Source: Streptomyces katrae
GTDB lineage: Bacteria > Actinomycetota > Actinomycetes > Streptomycetales > Streptomycetaceae
Assembly (NCBI RefSeq): GCF_002028425.1
Contig: NZ_CP020042.1
Span: 2,046,001-2,110,000, forward strand
DNA length: 64,000 bases
Direction: 5' to 3'
Positions within the stretch are counted from its first letter, which is position 1. Every line of letters starts with the position of its first letter. Below, piece after piece: positions 1-64,000 of the stretch. Below the pieces are notes generated by a model that saw only the letters and a program-made list of their open reading frames with translations, searched no databases and had not been told where the DNA came from. A program made the translations under genes and the position numbers.

Positions 1-767
1 TGGCTGGCGGGGAAGACGTACAGCTCGTGGTCCTCGCTGATGACCTCGCCCGTCAGCGGGTGCAGGGTGGAGAGCGCCTCGATCTCGTCGCCGAACATCT
101 CGATGCGGACGGCCAGTTCCTCGTAGACCGGGAAGATCTCGATGGTGTCCCCGCGCACCCGGAAGGTGCCCCGGGTGAAGGCCACGTCATTGCGCGTGTA
201 CTGGATGTCCACGAAGCGGCGCAGCAGCTGGTCGCGGTCGATCTCCTCGCCCACCTTGAGCGGGACCATCCGGTCCACGTACTCCTGCGGCGTGCCGAGG
301 CCGTAGATGCAGGACACGGAGGCGACGACGATCACGTCACGCCGGGTGAGCAGCGAGTTGGTCGCGGAGTGGCGCAGCCGCTCCACCTCCTCGTTGATCG
401 AGGAGTCCTTCTCGATGTAGGTGTCCGACTGCGGAACGTAGGCCTCGGGCTGGTAGTAGTCGTAGTACGACACGAAGTACTCGACGGCGTTGTTCGGCAG
501 GAGCTCGCGGAACTCGTTCGCCAGCTGGGCGGCGAGGGTCTTGTTCGGCGCCATCACCAGGGTCGGGCGCTGGAGCTTCTCGATCATCCACGCGGTGGTG
601 GCCGACTTGCCGGTGCCGGTGGCACCGAGCAGGACGACGTCCTTCTCACCTGCGCGGATGCGCTTCTCCAGCTCGGCGATGGCCGCCGGCTGGTCGCCGC
701 TGGGCTGGTAGGGGCTGACGACCTCGAAAGGCGCCACCGTGCGTTCGATCTTCGATACGGGCCGCAT
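1..767 (-). CDS. uvrB: UvrABC excision nuclease subunit B, 5' part
   Basis: UvrB is the helicase-like damage-verification subunit of nucleotide excision repair; it is loaded onto DNA by UvrA and recruits UvrC. The frame reads from an ATG at 765-767 towards the left edge, where the gene is cut off after about 255 codons. The N-terminus begins [20 protein letters not shown] and carries the Walker A loop [13 protein letters not shown] near residue 50. The aromatic beta-hairpin that clamps the strand ([14 protein letters not shown]) lies near residues 95-108. Only the first third or so of the usual protein is present because of the window edge, not because of damage to the gene. Confidence 0.97.
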
Positions 768-1034
768 GACTCCACCGTACGGCCCCCCACTGACACTCGG
801 ACGCCCGCAAGCGCCCCGCCCCCCTCGCGCCGGGCACCCGGCGGCCCCCGGAGGGTCCGTCGGACGGACGAGCCTCCCCCTTTCTGGTCCGTTTGTCGTA
901 GTTCGGTGGCGTCCGTGTGATCTTCGAGCCCATGATCGCGGTGAACGCTCCGCCGTGAAGTGCACAGCCACAACGACTGCCGCTCCGCACCCGTCTGACG
1001 CAGGAACAGGGCTCACGACCCGAGGAGAACGCAC

Positions 1035-1937
1035 ATGTACGTCCGAACCGCCGCCGCGGCAGCCGCCGCCTTCCTGGGCCTCACCCTGACCATGCTGGGC
1101 GGGTCGGCGTCGCCCGCCGCCACCGGCCCCGGATCCGCACCGGGCTCGACGGGACTCCTGGGCCCCACCGTGTACGCCCACCGGGGGGCCTCCGCGTACG
1201 CCCCGGAGAACACCCTGGAGGCGATCGACCTGGCGATGCGGCTGGGCTTCGACTGGGTCGAGAACGACGTCCAGCGGACCAGGGACGGCGAGCTGGTGGT
1301 GATCCACGACGACACCCTGGCCCGCACCACCGACGTCGAGCAGGTCTTCCCCGACCGCAAGCCCTGGCGGGTCAAGGACTTCACGGCGGCGGAGATCGCC
1401 CGGCTGGACGCGGGGAGCTGGTTCTCGCCGCGGTTCGCCGGCGCCCGGGTGCCTACCCTGCGGGAGTACATGGAGCGGGTCCAGGACAACCGCCAGCGGC
1501 TGCTGCTGGAGATCAAGAAGCCGGAGCTCTACCCCGGGATCGAGGAGCAGACGCTGAAGGTGTTGGAGGAGACCGGCTGGCTGGACGCCCAGCACGTCGC
1601 ACGGCGGCTGGTGGTGCAGAGCTTCAGCGCCGACTCCGTGCGCGTCGTGCACCGGCTGCGCCCCGACCTGGTGACGGCCTTCCTGGGCACCCCGACCGTG
1701 GCCGGCCTGCCCGAGTACGCCGAGTTCACCGACCGGATCAACCCGTGGCACACGACGATCTCGGCCGACTGGGTGGCGGCCGTGCACCGGCTGCGGGGGG
1801 CGCACGGCAAGACGATGGAGGTGGACACCTGGATCGTGGACGACGCCGCGACGGCCCGGAAGGTGCGGGAGATGGGGGTGGACGGAATCATCACCAACGC
1901 GCCGGACGTCGTACGGGGGGCCGTGGGCGGCTACTAG
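1035..1937 (+). CDS. Secreted glycerophosphodiester phosphodiesterase
   Basis: Hydrolyses glycerophosphodiesters to glycerol 3-phosphate and an alcohol, probably outside the cell. The 300-residue protein starts with a signal peptide (about residues 1-28, poly-Ala and LGLTLTML core). A GDPD barrel follows, with the catalytic pattern [14 protein letters not shown], the acidic pair in VENDVQ and the second histidine in VVIHDD. The typical C-terminal IITNAPD strand is present near the end. The ATG at 1035 has the strong ribosome site CGAGGAGAA about 6 bases upstream. It stands alone, divergent from uvrB; the gap 768-1034 should hold both promoters, but no clear hexamers were seen. Confidence 0.93.
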
Positions 1938-1982
1938 CCGCCGGCGGGCGGGGCTGTCGGTGGGGCGCCGTACCGTTGAGGC

Positions 1983-2546
1983 GTGGACAGCACCGAGCGG
2001 CCCCGCGGGCCGCACCTCGAATGGACCGTCCTCCCCAGCGAGATCGGTCCCCTGCTCCTGGCCGCGACCCCCGAGGGGCTGGTCCGGGTGGAGTTCCATG
2101 CCGGGCCCGAGCGGGTCGGCCGGATGATCGGCGCGCTGGTCTCCCGGCTGGGCGCCGAGGCCTGGCGGCCGGACCCGGGCCGGGAGGTGCTGCTGGCCGA
2201 GCCGATACGCCAGCTCAAGGCCTACTTCGCGGGTGCGCTGCGCCGCTTCGACCTGCCCCTGGACTGGCGGCTCAGTTCCGGGTTCAACCGGCAGGTGCTG
2301 CTGGAGCTCGACCGCTCGGTGCCCTACGGCTCGGTGGTGGGGTACGGGGAGCTGGCGGCCCGGGCCGGGCAGCCCGGGGCGGCCCAGGCCGTGGGCAACG
2401 CCATGGGCTCGAACCCGCTGCCGCTGGTGGTGGCCTGCCACCGCGTGGTGGAGAACGACGGGGGGATCGGGGGCTTCGGGGGCGGGGTGGAGACCAAGCG
2501 GACCCTGCTCGCGCTGGAGGGCGTCCTGCCGCAGCCGCTGTTCTAG
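1983..2546 (+). CDS. ogt: Methylated-DNA--[protein]-cysteine S-methyltransferase
   Basis: Suicide repair enzyme that transfers an alkyl group from O6-alkylguanine to its own cysteine. The 187-residue protein ends in the DNA-binding methyltransferase domain with [13 protein letters not shown] and the active-site segment VVACHRVV. The acceptor is Cys152. Most relatives have PCHR, so the Ala before Cys is a mild deviation that also occurs in active homologues. GTG start 45 bases after the phosphodiesterase, same strand, so the two may be co-transcribed. A short inverted repeat CTTACC/GGTAAG at 2575-2600 follows the gene and may be a weak terminator. Confidence 0.93.
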
Positions 2547-2704
2547 GGGGTCTGATGGATCTCCGCGGCCCCGTCTTACCCGGTTCCCCTCGGCGGTAAG
2601 GGGTGGGAAACTGCCGCGGTGACTACTGCTGCCGCCTGCCGCCTCACCGCGTACGGTCCTGCCCCGGACGTCCCGCCCGCGCGCCCGCGACGGGGGTGTC
2701 CGGC

Positions 2705-4018
2705 GTGACCGCCTCCCCCACGACCCCGCCCGCGGCCTCCGCCGCCACCCCCACGACCGCGTCGTCGTCCGTCACCGCGGCCGATCTGCCGCGCATCCAG
2801 CGCCGGACCTCCGCGGTGCTCATCGCCGGGCAGATGCTGGGCGGCCTGGGCGTGCCCATCAGCATCGCCCTGGCCCCCGTACTGGCCACCGAGATCAGCG
2901 GCACCGAGGCCCTGTCCGGGTTCGCCTCCACCGCCGCGGTGATCGGCACCGCCCTGGTCTCCCTGCCGCTCGCCGCGCTGACCACCGCGCGCGGGCGCCG
3001 GGCGGGGCTGCTGGCCGGGTACGCGATCGGCACGGTCGGGGCGGCCCTGGTCGTGCTGGCCGCCTCCGTGAAGAGCTTCCCGCTGCTCATGCTCGGCATG
3101 GCCGCCTTCGGCGCCGCGTCCTCCGCCAACCTCCAGGCCCGCTTCGCCGCCGCCGACCTCGCCGCCCCGGACCGGCGGGCCCGTGCGATCTCGGTGGTCG
3201 TCTGGGCCTCCACCATCGGCGCGGTGCTCGGGCCGAACCTCTCCGCCCCGGCCAGCGACAGCTTCGCCGGCACCTCCATACCCCAGACGGCGGGGCCCTT
3301 CGTGTGGGCGGCCGCCGTCTTCGTCCTCACCGGCACCCTGCTCGGCGTACTGCTGCGGCCCGACCCGCTGCTGACCGCGCGGGCCCTGGCCGGGCCCGGC
3401 GAGGAATCCCGCCAGGGCCGCTCGCTGCGTGCCGGGTTCGCCGCCGTCAAGGCCTCACCACGGGCCCGGCTCGCGCTGCTGACCGTCGCGGTGTCGCACA
3501 CCACCATGGTCTCGATCATGGTGATGACCCCGGTCGACCTCGGCCACCACGGCGCGGGCCTGAAGCTGGTCGGGCTGGTGATCAGCGGGCACATCGCGGG
3601 CATGTTCGCGTTCTCGCCCGTCATGGGCTGGCTCGCCGACCGGCTGGGCAGGTTCTCCGTGATCGGCCTGGCGGCCGGGCTGCTCTCGGTCGCCGCCCTG
3701 CTGGCCGGTACGGCCGCCGGGAACCACGCGCAGAGCGCGGCCGGTCTCTTCCTGCTCGGCCTCGGCTGGTCCGCCGGCATGGTCTCCGGCTCGGCGCTGC
3801 TGACCGACTCGGTGCCGCAGCCCGCACGGGCCGCCGTCCAGGGCCTGAGCGACCTGACGATGAATGCGGCGGCCGGTCTGGGCGGCGCGGCCGCCGGCCT
3901 GGTGATGTCCCAGGCCGGCTACGGCTGGCTCAACGCCATCGGCGCTTCGCTGCTGCTGCCGATGGCCGCGCTGGCCCTGTTCACCGCCCGGCGGCACCCG
4001 GCGGCCGCCGCACCGTAG
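2705..4018 (+). CDS. MFS transporter
   Basis: Multi-pass exporter of the major facilitator superfamily, about 437 residues with twelve predicted hydrophobic segments; the substrate cannot be told from sequence. Helix signatures include [16 protein letters not shown] (first helix) and the loop motif [10 protein letters not shown] between two C-terminal helices, matching the repeated motif A. The frame is open upstream to a GTG at 2603. I chose the GTG at 2705 because the 34 upstream codons show no conserved or hydrophobic pattern and a G-rich stretch sits just before 2705. A GTG at 2696 is equally possible. Confidence 0.85.
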
Positions 4019-4031
4019 GGCGACCGCCGTT

Positions 4032-4409
4032 TCAGAGGTTGATGTGGTAGGCCTTGCGCAGGGTCTCGTGGACCGTCCAGGTGGTCCGGTCGCCCTTGCG
4101 CAGTACGCAGGCCGAGCCGGGTCCCAGCTCCAGGGTCGCGCCGCCCTCCACTTCCACGGTGGCGCGGCCGCTGACGACCACGAACAGTTCGTCGGCCTCG
4201 GTGTCGGTGACCACCCCGGGGGTGATCTGCCAGATGCCCCGGATCTGGGAGCCGTCCTCGGACTCCCAGAGCACCTTGCCGGTCACCACCGGGGCGCCGG
4301 AGACGATCTGGGCGGGGTCGAGGTCCTCGGCCTCCAGCTCGCCGTCGGGGACGTCCGTGACGGATACGGCGAAGGAGGCGGGGGCGGCGCTGTGGTCACT
4401 GGTGCTCAT
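4032..4409 (-). CDS. Cupin-domain protein (EutQ/DUF861-like)
   Basis: Small single-domain beta-barrel protein of 125 residues. The cupin core runs from about residue 45 to 118: GIWQITPGVVTDTEADELFVVVSGRATVEVEG, then ELGPGSACVLRKGDRTTWTVHETLRKAYH. The canonical metal-binding histidines of cupin motif 1 are mostly absent (acidic TEADELF instead), as is usual in the DUF861 group related to ethanolamine-utilisation EutQ. Function unknown; these proteins may bind small sugars or metabolites. Convergent with the MFS gene 13 bases away. Confidence 0.82.
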   Translation of the reverse strand: MSTSDHSAAPASFAVSVTDVPDGELEAEDLDPAQIVSGAPVVTGKVLWESEDGSQIRGIWQITPGVVTDTEADELFVVVSGRATVEVEGGATLELGPGSACVLRKGDRTTWTVHETLRKAYHINL

Positions 4410-4568
4410 GGTGCGCCAGCGTAGGGCGGCCGCGCCGGCCGCGGGGTGATCAGAGCGTCCAGCGCGGGCGCGGCGCGCGCGTCACTCCGTCGAGTGCGCG
4501 GGGCGGCTTCGCGCCGGAGTGGGCGGGGGCGCGTTTGCGGGCGCGCGCCCCGTGCCATGGATGGGGAC

Positions 4569-5501
4569 ATGCCACAGCACAGAGCAGCCGAGGTCCCCGT
4601 CCTGTCGGAAGAGGTGCGCGAGGCGCTCGCCGCGCGCAGGCCCGTCGTCGCCCTGGAGTCGACGATCATCGCGCACGGCCTGCCCCGCCCCCGCAACCTG
4701 GCCGTGGGCCTGGAACTGGAGGAGCTGGTACGGGCGGAGGGCGCCGTCCCGGCGACGGTCGCGGTGGTCGACGGGGTGGCGTACGCGGGCCTGGACAAGG
4801 CGCGACTGGAGCGGATCGCGGCGGGCGAGGGGGTGCGCAAACTCGGCCACCGCGACCTGGCCCCGGCGCTCGCGACGGGCGCCACGGGTGCGACGACGGT
4901 CTCGGCGACGGCCTTCCTGGCGGCCCGGGCCGGCCTGCGGGTCTTCGCCACGGGCGGGCTGGGCGGCGTGCACCGCGGGTTCGCGCAGACCCAGGACGAG
5001 TCGGCGGACCTGTCCCTGCTGGCCCGTACCCGGATCACGGTGGTGTGCGCGGGCGTGAAGTCCGTCCTGGACGTCCCCGCCACGCTCCAGCGGCTGGAGA
5101 CGCTCGGCGTGGCGGTCGTCGGCTACCGCACGCGCGCCTTTCCCGGGTTCTACCTGGCGGACTCCGGCGAGCCGGTCGACTGGACGGTGGAGCGGCCGGA
5201 GGCGGTGGCGGAGATGATGGCCGCCCAGGACGCCGTGGCGGGCCCGGAGTCGGCCCTGGTGGTGGCCAACCCGGTCCCCCGCTCCGAGCAGCTGGACCCG
5301 GCGCTCCACGACCGCGTGCTGGCGCAGGCGCTGGCCGAGTGCGAGGAGCGCGGGATCACGGGGCAGGCGGTGACACCGTTCCTGCTGGGGTTCCTGGTAC
5401 GGGCGACCGGCGGGGCCTCGCTGGAGGCGAACGTGGCCGCGGTACGGGGGAACGTGCGGCTCGCGGCACAGATCGCCGGGGCGTGGGCGGACCTGGCATG
5501 A
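4569..5501 (+). CDS. psuG: Pseudouridine-5'-phosphate glycosidase
   Basis: Cleaves (reversibly) the C-C glycosidic bond of pseudouridine 5'-phosphate to give uracil and ribose 5-phosphate, recycling pseudouridine from RNA turnover. About 310 residues. Family hallmarks: VALESTIIAHGLP near residue 33, KLGHRDLAPALA, FATGGLGGVHRG with the metal/substrate loop, CAGVKSVLDVPATLQRLET, and the C-terminal FLLGFLVRATGG. ATG at 4569 gives the usual N-terminus MPQHRAAEVPVLSEEV; an ATG at 4557 is in frame. The kinase gene just downstream completes the pathway. Confidence 0.93.
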   Translation: MPQHRAAEVPVLSEEVREALAARRPVVALESTIIAHGLPRPRNLAVGLELEELVRAEGAVPATVAVVDGVAYAGLDKARLERIAAGEGVRKLGHRDLAPALATGATGATTVSATAFLAARAGLRVFATGGLGGVHRGFAQTQDESADLSLLARTRITVVCAGVKSVLDVPATLQRLETLGVAVVGYRTRAFPGFYLADSGEPVDWTVERPEAVAEMMAAQDAVAGPESALVVANPVPRSEQLDPALHDRVLAQALAECEERGITGQAVTPFLLGFLVRATGGASLEANVAAVRGNVRLAAQIAGAWADLA

Positions 5502-5589
5502 CGGGGCGGGAGCGGGGGCCGCCCGGACACGGCAGGCGCGGGGGACGGGGGCGGGGACGGCCCGGACACCGCACGCACCGGGGGCGCTG

Positions 5590-6459
5590 GTGGTCGTCGG
5601 GGACGTGGTCACGGACGTGGTGGCGGTGCACCGGGAGCCGCTGGCCCCGGCCACCGACACCGCCGCCCGGATCCGCACCCTGCCCGGCGGGGCGGGGGCC
5701 AACGCGGCCTGCTGGGCGGCCCGCACGGGCACCGCCGAGGTACGGCTCCTGGCGCGGGTGGGCTGCGAGTCGGCGCGCTGGCACGAGCGGGCGCTGGTCG
5801 ACGCGGGGGTGCGGCCCCGGCTGGTGGTGGACCCGGCCGAGCCGACCGGGACGGTGGTGGCGCTGGTCGGCGCCGACGCGGAGCGGACGTTCCTGACCGA
5901 CAGCGGGGCCTCCCTGCGGCTGTGCCCGGCCGACTGGGCGCCCTCCCTGCTGGACGGGGCGGCCCACCTCCACCTGTCCGGCTACCTGTTCTTCGCCGAG
6001 CCCAGCCGGGAGCTGGCCCTGGTCGCCCTGCGGGCCGCACGGACGCGGGGGGTACCGGTCAGCGTGGACCCCGCCTCGGCGGGGTTCCTGGCCGCACTGG
6101 GCCCCGAGGCCTTCCTGAGGGCGGTGGCGGGCGTGGGGACCCTCCTGCCGAACGAGGACGAGGCCCGCCTCCTGGCCGGGGTCCCGGACACCGCGCGGGC
6201 CGCGCAGGAGCTCAGCCGGCGCGTTCCGCTGGTGGTGGTGACGCGCGGCACCCGCGGTGCACTCGTCGCCGAGGACGGCCGGATCACGGCGGAGGTCGAG
6301 GCGGAACCGGCGGACGCGGTGGACACCACCGGCGCGGGCGACGCCTTCACCGGCGGCTTCCTGGCGGCCCGCCTCTCGGGCGCCACCCCACCGACCGCAG
6401 CCCGCGCGGGCTGCCACACGGCGGCCCAAGCAATAACCCGCCTGGGCGGCCGGCCCTAG
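5590..6459 (+). CDS. PfkB-family carbohydrate kinase, probable pseudouridine kinase
   Basis: Ribokinase-like sugar kinase of 289 residues. It has the N-terminal GDVVTDVVAVH, the substrate-binding GGAGANAACWAARTG, and the C-terminal PfkB signature DTTGAGDAFTGGFLAARL with the catalytic base Asp in GAGD. Placed 88 bases after psuG on the same strand, it most likely phosphorylates pseudouridine to supply PsuG. That assignment is from context; the sequence alone says only PfkB sugar or nucleoside kinase. The frame is open upstream, but the GTG at 5590 is the only start codon seen between the psuG stop and the conserved region. Confidence 0.88.
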   Translation: MVVGDVVTDVVAVHREPLAPATDTAARIRTLPGGAGANAACWAARTGTAEVRLLARVGCESARWHERALVDAGVRPRLVVDPAEPTGTVVALVGADAERTFLTDSGASLRLCPADWAPSLLDGAAHLHLSGYLFFAEPSRELALVALRAARTRGVPVSVDPASAGFLAALGPEAFLRAVAGVGTLLPNEDEARLLAGVPDTARAAQELSRRVPLVVVTRGTRGALVAEDGRITAEVEAEPADAVDTTGAGDAFTGGFLAARLSGATPPTAARAGCHTAAQAITRLGGRP

Positions 6460-6463
6460 GGCG

Positions 6464-7105
6464 CTACCGTTCGCGGATCCCGGTCCAGGCCGGGTGGCGG
6501 GGGTCGTCGGCGCGGACCAGGGCGTCCGCCGTCGATTGCGGGCCCGACTCGCGGGCGTAGCGGGCGAAAGCCGGCAGGGTCCAGTGGTCCGAGGGGTCCG
6601 TGCGCCGGGCCAGGGCGCCCGGTGAGAGGCTGATGTGCACGCTCAGGTCGAAGGGGAACCAGTGGCCCAGCAGGAGGGGGCCGTGCAGGATCAGGACGCC
6701 GCCCGGCGGGAGTTGCGCGTACGGGCTGCGGGTGGCGCGGTCGGTCACCGGGTCCCACAGGTCCGGCAGGACGCGTCCGGTGCCGCCGGGGTCCGTCGGC
6801 GCGAAGACCTCCCGCCACAGCGCTCCCGTGTCGTACCAGCCGCCCAGGTAGGTGTCCACGTCCTGCCGGCCGAACTCGAACCGCAGCGACGCCGGCTGCA
6901 GGAACCCGCCGGCCGCCACCACCAGCGCGGAACGCCCGCGCTGTCGCAGGGCGTCGGCCAGTTCGGCCGCGAGGACGCCGGTGCCGGCGGCGGGCGCGCC
7001 GTCGATGCCGACGCGCTGCCAGGGGCCGCCCCCTTCGGACGGTGCGTCGAGGTGGCCGGCGAGCCGCTCGGCCATCCGCTGCCAGGTGATCGCTTCCAGC
7101 TTCAC
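6464..7105 (-). CDS. Uridine kinase-like protein with degenerate P-loop
   Basis: A 213-residue protein of the type annotated uridine kinase in Streptomyces. The Walker A region reads GIDGAPAAGTG (residues 33-43). Thr replaces the lysine and Gly replaces the following Ser/Thr, so ATP binding in the normal mode is doubtful. Downstream segments that fit the family include the FLQPASLRFEFGRQD loop, the YLGGWYDTGALWREV substrate loop and VLILHGPLLLGHWFPFDL. GTG start at 7105; stop 4 bases from the stop of the PfkB kinase (convergent). It may be a catalytically altered member working in nucleoside salvage. Confidence 0.72.
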   Translation of the reverse strand: MKLEAITWQRMAERLAGHLDAPSEGGGPWQRVGIDGAPAAGTGVLAAELADALRQRGRSALVVAAGGFLQPASLRFEFGRQDVDTYLGGWYDTGALWREVFAPTDPGGTGRVLPDLWDPVTDRATRSPYAQLPPGGVLILHGPLLLGHWFPFDLSVHISLSPGALARRTDPSDHWTLPAFARYARESGPQSTADALVRADDPRHPAWTGIRER

Positions 7106-7197
7106 GAACCAATTGTCAGTGGTCGCCCTTAGCGTTTTTCACGAGGGATCACCGGTGAACAGGAGCCGGCGGCCCGACTCTTGGGGAGGGGTCTGTC

Positions 7198-8643
7198 ATG
7201 GCGCGGGAGACGACGTACCTGGAGCTGTCGCAGGAGGACGGCGCGGCGCACAAGTTCTACGAGGTGACCGTCGACGGCGTCCTCGTATCGGTGCGCTACG
7301 GCCGCATCGGCGCGGCCGGCCAGCTGCAGAGCTCGTCGTTCCCGACGGCGGAGAAGGCGCGGGCCGCCGCGGCCAAGAAGATCGGCGAGAAGGTCCGCAA
7401 GGGGTACGCCCCGGCGGTGCGGGGCGCGCGGGCGGCGCGGCCGGTGACCCGTCGCCAGGTGGCCTCGGCGCCGTCGACGGCCCGGGCGGTGGCGCCGGTG
7501 CTGTGGCGCTTCCGCACCGGTTCCGCGGCCTTCGGCATCCATGTGGACGAGGACCGCTGCTGGGTGGGCAACCAGGCGGGCGATGTCTACACGGTGAGCC
7601 ACGGCGGGGAGGTGCTCGCCCGGTACTCGCTGCCGGACGGGGTGAAGTGCCTGGTCGCCGACGAGTTCTGGATCTACGCGGGCTGTGACGACGGCACGGT
7701 GTACGACCTGTCGTCCAAGGTGCCGTTCGGGGCGTACGGGATAGCCGCGGACGTGGACATCTACTGGCTCGACATCCACGAGGGCGTGCTGCACGTCTCG
7801 GACGCGAACGGCGGCCTGACGGTCATCGACCACGAGGACGAGCACCAGTGGTCCCGCAAGTCCGCGGGCAACGGCGCCTGGATGGTCCGCGCGGACGAGC
7901 GGGCGGTGTACCACGGTCACGCCGGCGGCGTGACGGCCTACGCGGCGGACGGCACGGGCCAGTTGTGGCACACGGGGACACCCGGCGGGGTGCTGTTCGG
8001 CTGGCAGGAGCAGGACGCGGTGTACGCGGGGACGGTGCGCAACACCGTGCAGCGGCTGTCGAAGGCGACGGGCGCGGTCGAGGCCTCGTACCGGTGCGAC
8101 GCGGCGGTGTACTCGTGCGCGACCTCGCCGGACGGGCGGCACGTGTTCGCCGGTGACTCCTCGTCCTCGGTGTACTGCTTCGACGCCGACGGGCGGCGGC
8201 TGTGGAAGCTGGGCACGGGCAGCGGGTCGGCGCTGTCGATGCAGTACCTGGACGAGCGGCTCTACCTGGTCACGACGGACGGTTCGCTGGTGTGCGTGGA
8301 CGCGAGCGAGGCGGCGATCGCGGCGGCCCAGCGGGGTTCCGTGCCGACGGCGGTGGACGTGAAGTCGGCCGCGGCGCTGCCGGTGTTCACCCCGGCGGCG
8401 TCGGCCGCCGCGGTGGCGACGGTGTCGGTGGCTTCGGTGCCGTCGGGCGGTGTGGTGGTCGAGTGCGTCCAGGTGGGCGGCCGGATGCGGGTGCAGGTGG
8501 TGTCGGACGGTTTCGAGCCGGCCTGGAACGTGCAGTTCCCGCGGGGGATACGGGAGGCCGGGGCCCGCTACGTGGTGGACGGTCTGCATGCGGCGGCCGG
8601 GGGCTTCTACCGGGTGCGGGGCGAGATACGCCGGCTGGTCTGA
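7198..8643 (+). CDS. WGR-domain protein with beta-propeller
   Basis: A 481-residue protein. Residues 1-80 form a WGR domain (TYLELSQEDGAAHKFYEV and SVRYGRIGAAGQLQSSSF), a fold found in PARP enzymes and in MolR-type bacterial proteins. After an Ala/Arg linker come repeated blades from about 95 to 395 resembling PQQ or WD-type propellers: CWVGNQAGDVYTVSHGGEVLARYSLPDGVK, then repeats with VYxxxxDGT and AVYSCATSPDGRHVFAGDSSSSVYCFDADG. A C-terminal beta-rich segment ends the protein. No signal peptide, so cytoplasmic. ATG preceded by the strong site GGGGAGGGG. Function unknown; the WGR may bind nucleic acid ends or mediate protein contacts. Confidence 0.85.
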   Translation: MARETTYLELSQEDGAAHKFYEVTVDGVLVSVRYGRIGAAGQLQSSSFPTAEKARAAAAKKIGEKVRKGYAPAVRGARAARPVTRRQVASAPSTARAVAPVLWRFRTGSAAFGIHVDEDRCWVGNQAGDVYTVSHGGEVLARYSLPDGVKCLVADEFWIYAGCDDGTVYDLSSKVPFGAYGIAADVDIYWLDIHEGVLHVSDANGGLTVIDHEDEHQWSRKSAGNGAWMVRADERAVYHGHAGGVTAYAADGTGQLWHTGTPGGVLFGWQEQDAVYAGTVRNTVQRLSKATGAVEASYRCDAAVYSCATSPDGRHVFAGDSSSSVYCFDADGRRLWKLGTGSGSALSMQYLDERLYLVTTDGSLVCVDASEAAIAAAQRGSVPTAVDVKSAAALPVFTPAASAAAVATVSVASVPSGGVVVECVQVGGRMRVQVVSDGFEPAWNVQFPRGIREAGARYVVDGLHAAAGGFYRVRGEIRRLV

Positions 8644-8741
8644 CCGGGGTGGCCCGGGGCTGCCGGGGCCGGGGGGGCCGCTTGGACCCGTGCGGGTGGT
8701 GCCGTGGTGGACGGGGGTCTCCACGGCGCCGCCCGGGCGGC

Positions 8742-9113
8742 TCAGGGGGTGTGGTCCGGGCAGCCGCAGGGGGTGGCGCCGAGCGGGGCGGGGGCGGGCA
8801 GGGCCCAGGGGTCGTCGTCGGCGAGTGCGCAGGTGACGTGGAGGACGACCGGGGCGGGGCCGAGGTTGCGGCCGAGGTGGACGTGGTCGTGGCCTTCGGG
8901 TTCGACGAAGGTGGCCCCCGTGGGGTGGACCTCCACGGTGCCGTCGGACAGGATCCGGGTGAGGGTCCCGGAGGTGACGGCCGCCATGAGGGGTACGAGG
9001 TGGTAGTGCCAGCCCGTGCAGCCGCCGGGCGGTATGACGACCTCCCGGCCCGAGAGGTCCGCGGGGAGCCGCGTTCTCGTGTGCCTCTCCGTCGTCGCCT
9101 GCCGTGCGCCCAT
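8742..9113 (-). CDS. Cupin-domain protein
   Basis: A 123-residue cupin with intact metal-ligand pattern: GGCTGWHYHLVPLMAAVTSGTLTRIL (motif 1, HxH followed by an acid-poor strand) and EPEGHDHVHLGRN (motif 2, two more histidines). The C-terminal PCGCPDHTP adds two closely spaced cysteines. Such small cupins may be dioxygenases or sugar-binding proteins; no substrate can be given. ATG at 9113 has the ribosome site GGAGGAGAG. Divergent from the DUF2293 gene across 122 bases. Confidence 0.8.
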   Translation of the reverse strand: MGARQATTERHTRTRLPADLSGREVVIPPGGCTGWHYHLVPLMAAVTSGTLTRILSDGTVEVHPTGATFVEPEGHDHVHLGRNLGPAPVVLHVTCALADDDPWALPAPAPLGATPCGCPDHTP

Positions 9114-9235
9114 GTGCTCTCCTCCACGGGCTCACCGCGTCCCGTACCGGCTCCCGTACGGGGTCACGCTAAGTGGAGGTCATAAGGTCCGGACAGATTT
9201 TCCGAATAACCAATAACCCACCTCCGTAAGGTGAT

Positions 9236-9925
9236 ATGGGCACCGGTCGGCGGTATCACAACCGCATGAGTCTCGTCGTCTTCGAGTCACTGAGGCCGGT
9301 CCACTGCGCCGAGTGCCGGCGGGGTCCGCTGCGGCACCTCGTCCGTGAGTCCGGGGTGCCGCGCTGCCTGGACTGTGCCGACCTGGGGCACCTCGTGTAC
9401 CTGCCGCGCGGCAACGCGGCGCTCACCCGCCGGGCGCGGGAGGCCAGTTCGCTGTCGGCCGTCGTGGTGCGCCGGCACCGGGGGCGCCGGCGCTACGAGC
9501 GTCAGGGGCTGCTCGTCGAGGACGCCGCCCTGGCCCGCGCCGAGCGCGCCTGCCTCGCGGACGCCGACGCCCGGGCCCGGCGCCGGGAGCGGGACCGGCT
9601 GCGCCGGGCGGCCGAGGACGTACGGTTCACGGCCGCCTTCGCCGCCGAGATCCTGCGGCTGTTCCCCGGCTGTCCGCCCGAGCGGGCGCAGGCGATCGCC
9701 GCCCACGCCTCGGTGCGCGGCAGCGGCCGGGTCGGCCGCACCGCGGCCGGCCGGGCCCTGGACGAGCAGGCGGTGTCGATGGCGGTGCGGGCGGCCGTGC
9801 GGCACACCGACACCGAGTACGACGCCCTGCTGATGGCGGGGGTGCACCGGTTCGAGGCCCGCGCCCGGCTCGCGGCCCGCATCGACGCGATCCTCGACGG
9901 ATGGCGTGCGGGGCCCGTCAGTTGA
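9236..9925 (+). CDS. DUF2293-domain protein with N-terminal zinc ribbon
   Basis: A 229-residue cytoplasmic protein. Cys24-x2-Cys27 and Cys44-x2-Cys47 near the N-terminus look like a zinc ribbon. A basic, Arg-rich middle follows (about 65-125), then the DUF2293 region (about 130-222: FTAAFAAEILRLFPGCPPERAQAIAAHAS ... MAVRAAVRHTDTEYDALL). A nucleic-acid role is plausible from the basic character but unproven. The ATG at 9236 has AAGGTG five bases upstream. An ATG at 9266 (MSLVVFESL) is the alternative, with a poorer ribosome site. Confidence 0.82.
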   Translation: MGTGRRYHNRMSLVVFESLRPVHCAECRRGPLRHLVRESGVPRCLDCADLGHLVYLPRGNAALTRRAREASSLSAVVVRRHRGRRRYERQGLLVEDAALARAERACLADADARARRRERDRLRRAAEDVRFTAAFAAEILRLFPGCPPERAQAIAAHASVRGSGRVGRTAAGRALDEQAVSMAVRAAVRHTDTEYDALLMAGVHRFEARARLAARIDAILDGWRAGPVS

Positions 9926-10607
9926 CGCGGAAGCGGCGGTAGAGCATCACCCCGCCGAGGAGCAGTGCGCCGCTGCCGGGCAGCAGGTAGCCGAGCCCGT
10001 CGGAGCCGGTGTGGGCGAGGGCCGCGGGGCCGCCGGCCGGCAGGGAGGGCGCCGGGGTCGCGGGCGGGGTGACGGGCCGCTCGGTGACCGGCGGCAGCGG
10101 CTGGGGCGGCTTGCCCCCGGTGGGGGTCTCGCCGTTGACGGAGGTGTTCCCGTGGGAGGCGTTGCCGGCGCCGACGACGCTCACCGAGTTCCCGCTCACG
10201 TTGAGCGGGAGGTCGACGGGGAGTTGGATGCCGTTGCCGGACAGCACCCCGGGAGAATCCTTTCCGCGCCCTTCGGCAGCGGCCCCGCCCCCTTGCCCGC
10301 CCCCGGGTTTCGACGGATGGGAGGGCCTGGGATCGGGATTCCCGCCGTCCGGGCCCGTGTTGGCACAGCGGTTGCCCGCGGCCGGGTTGAGCACGCCGAC
10401 CACGCTCACGGTGTTCCCGCACACGTTCACCGGCACGTGGACCGGCAGCTGCACCAGGTTCCCCGAGAGCAGCCCCGGCGAGCGCTGGGCGGTCCCGCCC
10501 GCGTCGGCGTCGGCGTGGGCGAGGCCGCCCACTCCCGCCACCGCCAGGCCGCCACCCGCGACCATCGCCGCGATCAAGCCGTTCCGACGACTGTGACGCA
10601 TCAGCAT
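9918..10607 (-). CDS. Long chaplin with two chaplin domains and sortase signal
   Basis: Chaplins are secreted amphipathic proteins that coat aerial hyphae and spores. This 229-residue form has a signal peptide (about 1-32, cleavage near AHADAD). Chaplin domain 1 spans about 42-83, with Cys63 and Cys81. A Gly-rich linker and domain 2 (about 117-158) follow, then a Pro-rich wall-spanning stretch, the sortase motif LAHTG (197-201), a hydrophobic helix and the positive tail RRFRVN. It matches the long ChpA-C class anchored to peptidoglycan. Domain 2 has Ser at both usual cysteine positions (138 and 156). ATG 10607 or 10601 is the start; GGAAGG/AGGAA precedes both. The C-terminus overlaps the convergent DUF2293 gene by 8 bases. 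Confidence 0.93.
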   Translation of the reverse strand: MLMRHSRRNGLIAAMVAGGGLAVAGVGGLAHADADAGGTAQRSPGLLSGNLVQLPVHVPVNVCGNTVSVVGVLNPAAGNRCANTGPDGGNPDPRPSHPSKPGGGQGGGAAAEGRGKDSPGVLSGNGIQLPVDLPLNVSGNSVSVVGAGNASHGNTSVNGETPTGGKPPQPLPPVTERPVTPPATPAPSLPAGGPAALAHTGSDGLGYLLPGSGALLLGGVMLYRRFRVN

Positions 10608-10677
10608 TTCCTGCCTTCCGGAGGGTTTCCAGGGCGTCGCGCCCGTACCGGAGACAACGCGGTGGACCCGTTCGGGT

Positions 10678-10683
10678 TATAGA
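10678..10683 (-). promoter_or_regulatory. Candidate -10 element for the chaplin gene
   Basis: On the minus strand this reads TATAAC, about 71 bases upstream of the chaplin start, in the 122-base gap divergent from the HAD-like gene. No convincing -35 hexamer lies at normal spacing. The same gap holds an inverted repeat, GTAGGCA at 10688-10694 and TGCCTAC at 10720-10726, whose right arm ends 3 bases before the ATG of the HAD-like gene. A regulator bound there could affect both genes. Confidence 0.3.
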
Positions 10684-10729
10684 GCCGGTAGGCATTTCAC
10701 TCCATCGTGTACTGGGTAGTGCCTACTTC

Positions 10730-11278
10730 ATGACAGAACGACCGCTGCTCCTGCTGGACGTGGACGGCCCGCTGAACCCCTTCCGGTCCCTCTCGGCGGG
10801 ACTGCGCGGCTACACCAGCCACCGCATGCGCCCGGACGTCTGGCTCGCCTACCGCGACCCGCAATCCCGCCGCGCCCGTCGCGGGGTGCGGGTGCGCCTG
10901 CACCCCTCGCACGGGGCCCGCCTGCTGGCCCTGCCCTTCGAACTCGCCTGGGCCACCGCCTGGACCCATCAGGCCAACACCCTGATCTCCCCGCACATCG
11001 GGCTGCCCGCCGACCTCCCCGTGGTCGACTGGCCGGAGCTCTTCGCCCGCGACCCGGACGGCCTCTCCTGGAAGACCCGCCACCTCCTGGACTGGGCGGC
11101 CGGGCGCCCCTTCGCCTGGGTCGACGACATGATCACCCCGCAGGACCGGGCCTGGGTCCGCGAGCACCATCCGGCCCCGGCCCTCCTGCTGCGCGTCCTG
11201 CCCCGCCACGGCCTGCGCGAGCGGGACTTCGCGGCCCTGTCCTCCTGGGCGGCCGGGCTCAGCCCCGCAGGGCGCTGA
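10730..11278 (+). CDS. HAD-like hydrolase-domain protein
   Basis: A 182-residue protein starting MTERPLLLLDVDGPLNPF. The DVDG segment matches HAD motif I, where the first Asp is the nucleophile and the second the general acid. A second Asp pair, in WVDDMITPQD near residue 130, fits motif IV, which holds magnesium. The rest (LLALPFELAWATAWTHQAN) is typical of the small HAD-domain proteins common in Streptomyces. Substrate unknown. No clear ribosome site is visible; the start is immediately after an inverted repeat. The last 20 bases overlap the convergent SWIM gene. Confidence 0.8.
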   Translation: MTERPLLLLDVDGPLNPFRSLSAGLRGYTSHRMRPDVWLAYRDPQSRRARRGVRVRLHPSHGARLLALPFELAWATAWTHQANTLISPHIGLPADLPVVDWPELFARDPDGLSWKTRHLLDWAAGRPFAWVDDMITPQDRAWVREHHPAPALLLRVLPRHGLRERDFAALSSWAAGLSPAGR

Positions 11279-12464
11279 CCGGGTCCGGAGAGGGCCGGCC
11301 CGTGGGCCACCAGTCGTCCGTCCCCGGACGGGACTCGTAGGCGTACCAGAGGCCGTCGCGGCCCAGGCGGAGCTGGCGGGTGCGGTCGGTGAGGCGGTTG
11401 CGTCCGGGGCGGAAGGAGCCCTGTCCGGCGGCGAGCAGGGCGGGGCGGGCCCGGTCGAAGGGGCCGGCCGGCGGGTCCCACGGCTCGTCGAGGACGGTCA
11501 GCGCGGGCAGCCCGCCCTGCCGCCAGGCCGCGGCGGCGCGGGCCAGGTCGGTGGTGGTCCGCCCGGTGGCCCTGGCCAGTTCGCGGTAGAGGGCGCGGGC
11601 GGCGCCGGTGAGACCGGCCGTGGGGTGAGCGGAGGCCAGTCGTACGGCGTCCTGCCAGAGGCCGAGTCCGCCGATCGGGTCCTCGCCCGTGGTGAGCAGC
11701 GCCAGGGCGCGGGCGGCCGCGTCACCGGCAAGCTGCTCCAGCGCCAGCGGGTCCGGGGCCGCCGGGTCGGACGGGTAGGCGGGCGGCGCTCCCACCGCCG
11801 CCGGAGCGGCGAGCGGGGCGGGCAGCGGGGGCAGGACCGTGCGGGCCACCGCGGCGCGGGCCGGAACACCGGGGAAGTCCAGCGCGGCGTCGGGCCGTTC
11901 GCGCGCGGCGTGCGCGGCGTTGCGCCGGGCCAGGTCCTCCAGGAGCTCCCGCTCGCCGCGGCCGCGCAGGAGCAGCAGGACGAACGGGTCGGCGTCGAGG
12001 AGGCGGGCGGCCCGGTAGCAGAGGGCCGCCGCGTGCTTGCAGGGCGGTCTCGCGGGGTCCGGGCAGGAGCAGCGCGCCCGCAGTTCGCCCGCCCCGGGCA
12101 GGATCAGCCCGGCGAGGGACTGCGGGACCTCCCGCTCCAGCAGTGCCGCCAGCGCGGCGGGATCCGCCGCCACCGCCTCCAGCACCTCGGCCCACTCGGC
12201 GTCGGCGAAGGCAGCCAGGGCCAGCTCGGTGCGGTAGGGGCGGGCCCGGCTGCCCCGGACGTAGGCCACGATCCGGCCGGGGGTGACCGTCACCGCGTCG
12301 ACGTGTCCCTCGCCGGCGTACGCACGGCCGCGCGCGAGGCGGCCCGCGTCCGGCGCGGACTCCTCCAGGGCGCGCACCCAGGCCCGGCCCCACCAGGTCA
12401 CGGCCTCCGGCCCGGCGGGCACGGTCTCGAAGGTGCGGCGGCGGTCGTCCCGCGCGGTGATCAT
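11259..12464 (-). CDS. SWIM zinc-finger protein
   Basis: About 401 residues, with the SWIM finger at roughly 130-155: RCSCPDPARPPCKHAAALCYRAAR, i.e. CxCx7CxH. SWIM fingers bind DNA or proteins, and in bacteria they usually accompany SNF2 helicases. The N-terminus (RTFETVPAGPEAVTWWGRAWVRALEE) and the following beta-rich region match bacterial SWIM proteins of the SNF2 partner type. The ATG at 12462-12464 overlaps the SNF2 stop as ATGA, so translation is coupled. The frame is open far upstream, but that is antisense and out-of-frame sequence within the helicase gene. Confidence 0.88.
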   Translation of the reverse strand: MITARDDRRRTFETVPAGPEAVTWWGRAWVRALEESAPDAGRLARGRAYAGEGHVDAVTVTPGRIVAYVRGSRARPYRTELALAAFADAEWAEVLEAVAADPAALAALLEREVPQSLAGLILPGAGELRARCSCPDPARPPCKHAAALCYRAARLLDADPFVLLLLRGRGERELLEDLARRNAAHAARERPDAALDFPGVPARAAVARTVLPPLPAPLAAPAAVGAPPAYPSDPAAPDPLALEQLAGDAAARALALLTTGEDPIGGLGLWQDAVRLASAHPTAGLTGAARALYRELARATGRTTTDLARAAAAWRQGGLPALTVLDEPWDPPAGPFDRARPALLAAGQGSFRPGRNRLTDRTRQLRLGRDGLWYAYESRPGTDDWWPTGRPSPDPVSALRG

Positions 12465-15376
12465 GCGGGCCTCCGCAGGGAGACGAGGTCGGCCAGCTCG
12501 CGGTCGGTGAGCTCGGTCAGCGCGGACTCGCCGGAGCCCAGCACGGCGTCGGCGAGGGCGCGTTTGGCCTCCAGGAGTTCGGCGATGCGGTCCTCGACGG
12601 TGCCCTCGGCGATGATGCGGTGGACCTGGACGGGCTGGGTCTGGCCGATGCGGTAGGCGCGGTCGGTGGCCTGTTCCTCGACGGCCGGGTTCCACCAGCG
12701 GTCGTAGTGGACGACGTGCCCCGCACGGGTGAGGTTGAGGCCGGTGCCGGCGGCCTTGAGGGAGAGCAGGAAGACGGGTACGGCGCCGGACTGGAAGCGG
12801 TCGACGAGTTCCTCGCGGCGGGGCACCGGGGTGCCGCCGTGCAGGAGCTGGCTGGGGATGCCGCGGGCGGCGAGGTGGCGTTCGAGGATGCGGGCCATCG
12901 TCACGTACTGGGTGAAGACCAGGACCGAGCCGCCCTCGGCCAGGATGGTGTCCAGCAGCTCGTCGAGCAGGGCGAGTTTGCCCGAGCGGTGCGGGATGCG
13001 CGGCTCGGCCTCCCTCAGGTACTGCGCCGGGTGGTTGCAGATCTGCTTGAGCGAGGCCAGCAGCTTCATGATCATCCCGCGCCGCTCGATGCCCTCGCTG
13101 CCCTCGATCACGGCCATCGCCTCCTCCACCGCCGCCTGGTAGAGCGAGACCTGCTCCCGGGTCAGGGACACCGGATGGTCGGTCTCGGTCTTCGGCGGCA
13201 GCTCGGGCGCGATACCCGGGTCGGACTTCTTGCGGCGCAGCAGGAACGGCCGCACCAGCGCGGCCAGCCGGGCGACGGCCGCCTCGTTGCCCCCGTCCTC
13301 CTCCTGCTGGTGCTCCACGGGGCGGGCGTGCCGGGCGCGGAAGGCGGTGAGCGGGCCCAGCAGCCCGGGGGTGGTCCAGTCGAGGAGCGCCCACAGCTCG
13401 GAGAGGTTGTTCTCCACGGGGGTACCGGTCAGCGCCACCCGCGCCGGGGCCGGGATCGTCCGCAGCGCCTTCGCGGTCGCCGAATGCGGGTTCTTCACGT
13501 GCTGTGCCTCGTCGGCGACGACCAGGCCCCAGCGCTGGGCGGCCAGCCGCCCGGCCGAGGCCCGCATCGTCCCGTAGGTGGTGAGGACGAAGCCGCCCCC
13601 GAGGGAGTCGAGGGTGCGGTCCCCGCCGTGGAAGCGGCGCACGGGCGTCCCCGGGGCGAACCTCTCGATCTCCCGCTGCCAGTTCCCCAGCAGGGAGGCC
13701 GGGCACACCACCAGCGTGGGCTCCGGGCGGGCCCGGTGCAGGTGCAGCGCGATCAGCGTGACCGTCTTGCCCAGCCCCATGTCGTCGGCGAGACAGCCCC
13801 CGAGCCCCAGCGAGGTCATCAGGTCCAGCCAGGCCAGCCCCCGCAGCTGGTAGTCCCGCAGGGTGGCCTTCAGCCCCGCCGGAGCGGCCGGCGGGACCAG
13901 CTCGCCCGTCAGCCGGTCCCGCAGCGCGGCGAGCGCGCCCGCCGGGACCGCTTCCACCGGCTCTCCGTCGACCTCGGCCGTCCCCGTCAGTACGGTGGCG
14001 AGCGCGTCCACCGGGTCCAGCAGGCCCAGCTCCCGCTTGCGCGCCTTGCGCACCAGCTCGGGGTCGACCCGCACCCACTGGTCGCGCAGCCGTACCACCG
14101 GCCGGTGGGCCTGCGCGAGGGCGTCCATCTCCGAAGGGGTGAGCCGGTCGCCTCCGAGTGCGAGCTCCCAGGAGAACGCGAACAGCCCGGCGGCGTCGAA
14201 GAAGGCCGTGCCGTCGGTGGCGGAGCCCGGCGCGGCCTGCCGGACGACGGCGGTCGCGGTGAGGGTACGGGCGAGCTCGCGCGGCCAGTGCACCGCGACC
14301 CCGGCCCGCTCCAGCCGGGTCGCGGCGGCGCCCAGGAGGTCTTCGAGCTCCGGATCGGACAGGGCGAGGGAGTCGGGCACGGGCTGGTCGAGCAGGCGCA
14401 GCAGCGGCGGCCAGACCCGGCCGGCCCGGCGCAGCGCGAGCACGGCGTCGATCCGGGCGCGCGGCCCGAAGCCGGCCGCGGCGGCCCCGGCCCACAGCGG
14501 CCCGGCGTCGGTCACCAGGGTCGGGTCGGCGAGGCTGTGCACCTGGACCACGGCGGCCCCGGCACGGCGGACGTCCTCCGGCTCGGCCTCGTCGAAGAGG
14601 CGGAACGCGGACAGGTCGAGCCGCAGGGAGATCCCCACCCCGGCATCGGCGCCCGCCGCGACCTGCGCGGCCCACTCCCGTATCCCGGGCACCTGCTGCG
14701 GCGGGGCCGCGGCGAACGGCGCTCCGGCGGCGAACGGCGCGGCCGGGGTGCGCGGCAGGGTGTCGGCGACGGCGTCGAGGAAGGCCCGGACCAGGGCCTG
14801 TGGTTCGGGCAGCGCCAGCGGGCGGCGCCCCGGGAGCGGGGTGGCGTACCCCTCGTACGGGAGGGCGGCGGCGACGGCGCGCAGGTAGCCGACGTCATCG
14901 GCGTCGAGCGGACCGGCGCGCCAGGCGTCGGCGCCGCCCGGCGTGAGCCCGGGCAGCAGGCGGCCCCGGGCCGTGAGGGCCAGGGCCTGTACGGCGGCGG
15001 TGCCCCAGGCCCGGGTGGCGGGATGGGCGGCGGGGCTGTGGGCGGCCCGGGTCAGCAGGGGCAGGGCCTCGGCCACGGGGAGGGTCAGGGCCGGCACGCT
15101 GCGGGTACGGACCCCGGAGCCGTGCGGCCGCACGACCTGGAGCGGATGCGGGGTCCCGGGGCCCTCGGGCAGCGGCTCCCCCTGGGGGCACCAGAAGGCC
15201 ACCCGCCCCTCACGGGGGACCTCGGCGGGGAGGAACACGGCGGCCCGGCGCAGCAGCGGCGGCAGCGGCGACGGCCGTTGCGGCGCCGGCTGATCTGGCG
15301 ACGGCCGATGCATCGACTGAGGCATCGACTGAGGCATCGGGTGATGCGACGGCTGTGGATGCGGCTGCGTGGTCAC
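12461..15376 (-). CDS. SNF2-family DEAD/DEAH-box helicase
   Basis: DNA-dependent ATPase of about 971 residues that probably remodels protein-DNA complexes together with the SWIM partner. An N-terminal SNF2-associated region is followed by the motor: Walker A DDMGLGKTVTLIALHLHR (about residue 530), the box II sequence ADEAQHVKNP (about 620), motif III TGTPVENNLSELW, and the C-terminal lobe with FTQYVTMARILERHL, LKAAGTGLNLT and WWNPAVEEQATDRAYRIGQ. GTG start at 15376, with GGGAGGGG about 5 bases upstream. The frame is open for another 124 codons upstream but without conserved sequence. The extreme N-terminus is His/Met/Pro/Gln-rich (repeated PMPQSMPQSM). Confidence 0.93.
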   Translation of the reverse strand: MTTQPHPQPSHHPMPQSMPQSMHRPSPDQPAPQRPSPLPPLLRRAAVFLPAEVPREGRVAFWCPQGEPLPEGPGTPHPLQVVRPHGSGVRTRSVPALTLPVAEALPLLTRAAHSPAAHPATRAWGTAAVQALALTARGRLLPGLTPGGADAWRAGPLDADDVGYLRAVAAALPYEGYATPLPGRRPLALPEPQALVRAFLDAVADTLPRTPAAPFAAGAPFAAAPPQQVPGIREWAAQVAAGADAGVGISLRLDLSAFRLFDEAEPEDVRRAGAAVVQVHSLADPTLVTDAGPLWAGAAAAGFGPRARIDAVLALRRAGRVWPPLLRLLDQPVPDSLALSDPELEDLLGAAATRLERAGVAVHWPRELARTLTATAVVRQAAPGSATDGTAFFDAAGLFAFSWELALGGDRLTPSEMDALAQAHRPVVRLRDQWVRVDPELVRKARKRELGLLDPVDALATVLTGTAEVDGEPVEAVPAGALAALRDRLTGELVPPAAPAGLKATLRDYQLRGLAWLDLMTSLGLGGCLADDMGLGKTVTLIALHLHRARPEPTLVVCPASLLGNWQREIERFAPGTPVRRFHGGDRTLDSLGGGFVLTTYGTMRASAGRLAAQRWGLVVADEAQHVKNPHSATAKALRTIPAPARVALTGTPVENNLSELWALLDWTTPGLLGPLTAFRARHARPVEHQQEEDGGNEAAVARLAALVRPFLLRRKKSDPGIAPELPPKTETDHPVSLTREQVSLYQAAVEEAMAVIEGSEGIERRGMIMKLLASLKQICNHPAQYLREAEPRIPHRSGKLALLDELLDTILAEGGSVLVFTQYVTMARILERHLAARGIPSQLLHGGTPVPRREELVDRFQSGAVPVFLLSLKAAGTGLNLTRAGHVVHYDRWWNPAVEEQATDRAYRIGQTQPVQVHRIIAEGTVEDRIAELLEAKRALADAVLGSGESALTELTDRELADLVSLRRPA

Positions 15377-15538
15377 GAGTCCCCCTCCCTGGTGCTCGGC
15401 GCTCCGCCCGGTCGTGGCGGATCCCATGCCGCCGAGTCTAGGCGCGGCCACTGACAACGCCGCTGACCTGGGCATACGCGGGCCCTGCGGAGCGTGCCAC
15501 CATGGAAGGGAGGTCTCCGTCGGGGCGAAGGGACGACC

Positions 15539-15799
15539 ATGCGAAGCGGAAACGAGCCCCTGACCGCCCGCAGCCCGCTGCGGCTGCGGTTCTGGCTCAG
15601 CGTGTGGGGGCTGATCTGGGCGGCCGCCGGAGCGGCGGCGTTCTCGCTGGCCGGACGGCCCGGCTGGGCCGCGGCCTGCGCGGCACTGGCGGTGCTGGCC
15701 GCCGTGGACCTGGCCGTGGTGGTCCACCACATCCACCAGGGCCCGCACTACCAGCCGGGGCGCGACATCCCCCCGTACGAACCCCCGCGCAGCCGGTGA
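15539..15799 (+). CDS. Small membrane protein, DUF6343 type
   Basis: An 86-residue protein with two hydrophobic helices (about 19-37, LRFWLSVWGLIWAAAGAAAF, and 41-60) separated by a Gly-Arg-Pro turn. A polar C-terminus follows: HHIHQGPHYQPGRDIPPYEP. The N-terminal RSGNEPLTARSPLRLR is characteristic of the family. The function is not known. The ATG at 15539 is preceded by GGGGCGAAGGGA. Divergent from the SNF2 gene. Confidence 0.8.
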   Translation: MRSGNEPLTARSPLRLRFWLSVWGLIWAAAGAAAFSLAGRPGWAAACAALAVLAAVDLAVVVHHIHQGPHYQPGRDIPPYEPPRSR

Positions 15800-15829
15800 C
15801 GCACGCGCCGGGCCGCGGACCCGGCGCCG

Positions 15830-16234
15830 TCAGCCCTCGAAGCGGGCCGCCTCCAGGTACTCGGGCTGCGGGTCGAGGGCGGCGGCGAGCCGGAAGTGCC
15901 GCCGGGCCCGCTCGGGCCGGCCGGCACGCTGGTGGGTGCGGGCCAGCGCGAAGTGGGCGAAGGCGTTGTCCGGCTCCCGCTCCAGGACCAGCTCGAACTC
16001 CAGCTGCGCGGGCCGCAGCTGGGCCGCCGCGAAGAAGGCCCGGGCGCGCAGCAGGCGCGCCGCGGTGTTCTCGGGGTGGGCGGCTATGACGGAGTCGAGC
16101 AGCCGGACCGCGCCGCGCGGGTCCCGGGCTTCGAGCAGCTGCTCGGCGGCCCGGTAGTCGATGACGTGGGTCTCGGGACTCGGGGGGCCGGCGGGCTCCC
16201 GCGGGGACGGCGGCGTGGGCGTGGTGTCGGGCAC
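15830..16234 (-). CDS. Tetratricopeptide-repeat protein
   Basis: A 134-residue cytoplasmic protein with a Pro-rich start (MPDTTPTPPSPREPAGPP) and about three TPR helical pairs from residue 25 on: DYRAAEQLLEARDPRGAVRLLDSVIAAHPENTAARLLRARAFF, then QLEFELVLEREPDNAFAHFALARTHQRAG, then RPERARRHFRLAAALDP. TPRs mediate protein contacts; the partner is unknown. The GTG at 16234 was chosen because GGAAGGAGA lies 9 bases upstream; the frame extends further to 16330 without support. Located downstream of coaE on the same strand with a 192-base gap, as in other streptomycetes (from memory). Confidence 0.85.
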   Translation of the reverse strand: MPDTTPTPPSPREPAGPPSPETHVIDYRAAEQLLEARDPRGAVRLLDSVIAAHPENTAARLLRARAFFAAAQLRPAQLEFELVLEREPDNAFAHFALARTHQRAGRPERARRHFRLAAALDPQPEYLEAARFEG

Positions 16235-16426
16235 AGTAAGTCTCCTTCCCTCTGCGCACGCCCTCAACGCACCTGCGCACCAGGGTTGTTCCCCGGTGAC
16301 GCGGCGGCCGCGTTCCGCTACTCCGCGCACGCCGCACGCACTGCGGCCCCGACCCGGGCGCGCCGTCCACGGCCCGCGCCCGCCGCCCGTGGGCGGGTGG
16401 CCGGGCTGCTCCGCGGAACTGTCGCT

Positions 16427-17041
16427 TTACGCGTCCCCCGTGCGCGCCGCGGCCCGCTCCCCGAGCTGTTCCCACACCGCGCGGACCTGGGGCTCCAGTG
16501 CCTCCAGCGGGCCGTCGTTGTCGATCACCAGCGTGGCCACCGCCAGCCGCTGTTCCCGGGTGGCCTGCGCGGCCATGCGGGCGCGGGCCTCCTCCTCGGT
16601 CATCCCGCGCAGCGCGGTGAGCCGGGCCAGCTGCGTCGCCGGTGCGGCGTCCACGACGACCACCAGGTCGTACAGCGGTGCGAGCCCGTTCTCCGTGAGG
16701 AGCGGGACGTCGTGCACCACGATCGCGTCGGGCCCGGCGGCCTCCTCCAGCTCGGCGGACCGGGCCCCGACCAGCGGGTGCACGATCGCGTTCAGCGTGC
16801 GGAGCTTCTCGGGGTCGGCGAAGACGATCGCCCCGAGCTTCGGCCGGTCCAGCGCCCCGTCATCGGTCAGCACGGACTTCCCGAAGGCCTCCACCACGGC
16901 CGCGAGGCCCGGTGTGCCCGGCTCCACGACCTCCCGTGCGATCCGGTCGGCGTCCACGACGACCGCCCCGTACCCCGCCAGCAGCCGCGAGACCTCGCTC
17001 TTGCCGGCACCGATTCCGCCTGTCAGGCCCACCTTCAGCAT
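16427..17041 (-). CDS. coaE: Dephospho-CoA kinase
   Basis: Last step of coenzyme A synthesis: phosphorylates the 3'-hydroxyl of dephospho-CoA with ATP. The 204-residue protein starts [21 protein letters not shown] (Walker A GGIGAGKS, residues 8-15). It continues with [18 protein letters not shown], the LID-region [25 protein letters not shown] and the adenine-binding VIDNDG. ATG at 17041. Lies 68 bases downstream of the PAC2 gene, same strand. The frame is open for a long way upstream only because the opposite and shifted frames are open in this GC-rich DNA. Confidence 0.95.
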
Positions 17042-17109
17042 GCCCAGCACCCTAACGCCCCGCTCCCGGACGGCTCCGGCCGCATCCCTGCGCCCCCCAC
17101 TGCCGTCCG

Positions 17110-18048
17110 TTACGCGTCGCCCTCGCGCTCCGCGAGGAACCGCTCGAACTCGCGGCCGAGCTCGTCCGCCGTCGGGATCTCGGCCGGCTCGGCGATCATG
17201 TTGCCCCGGGTCTCGGCCCCGGCGGCGGCGTCGTACTGGTGCTCCAGACCCTGGACGAGGCTGACGAGCTCCTCGTCGCCCTCGCGGATCTGCCGGTCGA
17301 TCTCCGTCTGCGTGCGGTGCGCCTCGGTGCGCAGGGCGTGGGCGACGGCCGGCAGGACCAGTCCGGTCGCGGCGGTGATCGCCTCGAGCGCGGTGAGCGC
17401 GGCGTCCGGGTACGGGGAGCGGGCGACGTAGTGCGGGACGTGCGCCGCGACGCCGAGCACGTCGTGCCCGGCCTGGGCGAGGCGGAACTCGATCAGCGAC
17501 TCGGCGCTGCCGGGGACCTGGGCCTCGTCGAAGGGGCTGCGGTGGCCGGGCATCAGGTCGGTGCGGTTGCCGTGCGGGGTGATGCCGACGGGCCGGGTGT
17601 GCGGGACGCCCATGGGGATGCCGTGGAAGTTGACCGAGAGCCGGACGCCGAGCCGCTCCACGATCTGGCGGACGGCGACGGCGAAGCGCTCCCACTCCAC
17701 GTCCGGCTCGGGGCCGGAGAGCAGCAGGAAGGGCGCGCCGGTGGCGTCCTGGACGAGGCGGACCTCCAGGCGGGGTTCCTCGAACTCCGTCCAGTGGTCG
17801 CGCTGGAAGGTCAGCAGCGGGCGGCGGGCCCTGTAGTCCACCAGCCGGTCCGCGTCGAAGCGGGCCACCACCTGGTGGGGCAGGGTGTCGAGGAGCCGCT
17901 CGACGATCTGCTCGCCGGTCTCTCCGGCGTCGATGTAGCCCTCGAAGTGGTAGAGCATGACCAGTCCGGCCGAGTCCTGGGCCAGCGCCATGTCGGCCAC
18001 CGCCAGACCCTTGGCGTCCCATTCGTACAGACCCTGTGGATCACGCAC
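17110..18048 (-). CDS. PAC2-family (proteasome-assembly-chaperone-like) protein
   Basis: A 312-residue cytoplasmic protein of the PAC2 superfamily, related to eukaryotic proteasome assembly chaperone 2; the bacterial role is unproven. Features are [23 protein letters not shown] near the N-terminus, [46 protein letters not shown] and a C-terminal helical region after [14 protein letters not shown]. The GTG at 18048 ([17 protein letters not shown]) fits family N-termini and has GGAGGAG 9 bases upstream. In-frame GTGs at 18054 and 18057 sit too close to it. The same strand continues into coaE. Confidence 0.85.
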
Positions 18049-18160
18049 CGTCACCACTCCTCCCTCGCACCGTGTTCTCTGCAGGCAACGTCCAAGGACG
18101 CCCGGCCATTCCCCAGTTGGCCGCATTCACCGGAACGCAACACAACGGAGGGAAACGCGA

Positions 18161-18192
18161 CGAGGCCCGCCCCCCGAAGGGGACGGGCCTCG
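18161..18192 (-). terminator. Terminator after rpsA
   Basis: Inverted repeat CGAGGCCCG (18161-18169) and CGGGCCTCG (18184-18192), with further C/G pairing inside the loop region. It lies 50 bases downstream of the rpsA stop and upstream of the PAC2 gene. On the minus strand a T-containing stretch (TCGCGTTTCCCTCC) follows the stem. It separates the highly expressed ribosomal gene from the PAC2-coaE unit. Confidence 0.75.
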
Positions 18193-18241
18193 CCGTTCAG
18201 CTCACCTCACGCCGGAGCGTGGAGCACTCGCTGCGCTGCGA

Positions 18242-19756
18242 TCAGCTCTGGCCGCCGGCCAGCTTCTCGCGGAGCGCGGCCAGGGCCTCGTCGGACGCCA
18301 GGGCGCCGGAGGTCTCGTCCGCACCCTCGGAGGAGTAGGAGCCACCGGAGATGCCCGCACCGGCGTTGCCACCGGCGGCCGGGGCGGCCTCGCCCGCGGC
18401 GGCAGCGGCCTCGTCGGCCTCGCGGCTCTTGATGACCTGCGCCTGGTGCTGCTCGAAGCGGACCTGCGCCTCGGCGTACTGGCGCTCCCACGTCTCGCGC
18501 TGGGTCTCGTAGCCCTCGAGCCAGTCGTTGGTCTCGGGGTCGAAGCCCTCGGGGTAGATGTAGTTGCCCTGGTCGTCGTAGGACGCGGCCATGCCGTACA
18601 GGGTCGGGTCGAACTCGACCGACGCCGGGTCGGCACCGAAGGACTCGTTGGCCTGCTTGAGGGACAGCGAGATCCGGCGACGCTCGAGGTCGATGTCGAT
18701 GACCTTGACGAAGATCTCGTCGTTGACCTGGACGACCTGCTCCGGGATCTCCACGTGGCGCTCGGCCAGCTCGGAGATGTGGACCAGACCCTCGATGCCC
18801 TCGTCCACGCGGACGAACGCACCGAACGGAACCAGCTTGGTGACCTTACCCGGGACGACCTGGCCGATCTGGTGGGTCCGGGCGAACTGCTGCCACGGGT
18901 CCTCCTGCGTCGCCTTCAGCGACAGGGAGACGCGCTCGCGGTCCATGTCCACGTCGAGGACCTCGACGGTGACTTCCTGACCGACCTCGACGACCTCGGA
19001 CGGGTGGTCGATGTGCTTCCAGGACAGCTCGGAGACGTGCACGAGGCCGTCGACGCCACCCAGGTCCACGAACGCACCGAAGTTGACGATCGAGGAGACG
19101 ACGCCGGAGCGGACCTGACCCTTCTGCAGGGTGGTGAGGAACGTCTGGCGGACCTCGGACTGGGTCTGCTCGAGCCAGGCGCGGCGGGACAGGACCACGT
19201 TGTTGCGGTTCTTGTCCAGCTCGATGATCTTCGCCTCGAGCTCCTTGCCCACGTAGGGCTGGAGGTCGCGGACGCGACGCATCTCGACCAGGGAGGCCGG
19301 GAGGAAGCCGCGGAGGCCGATGTCGAGGATGAGACCACCCTTGACGACCTCGATGACGGTACCGGTGACGATGCCGTCTTCTTCCTTGATCTTCTCGATC
19401 GTGCCCCAGGCACGCTCGTACTGAGCGCGCTTCTTGGACAGGATCAGGCGGCCTTCCTTGTCCTCCTTCTGGAGAACCAGGGCCTCGATCTCGTCACCGA
19501 CCTTGACGACCTCGTTCGGGTCGACGTCGTGCTTGATCGAGAGCTCGCGGCTCGGGATCACGCCTTCCGTCTTGTAACCGATGTCGAGCAGGACCTCGTC
19601 CCGGTCGACCTTCACGATGACGCCGTCGACGATGTCGCCGTCGTTGAAGTACTTGATCGTCTCGTCGATCGCGGCCAGGAAGGCTTCCGCGTTACCGATG
19701 TCGTTGACCGCTACCTGCGGAGTGGTGGTGGCGGTGGTCTCGGTGCTGCTCGTCAT
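18242..19756 (-). CDS. rpsA: 30S ribosomal protein S1
   Basis: Binds mRNA on the small ribosomal subunit and helps unfold it for initiation. The 504-residue protein has four S1 OB-fold repeats: about 36-105 (VDGVIVKVDRDEVLLDIG), 122-190 (VTGTVIEVVKGGLILDIG), 208-278 (RSGVVSSIVNFGAFVDLGGVDGLVHVSEL) and 295-364 (VPGKVTKLVPFGAFVRVDEGIEGLVHISEL). A low-complexity Ala/Glu/Gly C-terminus follows. This is the four-repeat form typical of actinobacteria rather than the six-repeat E. coli form. ATG at 19756 gives MTSSTETTATTTPQVAVNDIG, the usual actinobacterial start. Its codon use is stricter than its neighbours, as expected for a highly expressed gene. Confidence 0.97.
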   Translation of the reverse strand: MTSSTETTATTTPQVAVNDIGNAEAFLAAIDETIKYFNDGDIVDGVIVKVDRDEVLLDIGYKTEGVIPSRELSIKHDVDPNEVVKVGDEIEALVLQKEDKEGRLILSKKRAQYERAWGTIEKIKEEDGIVTGTVIEVVKGGLILDIGLRGFLPASLVEMRRVRDLQPYVGKELEAKIIELDKNRNNVVLSRRAWLEQTQSEVRQTFLTTLQKGQVRSGVVSSIVNFGAFVDLGGVDGLVHVSELSWKHIDHPSEVVEVGQEVTVEVLDVDMDRERVSLSLKATQEDPWQQFARTHQIGQVVPGKVTKLVPFGAFVRVDEGIEGLVHISELAERHVEIPEQVVQVNDEIFVKVIDIDLERRRISLSLKQANESFGADPASVEFDPTLYGMAASYDDQGNYIYPEGFDPETNDWLEGYETQRETWERQYAEAQVRFEQHQAQVIKSREADEAAAAAGEAAPAAGGNAGAGISGGSYSSEGADETSGALASDEALAALREKLAGGQS

Positions 19757-19952
19757 GTGGGAAAGGGCTCCGGTTACGGACAGAAAGTCGTAGGTACTGC
19801 TACGCCGGGAGCCCTTATCGGCATCTGCCGATGAAGCCGGACAGCCAAGGAAGCCCATCCCCCGCAAGGGGTAGGGGCCTCGAAAACCGAGGGGACATTC
19901 AACAGATGCAAGCGCAGCCTGCTACGTCTGAGGAGCACAGGCTCGCAGCGCA
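19757..19952 (-). promoter_or_regulatory. Long rpsA 5' leader
   Basis: About 195 bases between the inferred transcription start and the rpsA ATG. It contains the hairpin CCTCG-AAAAC-CGAGG (19878-19892, plus-strand reading) and a CCCC-GCAA-GGGG stem just inside it (about 19860-19871). The ribosome site is weak (GGAG about 12 bases from the ATG). Structured leaders with weak ribosome sites are typical of S1 genes, whose product represses its own translation. The rest of the 372-base gap, up to 20128, holds the rpsA promoter and presumably the methyltransferase promoter; nothing else was recognised. Confidence 0.5.
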
Positions 19953-19958
19953 ACTTGT

Positions 19959-19987
19959 AGCATACGGGGGCAGCCGGACAGGGTCAA
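19959..19987 (-). promoter_or_regulatory. rpsA promoter, vegetative type
   Basis: On the minus strand TTGACC (19987-19982) and TATGCT (19964-19959) are separated by exactly 17 bases. This is close to the consensus for the principal sigma factor HrdB. It is the best promoter match noticed in the window. Predicted transcription start is near 19952. Confidence 0.75.
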
Positions 19988-20128
19988 TGCGCGAAGGCGC
20001 ACACCGCGGGCGGATCGCCGCATAACCGGCACAATTCGTGGGCGGCAACGCCCTGATGAGCGATCCGCACGGATTTTCAGCCGTCCGGGTGCCATACCAG
20101 CCATCCGCAGACTACGACGACGGGCCCC

Positions 20129-21010
20129 ATGAACCAAGAGGACCGCACCCCCGAAGACGCGTACGCGCTCCAGGACGAGGACGCGTACCCCGCGCACGGC
20201 GCGCACGAGGGCGACGAGGACGACGCCGAGGCCACCCGCCGCGAGGCCGGGGAGGCGGAGAGCAGCCGCGCCAGCCGCGGCTGGTGGGACCGCAACGCCG
20301 ACGAGTACCAGAGCGAGCACGGTGCGTTCCTCGGCGACGACCGCTTCGTCTGGGGGCCGGAGGGCCTGGACGAGGAAGAGGCCGCGCTGCTCGGCCCGGC
20401 CGCCTCCCTCAAGGGCAAGGACGTCCTGGAGATCGGCGCCGGCGCGGCCCAGTGCTCGCGCTGGCTCGCCGCGCAGGGGGCCCGTCCGGTGGCCCTGGAC
20501 CTCTCGCACCGCCAGCTCCAGCACGCCCTGCGCATCGGCGGCGACGTGCCCCTGGTCGAGGCCGACGCCGGGCGGCTGCCCTTCCGCGACGCCTCCTTCG
20601 ACCTGGCCTGCTCCGCTTACGGGGCGGTGCCCTTCGTCGCCGACCCGGTGGGCGTCATGCGCGAGGTCCACCGCGTGCTGCGCCCCGGCGGCCGCTGGGT
20701 GTTCTCCGTCACGCACCCCATCCGCTGGGCCTTCCCGGACGAGCCCGGCCCCGAGGGGCTGTCGGTGTCCGCCTCCTACTTCGACCGGACCCCGTACGTG
20801 GAGCAGGACGAGCAGGGCCGCGCCGTCTACGTGGAACACCACCGCACCATCGGCGACCGGGTCCGCGACGTGGTCGCGGGCGGCTTCCGGCTGCTGGACC
20901 TGGTGGAGCCGGAGTGGCCGGAGTGGAACGGCCAGGAGTGGGGCGGCTGGTCCCCGCTGCGCGGCAGCCTGATCCCGGGCACGGCGGTCTTCGTGTGCGA
21001 GAGGGACTGA
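20129..21010 (+). CDS. Class I SAM-dependent methyltransferase
   Basis: A 293-residue cytoplasmic methyltransferase. The very acidic N-terminal 50 residues are followed by RGWWDRNADEYQSEHGAFLGDDRFVWGPEGL. The SAM-binding motif I is VLEIGAGAAQCSRWLAAQGA (about residue 98), with motif II VALDLS, post-I VEADAGRLPFRDASFDLA and motif III VLRPGGRWVFSVTHP. Substrate unknown. The ATG lacks an obvious ribosome site. The gene ends 4 bases before hrpB, so the two are probably one transcript. Confidence 0.88.
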   Translation: MNQEDRTPEDAYALQDEDAYPAHGAHEGDEDDAEATRREAGEAESSRASRGWWDRNADEYQSEHGAFLGDDRFVWGPEGLDEEEAALLGPAASLKGKDVLEIGAGAAQCSRWLAAQGARPVALDLSHRQLQHALRIGGDVPLVEADAGRLPFRDASFDLACSAYGAVPFVADPVGVMREVHRVLRPGGRWVFSVTHPIRWAFPDEPGPEGLSVSASYFDRTPYVEQDEQGRAVYVEHHRTIGDRVRDVVAGGFRLLDLVEPEWPEWNGQEWGGWSPLRGSLIPGTAVFVCERD

Positions 21011-21014
21011 CCCC

Positions 21015-23708
21015 TTGACCCCCACGCTCCGCCGGTCGGCACTCGACGCCCTCCCCGTGCGGGAGGCCGTTCCCGCGCTCGTGCGCGCCCTGGACGGCCA
21101 CGGCACGGCCGTGCTGTGCGCCCCGCCCGGCACCGGCAAGACCACGCTGGTCCCGCTGGTGCTGGCCGGGCTGGCCGGCGGAGGGCCGCGGCGCCGGGTG
21201 GTCGTCGCCGAGCCCCGGCGGATCGCCGCCCGGGCGGCGGCCCGGCGGATGGCCTGGCTGCTGGGCGAGGCCGTCGGGGAGTCGGTGGGCTTCACCGTGC
21301 GCGGGGAGCGGATCGCCGGCCCCTCCACGGTGGTGGAGGTGGTGACCACCGGGGTGCTGCTGCAGCGGCTGCAACGTGACCAGGAGCTGTCCGGGGTGGA
21401 CGTGGTGGTCCTGGACGAATGCCACGAGCGGCACCTGGACGCCGACACCGTCGCCGCCTTCCTGCTGGACGTGCGCGAGACCCTGCGGCCGGAGCTGCGC
21501 CTGGTCGCGGCCTCGGCGACGACGGACGCGGCCGGCTGGGCGCGGCTGCTGGGGGACGCGCCGGTGGTCGAGGCCTCGGGGGTCTCCCACCCGGTGGAGA
21601 CGGTGTGGGCGCCGCCGGCCCGGCCGGTGCGGCCGCCGCACGGGATGCAGGTGGATCCGGCGCAGCTGGCGCACGTGGCCTCGGTGGTGCGCAGGGCGCT
21701 GGCGGAACGTTCCGGCGACGTGCTGTGCTTCCTGCCCGGCGTGGGCGAGATCGCCCGGGTGGCCGGGCAGCTGGGCGGCGTGGACGCGCAGGTGCTCCAG
21801 GTCCACGGGCGGGCCCCGGCGGCCGTGCAGGACGCGGCGCTGACCGCGTCGGCGCACCGGCGGGTGATCCTCGCGACGGCGGTCGCGGAGTCGAGCCTGA
21901 CGGTGCCGGGGGTCCGGGTGGTCGTGGACTCGGGGCTGGCGCGCGAGCCGCGGGTGGACCATGCGCGGGGGCTGGGCGCGCTGGCGACCGTACGGGCCTC
22001 CCGTGCGGCGGGCCGCCAGCGGGCGGGACGGGCCGGGCGCGAGGCGCCGGGCGTGGTGTACCGGTGCTGGGCGGAGGCGGAGGACGGACGGCTGCCGGCC
22101 TTCCCCTCCCCCGAGATCCGGATCGCGGACCTGGCGCAGTTCGCGCTCCAGGCCGCCTGCTGGGGCGACCCGGACGCGTCGGGGCTCGCGCTGCTGGACG
22201 CCCCGCCGGCCGGGGCGATGGCCGCGGCGCGGGAGGTGCTGTCGGCGGTCGGCGCGGTGGACGCGGCCGGGCGGCCGACCGCCCGGGGGCTGCGGATGGC
22301 CCGGCTGGGCCTGCACCCCCGGCTGGCCCGGGCGCTGCTGGACGGCGCGGAGGTGCTGGGCGCGGGGCGGGCGGCGGAGGTGGTGGCGCTGCTGAGCGAG
22401 GAGGCGCCGCGGGAGTACGGGGACGACCTGGCCGCCGCCTGGCGGCGGGCGCGGCGGGGCGGTGACGCGTACGCCTCCCGCTGGCGGGCGGAGGCCGGCC
22501 GCCTGCGGCGGGCGCTGGGCGCCGCCGGGCCTGCGGATGCCGGTGCGCGGGGTGCGGCCGACGAGGTCCCCGGTGCCGAGGCCGCCGCTGCACGGGGCTC
22601 TTCCCCCACCCCGCCCCTTCCCGAAACCGGGGGCTCCGCCCCCGGACCCCGGTCCCGGGGCTCCGCCCCGGACCCCGTTCCGGGCGCTGCGCGCCCGGTG
22701 CGCTCAAACGCCGCGCGGGCTGAAATCTCCGACGACCACGCCGCCGGGCTGGTCGCGGCCCTGGCGTTCCCGGAGCGGGTGGCCCGGGCCAAGGGCCGGG
22801 GGAGCTATCTCATGGCTTCCGGCACGGGGGCCGAGCTGGGGGAGGGCTCCGCCCTGCGCAACGCGCCCTGGCTGGCCGTCGCCGTCGCCGACCGGGCGCC
22901 GCACTCCGCGTCCGCCCGCGTCCGGGTGGCCGCCGTCCTCGACGAGGAGACCGCCCGGGCCGCCGCCGCGCACCTGCTCGCCTCCGGCGAGGAGGTGCGC
23001 TGGGAGGACGGGGACGTGGTGGCCCGGGCCGTCGAGCGGCTCGGGGCGGTCGAGCTGGTGGCGCGGCCGCTACGGGACCCCGACCCGGCGCTCGTACGGG
23101 CCGCGCTGCTGGAGGGGCTGCGCACCGAGGGCCTCGGCCTGCTGCGCTGGACCCCGGACGCGCTCTCGCTCCGCGCCCGGCTCGGTTTCCTGCACCGTAC
23201 GCTCGGCGGCGCCTGGCCGGACGTGGCGGACGACGCGGCGCTGGTGGCGCGGGCCGACGACTGGCTGGAGCCCGAGCTGTCGCGGGCCCGCCGCCGGGCC
23301 GACCTGGGCCGGATCGACGCCGGTCAGGCCCTGGAGCGGCTGCTGCCCTGGGCCACCGGCGAGGCGGTCCGGCTGGACGAGCTGGCCCCGGAGCGGATCG
23401 AGGTGCCCAGCGGTTCGCGGATCCGCGTGGACTACTCCGCCGGGCAGCCGGTGCTCGCGGTGAAGCTCCAGGAGCTGTTCGGGCTGGCGCGGACCCCGAC
23501 GGTGGCGGGGGTTCCCGTACTGGTGCACCTGCTGTCGCCGGCCGGGCGGCCCGCCGCCGTGACCGCCGATCTCGCCTCCTTCTGGCAGGGCGGCTACCGC
23601 GCCGTCCGCGCCGAGCTGCGCGGGCGCTACCCGAAGCACCCGTGGCCGGAGGACCCGGCGACGGCCGAGCCCACCCGCCACACCAACGCCCGGCTCAGGC
23701 GTCCGTGA
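21015..23708 (+). CDS. hrpB: ATP-dependent helicase HrpB
   Basis: DEAH-box superfamily 2 helicase of 897 residues, longer than the roughly 800-820 usual for HrpB. Motifs: PPGTGKTTLVPLVL (Walker A), EPRRIAARAAARRMA (Ia), TTGVLLQRL (Ib), DECHERHLDAD (DECH box II), ASATTD (III), ATAVAESSLTVPGVRVVVDSGLAREP (V) and QRAGRAGREAPG (VI). The HrpB-specific C-terminal domain ends KHPWPEDP. TTG start 4 bases after the methyltransferase. Residues about 528-572 are a Gly/Ser/Pro/Arg-rich insert encoded by an intergenic-type repeat (listed separately). It lies between the helicase core and the C-terminal domain. In bacteria HrpB has little known phenotype. Confidence 0.93.
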   Translation: MTPTLRRSALDALPVREAVPALVRALDGHGTAVLCAPPGTGKTTLVPLVLAGLAGGGPRRRVVVAEPRRIAARAAARRMAWLLGEAVGESVGFTVRGERIAGPSTVVEVVTTGVLLQRLQRDQELSGVDVVVLDECHERHLDADTVAAFLLDVRETLRPELRLVAASATTDAAGWARLLGDAPVVEASGVSHPVETVWAPPARPVRPPHGMQVDPAQLAHVASVVRRALAERSGDVLCFLPGVGEIARVAGQLGGVDAQVLQVHGRAPAAVQDAALTASAHRRVILATAVAESSLTVPGVRVVVDSGLAREPRVDHARGLGALATVRASRAAGRQRAGRAGREAPGVVYRCWAEAEDGRLPAFPSPEIRIADLAQFALQAACWGDPDASGLALLDAPPAGAMAAAREVLSAVGAVDAAGRPTARGLRMARLGLHPRLARALLDGAEVLGAGRAAEVVALLSEEAPREYGDDLAAAWRRARRGGDAYASRWRAEAGRLRRALGAAGPADAGARGAADEVPGAEAAAARGSSPTPPLPETGGSAPGPRSRGSAPDPVPGAARPVRSNAARAEISDDHAAGLVAALAFPERVARAKGRGSYLMASGTGAELGEGSALRNAPWLAVAVADRAPHSASARVRVAAVLDEETARAAAAHLLASGEEVRWEDGDVVARAVERLGAVELVARPLRDPDPALVRAALLEGLRTEGLGLLRWTPDALSLRARLGFLHRTLGGAWPDVADDAALVARADDWLEPELSRARRRADLGRIDAGQALERLLPWATGEAVRLDELAPERIEVPSGSRIRVDYSAGQPVLAVKLQELFGLARTPTVAGVPVLVHLLSPAGRPAAVTADLASFWQGGYRAVRAELRGRYPKHPWPEDPATAEPTRHTNARLRRP
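22597..22730 (+). repeat. Streptomyces intergenic-type repeat inside hrpB
   Basis: Three nested hairpins sit in a row: CCGGGGG-CTCCG-CCCCCGG (22627-22645), CCGGGG-CTCCG-CCCCGG (22655-22671) and CGGGCGC-TGC-GCGCCCG (22681-22697). The segment GCGCTCAAACGCCGCGCGGG then TGAAAT follows (about 22700-22726). From memory, this GGGGCTCCGCCCCGGACCCC ... CTCAAACGCCG ... GCTGAAAT layout is that of a short repeat usually found after stop codons in Streptomyces genomes. Here it is translated in frame through hrpB without a stop. No second copy was noticed elsewhere in the window. Confidence 0.65.
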
Positions 23709-24672
23709 CCGGGGCGCCCGGGGCCCGGCGGCCCCGGGCCTCCAGCCAGAGGGCGGCCGCGAGGAGCACGAGGGCGCCGAGGGCGAGGCCGGCCGGGGCG
23801 TAGGTGTGCAGCGCGAGGACCTTCGTACGGTTGGCGGCGACGAGGTCGCGGGTGTACTTCGCGTAGTCCTCGCGCATCGTCACGTGCCCGGCGAAGGCGG
23901 TGAGCCGGCCGTCGGGGGCGCTCGCCGCGATGCCGCCGCGCATCTCCTGCTGGATGTCCTGTTCGGCGTTGACGGGCGCGCCGGTGACCGGGTCGACCCA
24001 GAAGCGGGCCTTGACCGTGTACCAGAGGGTGGTGCCGGTGGTCTGCTCGATGGTCGCCGGGTCGATGCCCTCGATCGGCATCTTCTTCGGCATGGGGACC
24101 TTGGTCCAGGGGACGGTCTGCTCGAAGTAGTAGACGTCCATGCCCCGGTAGGTGCGCGGGCCGGCGTAGTGGATCGGGGAGGCGGTGCGGGTCTGGGCGT
24201 CGAAGTAGAGGTAGTCGCGCGGCTCGGTGAAGAACGGCCACTTGAACTCGATGCCCTCGCGCTTGACGGGGTCGCCGTCGACCATCTCGCCGGTGGCGTG
24301 CACCGGGTCCTGGGTGTGCGCGTCGAAGACGTAGCGCTCGGGGATCCGGGAGACCATCTTGCCGTCCGGGCCCATGATGTAGGTGAGGGTGTCCCAGACG
24401 ACCACGTCCTTGCCCGCGTCGGCCTCGATCTCCCTGGAGGCCTCGACGTTGCCCTTGAGGGTCTGGACGATGGTGACCTTGTCGACCTTCTTGGGCTGCA
24501 TCCCGCCCGTGTAGTCGAGGAGGGTGGCGTCCTTGGCCTCCAGCACCATCGCCTGGTACTGGTTCGCCGGGATCTTGGCCAGGCGGGGGTACGCGTACCA
24601 GCGCAGCAGTGGTGCGAGCGCTGCGCAGAACACGGCGAAGGCCAGCAGGACCAGGCTCGCTCTGCGTCGCAC
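23695..24672 (-). CDS. DUF3068 membrane-anchored protein
   Basis: A 325-residue protein with an N-terminal signal anchor (RRRASLVLLAFAVFCAALAPLLRWY), an extracellular domain and a C-terminal transmembrane helix (LALGALVLLAAALWLEARG). The domain contains PKKVDKVTIVQTLKGNVEAS, KFWPFF-like and HYAGPRTYRGMDVYYFEQTVPWTKV segments typical of DUF3068, the family loosely linked to PorA-type proteins of actinobacteria. GTG at 24672 has AGGAGG 8 bases upstream. It follows the small membrane gene by 12 bases. The 3' end overlaps hrpB (convergent) by 14 bases. Confidence 0.85.
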   Translation of the reverse strand: MRRRASLVLLAFAVFCAALAPLLRWYAYPRLAKIPANQYQAMVLEAKDATLLDYTGGMQPKKVDKVTIVQTLKGNVEASREIEADAGKDVVVWDTLTYIMGPDGKMVSRIPERYVFDAHTQDPVHATGEMVDGDPVKREGIEFKWPFFTEPRDYLYFDAQTRTASPIHYAGPRTYRGMDVYYFEQTVPWTKVPMPKKMPIEGIDPATIEQTTGTTLWYTVKARFWVDPVTGAPVNAEQDIQQEMRGGIAASAPDGRLTAFAGHVTMREDYAKYTRDLVAANRTKVLALHTYAPAGLALGALVLLAAALWLEARGRRAPGAPVTDA

Positions 24673-24684
24673 GGCGGGGCCTCC

Positions 24685-24828
24685 TTACTCCTGTCCGGGC
24701 GCGGGGGGCGCGGTGGTGAGCAGGGGCTCGGGCGAGGTCCTGCCTTCGGGCACCCCGAACGCCGTGACGACGAGGACGAGGGCCAGCGCGGCGGCCAGCC
24801 CGATGGCGGCGGCGACGAGTACGCGCAC
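24685..24828 (-). CDS. Small membrane protein (possibly SPW_0924 family)
   Basis: A 47-residue protein with a single hydrophobic helix (VLVAAAIGLAAALALVLVVTAFG) followed by a short polar tail (PEGRTSPEPLLTTAPPAPGQE). The GTG start at 24828 has GGAGG spaced about 7 bases away. It lies immediately upstream of the DUF3068 gene on the same strand. From memory this arrangement and sequence fit the small Streptomyces family named SPW_0924; function unknown. An open frame continues upstream to about 24879 without a ribosome site. Confidence 0.65.
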   Translation of the reverse strand: MRVLVAAAIGLAAALALVLVVTAFGVPEGRTSPEPLLTTAPPAPGQE

Positions 24829-25081
24829 GGCGGGACCTCCCCGGATCTGATGGGTCGTCAGGGAGGCGTACCGTAGCAACGCGGGGGTCAGATGAGAACC
24901 GTTTCGCGGGGCCGCCGAATCCCTCTACCGGGCGAACGCCGAGTACGGCCGCGGACAACCCTGAGCCGTGCGCCCGAGTGCGCTTGCGGAGTTGCTCGCG
25001 TAGTAGTGGTGACGTGGCCTCCGCTCTGCCGTCGGCCTGGATCCGGGCGGGCGGGAGAAGCGCGAGGACGAGGAGAGAGCC

Positions 25082-26530
25082 GTGCCCAACGTGATCAGGG
25101 GGGGCCGGGGCGCCTTGGTGCTCGCGGCCGCCGCGCTGTTGACCGGCTGCGTGGTGCACGGCTCCTCGAACCCTTCGGCTGCCGTCCGGGCCGATGAAGC
25201 GCGCGCCTCGCGGCCCGAAGGGGGCCCGTCGCACCGGCAGACGGTCTGCAGACGCACTCTCGCAGGCGTGGCGCACCCCGACGACGACCTCTTCTTCATC
25301 AACCCGGACATCATGGAAACCATCCGGGCCGGGTGCTTCGTCACCACGGTGTATCTCACCGCCGGGGACGCCGGCGAAGAGGTACCGCAAGAATTGAAAA
25401 ACTATGTGACGAACAGGGAGAACGGGGTTCGCAAGGCGTATGCGGAAATGGCGGGCGCCGAGAACAAATGGACGCTGGACGAGGTACGTGTAGACGGCCG
25501 CAGCATCCGGTCGTTCCGGCTCGCAGGCCGGGGGAACGGTGCCGATGTGCGGCTCACTTTCATGGGACTGCACGACGGCCGTCCTCACGGTCGGGCGCCG
25601 GAGAGTCTTCTCCGCCTGTTCAGCGGAGAAAAGAAGGAGATCACTCCGGATCTGGGCGGCCAGAGTTACAGTGAGGAGCAACTGCTGTCAGCGCTTTCCT
25701 CACTGGTCCGGCTGGGCGGGGCGGAAAGAATCCTCACCATGGACCCCGACAACGCGTCGTTCGGGTTGGGAATGGATGGCCGGGCGGACCACGGCGACCA
25801 CGGCATCACCGCACGCTACTTCAGACAGGTCGCATACCGTACCGGGCTCCCGCTGACCCCCTACCTGGGTTACATCATGGCGCCCTTGAAGAGGAATCTG
25901 GCGCCCGCACAGGAGGCCAGGAAGGAAAACATCATCCGGTGGTACATCGCACAGGCCCGATGCCCGCGTGAAAGCGTGTGCGCCTCCAGGGGACTCCACA
26001 AAGGGATCCTGTCGGTCGATTACCGGCGGTGGACGCAAAGGCAGTACACGCGCAGGCACAGAGCCCCGCAGCAGGGCGAGATCATGGGCGATATCGGCCG
26101 GACGACGATGTTCGGCAGCAGGCTGCCGGAACAGTGTCTCGATGTGAAAGACGGTTCATGGTCAGCCGGTCTGGTGCAGATCGCCGGCTGTAATGGTTCG
26201 GACGCCCAGAAATGGGATGCGGAAAACGACGGGACCATCAGGACCCGCCTGAACAAGAACTACTGCCTCACCGCAGCGGGTCGTGACGTCAAGGTCGAGG
26301 CGTGCAAGGGTTCGCGTGCGGAACAGAAATGGCAGCGCGTCCCGTGGAAGAGCACGACGTGGAAGCGGGCCGCCTGGAAGATCGCCGGGGACGGGAACAG
26401 ATGCCTGTATCAGAACGACCGGTTGTTGCCCCGGTGGAACACCGATGAACGCAAGAGCCCGCGGCTGGCTCTGGCGAGCTGCGGCGGCCCGGTTCAGCCT
26501 GAGTTGTACTGGCAGTGGGGCGGCCGCTGA
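25082..26530 (+). CDS. PIG-L deacetylase lipoprotein with C-terminal lectin-like domain
   Basis: A 482-residue predicted lipoprotein with signal ALVLAAAALLTGC and lipid-modified Cys23. The PIG-L (LmbE) deacetylase domain covers about 58-300, with the zinc motif AHPDDD (64-69) and the distal DHGDHG histidines near residue 237. PIG-L enzymes remove acetyl from N-acetylglucosamine-type amides. Residues about 340-482 form a ricin-type beta-trefoil-like region with CLDV, AQKWD and EQKWQ (QxW) repeats, suggesting carbohydrate binding. GTG start. Base composition in roughly 25380-26460 is visibly lower in GC than the flanks, a sign of transfer. Its 3' end overlaps the convergent YfhO gene by 37 bases. 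Confidence 0.85.
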   Translation: MPNVIRGGRGALVLAAAALLTGCVVHGSSNPSAAVRADEARASRPEGGPSHRQTVCRRTLAGVAHPDDDLFFINPDIMETIRAGCFVTTVYLTAGDAGEEVPQELKNYVTNRENGVRKAYAEMAGAENKWTLDEVRVDGRSIRSFRLAGRGNGADVRLTFMGLHDGRPHGRAPESLLRLFSGEKKEITPDLGGQSYSEEQLLSALSSLVRLGGAERILTMDPDNASFGLGMDGRADHGDHGITARYFRQVAYRTGLPLTPYLGYIMAPLKRNLAPAQEARKENIIRWYIAQARCPRESVCASRGLHKGILSVDYRRWTQRQYTRRHRAPQQGEIMGDIGRTTMFGSRLPEQCLDVKDGSWSAGLVQIAGCNGSDAQKWDAENDGTIRTRLNKNYCLTAAGRDVKVEACKGSRAEQKWQRVPWKSTTWKRAAWKIAGDGNRCLYQNDRLLPRWNTDERKSPRLALASCGGPVQPELYWQWGGR

Positions 26531-29043
26531 GGGCGCCGACGCAGGGAGCCGATGGCCGCCACCCCCAGGAGGACGGCGAGTGCGCAGGCGCTGAGCACGA
26601 CTCCTGCGTGCAGACCGGGCGTGCGGTACGAACAGGCGACACGGGTATGACCCGTCATCCGTACGGCGATCAGCCCTCCGAGGGTGCTCGGTGGCTGCGG
26701 ATCCCCGCCGTCGACGGAGCACTGCCACCCCTCCACCGCTGGGGCGGACACGACCGCGGCCCCCGTGCGGGGTCCGTCGAAGACGGCCGTGATCGCGTGT
26801 CCCCCGGCGTTCACGCGGGCGGGAGCGTTCGCGCTCATGTCGTTCACCGCCCGCTCCAGCCGCGTGGTGTCCAGACAGCCGAGGGGAGAGCGGGGAACGG
26901 GCTGGGCCGCCTCGGGGGTGAGTACCAGCGGAAAGTCGCGCCCGCTCGTGACGTGTCCGAGCGGGACGAGCCCGGCACGGGTCATCGGGGCCCGGGCCCG
27001 CACCGTCGTGGTGGTGCCGAGCGCGGTGACGGTGCCGGAGTACCAGGGGGCGTGGAAGTAGGCGACGGTGTCCGCGGGGCACCGGACCATGAGGGTGGTG
27101 GGCTCGCCCGCCGGCAGCCGCAGCACTGGGGCGCCTCGGGCCGGCCGCGGCTCGGGGACGGTGTAGACGGGCGCCGAGAGGACCCGGTTTCGCAGGTGGA
27201 AGACGGAAGCGTCCCCGCCGCTCTCGGCGTCCAGCCGAGTGCCACGGGCCCGCAGGGTCACCACCGGTGGTGCGGGCCCCGTGCGCTGCGTGAATTCCCG
27301 CCGTGTGCCGGAAGCCGGGTCGAGGCGGGCGCCGACCCCCATGAGGGCCTGCCCCACGGGGTCGTCGAAGGAGAGCAGGTGGCGCCCTGCGATGTGCCAG
27401 CCGGCGCCGAGGCCGGACAGCGTCTCGGCCGTCCTCGCCGGGACGTAGCTGCTGTAGTAGGAGCCGCCTTCGCCACCGAGGAGCAGCGGGTCGTTGTCGG
27501 CGAACTCGTGAGGCCCGGGGTCGCTGCGCGTGGCCGGCCAGGCGTCCTGGGCGCGGACCGCCTCGTACGCGGCCAGCGACTGGGCGTCGAGGGTGCGCTT
27601 GGGCTGCCACCAGTCGATGGTGTCGCGGATCACCGTGACGCTCCAGGTGGACCCCGCCGCCCCCAGGAAGACCGTGGCGGTCAGAGCCGCCGCCACTGTC
27701 CGGCCGCGTACCCCGGTAGCCCGCGGCAGGAGCCACAGCAGGGCGAGAGTGACCGCTCCCCCCGTCACTGTCATCGCCCACGTGCGGCGCGAGACGTACG
27801 GGTCGCCGCCGGCCAGAGCCGGCAGCAGGGCCAGCACCGCCGCTCCCGCCAGGAGCTCGCGGGGGCGCGGCTGGTAGGTCAGGGCGAGCCACGCGATCGC
27901 CACCAGGATCGCGGTCAGAGCGATGGACGCCCGGTACGGGCCGCCGTTGGGCATCGCGCCGCCGTGCCACACCAGCATCGTGGGCTTCCACACCAAGGAG
28001 AGCGCTACGGCCGCGGCGAGAACGCACCAAACGGCCCGCTCCCGGCGCGGAGCCCGGCCCACGAAGGGGAAGACAAGCACGAGCAACAGGGCCAGACTGC
28101 CGACCGCCACTTGGGGGGCACCCGCGTGGTACCCGCCGGGCAGCAGGTGTGCCAGGTACGCGCGGACCGAGGGCGCACCCGCGTAGGGAACGGCCGGTAC
28201 GGGCTGGGCGGCACGGCTGGCAGCCAGCGACACCGTGAGCACCGGGGCCGCGATCAGTACGCCGACCGTGGCCATCGAAAGGGCGCGCAGCGCCGAGCGG
28301 CCACGCTCACGCGTCGGGCGCGGATCGAGGGCCAGCCGCACGGCGAAGACGAGACCCATACCGAGGGTTGCCATCGCCGCCGTATAGAAATTGGCCGTCC
28401 AGCAGAGGGCGACCACGAGCACCCCGGCCACCCAGCGCCGCCGCTTCAGGCACCAGTCCCCGGCGATTCCCATCAGAGGGAACGACACCAGACCCCACAT
28501 CCACATGGGGTCCGCCCAGCCGGATCCGGTGGTCCACGAGCTGACGCCGTACCCCACCGCCAGGAGGGCGGCCGGCCACGCGGGACCGGGCCGCAGCCGT
28601 ACCAGGAAGACCGCCATCAGGGAGGTTCCCAGGCCAATGCTGAGCAGGGTCACCAAAAAGACCGGGAGCTCGACCATGGCGCGCGGAAAGATCCACACCA
28701 GCCATGAGAAGGGGTTCATCAGGTAGGCGAAGAGGTCCGCGAGGAAGGGGACACCGTAGCCGCTGTTCCAGTTGAAGACGAGGTCGCCGCTCGTGTTGCC
28801 GTGCAGGAGGTCCCACAGGTGCGCGTGGAAGGGCACGAACTGGTTTCCGAGGTCGTTGACGGCACGGGACCGCGAGCCGAAGGGGTACGTCCCGTGCACA
28901 GCCATGGCCAGGCAGTACGCGCTCATCGCGACGCCCGCGCCCAGGGCGGCGGCGCGGGGCACGGATCCGGGAAGGGCGGGCTCCAGCGTCGTCACCGGGT
29001 CGTCGGGCGACTTCACGATCACGCTCATGCTCACGGAATCCAT
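26494..29043 (-). CDS. YfhO-family integral membrane protein
   Basis: A very large polytopic protein (849 residues) with about a dozen hydrophobic helices in residues 28-500, a long extracytoplasmic domain (about 500-800) and a last helix near 812-832. The segment DLVFNWNSGYGVPFLADLFAYLMNP after helix 1 is the hallmark of YfhO proteins. These resemble GT-C glycosyltransferases; in Firmicutes YfhO glycosylates lipoteichoic acid. The donor and acceptor here are unknown. Convergent with the PIG-L lectin lipoprotein, which suggests a shared cell-surface glycan role, but this is inference. ATG 29043 or 29028; neither has a good ribosome site. Confidence 0.82.
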   Translation of the reverse strand: MDSVSMSVIVKSPDDPVTTLEPALPGSVPRAAALGAGVAMSAYCLAMAVHGTYPFGSRSRAVNDLGNQFVPFHAHLWDLLHGNTSGDLVFNWNSGYGVPFLADLFAYLMNPFSWLVWIFPRAMVELPVFLVTLLSIGLGTSLMAVFLVRLRPGPAWPAALLAVGYGVSSWTTGSGWADPMWMWGLVSFPLMGIAGDWCLKRRRWVAGVLVVALCWTANFYTAAMATLGMGLVFAVRLALDPRPTRERGRSALRALSMATVGVLIAAPVLTVSLAASRAAQPVPAVPYAGAPSVRAYLAHLLPGGYHAGAPQVAVGSLALLLVLVFPFVGRAPRRERAVWCVLAAAVALSLVWKPTMLVWHGGAMPNGGPYRASIALTAILVAIAWLALTYQPRPRELLAGAAVLALLPALAGGDPYVSRRTWAMTVTGGAVTLALLWLLPRATGVRGRTVAAALTATVFLGAAGSTWSVTVIRDTIDWWQPKRTLDAQSLAAYEAVRAQDAWPATRSDPGPHEFADNDPLLLGGEGGSYYSSYVPARTAETLSGLGAGWHIAGRHLLSFDDPVGQALMGVGARLDPASGTRREFTQRTGPAPPVVTLRARGTRLDAESGGDASVFHLRNRVLSAPVYTVPEPRPARGAPVLRLPAGEPTTLMVRCPADTVAYFHAPWYSGTVTALGTTTTVRARAPMTRAGLVPLGHVTSGRDFPLVLTPEAAQPVPRSPLGCLDTTRLERAVNDMSANAPARVNAGGHAITAVFDGPRTGAAVVSAPAVEGWQCSVDGGDPQPPSTLGGLIAVRMTGHTRVACSYRTPGLHAGVVLSACALAVLLGVAAIGSLRRRPQRPPHCQYNSG

Positions 29044-29104
29044 GACAGGAACAGCGCACCGAGGGGGCCTTCCGGAAACCGGACAGGTCCCCTTGCCGCT
29101 GGTG

Positions 29105-29239
29105 TCACTTGACCGTCACGGTGACGGTCGGGGAGACGGTCTTGGAGATGGTGAGGAGGCCGGCGGACAGGAGACCGCCGGCGAGCGTCCGGGTGAAGCG
29201 GCTGCGCAGTGTGGAACGCGTGGAATGCATGCAATGCAC
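29105..29239 (-). CDS. Candidate 44-residue small protein upstream of YfhO
   Basis: Begins at a GTG (29239) with GGAG six bases upstream and reads MHCMHSTRSTLRSRFTRTL, then a hydrophobic stretch AGGLLSAGLLTI and a Thr/Val-rich end, KTVSPTVTVTVK. The basic N-terminus plus hydrophobic core looks like a short membrane or signal-type peptide. It lies 61 bases upstream of the YfhO start, same strand, and could be co-transcribed. No family recognised; it may be a chance frame. Confidence 0.35.
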   Translation of the reverse strand: MHCMHSTRSTLRSRFTRTLAGGLLSAGLLTISKTVSPTVTVTVK

Positions 29240-29359
29240 GGCGGGCTCCTGTCTCAGCTGGCTCCCCCTGCCCGCACCTGCCTACGACCCTGGCGGGGCG
29301 GACACGACTTCGACGTTAACCGCAGGTACGGAGGTCGGCCACCGGACGGCGCGCGTTGG

Positions 29360-30526
29360 CTAGGGGGCGGCCGGGGTGACCGTCGGGGAGCCGGACGGGG
29401 ACGAGGGGGCGGGGGTGGCCGTCGGCTTCGGGGAGCTGGAGGGGCTCGGGGTCACGCTGGGCTTGGGAGTTGGCGTGGGGGTGGGCGACGGCTTCGACGT
29501 CGGCGTTGGGGTGGGAGTCGGGGTGGGGGTCGGCGTGGGCTTCGGAGTAGGAGTAGGAGTAGGCGTCGGCGTGGGGGTAGGAGTAGGCGTCGGCGTCGGC
29601 GTGGGGGTCGGCTTGGGGGTCGGCTTGGACGTCGGCGTCGGGGTCGCCGGGGTGCCCGGGAGCGGCAGCGGGGTGCCGCTCCCGTCGGGGATCTCGTGCG
29701 CCCCCTGGAGGTAGTACGCGTACCAGGACCGCACCGTCCGCAGGTACTCCGCCGACTGGTTGTACGAGAGCACCGCCCGGTCCAGGCCGGCGCCGGTCCT
29801 CAGGTCCCGGTTCCCCGCGCACAGGTAGCGTCCGGCCGCCAGGGCCGCGTCGTAGACGTTGTTGGGGTCGCGCCGGCCGTCGCCGTTGCCGTCCTGGCCC
29901 CAGGCCGCCCAGGTGGAGGGGATGAACTGCATCGGGCCGACGGCCCGGTCGTAGCGGGCGTCGCCGTCGTAGGCCCCGCCGTCGGTGTCGGAGATGTCCG
30001 CGAAGCCGTTGCCGTTCAGCACGGGACCCAGGATCGGCCGCAGGGTGGTCCCGTTCGCGTCGACGCGGCCGCCGCCGGCCTGCCCGGACTCGACCTTGCC
30101 GATCGCCGCGAGCAGTTGCCAGCGCAGTCCGCACCCGGGGTCGTTCTCGCCGACCCGCTGCTCGGCCCGCCGGTAGGCGGCGAGCACGCTCGCCGGTATG
30201 CCCTGCGCCCCCTCCCCCGCCGGCTGCGCCGCGGCCGGCGTGGGGTCCGGCCGGGCGGCGGGGGCCGCCGCCTCGCCGTCCGGCAGCAGCGCGGCCGGCG
30301 GTGCGGGGCTGTCCAGCGGCGGGAGTTCGGTGAAGTACGACGAGTCCCCGCCCGCGCCCGACGCGGCGGCGGGCGGCGGCGCGGCGCCCTCCCCGGCCGC
30401 CGCGATCCGCTCCGGGCCCGCGACGGCCGGGCCCTGGGAGGCCGTCATCGCGGCGGCCACCAGCGCCGATACCAGTGCCGCGGCCGCGCTCCGGCGCAGG
30501 CCGCGTCCGAATATTCGTGCCGACAT
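29360..30526 (-). CDS. Lytic transglycosylase with Pro-Thr repeat tail
   Basis: Secreted peptidoglycan-cleaving enzyme, 388 residues. Signal peptide at 1-36 ([24 protein letters not shown]). An Ala/Pro-rich linker precedes the SLT/MltB-like domain (about 120-265), with catalytic Glu in [11 protein letters not shown], then [26 protein letters not shown] and [15 protein letters not shown]. The last roughly 100 residues are PT, PTPTSKP and PTPKP repeats, a probable wall-spanning or O-mannosylated tail. ATG at 30526 has GGAGGG about 8 bases upstream. Confidence 0.9.
29455..29650 (-). repeat. Tandem GTCGGCGTGGGG-type repeat encoding Pro-Thr tail
   Basis: Imperfect 6- and 12-base units (plus strand GGCGTGGGGGT, GGAGTAGGAGTAGGC and variants) run through most of this interval and encode alternating Pro-Thr of the transglycosylase tail. 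Units are multiples of three, so gain or loss of copies would change tail length without a frameshift. Confidence 0.85.
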
Positions 30527-30681
30527 GAGCAGGACCCTCCCCTGGACGTCCGAACGTCCGCGTGACCCTACGTCAACTCGCTGCACAGGGCACGCAATGG
30601 GGTCCCGATGTTCACCACATCCCCACGAGCCTGCGCAGTTCACGCATACTGTCCCGACATCGGCTACCCCAGGGAGGCTCC

Positions 30682-31539
30682 GTGCCGTTCACTCTCAGCC
30701 ACGCGGCCGCCGTACTTCCGGCCATCCGCCGCACCGGACGGGCGCGGGGCCCGCTGCTCGCCTCGGCGCTGGTGCTGGGGTCGTTCGCGCCGGACGCCCT
30801 CTTCTTCGCGGACTCGCTCGTCGGCGGTCTCATGCGCTACGGCGAGTTCACCCACTCGCTCCTCGGCGTGGTCACCGCCGACGCCGCCCTCACCGCCCTC
30901 CTCGCCGCGTGCTGGCTGCTGCTGCGCGAACCGCTGCTCGCGCTGCTGCCGCGCTCCTGGCGGGCCCGCGTCCACGCCCTGGTCCGCGGCGAGCGCCTGC
31001 GCGGCCGCCCGCCCGCCGCGCTCGCCCTGCGCTTCTACCTGTCGGCGGTCGCCGGCTCCCTCACCCACGTGGTGTGGGACAGCTTCACCCACGGGGGCCG
31101 CTGGGGCACGGACGCCCTGCCGTGGCTCACCCGGCCCATCGCCCTCGGCCTGCCCCCGTACACCTTCCTCCAGTACGGCACCTCCGCACTCGCCGCGGGC
31201 GCCCTGCTCTGGTTCACGGCGAGCGCCCTGCGCCGGGTGCCGGTGCGGCCCGTGCCGCCGTCGGTGCCGGTCCTCGGCCGGGCGGAGCGCTGGTGGGCGC
31301 TGCTCCTGATCGCCGCCTGCACGGCGGCCGGTGCCGCCCTGCGGGTGATGCGCTTCTTCACCTTCTACGACCGGGTCCGCAGCCCCCTCGACATCATCCC
31401 GACGCTCTGCTTCGGAGCCGGCGGCGGACTCGTGGCCGGCCTCCTGCTGTACGGGGCCCTGGTGCGGCTGCGCCACCGCCGCGACCGGGACCCCCACCGC
31501 CCGGACCGGGAAACGCGCACGCCCGTCCCCGCCGCATAG
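30682..31539 (+). CDS. DUF4184-family membrane protein
   Basis: A 285-residue integral membrane protein. The N-terminus [13 protein letters not shown], then FAPDALFF and FTHSLLGVV, carries the His/Asp pattern of DUF4184, which resembles membrane metal-dependent hydrolases (YdjM/DUF457-like). A further conserved block is [17 protein letters not shown]. Six or so hydrophobic segments follow. The function is unproven. GTG at 30682 with AGGGAGG five bases upstream. The stop codon lies inside the stem of a terminator shared with polA. Confidence 0.85.
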
Positions 31540-31550
31540 GCGGGGACGGG
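31522..31550. terminator. Bidirectional terminator between DUF4184 gene and polA
   Basis: Perfect 12-base inverted repeat CCCGTCCCCGCC (31522-31533) and GGCGGGGACGGG (31539-31550) around a 5-base loop. It overlaps the end of the DUF4184 coding region and lies 22 bases beyond the polA stop. It can serve both convergent genes. Confidence 0.8.
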
Positions 31551-31572
31551 CGCGCGGGCATGCCGTCGGGGT

Positions 31573-34293
31573 CTAGTGTGCGGCGGACTCCCAGTCGCCG
31601 CCCACGCCCACGGACACGTCCAGCGGGGCCCGCAGCTCGACGGCCGCGCCCATCTCGCGCCGCACCAGCTCCTCGACCCGCTCCCGCTCGCCGGGGGCGA
31701 TCTCCAGCACGATTTCGTCATGGACCTGGAGCAGCAGCCGCGAGCCCAGCCCGGCCTCGGCCAGGGCCTTGTCCACCCGCAGCATCGCGACCTTGACGAT
31801 ATCGGCGGCGGTGCCCTGGATCGGAGCGTTCAGCGCCATCCGCTCGGCGGCCTCGCGGCGCTGGCGGTTGTCGCTGTTGAGGTCGGGCAGGTAGCGGCGG
31901 CGCCCGAACACGGTGGCCGTGTAGCCGGTGGCCCGGGCCTCGTCGACGACACGGTGCAGGTAGTCGCGTACGCCGCCGAACCGCTCGAAGTACGTCTCCA
32001 TCAGGCCGCGCGCCTCGGCGGGCTCGATGTTCAGCTGCTGGGCGAGACCGAAGGCGGAGAGCCCGTACGCCAGCCCGTAGGACATGGCCTTGATCTTGCG
32101 GCGCATCTCGGCGTCGACCTGCTCGCGCCCGACGTTGAACACCTGCGAGGCGACGGTGGTGTGCAGGTCCTCACCGGAGGCGAACGCCTCGATCAGGCCC
32201 TCGTCCTCGGAGAGGTGGGCCATGACCCGCAGCTCGATCTGGCTGTAGTCGGCGGTCATCAGCGACTCGAAGCCCTCGCCGACGACGAAGCCGCGGCGGA
32301 TGGCCCGGCCCTCGTCGGTGCGCACCGGCACGTTCTGCAGGTTCGGGTCGGTCGAGGACAGGCGTCCGGTCGCGGCCACGGTCTGGCTGAAGCTGGTGTG
32401 CACCCGGCCGTCGGCGGCGATGGTCTTCACCAGGCCCTCGACGGTGACGCGCAGCTTGGCCTGCTCCCGGTGCCGGAGCATGATCACCGGGAGTTCGTGG
32501 TCGGTCTGCGTGGCCAGCCAGGCCAGCGCGTCCGCGTCCGTGGTGTAGCCGGTCTTGGTCTTCTTCGTCTTCGGCAGGTCCAGCTCGCCGAAGAACACCT
32601 CCTGGAGCTGCTTGGGCGAGCCGAGGTTGAACTCGTGGCCGACCGCCGCGTGCGCCTCCTTCACCGCCTGCTGCACGGCACCGGCGAACTGCTGCTCCAT
32701 GGCCTCCAGGTGGTCGCGGTCGGCGGCGATGCCGGCCCGCTCCATCCGCGCGAGCAGCTCGGAGGTCGGCAGCTCCATGCCGTGGAGCAACTCGGCGGCG
32801 CCCACCTCGGCGAGCTTGCCGGTGAACGCCTCGCCGAGGTCCAGGACCGCGCGGGCCTGCGCCATCAGCGCCTCCGCCTCGGCCGTGTCGTCGGCGCCGA
32901 ACGCCAGCTGGCCGTCGGCCGCCGCGGGCGCCAGCTCCCGGTGCAGGTACTCGTTGGACAGCACGTCCAGCGCGAAGGACCGGCGGCCCGGCTTGACCAG
33001 GTACGCGGCGAGCGCCGTGTCCATGGTGACGCCCGCCAGGCTCCAGCCGTGCTCCGGGAAGACCCGCATCAGGCCCTTGGCGTTGTGCACCACCTTCGGC
33101 GCGGACGCGTCGGCCGCCCACGCGGCGAAGGCCCGCTCGTCGGCCTCGTCCAGAGCGGACGGGTCGAACCAGGCGGCCGCGCCGCCCGCCGCCGCCAGCG
33201 CCACCTCGGACACGTTGCCCTGGCCCAGCGCCCAGCTGTCCACCGTCGAGATGCCCAGGGGGCCGCCCGCGTGCGCCGCGAGCCACGGCGCGAGCTCGCC
33301 CGCGCCCAGCACGCTGGCGTCCAGCTCCACGCCGGGGGCCACAGCCGGCGCCTCCTCCTGGTCCGCGCCCGGGTCCACGGCCAGCAGCCGCTCGCGCAGC
33401 GAGGCGTTGCGGATCTCCAGCACGTCCAGCACGCCCGTCACCGCGGAACGGTCGTACGGCGCGCGCGCCAGGTCGGCCGGGGTCCGGGGCAGCTCCACGT
33501 CCCTGACCATCTCGGTCAGCACCCGGTTGAGCTTCACGGCCTCCAGGTGGTCGCGGAAGTTCTGCCCGGCCTTCCCCTTGACCTCCTCGGCCCGCTCCAC
33601 CAGCTCCGCGAACGAACCGAACTGGTTGATCCACTTCGCGGCCGTCTTCTCACCGACGCCCGGGATGCCCGGCAGGTTGTCCGACGGGTCACCGCGCAGC
33701 GCCGCGAAGTCCGGGTACTGCTGCGGGGTGAGCCCGTACTTCTCCACGACCTTCTCCGGCGTGAACCGGGTCAGCTCCGAGACGCCCTTCGTCGGGTACA
33801 GCACCGTCGTGTGCTCCGAGACCAGCTGGAACGAGTCCCGGTCACCGGTGACGATCAGCACCTCGAACCCGAGGGCCTCGGCCTGCGTCGCCAGCGTCGC
33901 GATCACGTCGTCGGCCTCGAAGCCGTCCACCGCGAACCGCGGCACCTTCATCGCGTCCAGGAGCTCGCCGATCAGCTCGACCTGCCCCTTGAACTCGTCC
34001 GGGGTCTTCGAGCGGTTCGCCTTGTACTCGGGGAACTCCGTCGAACGCCAGGTCTTGCGGGACACGTCGAACGCCACCGCGAAATGCGTGGGCGCCTCGT
34101 CACGCAGGGTGTTCGCCAGCATCGACGCGAAGCCGTAGATGGCATTGGTCGGCTGGCCCGTCGCCGTCGTGAAATTCTCCGCGGGCAGCGCGAAGAACGC
34201 CCGGTACGCCAGGGAGTGCCCGTCCATGAGCATCAGGCGGGGGCGGTCCGCTGCGGTCGTCTGCTCGGTCTTCTTCGATGCTGTCTCTGCCAC
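31573..34293 (-). CDS. polA: DNA polymerase I
   Basis: Repair and Okazaki-fragment polymerase, about 906 residues. Residues 20-310 are the 5'-3' exonuclease (LMLMDGHSLAYRAFFALP, GFEADDVIATLA, TGDRDSFQLVS, LRGDPSDNLPGIPGVGEKTA). The middle domain resembles a 3'-5' exonuclease, but its catalytic DxE is missing (LGISTVDSWALGQG), so proofreading is probably absent, as in other actinobacteria. The polymerase has motif A DYSQIELR, motif B RRKIKAMSYGLAYG and motif C VHDEIVLE. The Tyr in AMSYG stands where E. coli has Phe762; this residue affects dideoxynucleotide discrimination. GTG at 34293 gives the expected length; the open frame upstream of it is not conserved. Confidence 0.97.
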   Translation of the reverse strand: MAETASKKTEQTTAADRPRLMLMDGHSLAYRAFFALPAENFTTATGQPTNAIYGFASMLANTLRDEAPTHFAVAFDVSRKTWRSTEFPEYKANRSKTPDEFKGQVELIGELLDAMKVPRFAVDGFEADDVIATLATQAEALGFEVLIVTGDRDSFQLVSEHTTVLYPTKGVSELTRFTPEKVVEKYGLTPQQYPDFAALRGDPSDNLPGIPGVGEKTAAKWINQFGSFAELVERAEEVKGKAGQNFRDHLEAVKLNRVLTEMVRDVELPRTPADLARAPYDRSAVTGVLDVLEIRNASLRERLLAVDPGADQEEAPAVAPGVELDASVLGAGELAPWLAAHAGGPLGISTVDSWALGQGNVSEVALAAAGGAAAWFDPSALDEADERAFAAWAADASAPKVVHNAKGLMRVFPEHGWSLAGVTMDTALAAYLVKPGRRSFALDVLSNEYLHRELAPAAADGQLAFGADDTAEAEALMAQARAVLDLGEAFTGKLAEVGAAELLHGMELPTSELLARMERAGIAADRDHLEAMEQQFAGAVQQAVKEAHAAVGHEFNLGSPKQLQEVFFGELDLPKTKKTKTGYTTDADALAWLATQTDHELPVIMLRHREQAKLRVTVEGLVKTIAADGRVHTSFSQTVAATGRLSSTDPNLQNVPVRTDEGRAIRRGFVVGEGFESLMTADYSQIELRVMAHLSEDEGLIEAFASGEDLHTTVASQVFNVGREQVDAEMRRKIKAMSYGLAYGLSAFGLAQQLNIEPAEARGLMETYFERFGGVRDYLHRVVDEARATGYTATVFGRRRYLPDLNSDNRQRREAAERMALNAPIQGTAADIVKVAMLRVDKALAEAGLGSRLLLQVHDEIVLEIAPGERERVEELVRREMGAAVELRAPLDVSVGVGGDWESAAH

Positions 34294-34396
34294 GCCCCCG
34301 ATCCTAGGCGCCCCCACCGACAAATCCGCCGTCGGCGATGTCGGCGCAGCGTGACAGGATCGGAGTGGAAACGAAAACTGCTCGAAGGGGAGCGAC

Positions 34397-36667
34397 ATGG
34401 CCACCAAGCCACCCGCAGGTGATCCGGTACAGGACGCGCCGCAGGTCGGACCCCCTCGGCACGCCGCGGCCGGGCTGCCCGCCATCGGCCACACCCTCAA
34501 GATCGCGAACGAGCAGATGGGCCTGCTGCGCACCGCGCAGACCCTCCTCAAGGTCAACCAGAAGAACGGCTTCGACTGCCCCGGCTGCGCCTGGCCCGAG
34601 GGCGACAAGCGTCACACCGCCGAATTCTGCGAGAACGGCGCCAAGGCCGTCGCCGAAGAAGCCACCCTGCGCCGCGTCACCCCCGCCTTCTTCGCCGAGC
34701 ACCCCCTCGCCGAACTCGCCGGGCGCTCCGGCTACTGGCTCGGCCAGCAGGGCCGCATCACCCAGCCCATGTACCTGCCCGAGGGCGGCGACCGCTACGA
34801 GCCCGTCAGCTGGAAGCGGGCCTTCGAGATCATCGCCGAGGAACTGGGCGCCCTCTCCTCACCCGACGAGGCCGTCTTCTACACCTCCGGCCGCACCAGC
34901 AACGAGGCCGCGTTCCTCTTCCAGCTCTTCGCCCGCGAGTTCGGCACCAACAACCTGCCCGACTGCTCCAACATGTGCCACGAGTCCTCCGGCTCCGCAC
35001 TCGGCGAGACCATCGGCATCGGCAAGGGCAGCGTCTCCCTCGAAGACCTCCACCAGGCCGACCTGATCATCGTCGCCGGACAGAACCCGGGCACCAACCA
35101 CCCCCGCATGCTCTCCGCCCTGGAGAAGGCCAAGAACGCCGGCGCGAAGATCATCTCGGTGAACCCGCTGCCCGAAGCGGGAATGGAACGGTTCAAGAAC
35201 CCCCAGACCCCCCTCGGCATGCTCAAGGGCACCCCCCTCAACGACCTCTTCCTCCAGATCCGCATCGGCGGCGACCAGGCCCTCTTCCGCCTCCTCAACA
35301 AGCTCGTCATCGAGACCGACGGCGCCCTCGACGAGGCCTTCATCCGCGAGCACACCCACGGCTACGACGACCTCGCCGCCGCCGCCAAGGAAGCCGACTG
35401 GGACGAAACCCTCAAGGCCACCGGCCTGACCCGCCCCGAGATCGAACGCGCCCTCGCGATGATCCTCGCCTCCAAGCGCACCATCGTCTGCTGGGCCATG
35501 GGCCTCACCCAGCACAAGCACGCCGTCGCCACCATCCGCGAGGTCGTCAACCTCCTGCTGCTCCGCGGCAACATCGGCCGCCCCGGCGCCGGCGTCTGCC
35601 CCGTCCGCGGCCACTCCAACGTCCAGGGCGACCGCACCATGGGCATCTTCGAGCGCCCCGCACCCGCCTTCCTCGACGCCCTCGACCGCGAGTTCCACAT
35701 CACCTCGCCCCGCGCCCACGGCTACGACGTCGTCCGCGCCATCGAAGCCCTGCGCGACGGCAAGGCCAAGGTCTTCTTCGCCATGGGCGGCAACTTCGTC
35801 GGCGCCACCCCCGACACCGACGTCACCGAGGCCGCCATGCGGCGCGCCTCCCTCACCGTGCACGTCTCCACCAAGCTCAACCGCTCCCACGCCGTCACCG
35901 GCCGGCGCGCCCTGATCCTGCCCACCCTCGGCCGCACCGACAAGGACGTCCAGGCGAGCGGCAGGCAGTTCGTCACCGTCGAGGACTCCATGGGCATGGT
36001 CCACGCCTCCCGCGGCAACCTCGCCCCCGCCTCCCCCCACCTGCTCTCCGAGCCCGCCATCGTCGCCCGCATGGCCCGCGCCGTCCTCGGCACCGCCTCG
36101 AAGACCCCCTGGGAGGACTTCGAAGCCGACTACGCCACCATCCGCGACCGCATCGCCCGCGTCATCCCCGGCTTCGAGGACTTCAACACCCGCATCGCCC
36201 GCCCCGGCGGCTTCCAGCTCCCCCACGCCCCCCGCGACGAGCGCCGCTTCCCCACGAAGACCGGCAAGGCCAACTTCACCGCCGCCCCCGTCGAGTACCC
36301 CCGGGTCCCCGCCGGGCGCCTGCTGCTGCAGACCCTGCGCAGCCACGACCAGTACAACACCACCATCTACGGCCTCGACGACCGTTACCGCGGCATCACC
36401 GGCGGCCGCCGCGTCGTCATGGTCCACCCCGACGACGCCGCCGCGCTCGGCCTCGCCGACGGCTCCTACACCGACCTGATCAGCGAATGGAAGGACGGCG
36501 TCGAGCGCCGCGCGCCCGGCTTCCGCGTCGTCCACTACCCCACCGCCCGCGGCTGCGCCGCCGCCTACTACCCCGAGACCAACGTCCTGGTCCCCCTGGA
36601 CTCCACCGCCGACACCAGCAACACCCCTGCCAGCAAGTCCGTCGTCGTGCGCTTCGAACCCGCCTGA
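34397..36667 (+). CDS. FdhF/YdeP-family molybdopterin oxidoreductase
   Basis: A 756-residue oxidoreductase that should bind a bis-molybdopterin guanine dinucleotide cofactor. The N-terminal FDCPGCAWPEGDKRH and a further Cys (EFCENG) may hold an iron-sulfur cluster. YTSGRTSNEAAFLFQLFAREFGTNNLPDCSNMCHESSG is the cofactor-binding region typical of formate-dehydrogenase-H-like YdeP proteins. The C-terminal molydopterin-dinucleotide domain has MVHPDDAAALGLADG and CAAAYYPETNVL. No twin-arginine signal, so cytoplasmic. Substrate unknown; in E. coli YdeP is linked to acid resistance. ATG preceded by AAGGGGAG at ideal spacing; divergent from polA. Confidence 0.9.
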   Translation: MATKPPAGDPVQDAPQVGPPRHAAAGLPAIGHTLKIANEQMGLLRTAQTLLKVNQKNGFDCPGCAWPEGDKRHTAEFCENGAKAVAEEATLRRVTPAFFAEHPLAELAGRSGYWLGQQGRITQPMYLPEGGDRYEPVSWKRAFEIIAEELGALSSPDEAVFYTSGRTSNEAAFLFQLFAREFGTNNLPDCSNMCHESSGSALGETIGIGKGSVSLEDLHQADLIIVAGQNPGTNHPRMLSALEKAKNAGAKIISVNPLPEAGMERFKNPQTPLGMLKGTPLNDLFLQIRIGGDQALFRLLNKLVIETDGALDEAFIREHTHGYDDLAAAAKEADWDETLKATGLTRPEIERALAMILASKRTIVCWAMGLTQHKHAVATIREVVNLLLLRGNIGRPGAGVCPVRGHSNVQGDRTMGIFERPAPAFLDALDREFHITSPRAHGYDVVRAIEALRDGKAKVFFAMGGNFVGATPDTDVTEAAMRRASLTVHVSTKLNRSHAVTGRRALILPTLGRTDKDVQASGRQFVTVEDSMGMVHASRGNLAPASPHLLSEPAIVARMARAVLGTASKTPWEDFEADYATIRDRIARVIPGFEDFNTRIARPGGFQLPHAPRDERRFPTKTGKANFTAAPVEYPRVPAGRLLLQTLRSHDQYNTTIYGLDDRYRGITGGRRVVMVHPDDAAALGLADGSYTDLISEWKDGVERRAPGFRVVHYPTARGCAAAYYPETNVLVPLDSTADTSNTPASKSVVVRFEPA

Positions 36668-36721
36668 TAGAACGACTCCAGGACCAGATGGTTAACGATC
36701 GTTGACGAACGGAGCAGGCCC

Positions 36722-37186
36722 ATGGCCGACGAGCAGCAGCACGCCGTGAAGTTCCCCCAGGAAGTCCTCGACGAGTACGCGGCCCTGGGCATAGACCTGC
36801 CCGCCCTGTTCTCCGCGGGCGCCCTCGGCGAGCGCATGGAGATCAGGATCCTGGAGGCCTCCGCCGACCGCGTCGTCGCCACGATGCCCGTCAAGGGCAA
36901 CACCCAGCCCTACGGCCTGCTGCACGGCGGCGCCTCCGCCGTCCTCGCCGAGACCCTCGGCTCGGTGGGCGCCATGCTGCACGGCGGCAGCAAGAAGATC
37001 GCCGTCGGCGTCGACCTCAACTGCACCCACCACCGGGGCGCGCGCGACGGGATCGTCACCGGCACGGCCACCCCCGTCCACCGCGGCCGCTCCACCGCCA
37101 CGTACGAGATCGTCATCACCGACGACCAGGACCGCCGCGTCTGCACCGCCCGCCTCACCTGCCTCCTGCGCGACACGGAGTCCTGA
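36722..37186 (+). CDS. Hotdog-fold thioesterase (PaaI type)
   Basis: A 154-residue acyl-CoA thioesterase-like protein. The hotdog core shows NTQPYGLLHGGASAVLAETLGSVGA (the HGG-x-ETLGS pattern contains the usual catalytic region) and AVGVDLNCTHHRGARDG. The C-terminal strand is RRVCTARLTCLLR. It probably hydrolyses aromatic or phenylacetyl-type CoA esters; substrate unproven. Located 54 bases after the molybdopterin enzyme on the same strand. The palindrome AACGATCGTT (36694-36703) lies in that gap, just upstream of the start. Confidence 0.87.
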   Translation: MADEQQHAVKFPQEVLDEYAALGIDLPALFSAGALGERMEIRILEASADRVVATMPVKGNTQPYGLLHGGASAVLAETLGSVGAMLHGGSKKIAVGVDLNCTHHRGARDGIVTGTATPVHRGRSTATYEIVITDDQDRRVCTARLTCLLRDTES

Positions 37187-37239
37187 CCCCCGCTTCCACG
37201 GACGTCATGCAGCCTTAACAACCGGGTCGAGACGGCCCG

Positions 37240-37268
37240 TTGTGCAGCCCCCGGCGCCGGTCTAGCGT
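37240..37268 (+). promoter_or_regulatory. Candidate promoter with start at a short ORF
   Basis: TTGTGC (37240-37245) and TAGCGT (37263-37268) are separated by 17 bases. A start point about 7 bases beyond the -10 falls at 37275-37276, exactly at the ATG of an 18-codon ORF, so the transcript may be leaderless. Confidence 0.45.
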
Positions 37269-37275
37269 TCCCGAC

Positions 37276-37332
37276 ATGGGAACCGGACCGGCGCCGCGGC
37301 GCTTCACGCCCACCCCCGACGGCCCCCGGTGA
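37276..37332 (+). CDS. Candidate leaderless 18-residue upstream ORF
   Basis: ATG at 37276 reads MGTGPAPRRFTPTPDGPR and stops at a TGA that overlaps the GTG start of the next gene (GTGA, 37329-37332). The overlap arrangement would couple translation of the downstream membrane protein, which has no clear ribosome site of its own. No similarity recognised. Alternatively the ATG is simply close to the transcription start by chance. Confidence 0.4.
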   Translation: MGTGPAPRRFTPTPDGPR

Positions 37333-37982
37333 GCGGCGGGGGCGCCGGCGGGGGCATAGGCCCCCTGGAGCCGGGCGAGGGCACCTGGGACGGCGAGGAC
37401 TCGCGCACGGAGCCCCGTACGCCCCTGCCACCCGGCTGGACCGGCCGCCCGCGCGCCTTCTACGCCCGCCACCGCCGCGTCGTCCTCACGGTCGCCTCGG
37501 CCGCCGTCCTGGCCGCCGCCGCCTTCCGGATCTACACCACCCGCCCCGAGCCGCCGGTGGCGCTGCCGCCGTCCGCGCCCTCCCAGACCCTCTCGCTGGC
37601 CTACGGGCAGCCGGTGGAGCCGGCGCCCGACGGGGCCGCCTTCGCGTTCACTGTCCGTGTGCGGACCTCGTCCGGCCCGCCGGTCACCGTCGAGCGGATC
37701 GGACAGCCGTCGCCGGCCCTGACCGTGACGATCAAGCCACCCCTCCCCGCCGCCGTCGCCGCCGGGGAAGTCCGCGAGCTCCTCGTTCTGATCTACGCAA
37801 AAGACTGCGTGCATGTAGCACGGAATTCCGGACTCCCATTCCTGGAAGTAACCCTCAGTAATGGAATCCAGAAAGAGGATCACAGTTACATCCCCGGTGA
37901 CCGATATGCCAGGGATCTTTCCGTGGCACTGACCAGGGCATGTCCCGAAGACCGAGACGCGCCCGCTCCGAGCTCGTCATGA
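37329..37982 (+). CDS. Single-pass membrane protein, unknown function
   Basis: A 217-residue protein not recognised as a known family. A Gly/Glu-rich cytoplasmic N-terminus (about 1-45) leads to the basic segment RPRAFYARHRR and one helix (VVLTVASAAVLAAAAFRIY, about 53-71). An extracytoplasmic domain follows, with a beta-sandwich-like pattern (FAFTVRVRTSSGPPVTVERIGQ ... LTVTIKPPLP) and two Cys. Codons after about 37790 (AKDCVHVARNSGLPFLEVTLSNG) are noticeably AT-richer than the first half. The start is the GTG overlapping the preceding short ORF. Confidence 0.7.
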   Translation: MSGGGAGGGIGPLEPGEGTWDGEDSRTEPRTPLPPGWTGRPRAFYARHRRVVLTVASAAVLAAAAFRIYTTRPEPPVALPPSAPSQTLSLAYGQPVEPAPDGAAFAFTVRVRTSSGPPVTVERIGQPSPALTVTIKPPLPAAVAAGEVRELLVLIYAKDCVHVARNSGLPFLEVTLSNGIQKEDHSYIPGDRYARDLSVALTRACPEDRDAPAPSSS

Positions 37983-38282
37983 CCAAAACCCCCTAGAGTC
38001 CTGGCGCGTCAGGACCCAAACCGACCCAAGCTCCTGCCGCATCTCAGCATCCGGACAAGACGAACCGGCCTGAATTCCCCCGTTCCACCCGCACACATCC
38101 GCTATGTATTACGCCGTGGCATAACAAGAGAGTCACATCATTGGCCTCAGCCCTCCATATCCCCCGATGCGCCGCCTAGAGTCACGGCCAGTTACCGCGA
38201 CCGCCGGATTTCCTCAGTTCGGTTCCCCGCGTTCGACTCGACGCGTCCCAGGGGGGACGCGGCGCCAGGAAAGGACTGAACG
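37983..38282 (+). promoter_or_regulatory. livK upstream region with 5' leader hairpin
   Basis: A 300-base gap. GTCCTG-GCGCGT-CAGGAC (37999-38016) is a possible terminator of the preceding gene. An AT-rich patch (TATGTATTACGCCGTGGCATAACAAG, split here as TATGTATTACG then TGGCATAACAAG, around 38102-38131) and the TAGAGT box near 38177 are promoter-like but lack clear -35 partners. A perfect hairpin CGCGTCCC-AGGG-GGGACGCG lies at 38242-38261. It ends six bases before the ribosome site AGGAAAGG of livK and could control its translation or protect the message. Confidence 0.45.
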
Positions 38283-39515
38283 TTGCGTTCTCGTCAGCTC
38301 ATCGCCGTGACCGCCGCCCTCGCCGCGGGCGCTCTCACTCTCACCGCCTGCGGCTCGCGCAACGACAGCGGCGGCTCCGCCGGTGGCGACGGCGGAACCA
38401 CCGTCACCATCGCCGTCGACGCCCCGCTGACCGGCGACCTCTCCGCCCTCGGCCTCGGCATCAAGAACTCCGCCGAACTCGCCGTCAAGCAGGCCAACGA
38501 GAAGAAGTACGTCAAGGGCGTCACCTTCAAGTTCCAGGCGCTCGACGACCAGGCGCAGGCCACCTCCGGCCAGCAGAACGCCACCAAGCTCGTCGCCGAC
38601 AAGGACGTCCTCGGCGTCGTCGGCCCGCTGAACTCCTCGGTCTCCGAGTCCATGCAGAAGGTCTTCGACGACGCGAAGCTCACGCAGATCTCGCCGGCCA
38701 ACACCAGCCCCTCCCTGACCCAGGGCCCCAAGTGGGCCGAGGGCCAGAAGACCCGCACCTACAAGAGCTACTTCCGCACCGCGACCACGGACGCCATCCA
38801 GGGCCCGTTCGCCGCGCAGTACCTCTTCAACAAGGCGGGCAAGAAGAAGGTCTTCATCATCGACGACAAGAAGACCTACGGCGCCGGCCTCGCCGGAACC
38901 TTCAAGGGCGAGTTCACCAAGCTCGGCGGCCAGATCGCCGGCGAGGGCCACATCGACCCCGACTCCAAGGACTTCTCGGCCGTCGTCACCCAGGTCAAGT
39001 CCTCCGGCGCCGACGTCGTCTACTACGGCGGCGAGTACCCCGCGGCCGGCCCGCTCAGCAAGCAGATCAAGGCCGCCGGCGCCAACATCCCCCTCGTCGG
39101 CGGTGACGGCATCAAGGACAAGAAGTACGTCGAGCTCGCCGGCCCCGGCGGCCAGGGCGACCTGTGCACCTCCGTCGGTGCCCCCGTCGAGACCCTGCCC
39201 TCCGCCAAGGAGTTCGTCGACAACTACAAGAAGGCCGGCTACAAGGACGACTACTCCGCCTACGGCGGCTACTCGTACGACTCCGCCTGGGCCATCATCG
39301 AGGGCGTCAAGAAGGTCGTCGACGCCAACAACGGCAAGCTCCCCTCCGACGCCCGCGCCAAGGTCCTCGAAGCCGTCCAGGGCGTCTCCTTCGACGGCGT
39401 GACCGGCAAGGTCTCCTTCGACGAGTTCGGCGACGCCACCAACAAGCAGCTGACCGTCTACAAGGTCGACGGCGACGACTTCAAGACCGTCGAGTCCGGC
39501 ACCCTCGCCGGCTGA
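38283..39515 (+). CDS. livK: Branched-chain amino-acid ABC transporter, substrate-binding lipoprotein
   Basis: A 410-residue periplasmic-type binding lipoprotein: signal LIAVTAALAAGALTLTAC with lipid Cys23, then a Ser/Gly linker. The two-lobe type I binding fold starts TVTIAVDAPLTGDLSALGLGIKNSAELA and includes VGPLNSSVSESMQKVF and VVYYGGEYPAAGPLSKQIK. It captures Leu/Ile/Val or similar amino acids for LivHMGF. TTG start with AGGAAAGG 8 bases upstream. First gene of the five-gene liv operon; separated from livH by a strong hairpin, which fits higher expression of the binding protein. Confidence 0.94.
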   Translation: MRSRQLIAVTAALAAGALTLTACGSRNDSGGSAGGDGGTTVTIAVDAPLTGDLSALGLGIKNSAELAVKQANEKKYVKGVTFKFQALDDQAQATSGQQNATKLVADKDVLGVVGPLNSSVSESMQKVFDDAKLTQISPANTSPSLTQGPKWAEGQKTRTYKSYFRTATTDAIQGPFAAQYLFNKAGKKKVFIIDDKKTYGAGLAGTFKGEFTKLGGQIAGEGHIDPDSKDFSAVVTQVKSSGADVVYYGGEYPAAGPLSKQIKAAGANIPLVGGDGIKDKKYVELAGPGGQGDLCTSVGAPVETLPSAKEFVDNYKKAGYKDDYSAYGGYSYDSAWAIIEGVKKVVDANNGKLPSDARAKVLEAVQGVSFDGVTGKVSFDEFGDATNKQLTVYKVDGDDFKTVESGTLAG

Positions 39516-39542
39516 CCTGCCCCACCTCACCCCTCTCACCTG

Positions 39543-39577
39543 CCGCGCGGGGCGCCGCACCACAGCGCCCCGCGCGG
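39543..39577 (+). terminator. livK-livH intercistronic hairpin (attenuator/stabiliser)
   Basis: Perfect 13-base stem CCGCGCGGGGCGC (39543-39555) and GCGCCCCGCGCGG (39565-39577) with a 9-base loop. There is no T-run after it, so partial termination or protection of the upstream message from 3' decay are both possible. Either would raise LivK relative to the membrane components. Confidence 0.7.
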
Positions 39578-39611
39578 TGTCACATCCGTCGAAAGACTCG
39601 GAGGACCTGCG

Positions 39612-40541
39612 GTGCACGAACTGCCGCAACAGCTGGTCAACGGCCTGCTACTGGGATCCATGTACGGGCTCGTCGCCATCGGCTACACGATGGTCTATGG
39701 CATCGTCCAGCTCATCAACTTCGCCCACGGCGAGATCTTCATGACCGGCGGGTTCGGAGCCCTCACGGTCTGGCTGATGCTCCCCGGCGGCACCACCATG
39801 TGGCTCGCGCTGCCGCTGATGCTCATAGGCGCCGTCATCGTCGCCACCCTCATAGCCGTCGGCGCCGAACGCTTCGCCTACCGGCCCCTGCGCAACGCAC
39901 CCCGCCTCGCGCCGCTCATCACCGCCATCGGCCTCTCCATCGTCCTCCAGCAGGCCGTATGGGCCTGGTACCCCGGCGCGACGTCCTCCGTCAAGTTCCC
40001 CGAGATCCCCGGCGGCCCCTTCCACATCGGCAGCATCACCATCCAGACCGGTGACGTCTTCCTCGTGCTCGCCGCCCCCATCTCCATGGCCATCCTCGGC
40101 TTCTTCGTCAAGAAGACCCGCACCGGCCGCGGCATGCAGGCCACCGCCCAGGACCCCGACACCGCCAAGCTCATGGGCATCAACACCGACCGCATCATCA
40201 CGGTCGCCTTCGCCCTCGGCGCCACCTTCGCCGCCGTCGGAGCCGTCGCCTACGGCCTCAAGTACGGCGAAGTCCAGTACCGCATGGGCTTCATCCTCGG
40301 CCTCAAGGCCTTCACCGCCGCCGTCCTCGGCGGCATCGGGAACATCTACGGCGCCATGGTCGGCGGCCTGGTCCTCGGCCTCGCCGAGACCCTCACCACC
40401 GCCTACATCGCCGACGTACCCGGCATGCACCAGCTCGGCGGACAGTCCTGGGGCAACACCTGGGCGTTCGTCCTCCTCATCCTCGTACTGCTCTTCCGGC
40501 CCCAGGGCCTGCTGGGCGAGCGCGTTGCGGACAGGGCGTGA
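39612..40541 (+). CDS. livH: Branched-chain amino-acid ABC transporter permease
   Basis: A 309-residue inner-membrane permease with about eight helices. LivH-family features: QQLVNGLLLGSMYGLVAIGYTMVYGIVQLINFAHGEIFMTGGF at the N-terminus, the cytoplasmic ATPase-contact loop KTRTGRGMQATAQDPDTAKLMGIN, and the final GLAETLTTAYI and LLFRPQGLLGERV. Forms the channel with LivM. GTG start with GGAGG upstream. Stop overlaps a GTG of livM (GTGA). Confidence 0.94.
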   Translation: MHELPQQLVNGLLLGSMYGLVAIGYTMVYGIVQLINFAHGEIFMTGGFGALTVWLMLPGGTTMWLALPLMLIGAVIVATLIAVGAERFAYRPLRNAPRLAPLITAIGLSIVLQQAVWAWYPGATSSVKFPEIPGGPFHIGSITIQTGDVFLVLAAPISMAILGFFVKKTRTGRGMQATAQDPDTAKLMGINTDRIITVAFALGATFAAVGAVAYGLKYGEVQYRMGFILGLKAFTAAVLGGIGNIYGAMVGGLVLGLAETLTTAYIADVPGMHQLGGQSWGNTWAFVLLILVLLFRPQGLLGERVADRA

Positions 40542-40546
40542 GAACC

Positions 40547-42358
40547 ATGACGACCACCATCACCGAAACCACGCCCCAGGCGCCCACCCGCCGGGGAGGA
40601 CCCATCCCCGAGCAGATCGCCCGCGCCCTCGCCACCGGCGGCGGTGTCCTCACCGTCATCTCCTGCTTCCTGGCCTGGACCTGGACCTCCGCCTTCCCCG
40701 GAGACCTCACCGTCTACGGCTACCCCGGCGGCCTCCAGTGGCTCGTCCTCGTCTGCGGCGCCCTCACCACCCTCTTCGGCCTCTCCTCCTACGGCATCAA
40801 GGGCCTCCAGTGGCTCACCCCCGCAGGAGCCGACGCCGCCATCAAGCTCTCCGCCCTCGGCGCCTTCTACACCAGCCTCTACACCACCAAGGCGATCTCC
40901 AGCACCCTCGGCGGCCTCGTCAACCTCGAGCCCGGCGGATTCATCGCCCTCATCGCCGCGGCGGCCGCCTACCTCGGCGCCCGCTCCCTCCCCTTCGAGC
41001 GCCCCGCACTCGAACCGGCGGACCCCGAAGACAGCTGGTGGGAGCGCTACAAGCACAACCAGCGCAACGCCGCGGCCGTCACCAAAGCCGCATACGCCAG
41101 CGGCACCCCCAAGCCGGCCCGCGCCCTCCCGGCCTACGCCGAGATCCTGATCATCGCCGCCGTACTCGCAGTCGCCCTCGGCGTCTTCACCTACGGCATC
41201 ACCACCCCCTACCAGGAACTCTTCATCGGCTTCCTGATCGCCGCCGGCTTCGGCTTCGGCGCCCTCAACAAGAGCGGCCTCATCGCCCGCTTCACCGCAC
41301 TCACCGCCAAGCACCGCAACGTCGCCCTCGTCGGCGCCTTCGTCGCGGCCATGGCCTTCCCCCTCACCCAGACCGACGACCAGTACGCGACCCTCGGCGT
41401 CAACATCCTCATCTTCGCCACCGTCGCCCTCGGCCTGAACATCGTCGTCGGCCTCACCGGCCTCCTCGACCTCGGCTACGTCGCCTTCCTCGGCGTCGGC
41501 GCCTACACCGCAGCTCTCGTATCCGGCGCACCCAACTCCCCCTTCGGCGTCCAGTTCCCCTTCTGGGCCGCCATCCTGGCCGGCGCCGCCGCGTCCATGA
41601 TCTTCGGCGTCCTCATCGGCGCCCCCACCCTGCGCCTGCGCGGTGACTACCTCGCCATCGTGACGCTCGGCTTCGGTGAGATCTTCCGCATCACCATGAC
41701 CAACTTCGACGGAGTCTCCGGCCCCAACGTCACCAACGGCTCCAAGGGCATCTCCAACATCCCCAACGTCGACCTCTTCGGCTTCGACTTCGGCGCAGCC
41801 CACACCATCGCCGGCTTCACCATCGGCCGCTTCGCCAACTACTTCCTGCTGATGCTCCTGGTCACCCTCATCGTGGTCATGGTCTTCCGCCGCAGCGCCG
41901 AATCCCGCATCGGCCGCGCCTGGGTCGCCATCCGCGAAGACGAGACCGCCGCCGAAGCCATGGGCATCAACGGCTTCCGCGTCAAGCTCATCGCCTTCGC
42001 CCTCGGCGCCACCCTCGCCGGACTCGCCGGCGCCGTACAGGCCCACGTCCAGTACACGGTCACCCCCGACCAGTACCAGTTCGCCAACTCCGTCCCCCCG
42101 AACTCCGCGTTCCTCCTCGCCGCCGTCGTCCTCGGCGGCATGGGAACCATCTCCGGACCCCTCGTCGGCGGATCCCTGCTCTTCCTGATCCCCAACAAGC
42201 TCCAGTTCCTGGGCGACTACCAGCTCCTCGTCTTCGGCGTCGCACTCGTCATCCTCATGCGCCTGCGCCCCGAAGGCCTCATCCCCAACCGCCGCAACCA
42301 GCTAGAGCTCCACCAGGACCTCGAAGCGCCGACAGTCCTCAGCAAGGCAGGGGCCTGA
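40547..42358 (+). CDS. livM: Branched-chain amino-acid ABC transporter permease, long form
   Basis: Second permease, about 603 residues, nearly twice the E. coli-type length. The N-terminal 270 residues add extra helices (VISCFLAWTWTSAFPGDL, LVLVCGALTTLFGLSSYGIKG, EILIIAAVLAVALGVFTYGI) of unknown role. The LivM core starts near 285 with LGVNILIFATVALGLNIVVGLTGLLDLGYVAF and has the EAA-like loop ESRIGRAWVAIREDETAAEAMGIN. Such long forms are usual in streptomycetes. ATG at 40547 preferred; a GTG at 40538 overlaps the livH stop and is an alternative. Confidence 0.92.
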   Translation: MTTTITETTPQAPTRRGGPIPEQIARALATGGGVLTVISCFLAWTWTSAFPGDLTVYGYPGGLQWLVLVCGALTTLFGLSSYGIKGLQWLTPAGADAAIKLSALGAFYTSLYTTKAISSTLGGLVNLEPGGFIALIAAAAAYLGARSLPFERPALEPADPEDSWWERYKHNQRNAAAVTKAAYASGTPKPARALPAYAEILIIAAVLAVALGVFTYGITTPYQELFIGFLIAAGFGFGALNKSGLIARFTALTAKHRNVALVGAFVAAMAFPLTQTDDQYATLGVNILIFATVALGLNIVVGLTGLLDLGYVAFLGVGAYTAALVSGAPNSPFGVQFPFWAAILAGAAASMIFGVLIGAPTLRLRGDYLAIVTLGFGEIFRITMTNFDGVSGPNVTNGSKGISNIPNVDLFGFDFGAAHTIAGFTIGRFANYFLLMLLVTLIVVMVFRRSAESRIGRAWVAIREDETAAEAMGINGFRVKLIAFALGATLAGLAGAVQAHVQYTVTPDQYQFANSVPPNSAFLLAAVVLGGMGTISGPLVGGSLLFLIPNKLQFLGDYQLLVFGVALVILMRLRPEGLIPNRRNQLELHQDLEAPTVLSKAGA

Positions 42359-42361
42359 CCC

Positions 42362-44016
<1,655 letters not shown>

Positions 44017-44036
44017 CCCCGCCGGCCCCGAAACCC

Positions 44037-44074
44037 GTGCGGCCCGCCTCCCCTCGGGGGGAGACGGGCCGCAC
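44037..44074. terminator. Bidirectional terminator between livF and pdtaR
   Basis: Long stem GTGCGGCCCG-CTCCCC paired with GGGGAG-CGGGCCGCAC (44037-44074), interrupted only by single-base mismatches, around a short TCG loop. It lies 20 bases past the livF stop and 14 bases from the convergent regulator's stop. Confidence 0.85.
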
Positions 44075-44087
44075 GCGTGTGCCCGGG

Positions 44088-44744
44088 CTACTTCCCGGCG
44101 GCGTTCTGCTTCTTCTCCTCGGCGTCCTCGATGACCGCCTCGGCGACCTGCTGCATCGACATGCGGCGGTCCATCGACGTCTTCTGGATCCACCGGAACG
44201 CGGCCGGCTCGGTGAGCCCGTACTGCGTCTGCAGGATGCTCTTCGCCCGGTCCACCAGCTTCCGGGTCTCCAGGCGCGCGGAAAGGTCCGCGACCTCCTT
44301 CTCCAGCGCCTTCAGCTCCGCGAACCGGGACACGGCCATCTCGATGGCCGGCACCACGTCGCTCTTGCTGAACGGCTTCACCAGGTACGCCATGGCCCCG
44401 GCGTCCCGCGCCCGCTCGACGAGCTCGCGCTGCGAGAAGGCGGTGAGCATGAGGACCGGGGCGATGGACTCGCCCGCGATCTTCTCGGCGGCGGAGATCC
44501 CGTCGAGGACGGGCATCTTCACGTCGAGGATGACGAGGTCGGGGCGGTGCTCACGCGCCAGCTCGATGGCCGTCTGCCCGTCGCCGGCCTCGCCGACCAC
44601 GGAGTAGCCCTCCTCTTCGAGCATCTCTTTGAGGTCGAGACGGATGAGCGCCTCGTCCTCGGCGATGACGACGCGGGTCGTCAGCGGCGGAACGTGCGAC
44701 TGGTCGGCGTCGGGCGTGGGCGTCGACTCGTGCTCGGCGGTCAC
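44088..44744 (-). CDS. pdtaR: Response regulator with ANTAR RNA-binding output domain
   Basis: A 218-residue regulator of the PdtaR type. The receiver domain (about 23-140) has acidic residues in VIAEDEALIRLDL and the phosphorylated Asp in LVILDVKMPV, with the conserved Thr in MLTAFSQ and Lys in YLVKPFSK. The C-terminal ANTAR domain (about 150-208; KLVDRAKSILQTQYGLTEPAAFRWIQKTSMDRRMSMQQVAEAVI) binds stem-loops in nascent RNA and causes antitermination. The cognate kinase (PdtaS-like) is not in the window. GTG start with GGAG upstream. In mycobacteria PdtaR regulates lipid and metal-related genes; targets here are unknown. Confidence 0.9.
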   Translation of the reverse strand: MTAEHESTPTPDADQSHVPPLTTRVVIAEDEALIRLDLKEMLEEEGYSVVGEAGDGQTAIELAREHRPDLVILDVKMPVLDGISAAEKIAGESIAPVLMLTAFSQRELVERARDAGAMAYLVKPFSKSDVVPAIEMAVSRFAELKALEKEVADLSARLETRKLVDRAKSILQTQYGLTEPAAFRWIQKTSMDRRMSMQQVAEAVIEDAEEKKQNAAGK

Positions 44745-44842
44745 GGGGGCTCCTCTTTGCGGGGCATAACAAGCTCCCCCGAGCCTACCTAGCTCCTGTA
44801 AGGTGGTGCCACGCAGGGATCCCTGATCCCTTCGTTTCTTAG

Positions 44843-44917
44843 GCCCCAGTACTCCAACTGGTCAGAGAGGCCGCTCTCAAACAGCGGACAGTGTGGGTTC
44901 GAATCCCACCTGGGGCA
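44843..44917 (+). tRNA. Atypical tRNA, anticodon CAA (Leu-like)
   Basis: 75 bases fold into a cloverleaf. Acceptor stem GCCCCAG/CTGGGGC with A discriminator; T8; a 3-pair D-stem CTC/GAG with A14 and G18G19 in their normal places; anticodon stem CCGCT/AGCGG with loop CTCAAAC (anticodon CAA at 44878-44880); a 5-base variable loop ACAGT; and T-arm GTGGG-TTCGAAT-CCCAC. CCA is not encoded. Two features are odd. Bacterial tRNA-Leu normally has a long variable arm, and three bases (AGG) rather than one join the D-stem to the anticodon stem. It could be a functional unusual tRNA, a degenerate copy or an integration-site remnant. Confidence 0.75.
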
Positions 44918-44957
44918 CTCTTCCTTAAATTCCAAGGTCGCGAGAGATTCGACGACC

Positions 44958-45012
44958 TTCCCCCTTTTAGGGGAATTCGCCAGAAGACGCACGCGCGAGC
45001 GGAAAATTTTCC
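44958..45012. repeat. Inverted repeats upstream of the HTH-LAGLIDADG gene
   Basis: Two symmetric elements in the 109-base gap after the tRNA: TTCCCC-CTTTTA-GGGGAA (44958-44975) and the perfect AT-rich palindrome GGAAAATTTTCC (45001-45012), which ends 14 bases before the ATG. The second is unusual in such GC-rich DNA and is well placed as an operator for the HTH protein that follows. The stem GGTCG...CGACC (about 44936-44957) just before may terminate the tRNA transcript. Confidence 0.55.
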
Positions 45013-45026
45013 CCACTGTCGCCCGT

Positions 45027-45773
45027 ATGTACGATCTGGCCACTCGCCGACATGCACTCGCTCTCTTGCACGACGGACGCAGTCTGAACTCCGTCAGCAA
45101 GGAGACCGGGATATCCAGGGCGGCCATCCGCTCCTGGCAAGCCCGCATCGAACCACTTCCCCGCCTCAACCAGTCAGCGCCCTGCTCCGGCCCTGCCGAC
45201 GAGACGGCCTACGCATACCTGCTCGGGCTCTATCTCGGTGACGGCTGCATAAGCGACCACCCGCGCGGCGGACAACACCTCCGCGTCTTCTGCGACAACG
45301 CCTGGCCCGGTCTCATCCAGCAATGCCGCACCGCCATCCTGGCGGTGCGGCCGACCGACAAGGTCTACGTGTTGCAGCGCCAGGGCTGCGTTGCCGTCAC
45401 CAGCTACGGGCGGCACTGGACGTGCCTGTTCCCGCAGCACGCGCCAGGGAAGAAGCACGAACGCCGTATCGCCCTCGAACCCTGGCAGCAGGAGATCGTG
45501 GACGCCCACCCCTGGGAGTTCATCCGGGGGCTGATTCACTCCGACGGATGCCGGATCACCAACTGGACCGTTCGGAACGGGAAGCGGTACGAGTACCCCC
45601 GGTACTTCTTCACCAACAAGTCGGATGACATCCGGAAGCTCTGCACCGACACCCTTGCCAAGGTCGGGGTCCAGTGGACCATCTTGGCGCGGGGTAGCGA
45701 CCCCCTGAACGTGTCCATCGCCCGCAAGGAATCCGTCGCCCTCATGGACGCCCACGTCGGGCCGAAGTACTGA
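45027..45773 (+). CDS. Free-standing HTH-LAGLIDADG protein (homing-endonuclease-like)
   Basis: A 248-residue protein. Residues about 8-40 form a helix-turn-helix (RSLNSVSKETGISRAAIRSWQAR) like those of resolvases and transposases. Two LAGLIDADG motifs follow, AYLLGLYLGDG (63-73) and EFIRGLIHSDGCR (164-176). Each keeps the acidic residue (Asp72, Asp173) that coordinates metal in homing endonucleases. The spacing of about 100 residues fits a single-chain two-motif enzyme. It is not inside an intron or intein, but 109 bases downstream of the atypical tRNA. It could be a mobile endonuclease or a domesticated DNA-binding regulator. No ribosome site precedes the ATG. The C-terminus overlaps the convergent GNAT gene by 32 bases. 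Confidence 0.82.
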   Translation: MYDLATRRHALALLHDGRSLNSVSKETGISRAAIRSWQARIEPLPRLNQSAPCSGPADETAYAYLLGLYLGDGCISDHPRGGQHLRVFCDNAWPGLIQQCRTAILAVRPTDKVYVLQRQGCVAVTSYGRHWTCLFPQHAPGKKHERRIALEPWQQEIVDAHPWEFIRGLIHSDGCRITNWTVRNGKRYEYPRYFFTNKSDDIRKLCTDTLAKVGVQWTILARGSDPLNVSIARKESVALMDAHVGPKY

Positions 45774-46257
45774 CGTCCAGGGCGTACACCGTGCAGGGGC
45801 GGTCCAGGACCGTGTCCTCGCGGAGGGGGGTGAAGCCCAGGCGCTCCGCCACGGCGGTCGAGGCCGTGTTGCCGTGGTGGATCATGGCGGTGATCCGGTC
45901 GAGGCCGAGGGGGCCGAAGCCCCAGTCCAGGACCGCGCGGGCCGCTTCCGTCGCGTAGCCGTGGCCCCAGTGGGGGCGGGCGAAGGTCCAGCCGATTTCG
46001 GTTTCGTCGAACTGTTCCCACCAGTTGAGGCCGCAGCGGCCGATGGCCTCGCCGGTGTCGCGGAGTTCGACGGCGCAGAGGCCGTGGCCGCGTTCGGTCC
46101 ATTGGCGCTGTATGTCGTGGAGGCGGGTGGCGGCCTGGTCCCGGGTGTAGGTGCCTACGTAGCGGCCGACTTCTTGGTCGGCGTGGAGGTGGACCCACCA
46201 GTCGGTGTCGTCGGTGGTGAGGGGGCGCAGGCGGAGGCGGTCGGTAGTGATGATCAT
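45742..46257 (-). CDS. GNAT-family N-acetyltransferase (RimJ/RimL-like)
   Basis: A 171-residue acetyltransferase. Starts MIITTDRLRLRPLTTDDTDWW, the usual RimJ/RimL-type beginning. The acetyl-CoA binding motif is WTFARPHWGHGYATEAARAVLDWGF, followed by IHHGNTASTAVAERLGFTP. It may acetylate an amine substrate, possibly one linked to the adjacent exporter. ATG overlaps the MFS stop (ATGA, 46254-46257), so it is translated with the transporter as the last gene of the Rrf2-MFS-GNAT unit. Confidence 0.88.
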   Translation of the reverse strand: MIITTDRLRLRPLTTDDTDWWVHLHADQEVGRYVGTYTRDQAATRLHDIQRQWTERGHGLCAVELRDTGEAIGRCGLNWWEQFDETEIGWTFARPHWGHGYATEAARAVLDWGFGPLGLDRITAMIHHGNTASTAVAERLGFTPLREDTVLDRPCTVYALDVSTSARRGRP

Positions 46258-47426
46258 CGGGGTTCGGTTTCCTTGCGGCGGTGGATGGTCGTGTGGGCGG
46301 CTTCTGCCGTGCCGAGGCTCAGTATGAGGAGGGTCGCGCCGAGGGGGCCGAGCCAGTGGGGGCCGTGCCAGGTGAGGCCGGCTTGGCCTGCGAGGGGTGC
46401 GGCGGCGACGCCTGTGTAGACGGCGGCGGAGGCGAGTCCGGTGAGGAGGGGGGCGTCGGTGGGGCGGGTGGTGATGAGGCGGTGGGTTTGGGGGGTGAGG
46501 AGTCCCCAGCCGCAGAGGCCCCAGATGAGGAGGGCGGCGAGGGTGGTGGGGAGGTGGGCGCTGGTCCAGGGGAGGAGGGCGAAGTTGATCGCGGCGAGGG
46601 TGATGGCGGTGTTGATGACGCGGCGGCTGCCGTAGCGGTCGGTGAGGGGGCCGGAGGTGAGGGTGCCGGCGGTGGCGGCGAGGCCCCAGGCGAAGAGGAG
46701 GGCGGCGAGGGTGGTGCCGTTGTCGTGGGTGGCGCGGTCGAGGGCGGGGCCGATGAAGGAGTAGACGGTGTAGAGGCCGGTGTAGGCGAGGAGGGTGGTG
46801 AGGAGGGTGAGGCCGGTGCGGTGGTCGGTGAGGGGGGTGAGGCGGGTGCGGAGGGGGATGGCGGGTGGGGTGGGGAGGGTGGGGAGGGAGAGGGCGGTGC
46901 CTGCGGCGGCGAGGAGGCCGAGGGTGGTGACGAAGAGGAGGGTGGTGCGCCAGTCGTCGGTGAGGCTGGCGATGGCGGTGCCGAGGGGTGAGCCGAGGGC
47001 GGTGGCGGCGCTGAGGCCGGTCATGACGGTGGCGATGGCGCGGCCGCGGCGTTGGGGTGGGGCGAGTGCGGTGGCTGCGGCGACGGCGGCGGGGGTGATC
47101 ATGGCGCCGCCGAGTCCGGCGAGGGCGCGGGCGGCGAGGGCGATGCCGAAGTGGGGGGTGTAGGCGGTGAGGAGGTTGCCGGTGGTGAAGAGGGTGAAGC
47201 CGGTGAGGAAGAGGGTGCGGCGGGGCCAGTGGGTGGTGAGCGTGGCCATGACGGGGCCGAGGAAGGCGTAGGTGAGGGCGTAGGCGGTGAGGAGCCAGCT
47301 TGCGGTGGTGAGGGGGACGTGGAGGGTTCGGGCTGCGTCGGGGAGGATGCCGGCGATGACGAAGCTGTCGGTGCCGATGGCGAACATGGCGGTGGCGAGG
47401 GTGAGGAGTGGGCGGTGGTGGTGCAC
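46254..47426 (-). CDS. MFS drug-resistance-type transporter
   Basis: A 390-residue proton-driven exporter of the AraJ/DHA1 type with twelve helices: LLTLATAMFAIGTDSFVIAGILPDAARTL (helix 1 and loop), SWLLTAYALTYAFLGPVMATLTTHWPRR (motif A region), GSPLGTAIASLTDDWR (antiporter motif C-like) and LTDRYGSRRVI in the second half. GTG at 47426 chosen (GGAG 10 bases upstream, start just before helix 1). The frame is open further upstream with no conserved sequence. An operator-like element lies 26-44 bases upstream. Confidence 0.88.
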   Translation of the reverse strand: MHHHRPLLTLATAMFAIGTDSFVIAGILPDAARTLHVPLTTASWLLTAYALTYAFLGPVMATLTTHWPRRTLFLTGFTLFTTGNLLTAYTPHFGIALAARALAGLGGAMITPAAVAAATALAPPQRRGRAIATVMTGLSAATALGSPLGTAIASLTDDWRTTLLFVTTLGLLAAAGTALSLPTLPTPPAIPLRTRLTPLTDHRTGLTLLTTLLAYTGLYTVYSFIGPALDRATHDNGTTLAALLFAWGLAATAGTLTSGPLTDRYGSRRVINTAITLAAINFALLPWTSAHLPTTLAALLIWGLCGWGLLTPQTHRLITTRPTDAPLLTGLASAAVYTGVAAAPLAGQAGLTWHGPHWLGPLGATLLILSLGTAEAAHTTIHRRKETEPR

Positions 47427-47451
47427 GGGTGTGGGGCTCCGGATCGTTGAT

Positions 47452-47470
47452 GTAACTGTTTTGGTTACGA
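47452..47470 (-). promoter_or_regulatory. Operator-like site upstream of the MFS gene
   Basis: Plus strand GTAACTGTTTTGGTTACGA. It contains the inverted repeat GTAAC-N7-GTTAC and matches 15 of 19 bases of the site upstream of the Rrf2 gene (47988-48006). Probable binding site of the Rrf2 regulator. Confidence 0.6.
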
Positions 47471-47486
47471 TGGTGGGCTGAAGAAT

Positions 47487-47508
47487 GGCCGACCTTGGGC
47501 GGTCGGCC
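47487..47508 (-). terminator. Hairpin between Rrf2 and MFS genes
   Basis: Perfect 8-base stem GGCCGACC (47487-47494) and GGTCGGCC (47501-47508) with loop TTGGGC, immediately after the Rrf2 stop and before the MFS operator. It would let the regulator and the exporter be transcribed from separate promoters. Confidence 0.6.
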
Positions 47509-47512
47509 GTTG

Positions 47513-47950
47513 TCAGGAGGGGGTGGCGAGGGTGTCGCGTAGGACGTCGGCGATGGTGACGGTGGCGAGTTCGCGTTTCATCGTTTCCTCGGCGCGGTCG
47601 TAGGCGTCCCGGAGGACGGGTGGGATGCCGGCGCCGATGGGGCATTTGCGGTTGGGGGTGGCGGCGTGGAGGGCGAGGAGGGGGTCGGGTTCCACGGCGA
47701 GGTAGACGTCCCTGAGGGTGATGTCCTGTGGCGGGCGGGTCAGGAGCCAGCCGGCGCCGACGCCGCGGCGGGATGCGACGAGGCCGGCGTCGCGTAGGTG
47801 GCCGAGGGTGCGGCGGATGACGACGGGGTTGGTGTTGACGCTGTCGGCGATCTGGTCGGAGGTGACGATGCCGTCGGGGCGTTGGGGGCAGACGAGGGCC
47901 ATCCAGGTGAGGGTGTGGGTGGCCACGGTCATGCGGCTGTTCGCGCTCAT
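47513..47950 (-). CDS. Rrf2-family transcriptional regulator
   Basis: A 145-residue winged-helix regulator. Conserved N-terminal region RMTVATHTLTWMALV, then a helix-turn-helix (IVTSDQIADSVNTNPVVIRRTLGHLRDAGLVASRRGVGAGWLLTRPPQDITLRDVYLAVE). It has only the isolated Cys in PNRKCPIGAG and not the three-Cys cluster of iron-sulfur Rrf2 proteins (IscR, NsrR), so it probably senses something other than iron-sulfur state. It resembles YwnA/YwgB-type members adjacent to exporters. ATG at 47950. Heads the Rrf2-MFS-GNAT cluster. Confidence 0.9.
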   Translation of the reverse strand: MSANSRMTVATHTLTWMALVCPQRPDGIVTSDQIADSVNTNPVVIRRTLGHLRDAGLVASRRGVGAGWLLTRPPQDITLRDVYLAVEPDPLLALHAATPNRKCPIGAGIPPVLRDAYDRAEETMKRELATVTIADVLRDTLATPS

Positions 47951-47987
47951 GGGCCTCTCCTGTCGTGGTGCTCGAAGTCCCCCTGTT

Positions 47988-48006
47988 GCAACTGATTCTG
48001 TTACGA
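47988..48006 (-). promoter_or_regulatory. Operator-like site upstream of the Rrf2 gene
   Basis: Plus strand GCAACTGATTCTGTTACGA, 38-56 bases upstream of the Rrf2 ATG. Shares AACTG-N5-GTTACGA with the site in front of the MFS gene. Suggests autoregulation by the Rrf2 protein. Confidence 0.6.
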
Positions 48007-48026
48007 CATCGGCCGGAAGTCTAGCC

Positions 48027-48057
48027 TTGAGTCTCCAGTGGGTGGAGACCTCAGGGT
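48027..48057 (+). promoter_or_regulatory. MerR-type promoter/operator with 19-base spacer
   Basis: TTGAGT (48027-48032) and CAGGGT (48052-48057) are separated by 19 bases rather than 17. The spacer holds the perfect inverted repeat GTCTCCA-GTGGG-TGGAGAC (48031-48049). An over-long spacer filled by a dyad is the hallmark of promoters that MerR-family proteins untwist. The predicted start falls at the ATG of the MerR gene (48064), so the message may be leaderless, although AGGG at 48053 could instead act as a ribosome site. Confidence 0.75.
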
Positions 48058-48063
48058 AGGGGC

Positions 48064-48729
48064 ATGGACGGCGCGGCGGAGTGGTTTTCGATCGGGGAGC
48101 TGGCCCGGAGGTCGGGGCTGGCGGTGCGGACCATTCGGTTCTATTCCGATGAGGGGATCGTCGTGCCGGCCGGTCGTAGTCGTGCCGGGTACCGGTTGTA
48201 CGACGTCGGGGCGCTGGTGCGCCTGGAGTTGGTGCGGACGCTGCGGGAGCTGGGGGTGGATCTGCCCAGTGTGCGGCGGGTGCTGGATCGGGAGTTGTCG
48301 GTGGCCGAGGTGGCTGCCGTGCATGCCGATGCGGTGGAGGTGCAGCTTCGGGTGTTGCGGTTGCGTCGGGCGGTGTTGCGGCTGGTGGCGGAGCGTGGGT
48401 CCAGTCCTGAGGAGGTCCGGTTGATGCACAGGGTGACGCGGTTGTCGGCGCAGGAGCGGCGGCGGTTGGTGGAGGAGTTGGTGGCGGGGGCGGAGGAGTC
48501 GGTGGCGGCGATGGTGCGGGTGGCTGCGCCGGATCTGCCGGACGATCCGTCGGCGGAGCAGGTGGCGGCGTGGGTGGAGTTGGTGGAGCTGATGGGTGAT
48601 GCGGACTTCGGTGAGGTGTTCCGGGCGGGGCCGGGGGTGGAGGGGCCGGTGGATCCGCGGGTGGAGCGGTATTGGCGGTTGGTGTGGGCGGTGAACGGGT
48701 GGGAGGTGGTGCCGGGGTGGGTGCCCTAG
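48064..48729 (+). CDS. MerR-family transcriptional regulator
   Basis: A 221-residue regulator. The N-terminal MerR winged helix is SIGELARRSGLAVRTIRFYSDEGIVVPAGRSRAGYRLYDVGALVRLELVRTLRELG (about 9-65). A dimerisation coiled coil (about 80-115) follows, then a C-terminal helical domain with no metal-binding Cys, suggesting a small organic effector as in TipAL/BltR-like members. It carries its own MerR-type promoter immediately upstream, so it is probably autoregulated. No obvious separate target gene adjoins it, except the EF-hand gene 36 bases downstream. Confidence 0.92.
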   Translation: MDGAAEWFSIGELARRSGLAVRTIRFYSDEGIVVPAGRSRAGYRLYDVGALVRLELVRTLRELGVDLPSVRRVLDRELSVAEVAAVHADAVEVQLRVLRLRRAVLRLVAERGSSPEEVRLMHRVTRLSAQERRRLVEELVAGAEESVAAMVRVAAPDLPDDPSAEQVAAWVELVELMGDADFGEVFRAGPGVEGPVDPRVERYWRLVWAVNGWEVVPGWVP

Positions 48730-48765
48730 GTTGGGGTGGTCGTTGCCGGATGAAGGGGTGTTGTG

Positions 48766-49017
48766 GTGAGCGAGAAGGCTCGGAAGTTGTTCGATGCGTT
48801 GGATCTGAACCATGACGGTGAGCTGACGCGGCTGGAGGTGATTTCGGCCCTGCGGTCGAAGGGGCCGACGCTGGCGGCGCGGGGGGATCTGCCGTTCTGG
48901 GGTCTGGGGGACGCGGACGCGTCGTCGGCGCTGTTCGATGCGGCGGACAAGAACGGTGACCAGGTGTTGAGCTTCGAGGAGTTCGAGGCGGAGGTGGACC
49001 GGCGGTTCGGCTGGTAG
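48766..49017 (+). CDS. Small EF-hand calcium-binding protein
   Basis: An 83-residue cytoplasmic protein with two EF-hands: DLNHDGELTRLE (about 14-25; Asp, Asn, Asp, Gly, Glu/Leu and final Glu positions all fit) and DKNGDQVLSFEE (about 61-72; Gly-for-Gln at position 6 is a small deviation). This is the calerythrin/CabD-like small type known in streptomycetes. GTG 48766 chosen over 48763 because AAGGGG is better spaced. Likely a calcium sensor or buffer; may share the MerR transcript. Confidence 0.87.
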   Translation: MSEKARKLFDALDLNHDGELTRLEVISALRSKGPTLAARGDLPFWGLGDADASSALFDAADKNGDQVLSFEEFEAEVDRRFGW

Positions 49018-49136
49018 GGGGGGTTGCCCCACCTTGGGTCGGGTGGTTGGCGGGATGCCGTCGGGGGCCGGTCTCCGGTGATCGTTGGGTGCAGCACACG
49101 TCGTGGTGCTGGTTCGGCGATTTCCGGGGAGGGTCC

Positions 49137-50252
49137 ATGGGTGGGCGGCGGATGGTGGCTGCGGTGGCGGTCGGGGTACTGGCGCTGGGGGTGGCGGCGC
49201 AGCCGGTGGCGTTCGCGGCCGGTCGGCCGGATTCCGTTCAGCGGGGTCTGGACGGGCTGGTGCGGGAGGGCGGGGTGCCCGGGGCGCTGGCGACCGTGAC
49301 GGACGGGGACGGCCGGTCGCGGACGTATACCGCCGGGGTCGGTGACGTGGCCACGGGTGCGGGGGTGCCTCGGGACGGGCAGGTGCGGATCGGGAGCAAT
49401 ACGAAGGTGTTCACGTCCGTGGTGCTGCTGCAGCTGGTGGGCGAGGGGCGGCTCGGGCTGGACGACAAGGTGGAGGAGCACCTGCCGGGGGTGGTGCGCG
49501 GGGACGGTTTCGACGGTCGGAAGATCACGGTGCGGCAGCTGCTCCAGCACACGAGTGGGATCCCGGACTACGAGGCGGAGGTCGGGGAGGCGATCGAGCG
49601 GGGGCGGTACATGGCGCCGCGGGAGGTTTTGGAGATCGCGTTCCGGCATCCGGCGACGTCGACGGACGGGAAGACGTTCCACTACAGCAACACGAACTAC
49701 GTGCTGGCCGGTCTGATCGTGGAGAAGGTGGCGAAGCGGCCGCTGGCGGCGGAGATCGACCGTCGGGTGGTGCGGCGGTTGGGGTTGCGGCACACGTATT
49801 TCCCGGCGCCGCGTGATCTGACGATCCGGGAGGCGCATCCGCAGGCGTATCACCAGGATGTCGTGGGCGGGCCGTTGCGGAAGGTGACGGAGATCGATCC
49901 GTCGGCGGCGTGGGCGGCGGGTCAGATGGTGTCGACGAACTCGGACATGAACCGGTTCTTCTCGGCGTTGCTGGGGGGTCGTCTGTTGCGGGAGGAGCAG
50001 TTGCGGGCGATGCGGACGACGGTGCCGGTGGTCGAGGGGGCGGAGGTGGGGTACGGGCTGGGGCTGATCAGCCGGCCGTTGTCGTGCGGTGGGGTGTATT
50101 GGGGGCACGGGGGTGACATCACGGGGTTCGAGACCCGGGGTGGGGTGGGGCCGGACGGGCGTGCGGTGAGTGTCGCGGTGACGACGGATCCGGCGGACTA
50201 CAAGGTCACGGAGCGGCTGGAGGGGCTGGTGGACCAGGCTCTGTGCCGTTGA
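49137..50252 (+). CDS. Secreted serine hydrolase (class C beta-lactamase/DD-peptidase fold)
   Basis: A 371-residue exported protein with signal MVAAVAVGVLALGVAAQPVAFA. The penicillin-recognising fold has SNTK (SxxK nucleophile, IGSNTKVFTSVVLLQLV), HYSNTNYVLAG (YxN) and HGGD (the HxG counterpart of KTG). It is of the D-Ala-D-Ala carboxypeptidase/esterase S12 group; whether it acts on wall peptides or D-amino-acid esters is unknown. ATG 49137 has GGGGAGGG at ideal spacing; upstream in-frame codons lack support. Confidence 0.9.
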   Translation: MGGRRMVAAVAVGVLALGVAAQPVAFAAGRPDSVQRGLDGLVREGGVPGALATVTDGDGRSRTYTAGVGDVATGAGVPRDGQVRIGSNTKVFTSVVLLQLVGEGRLGLDDKVEEHLPGVVRGDGFDGRKITVRQLLQHTSGIPDYEAEVGEAIERGRYMAPREVLEIAFRHPATSTDGKTFHYSNTNYVLAGLIVEKVAKRPLAAEIDRRVVRRLGLRHTYFPAPRDLTIREAHPQAYHQDVVGGPLRKVTEIDPSAAWAAGQMVSTNSDMNRFFSALLGGRLLREEQLRAMRTTVPVVEGAEVGYGLGLISRPLSCGGVYWGHGGDITGFETRGGVGPDGRAVSVAVTTDPADYKVTERLEGLVDQALCR

Positions 50253-50274
50253 GGTGAGGCCGGGTACACGGAAG

Positions 50275-50309
50275 ACCGCCGGGGCCCCGCGCGTGGGGGC
50301 TCCGGCGGT
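50275..50309. terminator. Bidirectional terminator between serine hydrolase and pyk
   Basis: ACCGCCGG-GCCCC and GGGGC-CCGGCGGT arms (50275-50309), with single-base mismatches, around GCGCGTG. It lies 23 bases after the hydrolase stop and 16 bases from the pyk stop. Confidence 0.8.
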
Positions 50310-50324
50310 GTTCTCGTGGGCGGG

Positions 50325-51752
50325 TCAGTGGACGGGGTCGCCGATGTGGTGGATGCGGACGAGGTTGGTCTTGCCGCTGACGCCGGGGGGCGAGCCGGCG
50401 GTGATGACGACGATGTCGCCGGTCTGGCAGCGGCCGATGCGCAGGAGTTCTTCCTCGACCTGGGCGACCATGGCGTCGGTGGAGTCGACGTGGGGGCCGA
50501 GGAAGGTTTCGACGCCCCAGGTGAGGTTGAGCTGGGAGCGGGTGGCGGGGTCGGGGGTGAAGGCGAGGAGGGGGATGGGCGAGCGGTAGCGGGAGAGCCG
50601 GCGGACGGTGTCTCCGCTCTGGGTGAAGGCGACGAGGTACTTGGCGTCGAGGAAGTCGCCCATTTCGGCGGCGGCGCGGGCGACGGCTCCGCCCTGGGTG
50701 CGGGGCTTGTTGCGGTCGGTGAGCGGCGGGAGGCCCTTGGCGAGGATGTCCTCTTCGGCGGCTTCGACGATGCGGGCCATGGTCCGGACGGTTTCGACGG
50801 GGTGCTTTCCGACGCTGGTTTCGCCGGAGAGCATGACGGCGTCGGTGCCGTCGATGACGGCGTTGGCGACGTCGGAGGCTTCGGCTCGGGTGGGGCGGGA
50901 GTTGTCGATCATCGAGTCGAGCATCTGGGTGGCGACGATGACCGGCTTGGCGTTGCGCTTGGCGAGCTTGATGGCGCGCTTTTGGACGATGGGGACCTGT
51001 TCCAGGGGCATTTCGACGCCGAGGTCGCCGCGGGCGACCATGATGCCGTCGAAGGCGGCGACGATGTCGTCGATGTTCTCGACGGCCTGGGGCTTTTCGA
51101 TCTTCGCGATGACGGGGAGGCGGCGGCCTTCCTCGTCCATGATGCGGTGGACGTCTTCGATGTCGCGGCCGGTGCGGACGAAGGAGAGGGCGATGACGTC
51201 GGCGCCGGTGCGCAGGGCCCAGCGGAGGTCTTCGATGTCCTTGTCGGAGAGGGCGGGGACGGAGACGGCTACGCCGGGGAGGTTGAGTCCCTTGTGGTCG
51301 GAGACCATGCCGCCTTCGATGACGCGGGTGTGGACGCGGGGGCCTTCGACGGCGGTGACTTCGAGGGTGACGCGGCCGTCGTCGACGAGGATGCGTTCGC
51401 CGGTGGTGACGTCGTGGGCGAGGCCCTTGTAGGTGGTGCCGCAGGTGTGGCGGTCGCCTTCGTGGTCTTCGACGGTGATGGTGAACTCGTCTCCGCGTTC
51501 AAGGAGTACGGGTCCTTCGTGGAAGCGGCCGAGGCGGATCTTCGGGCCTTGAAGGTCGGCCAGGATGCCGACGCTGCGGCCGGTTTCGTCGGCGGCCTTG
51601 CGTACGCGCTGGTAGCGCTCCTCGTGTTCGGCGTAGGTGCCGTGGCTGAGATTGAGGCGGGCGATGTCCATTCCGGCTTCGACCAGGGCTTTGATCTGGT
51701 CGTAGGAGTCGGTGGCGGGGCCCAGGGTACATACGATTTTCGCTCGGCGCAT
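50325..51752 (-). CDS. pyk: Pyruvate kinase
   Basis: Final step of glycolysis, phosphoenolpyruvate plus ADP to pyruvate plus ATP. 475 residues. N-terminus MRRAKIVCTLGPATDSYDQI; Arg/Asn/Ser site ARLNLSHGTYAEHEERYQ; LADLQGPKIRLGRF; catalytic Lys in VIAKIEKPQAVENID; metal site DGIMVARGDLGVEMPLEQVPIVQK; VATQMLDSMIDNSRPTRAEASDVANAVIDGTDAVMLSGETSVGKHPVE. ATG 51752 fits family N-termini; the open frame extends about 28 codons further without conservation. Flanked by inverted repeats on both sides. Confidence 0.96.
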   Translation of the reverse strand: MRRAKIVCTLGPATDSYDQIKALVEAGMDIARLNLSHGTYAEHEERYQRVRKAADETGRSVGILADLQGPKIRLGRFHEGPVLLERGDEFTITVEDHEGDRHTCGTTYKGLAHDVTTGERILVDDGRVTLEVTAVEGPRVHTRVIEGGMVSDHKGLNLPGVAVSVPALSDKDIEDLRWALRTGADVIALSFVRTGRDIEDVHRIMDEEGRRLPVIAKIEKPQAVENIDDIVAAFDGIMVARGDLGVEMPLEQVPIVQKRAIKLAKRNAKPVIVATQMLDSMIDNSRPTRAEASDVANAVIDGTDAVMLSGETSVGKHPVETVRTMARIVEAAEEDILAKGLPPLTDRNKPRTQGGAVARAAAEMGDFLDAKYLVAFTQSGDTVRRLSRYRSPIPLLAFTPDPATRSQLNLTWGVETFLGPHVDSTDAMVAQVEEELLRIGRCQTGDIVVITAGSPPGVSGKTNLVRIHHIGDPVH

Positions 51753-51804
51753 GGGGCGAGGGTATGCCCTACCGAGGGGTAGGAAATGAGGTGGGCGTGT
51801 CTGC

Positions 51805-51833
51805 TCAACAACCTTTGGGCAAAGGCTTGTTGA
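51805..51833. promoter_or_regulatory. Dyad in the pyk upstream region
   Basis: TCAACAA-CCTTTG (51805-51817), two bases, CAAAGG-C-TTGTTGA (51820-51833). This is a nearly perfect 27-base palindrome rich in A/T for this genome, 53 bases upstream of the pyk ATG. TGTTGA recurs at 51839-51844. It may be an operator of a regulator of pyk or part of its promoter region; no binding protein can be named. Confidence 0.5.
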
Positions 51834-51848
51834 CATTTGTTGAATGTG

Positions 51849-51878
51849 CGTGGGGGTGCTCCGATGAGCACCCCCACG
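51849..51878 (-). terminator. Terminator after the SIMPL gene
   Basis: Perfect 13-base stem CGTGGGGGTGCTC (51849-51861) and GAGCACCCCCACG (51866-51878) with a CGAT tetraloop, 30 bases downstream of the SIMPL stop. On the minus strand it is followed by CACATTCAACAAATG. It also insulates the pyk promoter. Confidence 0.85.
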
Positions 51879-51908
51879 GGGTCACCGCTTCGGCGTTTCG
51901 TACGGGTT

Positions 51909-52628
51909 TCAGAGCTGCGGCGGGGTCATCGTGAAGCGGGCGTTCACTTGGGCGTAGACGGTCTGCCGCTGGGGTTCGAGGTCGAGGGGCGGAGCGGCCT
52001 CCTCCTCGGCCCCGGCGAAGGTCATGGAGCGGTAGGCGCCGGCGGGGGCGGCCATGGCGAGGGGGGCGGCGTTCTCGGCGCCGAGGTCGGCGAGCTCGAC
52101 GAGGGCGGCGAGGTCGGCGCCGAGGGCGCGGGCGTATGCGCGGGCGCGCTGGACGGCTTCGAGGACGGCCTGGCGGCGGGCTTCGCCGTGGGCGGGCGAG
52201 GTGGGGCGCAGGGCCCACCAGGGGCCGTCGACGCGGGTGAGGTCGAGGTCGGCGAGGCGGGTGGTGAGTTCGCCGAGGGCGGTGAAGTCGTTCAGTTCGG
52301 CGGTGATGTGGACGGTGCCGTGGTAGGCGCGGACGCGTTCGCCGCGGCCGTGGCGGGTGAGTTCGGGGGTGATGGAGAAGGCTCCGGTCTCCAGCTTCTC
52401 GACGGGGTCGCCGTAGCTCTTGACGAGGTCGAGGACGGTGTTGTTGCGGCGGGTGAGGTCGTCGAGGGCGCTGCGGCGGTCGGTGCCGCGGGCGGTGATG
52501 GTGATGCCGATGCGGGCGATCTCGGGGTCGACTTCGAGGCGGGCTTCGCCGCGGACGGCGACGCGGGGGGCTTCGGGGGTGCCGTAGGGCTGGTGGGTGG
52601 CCGGGGTGTGCGTGGCGTCCTGGGTCAT
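51909..52628 (-). CDS. SIMPL-domain (DUF541) protein
   Basis: A 239-residue protein whose SIMPL domain spans about 20-235: APRVAVRGEARLEVDPEIARIGITITARGTDR, YHGTVHITAELNDFTALGELTTRLADLD, and RARAYARALGADLAALVELADLG. No signal peptide, unlike many Gram-negative homologues, so probably cytoplasmic. SIMPL proteins form oligomers and have been linked to stress; exact role unknown. ATG at 52628; divergent from the nucleotidase. Confidence 0.88.
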   Translation of the reverse strand: MTQDATHTPATHQPYGTPEAPRVAVRGEARLEVDPEIARIGITITARGTDRRSALDDLTRRNNTVLDLVKSYGDPVEKLETGAFSITPELTRHGRGERVRAYHGTVHITAELNDFTALGELTTRLADLDLTRVDGPWWALRPTSPAHGEARRQAVLEAVQRARAYARALGADLAALVELADLGAENAAPLAMAAPAGAYRSMTFAGAEEEAAPPLDLEPQRQTVYAQVNARFTMTPPQL

Positions 52629-52741
52629 GGTTTCACTGTCGCACCGTCGCCCGTTCGGGTCTGGTCATCGGATCGAAACCTGGGTGGGGTGTTGCGGCTT
52701 GTTACCCATCGGTCAGAATCTACGCGCGTTGTCCACGCGTT

Positions 52742-52770
52742 TTGACGCTGTACTGACACACGCCTGACTA
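52742..52770 (+). promoter_or_regulatory. Candidate promoter of the 5'-nucleotidase gene
   Basis: TTGACG (52742-52747), 17 bases, then TGACTA (52765-52770). The -35 is good and the -10 weak. GTTACCCATCG and GTCAGAATCTA (about 52700-52721) faintly resemble 11-base phosphate-box units, too weak to call. Confidence 0.35.
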
Positions 52771-52781
52771 GGGGAGATGGC

Positions 52782-54587
52782 ATGGGGTTCGACCGTAGGA
52801 CGTTCATGGGGGCTTCGGCCGCGACGGGTGCCGCCGTGGCGCTGGCGGGGGCAACGGCTGCTCCGGCCGCTGCCGCGCCGGCCGCCGCCGCGCCGTCGGC
52901 GAAGCAGCGGACGTACTCGTTCACCGTGATGGGGACGACCGACCTGCACGGGAACGTCTTCAACTGGGACTACTTCACGGACAAGGAGTTCGACGACAAG
53001 GCGCACAACGACATCGGCCTGGCGAAGATCTCGACCCTGGTGAACCAGGTGCGGGAGCAGAAGGGGCGGTGCAACACCCTCCTGATCGACGCCGGTGACA
53101 CCATCCAGGGCACGCAGCTGGCGTACTACTACGCGAAGGTGGATCCGATCACGGCGCGCCGGGGTCCGGTGCACCCGATGGCGCAGGCGATGAACGCGAT
53201 CGGCTACGACGCGGCGGCCATCGGCAACCACGAGTTCAACTACGGCATCCCCGTGCTGCGGAAGTTCGAGGAGCAGTGTCGTTTCCCGCTGCTGGGGGCG
53301 AACGCGCTGGACGCGAAGACGCTGAAGCCGGCGTTCGCGCCGTACAGCATGCACCGGCTGCGGACCCCGCACGGGCGGGACGTGAAGGTGGCGGTGCTGG
53401 GGCTGACGAACCCGGGCATCGCGATCTGGGACAAGGCGAACGTGCAGGGGAAGATGACCTTCCCGGGTCTGGAGGAGCAGGCGGCGAAGTACGTGCCGCG
53501 GCTGCGTTCGATGGGCGCGGACGTGGTGATCGTGTCGGCGCACTCGGGGTCGAGCGGTACGTCCTCCTACGGTGACCAGCTTCCGTACATCGAGAACGCG
53601 GCCGCTCTGGTGGCCGAGCAGGTGCCGGGGATCGACGCGATCCTGGTGGGGCACGCGCACACCGAGATCCCGGAGTACCGGGTGAAGAACAAGGCGACCG
53701 GCAAGGACGTGGTGCTGTCGGAGCCGCTGAAGTGGGGGCAGCGGCTGACGCTGTTCGACTTCGAGCTGGCGTGGGAGCGGGGCCGCTGGTCGGTGTCGAA
53801 GGTGTCGGCGAAGGTGCTGAACTCGAACACGGCCGCCGAGGACCCGAAGATCACGAACCTGCTGTCGGACGAGCACCGCAAGGTGGTGGCGTACGTCAAC
53901 CAGGTGATCGGCACCTCGAAGCTGGCGATGTCCTCGGCGGACGGCCCGGTCAAGGACGTGCCGATCATCGACCTGATCAGCCATGTGCAGGCGGAGACGG
54001 TCAAGGGTGCGCTGGCGGGTACGGAGTGGGCGGCGCTGCCGGTACTGTCGCAGGCCTCGTGCTTCTCGCGGACGGCGTCGATCCCGGCCGGGCAGGTGAC
54101 GATCAAGGACGCGGCGGGTCTGTACCCGTTCGAGAACACCCTGGAGGCACGTCTGCTGACGGGTGCGCAGCTGAAGGACTACCTGGAGTACTCGGCGAAG
54201 TACTACGTGCGGACGGCGCCGGGTGAGGTGGTGGACCCGGCGAAGATCACGAACGCGGAGTCCACGCCGGACTACAACTACGACGCGGTGTACGGGGTGT
54301 CGTACGACGTGGACATCGCCCAGCCGACGGGTTCGCGGATCTCGAACCTGTCGTTCCAGGGCAAGCCGGTGGACCCGGCGGCGCAGTTCGTGCTGGCGGT
54401 GAACAACTACCGGGCTTCGGGTGGTGGCAACTTCCCGCACGTGCCGCAGGCGAAGCAGCTGTGGTCGAACTCGGAGGAGATCCGCACCACGATCATCCAG
54501 TGGGTGAAGGCGAAGGGGACGATCGATCCGGCGCAGTTCGCTTCGGTGGACTGGAAGCTGACGCGGGCCGGGGTCCCGGTGTTCTAG
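52782..54587 (+). CDS. Tat-exported 5'-nucleotidase / 2',3'-cyclic phosphodiesterase family protein
   Basis: A 601-residue exported metallophosphoesterase. Twin-arginine signal FDRRTFMGASAATGAAVALAG (RR at 5-6) is followed by an Ala/Pro-rich cleavage region. The metallo domain has TTDLHGN, DAGDTIQGT, GNHEFNYG, SAHSG and GHAHTEIP, which supply the two-metal ligands. The C-terminal substrate domain includes GLYPFENTLEARLLTGAQLKDYLEYSAKYY. Releases phosphate from extracellular nucleotides. The ATG has AGGGGAG five bases upstream. Confidence 0.93.
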   Translation: MGFDRRTFMGASAATGAAVALAGATAAPAAAAPAAAAPSAKQRTYSFTVMGTTDLHGNVFNWDYFTDKEFDDKAHNDIGLAKISTLVNQVREQKGRCNTLLIDAGDTIQGTQLAYYYAKVDPITARRGPVHPMAQAMNAIGYDAAAIGNHEFNYGIPVLRKFEEQCRFPLLGANALDAKTLKPAFAPYSMHRLRTPHGRDVKVAVLGLTNPGIAIWDKANVQGKMTFPGLEEQAAKYVPRLRSMGADVVIVSAHSGSSGTSSYGDQLPYIENAAALVAEQVPGIDAILVGHAHTEIPEYRVKNKATGKDVVLSEPLKWGQRLTLFDFELAWERGRWSVSKVSAKVLNSNTAAEDPKITNLLSDEHRKVVAYVNQVIGTSKLAMSSADGPVKDVPIIDLISHVQAETVKGALAGTEWAALPVLSQASCFSRTASIPAGQVTIKDAAGLYPFENTLEARLLTGAQLKDYLEYSAKYYVRTAPGEVVDPAKITNAESTPDYNYDAVYGVSYDVDIAQPTGSRISNLSFQGKPVDPAAQFVLAVNNYRASGGGNFPHVPQAKQLWSNSEEIRTTIIQWVKAKGTIDPAQFASVDWKLTRAGVPVF

Positions 54588-54608
54588 TTCCGCGCTCGCC
54601 CGCCTGGT

Positions 54609-54648
54609 CCGGGGCCGGGTTCCGCCGTGTGGCGGGGCCCGGCCCCGG
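54609..54648. terminator. Bidirectional terminator after 5'-nucleotidase
   Basis: CCGGGGCCGGG (54609-54619) pairs perfectly with CCCGGCCCCGG (54638-54648); an inner CCGC/GCGG helix extends the stem. It lies between the convergent nucleotidase and monooxygenase genes, whose stops are 22 and 7 bases away. Confidence 0.85.
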
Positions 54649-54654
54649 GCGCGT

Positions 54655-56064
54655 TCAGGGGTGGTCGACGAGCGGGAGGAGGTCGACGGCGGCGCGGGGG
54701 CGGGTGTGTTCGCGCTGTTCGAGGCCGAAGGTGGTGAAGGCGGTGCGGCCGGGCTGGGGGTAGGGGTCCTTGCCGGTGAGGGTGTTGAGGATGGCGGCGC
54801 TGCGCCAGGCGGCGAGGCCGAGGTCGGGGGTGCCGACTCCGTGGGTGTGGCGTTCGCCGTTCTGGACGAAGACGGTTCCGCTGACGGAGGGGTCGAGGAC
54901 CATGCGGTAGCGGTCGTCGATGCGGGGGCGGCCGGAGGAGTCCTTGCGCATGTAGGGGTCGAGGCCGGCGAAGAGGCTGGTCAGGGGGCGTTCCTTGTAG
55001 CCGGTGGCGAGGACGACGGCGTCGGTGGTGAGGCGGGAGCGGGTGCCCTGCTGGGTGTGTTCGAGGTGGAGTTCGACCTTGGTGGTGGCGACGCGGCCGG
55101 CGGTGCGGACGGTGACTCCGGGGGTGAGGACGGTGTCGGGCCAGCCGCCGTGGAGGGTGCGGCGGTAGAGCTCTTCGTGGATGGCGGCGATGGTGGCGGC
55201 GTCGATACCCTTGTGGAGCTGCCATTGGGCGGGGACGAGGCGGTCGCGGACGGGTTCGGGCAGGGAGTGGAAGTAGCGGGTGTAGTCGGGGGTGAAGTGT
55301 TCGAGCCCGAGCTTGGAGTACTCCATGGGGGCGAAGGAGGGGGTGCGGGCGAGCCAGGTGAGGCGTTCGCGGCCGGCGGGGCGGGCGCGCAGGAGGTCGA
55401 GGAAGACCTCGGCTCCGGACTGGCCGGATCCGATGACGGTGACGTGTTCGGCGCCGAGGATGCGGGCGCGGTTGTCGAGGTAGTCGGCGGAGTGGATGAC
55501 GGGGACGGTGGGGGCTTCGGCGAGGGGGCGCAGGGGTTCGGGGACGTAGGGGGCGGTGCCGATGCCGAGGGCGAGGTTGCGGGTGTAGGTGCGGCCGAGG
55601 GCTTCGGCTTCTCCGTCGGGGTCGAGCTGGGTGTAGTCGACTTCGAAGAGGTCGCGTTCGGGGTTCCAGCGGACGGCGTCGACCTGGTGGCCGAAGTGGA
55701 GTCCGGGCAGGCGGCCGGCGACCCAGCGGCAGTAGGCGTCGTATTCGGCGCGCTGGATGTGGAACTGCTCGGCGAAGTAGAAGGGGAAGAGGCGTTCCTT
55801 GTGCTTGAGGTAGTTGAGGAACGTCCAGGGGCTGGCGGGGTCGGCGAGGGTGACGAGGTCGGCGAGGAAGGGGACTTGGAGGGTGGCGCCGTCGATGAGG
55901 AGGCCGGGGTGCCAGCGGAAGTCGCGGCGCTGGTCGTAGAAGGCGGTGGCGAGGCGGTCGGCGCCTTGGGCGGGGAGGCCGTGGCTGAGGGCGGCGAGGG
56001 AGAGGTTGAAGGGGCCGATGCCGATTCCGACGAGGTCGTGGGGTGCATCGTGCTGGGCGGTCAT
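54655..56064 (-). CDS. Lysine/ornithine N-monooxygenase-type flavoprotein (SidA/IucD/PvdA family)
   Basis: A 469-residue FAD- and NADPH-dependent amine N-hydroxylase. FAD site VGIGIGPFNLSLAAL; substrate and FAD region FRWHPGLLIDGATLQVPFLADLVTLADPASPWTFLNYLK and FPFYFAEQFHIQRAEYDAYCRW; NADPH site VTVIGSGQSGAEVFLDLL; C-terminal ATGYKERP. In siderophore pathways such enzymes hydroxylate lysine, ornithine or the diamine made from them. Translationally coupled (ATGA) to the decarboxylase upstream, so the likely substrate is a diamine such as cadaverine. No hydroxamate acyltransferase or synthetase is near. Confidence 0.9.
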   Translation of the reverse strand: MTAQHDAPHDLVGIGIGPFNLSLAALSHGLPAQGADRLATAFYDQRRDFRWHPGLLIDGATLQVPFLADLVTLADPASPWTFLNYLKHKERLFPFYFAEQFHIQRAEYDAYCRWVAGRLPGLHFGHQVDAVRWNPERDLFEVDYTQLDPDGEAEALGRTYTRNLALGIGTAPYVPEPLRPLAEAPTVPVIHSADYLDNRARILGAEHVTVIGSGQSGAEVFLDLLRARPAGRERLTWLARTPSFAPMEYSKLGLEHFTPDYTRYFHSLPEPVRDRLVPAQWQLHKGIDAATIAAIHEELYRRTLHGGWPDTVLTPGVTVRTAGRVATTKVELHLEHTQQGTRSRLTTDAVVLATGYKERPLTSLFAGLDPYMRKDSSGRPRIDDRYRMVLDPSVSGTVFVQNGERHTHGVGTPDLGLAAWRSAAILNTLTGKDPYPQPGRTAFTTFGLEQREHTRPRAAVDLLPLVDHP

Positions 56065-57446
56065 CGGTGGGTTCTGCCTTCCAGGTGGGCGATGAGGGTG
56101 TCCAGGTCCCCGGTCGTGGTGTGGGGGTTGAGGAGGGTGGCCTTGAGCCAGAGGCGGCCGTCGGCGGTGGCGCGGCCGAGGACGGCGGTGCCGTCGGTCA
56201 GGAGGGTGCGGCGCAGGGTGGCGAGCTGGTCGTCGTCCGTGGGGGTGGGCCGGAAGAGGACCGTGGTGATGGTGGGGTGGGCGTGGAGTTCGAAGCCGGG
56301 GTGGGCGTCGAGGAGGTCGGCGAGGTGCCGGGCGGTGGCGCAGGTGTGGTCGATGAGGCGGGCGAGGCCGTCGCGGCCGAGTGAGCGGAGGGTGGCGGCG
56401 ATCTTGACGGCGTCGGGGCGGCGGGTGGTGCGCAGGGAGCGGCCGAGGAGGTCGGGGAGGCCCGCTTCGGTGTCGTCGGTGGCGTTGAGGTAGTCGGCCT
56501 GGTGGGCGAGGGGGGCCAGCAGGCTGGTGTCGGGGACGGCGAGGAGGCCTGCGGCGACGGGTTGCCAGCCGAGTTTGTGCAGGTCGAGGGTGAGGGAGCG
56601 GGCGCGGTCGAGACCGGTGAGCCGGTGGCGGTGGCGGGGGCTGAAGGTGAGGGTTCCGCCGTAGGCGGCGTCGACGTGGAGTTCGGCGTGGTGGTGGTCG
56701 CAGACGTCGGCGATCGCGGGGAGGGGGTCGATGAGTCCGGCGTCGGTGGTGCCGGCGGTGGCGGTGACGAGGACGGGGCCGGGGGTGCGGGTGAGGGCGG
56801 CGTCGAGGGTGGCGGGGTCGAGGGTGCCGGTGGGGGTGGGGAGGGTGAGGGTGGGGGGCAGGCCGAGGAGCCAGGCGGCGCGGGGGATCGAGTGGTGGGC
56901 GTTGGCTCCGTGGACGACGGTGAGGCGGGGGCCGTGGCGTTCGCGGGCGAGGAGGAGGGCGAGCTGGTTGGCTTCGGTGCCGCCGGTGGTGAGGAGGGCG
57001 TCGGGGTGGGGGGTGGGGTAGAGCTCGGCGGCGAGGGCGGCGGTGAGGTGTTCTTCGAGGGCGGAGGCTGCGGGGGCCTGGTCCCAGGAGTCGAGGCTGG
57101 GGTTGAGGGCGCTGACGGCGAGGTCGGCGGCGGCGGCGACGGCGAGCGGGGGGCAGTGGAGGTGGGCGGCGCAGAGGGGGTCGGCGGGGTCGGCCGCGCC
57201 GGCGGCGAGGGTGTGGACGAGGGTGGCGAGGGCTTCGTGGTCGCCGGTGCCGTGGGCGGGGAGGATGTCGCCGAGGGTGGCGCGGACGCGGGCGGCGGTG
57301 GTGTGGGGGCCGCCGGCGGGGAGGGGTCCGCCGCGTTCGGCGGCGCCGGTGCGCAGGGCGGTCAGAACGGTGTCGAGGAGGGGCCGCAGTGCGTCGGAGC
57401 CGCCCTGTCCGCCGGCGAGCGGGGGCGTGGGCAGGGGCGCGGTCAT
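56061..57446 (-). CDS. PLP-dependent group II decarboxylase
   Basis: A 461-residue pyridoxal-phosphate decarboxylase of the DABA/lysine/aromatic amino-acid group. TGGTEANQLALLLARERHG and VHGANAHHSIPRAAWLLGLP bind the cofactor phosphate region; HVDAAYGG has the Asp contacting the ring nitrogen; LTLDLHKLGWQPVAAGLLAV contains the Schiff-base Lys. The pocket sequence HKLGWQPVAAG differs from that recalled for the desferrioxamine lysine decarboxylase DesA (HKSFFQP). Substrate is therefore open: lysine, ornithine, diaminobutyrate or another amino acid. ATG at 57446 with GGAGG 7 bases away. No DmdR/IdeR iron box was found upstream. Confidence 0.88.
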   Translation of the reverse strand: MTAPLPTPPLAGGQGGSDALRPLLDTVLTALRTGAAERGGPLPAGGPHTTAARVRATLGDILPAHGTGDHEALATLVHTLAAGAADPADPLCAAHLHCPPLAVAAAADLAVSALNPSLDSWDQAPAASALEEHLTAALAAELYPTPHPDALLTTGGTEANQLALLLARERHGPRLTVVHGANAHHSIPRAAWLLGLPPTLTLPTPTGTLDPATLDAALTRTPGPVLVTATAGTTDAGLIDPLPAIADVCDHHHAELHVDAAYGGTLTFSPRHRHRLTGLDRARSLTLDLHKLGWQPVAAGLLAVPDTSLLAPLAHQADYLNATDDTEAGLPDLLGRSLRTTRRPDAVKIAATLRSLGRDGLARLIDHTCATARHLADLLDAHPGFELHAHPTITTVLFRPTPTDDDQLATLRRTLLTDGTAVLGRATADGRLWLKATLLNPHTTTGDLDTLIAHLEGRTHR

Positions 57447-57752
57447 GGCGGGCCTCCGGGGCTGGGCGGGTGGGATGCGCGGGCCTGGGGGCTGCTCGGT
57501 GGCCGAGGCCGGGCGGAACACCCGGCCGGTACAACGAGCAGACCCGAACGGGGTAACCGTCGGGTGGGGGCGGTGGTCGGTTTTCGGCCGTCCGACCGGT
57601 ACGGGCGCGGGGGTGCGGGGGCCTGCGGGCAGGGCGGGCGGTGGCCGGATCGGGATGGGGGAATCTTGGGGGTCCGGGCTCTGGGACGCAGGTCGTGGCG
57701 GTACTACAGTGCCGTCGGCACGGGGCGCGCGTGCGTTGCGGGAGGGGACCCG
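57447..57752. other. Divergent intergenic region, decarboxylase / surface protein
   Basis: A 306-base gap with no gene seen. It holds two hairpins, GGCCGGG-CGGAACA-CCCGGCC (57507-57527, in the leader of the decarboxylase) and GGTCGG...CCGACC (57575-57597). A -10-like TACAGT lies near 57707 on the plus strand for the surface-protein gene. No iron box (TTAGGTTAGGCTAACCTAA type) is present. Confidence 0.5.
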
Positions 57753-59582
57753 ATGGCTGGATCCGGAGTGTTGGCGAAGGTGGCCGGCGCGGTGGGCGGG
57801 AAGACGGCCGCGGTGGTCGCGGCGGGGGTCGTGGTGGTCGCGGGTGCGGCCGGCGCGGGGGTGTGGTGGACCTCGCAGGGGCCCGAGCCGGTGGTGGTGG
57901 TCCAGCGCAGTACGTCGGTGTCGGTGCCGGCGGGCGGGGAGCAGCTGACGGTGGCGGGCTGTCTGCCGCACGAGACGGCGCTGGGCGGCGGGTACGCGAT
58001 CGCCGGGTCGGGGTTCGCGACGAACAGCCATTTCATCGGGGGTGCGTGGCTGGCGTCGGCGTTCAACCCGGGTGACGCGCCCTCCACGTTGACCTCGTAC
58101 GCGTTGTGCGTGAACGCGAAGCCGCAGGTGGAGGGCGGCTACGACTTCCAGTGGTCGACGTACGCGTTCCTGGACAGGGCGAGCAAGTTCCCGCCTCCCG
58201 GGGGCACTCATGACGTGACGACCGAGGGGCCGTTCAAGGGGGTGACGGTCACGACGACGGCCACCCCGCACTGCGGGGACGGGTTCACGATGGTGGGCTC
58301 GGAGTTCAAGGCCGACCGGGTCCTGAAGGGGCGGCCGGTGGCGCCGGTGCCGCTGGATCAGCTGACGCCGCTGGCGGCGGCACCCGGTCCGGACGGTAAG
58401 GCGGCCGGCGGGAGCGACTTCATCACGCATCTGAACCCGGGTACGGAGTTGAGTTCCCGTCCGTTCCCGTTGAAGGACTCCTCCGACGTGCTGCGCATGA
58501 CGCAACTGCAGGCTCCGCAGCCGCCGCAGGCGAACTTCGCGGTGGGGGTGCGGCCGGTCTGCGTGAAGCTGAAGAGCGTGTCGGTGGTGACGGCCCAGGT
58601 GGCGGTCGCGGCGGGTGGCAGCGCGCAGGCGACGGTGGCCTGTCCGAAGAACCGGCTGCTGCTGGGGGGCGGGTTCATCTTCCCGGCGGCCAACGAGCAC
58701 GGTGCGCCGGAGGCCCCGCAGCGGTATTTCGGGGACGGCTGGCTGTTCGCGGGGACGGACGGTCCGGCGGTGGCGGGTACGCCGTCGGGGGGCCGGGTGC
58801 GCGAGTGGCATGTGACGGGGGTGAACCAGCAGAAGCCGGACGGGCTGTACCACGATTCGGCGTGGGTGGAGCACAGTGACGCCGAGACCTCGACGGGCAA
58901 CGTCTACCTGGACGCGCAGGCGCACGGAGGGGACGACCAGATGCTGCGGCCCTCCTCGGTACCGGACGCCCAGCCGATGATCGCGAGTGCGGTGTGCGCG
59001 ACGATCGACGCGAAGGCGACCTCGCCGTCGAAGTCGAAGGGGCCCGCGCCGACGTCGGTGGGGCGGCCGGACGTCCCTTCGGTGCCGGGGGTGACGGATC
59101 CTTCCGTTCCGGCGTCGGGTTCGCCGTCGGGGTCCCCCTCCGCCTCTCCGTCTCCGTCGCCGTCCACGGGGCACAGTGCCCCGCCCTCGTCCGGCTCCCC
59201 GAACTCCCCCTCCCCCGGCCGCCCCACGAACGGCGGGAACCCGCAGCCGTCGACGAGCGCCCCGCAGCAGCCGCAGCCCCCGGCGGTGGCGATCCGGCAG
59301 CCGGGGAGCGGCGGGCAGCTGCGGCGGGGCTGCGAGGAGAGCTTCTCCGCCTCGGCGCGGACCCGGCCGGGTGACCGGGCCATCACCGATCCGCAGTACA
59401 CGTCCTGGCAGCTGAAGGGCCCGAACGGGGCGGTGGCGGTGGGGGCGGGTCCGTCGGGCGGCTTCCTGGTGCCGCTGCTGCCGGACGGGACGTATCCGCT
59501 GGTGTTCACCGCGACCGACCCGGACAGCGGCCTGACGGCCAGTGCCCAGGTGTCGGTGCGGATCGTCGGCTGTATCCGGTAG
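57753..59582 (+). CDS. Large membrane-anchored surface protein, unknown
   Basis: A 609-residue protein not matched to a named family. An N-terminal basic/Gly region and one helix (TAAVVAAGVVVVAGAAGAGVWW, about 18-39) should anchor it. The extracytoplasmic part contains two related halves (about 45-225 and 260-400), each with Cys in a GCLPHETALGGGYA or CPKNRLLLGGGF context. The first half has FKGVTVTTTATPHCGDGFTMVGSEF. A Ser/Pro-rich linker (about 430-510) and a C-terminal Ig-like domain (GDRAITDPQYTSW ... TYPLVFTATDPDSGLTASAQVSVRIVGC) end it. ATG with GGAGGGG upstream. Stops 9 bases from pepN (convergent). Confidence 0.75.
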   Translation: MAGSGVLAKVAGAVGGKTAAVVAAGVVVVAGAAGAGVWWTSQGPEPVVVVQRSTSVSVPAGGEQLTVAGCLPHETALGGGYAIAGSGFATNSHFIGGAWLASAFNPGDAPSTLTSYALCVNAKPQVEGGYDFQWSTYAFLDRASKFPPPGGTHDVTTEGPFKGVTVTTTATPHCGDGFTMVGSEFKADRVLKGRPVAPVPLDQLTPLAAAPGPDGKAAGGSDFITHLNPGTELSSRPFPLKDSSDVLRMTQLQAPQPPQANFAVGVRPVCVKLKSVSVVTAQVAVAAGGSAQATVACPKNRLLLGGGFIFPAANEHGAPEAPQRYFGDGWLFAGTDGPAVAGTPSGGRVREWHVTGVNQQKPDGLYHDSAWVEHSDAETSTGNVYLDAQAHGGDDQMLRPSSVPDAQPMIASAVCATIDAKATSPSKSKGPAPTSVGRPDVPSVPGVTDPSVPASGSPSGSPSASPSPSPSTGHSAPPSSGSPNSPSPGRPTNGGNPQPSTSAPQQPQPPAVAIRQPGSGGQLRRGCEESFSASARTRPGDRAITDPQYTSWQLKGPNGAVAVGAGPSGGFLVPLLPDGTYPLVFTATDPDSGLTASAQVSVRIVGCIR

Positions 59583-59591
59583 GCCGGTGCC

Positions 59592-62102
59592 TCAGGAGGC
59601 CTCGGCCCCGCGGACGCGCAGGGTGCGGGCGAGGTCGTCGAGCTGGTCGACGAGGACGCGGCGCATCATCGGGGTGATCCCGGGGTCTTCCAGGGCGGCG
59701 TGGCCGGCCTGGAGGTTGGCCTCGTCGGCGTGGTGGGCGGGGAAGGCCCAGCGGCCGGCGGCTTCGCCGATGGCGGGGCCGCGGCGGGCTCCGACGGCGA
59801 TGGCCTCGGGGTAGTAGCGGGTGACGTAGTCCTGGAGGAGTGCGGTCTGTTCGGGCTGCCAGAAGCCCTGTGCGGTGGCGGTGAACAGGTAGTTGGACAG
59901 GTCGTCGTCGTGGAAGAGGCGCTGCCAGGCGGCGGCCTTGGCCTCGTCGGTGGGCAGGGCGGCGCGGCAGCGGGCGGCGCCCTGGCGGCCGGTGGCGCTG
60001 GGGTCGGCGTCGAGGGCGGCGTCGATGGCGTCCTCGTCGATCGCGCCGAGGACGGCGAGGCGGGCGAGGATGCGCCAGCTGAGTTCGGGGTCGAGTTCGG
60101 GGCCGCCGGCGACGGTGCCGTCGGCGAGCCAGGCGGCGATGGTGTCGGGCTGGGTGGCGCTGTCGATGAAGGCGCGTACGGCGGCCAGGCGCAGGCCGGG
60201 CTCGGTTCCGTCCTCGGTGCGGCGCAGGAGGTCGCGGGCGATGGTGGTGAGGGCGGTGAGGGCGGCGGTGCGTTCGGCGGGGGCGGTGTAGAGGTCGGCG
60301 ACGTGGTTGCGGGCGAAGCCGAGGACGCCCTGGACGACGGCGAGGTCGCTCTCGTCGGGCAGGTGGGCCTCGGCGGTGGCGAGGTAGGTGGCGGGGTCGA
60401 GTTCGCCGTCGCGGACCATGTCGCGCAGGGAGCCCCAGACGACGGCGCGGGTGAGGGGGTCGGGGATGCGGGAGAGGCCGCGCAGGGCGGTTTCGAGTGA
60501 GGTTTCGTCGAGGCGGATCTTGGCGTAGCCGAGGTCGCCGTCGTTGAGGACGAGGAGGTCGGGGCGGGGGCCGGTGGCGGAGATGATCTCGTCGGTGGGG
60601 ACGTCGAGGTCGAGGAGTGCGGTGCGCTCCAGGAGGCCGTCGGTGGCGCGGGTGTAGGTGCCGGCGGTGATGCGGTGGGGGCGGCTGCCCGAGCGGTCGA
60701 CGGTGAGGGTCCAGCCGCCGGAGCCTTCCTGGATCCTGGGGGTGAGGGTGTCGATGCCGGTGGTGCGCAGCCAGATGCCGGCCCATGCGTGGACGTCGCG
60801 GTCGGTGTGGGCGGCGAGGGAGTCCACGAAGTCGGCGAGGGTGGCGTTGGCGAACTTGTGGCGGGCGAAGTGGGTGTTGATGCCGGCGAGGAAGTCCTTC
60901 TCGCCGAGCCAGGCGACGAGCTGGCGCAGGGCGGAGGCGCCCTTGGCGTAGGAGATGCCGTCGAAGTTGAGGAGGGCCGAGGCGGTGTCGGGGACGTCGT
61001 CGGGGCCGGGGGCGACGGGGTGGGTGGAGGGGCGCTGGTCGGCGGCGTAGCCCCAGGGCTTGCGCTCCATGCCGAACTCGGTCCAGGTGCCGGTGAAGCG
61101 GGTGGCTTCGGTGAGGGTCTGGTAGCCCATGTATTCGGCGAAGGACTCGTTGAGCCAGATGTCGTCGAACCAGGCGAGGGTGACGAGGTCGCCGAACCAC
61201 ATGTGGGCCATCTCGTGGGCGATGACCATGGCGCGGCGCTGGCGTTCGGTGTCGGTGACGGCGGAGCGGAAGACGAACTCGTCGCGGAAGGTGACCAGGC
61301 CGGGGTTCTCCATGGCGCCGGCGTTGAACTCGGGGACGAAGGCCTGGTCGTAGGAGTCGAAGGGGTACGGCTCGGTGAACTTCTCGTGGTAGCGGTCGTA
61401 GCAGGCGGTGGTGACGGAGAGGATCTCGTCGGCGTCGGCGTCGAGGTGGGGGGCGAGGGACTTGCGGCAGTGGATGCCGAAGGGGAGTCCGGCGTGCTCG
61501 GTGGTGACGCTGTGCCAGGGGCCCGCGGCGACGGCGGCGAGGTAGGTGGAGATGACGGGGGTGGGGGCGGAGGTCCAGGTGCCGGCGCCGTCGGCCTCGC
61601 GGTCGCCGGTGCGGGTGGTGATGCCGTTGGCGAGGACGGTCCAGTGGGCGGGGGCGGTGACGGTGAACTCGAAGACGGCCTTCAGGTCGGGCTGGTCGAA
61701 GGCGGTGAAGACCCGCTGGACGTCGTCCATGAACATCTGGGTGTAGACGTACGTCTCCCCGTCGGCGGGGTCGGTGAAGCGGTGCAGGCCCTCGCCGGTG
61801 CGCGAGTAGCGCATGCGGGCGTCGACGCGCAGCTCGTGGGGGCCTTCGGTGAGGCCGGTGAGCGGGAGGCGGTTGTCGTCGAGGGCGGCGGTGTCGAGGG
61901 GGTGGCCGTCGAGCGTGGCGGAGCGCAGTTCCTCCGGCTTCAGTTCCACGAAGGTGTCCGCGGGGGTGCGGGCGCTGAAGCGGATGACGGTGGTGGAGTC
62001 GAAGGTCTCTTCGCCGGTGGTGAGGTCGAGGGTGACGGCGTAGTGGTGGACGTCGAGGAGCTGGGCTCGGAGCTGCGCTTCGTTGCGCGTCAGTGCGGGC
62101 AT
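59592..62102 (-). CDS. pepN: Aminopeptidase N
   Basis: M1-family zinc metallopeptidase of about 836 residues that removes N-terminal residues from peptides in the cytoplasm. Exopeptidase motif GAMENPGLVTF; zinc site VIAHEMAHMWFGDLVTLAWFDDIWLNESFAEYMG (HExxH-x18-E); catalytic Tyr region FDGISYAKGASALRQL. The ERAP1-like helical C-terminal domain follows. ATG 62102 (MPALTRNEAQ) fits homologues; ATG 62111 is in frame. Neither has a strong ribosome site. Confidence 0.95.
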   Translation of the reverse strand: MPALTRNEAQLRAQLLDVHHYAVTLDLTTGEETFDSTTVIRFSARTPADTFVELKPEELRSATLDGHPLDTAALDDNRLPLTGLTEGPHELRVDARMRYSRTGEGLHRFTDPADGETYVYTQMFMDDVQRVFTAFDQPDLKAVFEFTVTAPAHWTVLANGITTRTGDREADGAGTWTSAPTPVISTYLAAVAAGPWHSVTTEHAGLPFGIHCRKSLAPHLDADADEILSVTTACYDRYHEKFTEPYPFDSYDQAFVPEFNAGAMENPGLVTFRDEFVFRSAVTDTERQRRAMVIAHEMAHMWFGDLVTLAWFDDIWLNESFAEYMGYQTLTEATRFTGTWTEFGMERKPWGYAADQRPSTHPVAPGPDDVPDTASALLNFDGISYAKGASALRQLVAWLGEKDFLAGINTHFARHKFANATLADFVDSLAAHTDRDVHAWAGIWLRTTGIDTLTPRIQEGSGGWTLTVDRSGSRPHRITAGTYTRATDGLLERTALLDLDVPTDEIISATGPRPDLLVLNDGDLGYAKIRLDETSLETALRGLSRIPDPLTRAVVWGSLRDMVRDGELDPATYLATAEAHLPDESDLAVVQGVLGFARNHVADLYTAPAERTAALTALTTIARDLLRRTEDGTEPGLRLAAVRAFIDSATQPDTIAAWLADGTVAGGPELDPELSWRILARLAVLGAIDEDAIDAALDADPSATGRQGAARCRAALPTDEAKAAAWQRLFHDDDLSNYLFTATAQGFWQPEQTALLQDYVTRYYPEAIAVGARRGPAIGEAAGRWAFPAHHADEANLQAGHAALEDPGITPMMRRVLVDQLDDLARTLRVRGAEAS

Positions 62103-62157
62103 GGGGCCCATGCTGCCGGATGGGGGGCCGGGGTCCTAGAGGGTGTCTGATGGACGG

Positions 62158-62184
62158 CCGGGGCGGGGGTGTCGCCCGCCCCGG
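62158..62184 (-). terminator. Terminator after chorismate mutase
   Basis: CCGGGGCGGG (62158-62167) pairs with CCCGCCCCGG (62175-62184), loop GGTGTCG, 6 bases downstream of the chorismate mutase stop and 56 bases upstream of pepN. Confidence 0.75.
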
Positions 62185-62190
62185 GGGCGG

Positions 62191-62529
62191 TCAGTCCTCG
62201 CCGGCGGCGATGGTCTCGTGGTGGCGGATGACCTCGGCGATGATGAAGTTGAGGAGCTTCTCGGCGAAGGCCGGGTCGAGCTTGGCGTTCTCGGCGAGCT
62301 GGCGCAGGCGGGCGATCTGGCTGGCCTCGCGGCCGGGGTCGGCGGGGGGCAGGTGGTGGCGGGCCTTGAGGTGGCCGACCTGCTGGGTGCATTTGAAGCG
62401 TTCGGCGAGCATGTGGACCACGGCCGCGTCGATGTTGTCGATGCTGTCGCGCAGGCGGGCCAGTTCGGCGGTGACGTTCTCGTCGATCGCGTCGGGGTCG
62501 GTGACGCTGTCGCGGTCGGTGGTGTTCAT
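62191..62529 (-). CDS. Chorismate mutase (AroQ class)
   Basis: Converts chorismate to prephenate for phenylalanine and tyrosine synthesis. A 112-residue all-helical protein: LARLRDSIDNIDAAVVHMLAERFKCTQQVGHLKARHHLPPADPGREASQIARLRQLAENAKLDPAFAEKLLNFIIAEVIRHHE, here described as the AroQ helix-1 Arg (in ARLRDSID), the Arg-Lys pair region (RF...GHLK) and the REASQIARL helix. No fused prephenate dehydratase or signal peptide. ATG at 62529; in-frame GTG at 62535 possible. Confidence 0.93.
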   Translation of the reverse strand: MNTTDRDSVTDPDAIDENVTAELARLRDSIDNIDAAVVHMLAERFKCTQQVGHLKARHHLPPADPGREASQIARLRQLAENAKLDPAFAEKLLNFIIAEVIRHHETIAAGED

Positions 62530-62606
62530 GGTCACCGAGCTTACGTGGCGGGCGGGCGTGTGACCTCTGGCATGTCGCTGGGTGAGACGGGCTGCTCGGC
62601 GGGGGT

Positions 62607-63755
62607 TCACAGGGGCAGCAGGGCGGTGACGAGCCAGCCGCCTTCGGGGGCGGGGCCGGCGGTGAGGCGGCCGCCGAGGGCTTCGGCGCGTTCGGTCATT
62701 CCGGCGAGGCCGTAGCCGCCGCCGCGGGCCTTCTCGGAGAGCCGGGCGGGGTGGCCGCCGTCGTCGGCGACGCGTACTTCGAGGCCGGCGGGGACGGTGC
62801 GCAGGCCGATGCGGACGGCGGTGGCGCTGGCGGCGTGTTTGGCGATGTTGGTGAGGGCTTCGAGGACGATGCGGTGGGCGGTGGCGGCGACGTCGCCGGG
62901 GATGCGGTCCTCCAGGCCCTGTTCGATGTAGAGGACGACGGGCGGGCCGGCGAAGCGGCGGGCGAGGTCGCGGATGTCGGCGAGGCCGGCGACGGGGGCG
63001 GTGGCGGGGGCCGTGGGGGTGCCGTCGTCCTCGCGCAGGACGTGGACGAGGCGGCGCATGGAGCCGAGGGCTTCGTCGCCGGCGGCTTCGATGCGGCCGA
63101 GGACCTCGGCGGCGCGTTCGGCGGTGACGCGGGTGAAGCGGGCGGCGCGGGCCTCGACGACGATGCCGGTGACGTGGTGAGCGACGAGGTCGTGGAGTTC
63201 GCGGGCGAGTTCGAGGCGTTCGGCGGTGCGTACGGCGTGCAGTTCGCGCAGGCGCTGCACGGACTGCAGGCGCAGCAGGAGCGAGTAGGCGGTGACGACG
63301 ACGGTGAGGACGGAGAAGAGGAGGGTGAAGCGGCCGGGGTTGGTGTCGCGTACGGGTACGGCCATGCAGCCGAGGCCGAGGAGGGGGCCGAGGACGGCGG
63401 CGGTGCGGGCGGGGGTGCGCAGCAGGACCTGGGAGAGGAGGACGAGGAGGGCGATGGCCTCGCCCGCGCCCCAGACGATGGTGGGCCGTTCGCCGAGGAC
63501 GAGCAGGAGGGTGACGGTCCAGGTGGTGGCGGCAGCGAACCAGGCGCGGGCGAGGAGGGGCAGGCCGGGCCAGGGGGCGGCGCTGAGGCAGACGAGGATG
63601 CCGGAGACCCAGACGGTGGCGTGCGGGGGGCTGGGCTGGCGGGCCAGGACGATGCCTTCGAAGGTGACGAGGGCCAGGAGGAGTACGCAGAGCAGGAGCC
63701 GGATCCGGACGGCGGCGCGGGGGTGGCGGCGGGCCCAGGAGGCGAGGGGGCTCAC
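62607..63755 (-). CDS. Two-component sensor histidine kinase (NarL/DesK-type)
   Basis: A 382-residue membrane kinase. About five or six hydrophobic helices (about 18-170) without a large external loop suggest sensing within the membrane. The HisKA_3 dimerisation domain has phospho-His in LARELHDLVAHHVTGIVVEARAARF. The HATPase region has EALTNIAKHA (N-box), VADDGG and GGGYGLAGMTERAEALGGRLTAG (G-boxes). GTG at 63755, 6 bases after the stop of the cognate response regulator, so one transcript. Signal unknown. Confidence 0.93.
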   Translation of the reverse strand: MSPLASWARRHPRAAVRIRLLLCVLLLALVTFEGIVLARQPSPPHATVWVSGILVCLSAAPWPGLPLLARAWFAAATTWTVTLLLVLGERPTIVWGAGEAIALLVLLSQVLLRTPARTAAVLGPLLGLGCMAVPVRDTNPGRFTLLFSVLTVVVTAYSLLLRLQSVQRLRELHAVRTAERLELARELHDLVAHHVTGIVVEARAARFTRVTAERAAEVLGRIEAAGDEALGSMRRLVHVLREDDGTPTAPATAPVAGLADIRDLARRFAGPPVVLYIEQGLEDRIPGDVAATAHRIVLEALTNIAKHAASATAVRIGLRTVPAGLEVRVADDGGHPARLSEKARGGGYGLAGMTERAEALGGRLTAGPAPEGGWLVTALLPL

Positions 63756-63761
63756 CGGCTT

Positions 63762-64000
63762 TCACGCGGTGGTGGCGGCGAGGCCGCTTTCCCAGGCCCA
63801 GGCGGCGATCTCGACGCGGTTGCGGGCGGTGAGCTTGGCCTGGACGTTGGCCAGGTGGGTTTTGACGGTGGACAGGGAGACGTAGAGCTCGGCGGCGATC
63901 TCGGCGTTGGTGAGTCCGCGGGCGAGGCAGCGCACGACGTCCTGTTCGCGTTCGGTGAGGGGGTCGGAGGGGCGGCGGGCGGCCTGGGGGCCGGCCATGC
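63762..64000 (-). CDS. LuxR/NarL-type response regulator, 3' part
   Basis: Only the C-terminal DNA-binding domain is in the window: LTEREQDVVRCLARGLTNAEIAAELYVSLSTVKTHLANVQAKL, ending EIAAWAWESGLAATTA. The frame continues across the right edge, where the receiver domain is expected. Adjacent to and upstream of its probable kinase partner. The internal ATG at 63998 is not taken as the start. Confidence 0.9.
   Translation of the reverse strand, partial: MAGPQAARRPSDPLTEREQDVVRCLARGLTNAEIAAELYVSLSTVKTHLANVQAKLTARNRVEIAAWAWESGLAATTA

Follow-up and report, generated by a model that had tools for sequence, protein, structure and literature searches.

Bacterial leucine tRNAs, as textbooks describe them, carry a long extra arm. 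In the window, that is, the whole 64,000-nucleotide stretch of Streptomyces katrae DNA analysed here, one tRNA gene combines the leucine anticodon CAA with a variable loop of five bases, and a preliminary description presented it as an aberrant tRNA-Leu, perhaps charged with another amino acid or serving as a regulatory or attachment-site RNA. What, then, is this gene, and what has happened at its locus? Here we describe the gene as a new form of tRNA-Leu rather than an aberrant one, and we consider it highly probable that it encodes a functional leucine tRNA that reads UUG without the long arm, at a locus that is a hot spot of replacement (Table 1).

Table 1. The tRNA gene, its neighbours and its flanking repeats in the window
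Feature	Position	Strand	Remarks
RR, response regulator with ANTAR domain	44088..44744	-	Divergent from the tRNA; conserved left flank of the putatively exchanged segment
Leader copy of the CCTTCGATTC-like 10-mer, here CCTTCGTTTC	44829..44838	+	Flanks same-genus class I loci
Class I tRNA-Leu(CAA)	44843..44917	+	75 nt to A73, no encoded CCA; variable loop ACAGT
10-mer of the trailer (CCTTAAATTC, 44923-44932), running on to CAAGG	44923..44937	+	Class I loci
LAG, 248 aa, N-terminal helix-turn-helix and two LAGLIDADG motifs	45027..45773	+	Predicted homing-endonuclease-like fold
LAGLIDADG motif 1 of LAG, LLGLYLGDG, residues 65-73	45219..45245	+	D72 invariant in 26/26 aligned
LAGLIDADG motif 2 of LAG, FIRGLIHSDG, residues 165-174	45519..45548	+	D173 invariant in 26/26 aligned

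A leucine tRNA gene with a short variable loop

ARAGORN called a tRNA-Leu(CAA) at 44843-44918 on the + strand and the Rfam model RF00005 matched 44843-44917 with 55.5 bits (E 9.8e-11; gathering score 29), which, together with the loop ACAGT, bears out the CAA anticodon and short variable loop first described. T8, A14, G18G19 and the TTCGAAT loop, also named there, can be read directly in the sequence; the minimum-energy fold of the sequence alone gave no cloverleaf. The feature is a real, exactly placed tRNA of class I with anticodon CAA. Taking a variable arm of at least 10 nt as the mark of class II, the window tRNA, with 5 nt, and all 46 family members at the locus fall outside that class.

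The D-stem consists of the pairs C10-G25, U11-A24 and C12-G23, followed by a C13.A22 mismatch, and a single base, G26, links the D-arm to the anticodon stem. The anticodon is indeed displaced by two positions, as the preliminary description had it, because the D-loop carries two extra bases (20a and 20b); the three-base AGG link to which the shift had been attributed was an error of register. A 13.22 mismatch on a 3-bp D-stem is common to both classes at the locus (G.A in 23 of 24 distinct class II tRNAs, C.A in 45 of 46 distinct class I tRNAs), which removes the suggestion of an altered D-arm geometry. Judged from these alignments, the D-arm is of leucine type.

The 46 distinct class I CAA tRNAs were gathered by synteny, with no tRNA pattern used. 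Their 7-bp acceptor and 5-bp T stems are intact in every case and the pair 15-48 covaries (A-U in 38, G-C in 8), while 18 have a single anticodon-stem mismatch. In E. coli, the leucine identity set comprises A73, A15-U48, G18G19 and A20a, and tRNAs without a long arm stay active, the arm being dispensable for leucine identity, according to the available part of a review (PMC9976931). The window tRNA has A73, A15-U48 and G18G19; A73, A14 and G18G19 are present in 46/46 of the synteny-found class I tRNAs, and the pair 15-48 is A-U in all 24 class II counterparts. Immediately before position 21 the window tRNA has an A, numbered 20b there, the loop numbering being ambiguous with respect to A20a; an A precedes 21 in 38/46 class I and 24/24 class II CAA tRNAs as well. 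Larger sets of 104 distinct class I tRNAs from genomes and 107 from viruses are circular for C13, A14, A15 and U48, since the pattern that found them fixes these bases, and 17 of 294 distinct leucine tRNAs that could not be parsed were left out of these counts; among the viral tRNAs, 54/107 have an A at the position read as 20a. LeuRS most likely accepts the class I tRNA through A73, A15-U48, G18G19 and the 3-bp D-stem with its 13.22 mismatch, and the long arm would therefore not be needed; that LeuRS charges it is what we infer from the published E. coli data.

The nearest known molecule is the bacterial class II tRNA-Leu(CAA), which shares the anticodon, A73, A15-U48, G18G19, the 3-bp D-stem with a 13.22 mismatch and, in relatives, the same syntenic locus, but differs in a variable loop of 13-15 nt against 5 and in G13.A22 against C13.A22. 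Animal mitochondrial tRNA-Leu likewise lacks a long variable arm and is charged by a LeuRS, as excerpts of PMC9976931 indicate, yet it is organellar, whereas the present form occurs on a bacterial chromosome and in phages. A tRNA-Met gene with a changed anticodon, described in the accessible text of PMC8450103, also combines CAA with the lack of a long arm; unlike it, the tRNA reported here has a conserved body of leucine type.

A body pattern that fixes parts of the tRNA body and leaves the anticodon free matched 70 viral contigs. ARAGORN called 72 tRNAs over the match in 68 of these, and 72/72 had leucine anticodons (UAG 26, UAA 20, CAA 12, CAG 10, GAG 3, AAG 1). With an encoded CCA added, the pattern found 25 tRNAs in 23 genome contigs, again with leucine anticodons throughout (25/25), from Actinomycetota, Planctomycetota, Acidobacteria (Pyrinomonadaceae included) and two archaeal bins. 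In a draw of 298 same-phylum genomes 53 gave matches, and among the matches listed 58 of 59 had a leucine anticodon by eye, the other not being a tRNA. Phages and other genomes hold class I tRNA-Leu genes for each of the six leucine anticodons, and phages of Pseudomonas, Microcystis and Streptomyces are among the carriers of such genes. The available text of a 2023 review allows a missing long arm only in animal mitochondria, and our literature search, which took in few of the subscription journals, found no report of a bacterial class I tRNA-Leu.

Contigs of Streptosporangiaceae, Streptosporangium and Actinomadura (L205, L207, L210, L211, L214, L219, L225, L227) carry a class I tRNA-Leu(UAG) with an encoded CCA. 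Several families of the phylum commonly have tRNA-Leu(UAA) in its class I form (L300-L317), so that the CAA gene is not alone in having lost the long arm. Genome G009 has an extra class I tRNA-Leu(UAA) with an encoded CCA (C1:4014655; L057, L203) about 11 kb from its class II tRNA-Leu(UAA), with no mobile-element families in eight nearby ORFs scanned. A plasmid search returned one partial match only, in a chromosome-sized record.

tRNA class beside the response regulator

The comparison took in this genome and 60 relatives, 61 in all. RR was located in 57 of them, and in 56 of those 57 the sequence next to it holds a CAA tRNA, of class I in 42 and of class II in 14; the 36 same-genus loci comprise 27 of class I and 9 of class II. 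In G048 the piece with RR has no tRNA and another piece holds both the beginning of RR and a CAA tRNA of class I, and in G058 a class I CAA tRNA lies on a piece without an RR match. "Aberrant" is a poor name for what is the commoner form at this locus among relatives. That it might be the standard form in all actinobacteria, a possibility raised at the outset, goes too far in the other direction: class I is commoner but not universal, and class II recurs at the same locus.

A tree of RR DNA with 61 rows calls for 14 changes of class to account for its 14 class II rows (shuffled mean 12.8), and its well-supported branches make at least 10 of them unavoidable; the 9 class II rows of the same-genus part (36 rows) call for 9. 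The detail of the tree is uncertain because it is built from one short gene. We profiled identity in 50-nt windows across five sister pairs of opposite tRNA class. RR is about 84-100% identical per window in these pairs; in the last 100 nt ahead of the tRNA the identity drops sharply, and it is low throughout promoter, tRNA and terminator. The point of recovery differs: about +150 to +200 for G041/G049 and, for three pairs, about +600, which falls in the back part of LAG; in G036/G008 identity never recovers, and G008 has no LAG. As a control, tRNA-Leu(UAA), the bldA gene, showed 91-100% identity across 36 of the 37 same-genus genomes. In six pairs with the same tRNA body, tRNA identity is 72-97% and RR is about 92% identical. 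By these comparisons, the locus flips tRNA class independently of descent.

Two observations concern other leucine tRNAs. G030 gave no match to this genome's tRNA-Leu(UAA), despite a stated completeness of 99%. The tRNA-Leu(CAG) gene at G000 C1:3878005-3878087 (L062) is, among the matches listed, 98-99% like only five same-genus genomes and 96% like G054, other same-genus best matches lying near 84-86%; its sequence suggests that it may have been exchanged too.

We suggest that the unit exchanged between strains would comprise the tRNA promoter, the tRNA and the terminator, sometimes together with the front part of LAG. Recombination in the conserved flanks may be the route, and such exchange would flip the tRNA repeatedly between class I and class II. 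Direct repeats lie around the gene. A CCTTCGATTC-like 10-mer (at least 7/10) starts at -14 to -18 in 27/27 same-genus class I loci (8% of shuffles) and at +5 to +7 in 26/27 (15% of shuffles), as against 1/9 leaders and 1/9 trailers of same-genus class II loci; within the genus these leader and trailer 10-mers set the class I form apart from class II, and the motif was picked after the trailers had been seen. A stricter trailer expression matched 24/27 class I and 0/9 class II same-genus loci. A motif-free 12-mer test within the genus gave a mild excess (4/23 with 10 or more positions matching, against 2.6% under the null), a smaller effect than in the motif test, and outside the genus there was no excess of flanking repeats. 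These 10-mers may mark the exchanged unit or serve processing. A promoter scan near the tRNA found none, one terminator-like stem lies directly upstream of it (44815-44831, against 0.4 expected), and none of nine nearby ORFs scanned is an integrase.

Sister species with opposite forms at one locus offer a direct test of the role of the arm in charging, modification, toxin resistance and ribosome fit.

LAG and possible causes of replacement

LAG gave a weak helix-turn-helix and a significant LAGLIDADG_3 domain match, and no specific family for it was found in NCBIfam or PHROGs. Its predicted structure (pLDDT 89) matched homing endonucleases in Foldseek, and WhiA tied with the nucleases in Z. 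WhiA (structure 8dy7), known as a transcription factor and not as a nuclease, is 8% identical to LAG. On this model, LAG is predicted to have a LAGLIDADG homing-endonuclease fold.

The gene is single copy in this genome and was found in 33/61 genomes, and it lies within about 2 kb of RR in 25/25 same-genus genomes that have it. Of the 36 same-genus loci, 17 have an intact copy, 8 a broken one and 11 none, and tandem copies occur in G036, G480 and G494. Further LAG loci, 29 of them read from 40 places listed, place it beside a tRNA-Leu in 28/29 (27 with CAA and RR, one with UAG), the remaining one being a piece without a tRNA. Class II tRNA-Leu(UAG) adjoins a LAG homolog in G054 (L298) and G276 (L343), and LAG may therefore be linked to leucine tRNAs of any kind.

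We propose from this analysis, giving it a little less than even confidence, that LAG spreads together with a resistant tRNA allele by cutting the sensitive ones. The locus recalls the yeast WHO elements, in which a LAGLIDADG gene behind a housekeeping gene replaces part of that gene (accessible sections of PMC7282813). Those at FBA1 resemble it in the placing of the LAGLIDADG gene, in replacement of the neighbour allele and in broken and tandem copies, and the WHO-type traits of replaced neighbour alleles, discordant phylogeny and tandem LAG copies are all present. Unlike WHO elements, the locus is bacterial, its putative target is a tRNA, and it has none of the leftover target fragments that WHO would leave, matches to tRNA fragments behind LAG being no better than reversed or shuffled controls. 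The homing endonuclease SegB of phage T4 drives inheritance of a tRNA gene region, to go by a title cited in PMC10448857; it belongs to a phage and to a different gene context.

A fuller model, which we regard as possible rather than probable, is a homing element of bacteria that carries along, as its cargo, a tRNA allele essential to the cell. LAG would cut a sensitive tRNA-Leu(CAA), repair would copy the linked resistant allele, and resistance would arise through jumps between class I and class II bodies because the allele must remain a working leucine tRNA. Such an element would account for the instability, at this locus, of a tRNA class supposed to be universal, and if LAG is a nuclease it would be gene-drive-like, acting on a housekeeping tRNA.

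A serious rival, and one with a real if minority claim, holds that the same functional tRNA is swapped by ordinary homologous recombination under selection, for example for escape from phages or from toxins that cut or modify tRNAs, LAG being a passenger or a WhiA-like regulator. The comparable closeness of the fold to WhiA fits this view, as does the finding that neither LAG status nor the LAG tree follows tRNA class: presence or intactness of LAG showed no correspondence with class at the 36 same-genus loci, and the tree of 26 intact LAGs requires 7 changes of class (mean 7.7 after shuffling). For the front half of 17 same-genus LAGs, one clade is 8/8 class I and the other has 4 class I and 5 class II; the tie to class is no stronger there, since the back half fits at least as well (3 against 2 changes, n=17). 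G041/G049 switched tRNA class while their LAGs stayed alike, class I tRNA-Leu genes are carried by phages, and a mycobacterial toxin recognises the long variable loop of class II tRNAs (PMC11541572, in its available part). Less easily accommodated are the constant company that LAG keeps with tRNA-Leu in the further loci and with RR in all 25 same-genus carriers, its broken and tandem copies, typical of homing genes, and the retention of its motif aspartates, which favour the homing proposal.

The only CAA tRNA found and the meaning of UUG

The window tRNA sequence is a single match in its own 8.06-Mb genome. Rfam gave 74 tRNA matches there, 12 of them longer than 80 nt (Leu CAG, GAG (three), UAA and UAG; four Ser; one Tyr; one odd Lys call); each of the 12 was read, and the normal class II tRNA-Leu(CAA) that the preliminary description proposed to look for is absent from them. 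Sequence, Rfam and pattern searches found no second CAA tRNA in this genome. Across the 61 genomes, CAA patterns matched class I once each in 44, class II once each in 13 and both in none; neither matched G032, G051, G060 or G053, the last of which carries a class II CAA tRNA of a kind missed by the class II pattern (in calibration, 23/24 known class II recovered and 0/89 class I). Six Streptomyces genomes had one CAA gene each in the accessible data of PMC4932002. Very probably, then, the cell has no leucine tRNA for the UUG codon other than the window tRNA.

Codon meaning was read in 100-kb regions of eight genomes, counting UUG sites present in at least two other genomes; the region of G012, a class I genome, had few orthologs. 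Leucine was the commonest residue at 125/146 UUG sites in five class I genomes and at 148/169 in three class II genomes, compared with 179/202 and 144/164 for CUU, and in this genome alone UUG aligned with leucine at 10/12 sites. A hint of recoding, extra phenylalanine in class I genomes (pooled 22/295), was rejected once sites were counted singly (6/146 against 4/169). These alignments indicate that UUG still means leucine in class I genomes, and the tRNA would therefore be a functional replacement, not a mischarged or regulatory one. The first impression that it looks functional is upheld by its leucine identity elements, by its being the only CAA tRNA found and by the reading of UUG.

It is accordingly most unlikely that UUG is recoded or ambiguous and the class I tRNA charged with another amino acid. 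The lack of the usual arm could be taken to point that way, and UUG tends to be rarer in class I genomes (0.006-0.024 of leucine codons, against 0.022-0.043 in class II), but these ranges overlap and are raw values uncorrected for GC content or descent, UUG aligns with leucine as often as CUU does, and the E. coli leucine identity elements outside the long arm are in place. A pseudogene, regulatory RNA or attachment-site remnant is barely credible, for although the gene changes fast for a tRNA, is flanked by direct repeats and has four partly unrelated tRNA-like genes elsewhere in the genome, its stems are intact with 15-48 covarying, its body is of leucine type, each genome has one CAA tRNA with the two classes mutually exclusive, and no integrase is among the ORFs scanned.

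Those four genes (G000 C1:345142, 2129689, 2130365 and 6893445; L072, L073, L074) score low, have odd anticodon calls and share a similar GAGGACGCCGGTTCGAATCCGG-like 3' part, possibly as a family of tRNA-like elements. A further tRNA-like gene, L071 (G000 C2:171690-171774), was called Lys(CUU) by ARAGORN; its long arm and G73 look serine-like.
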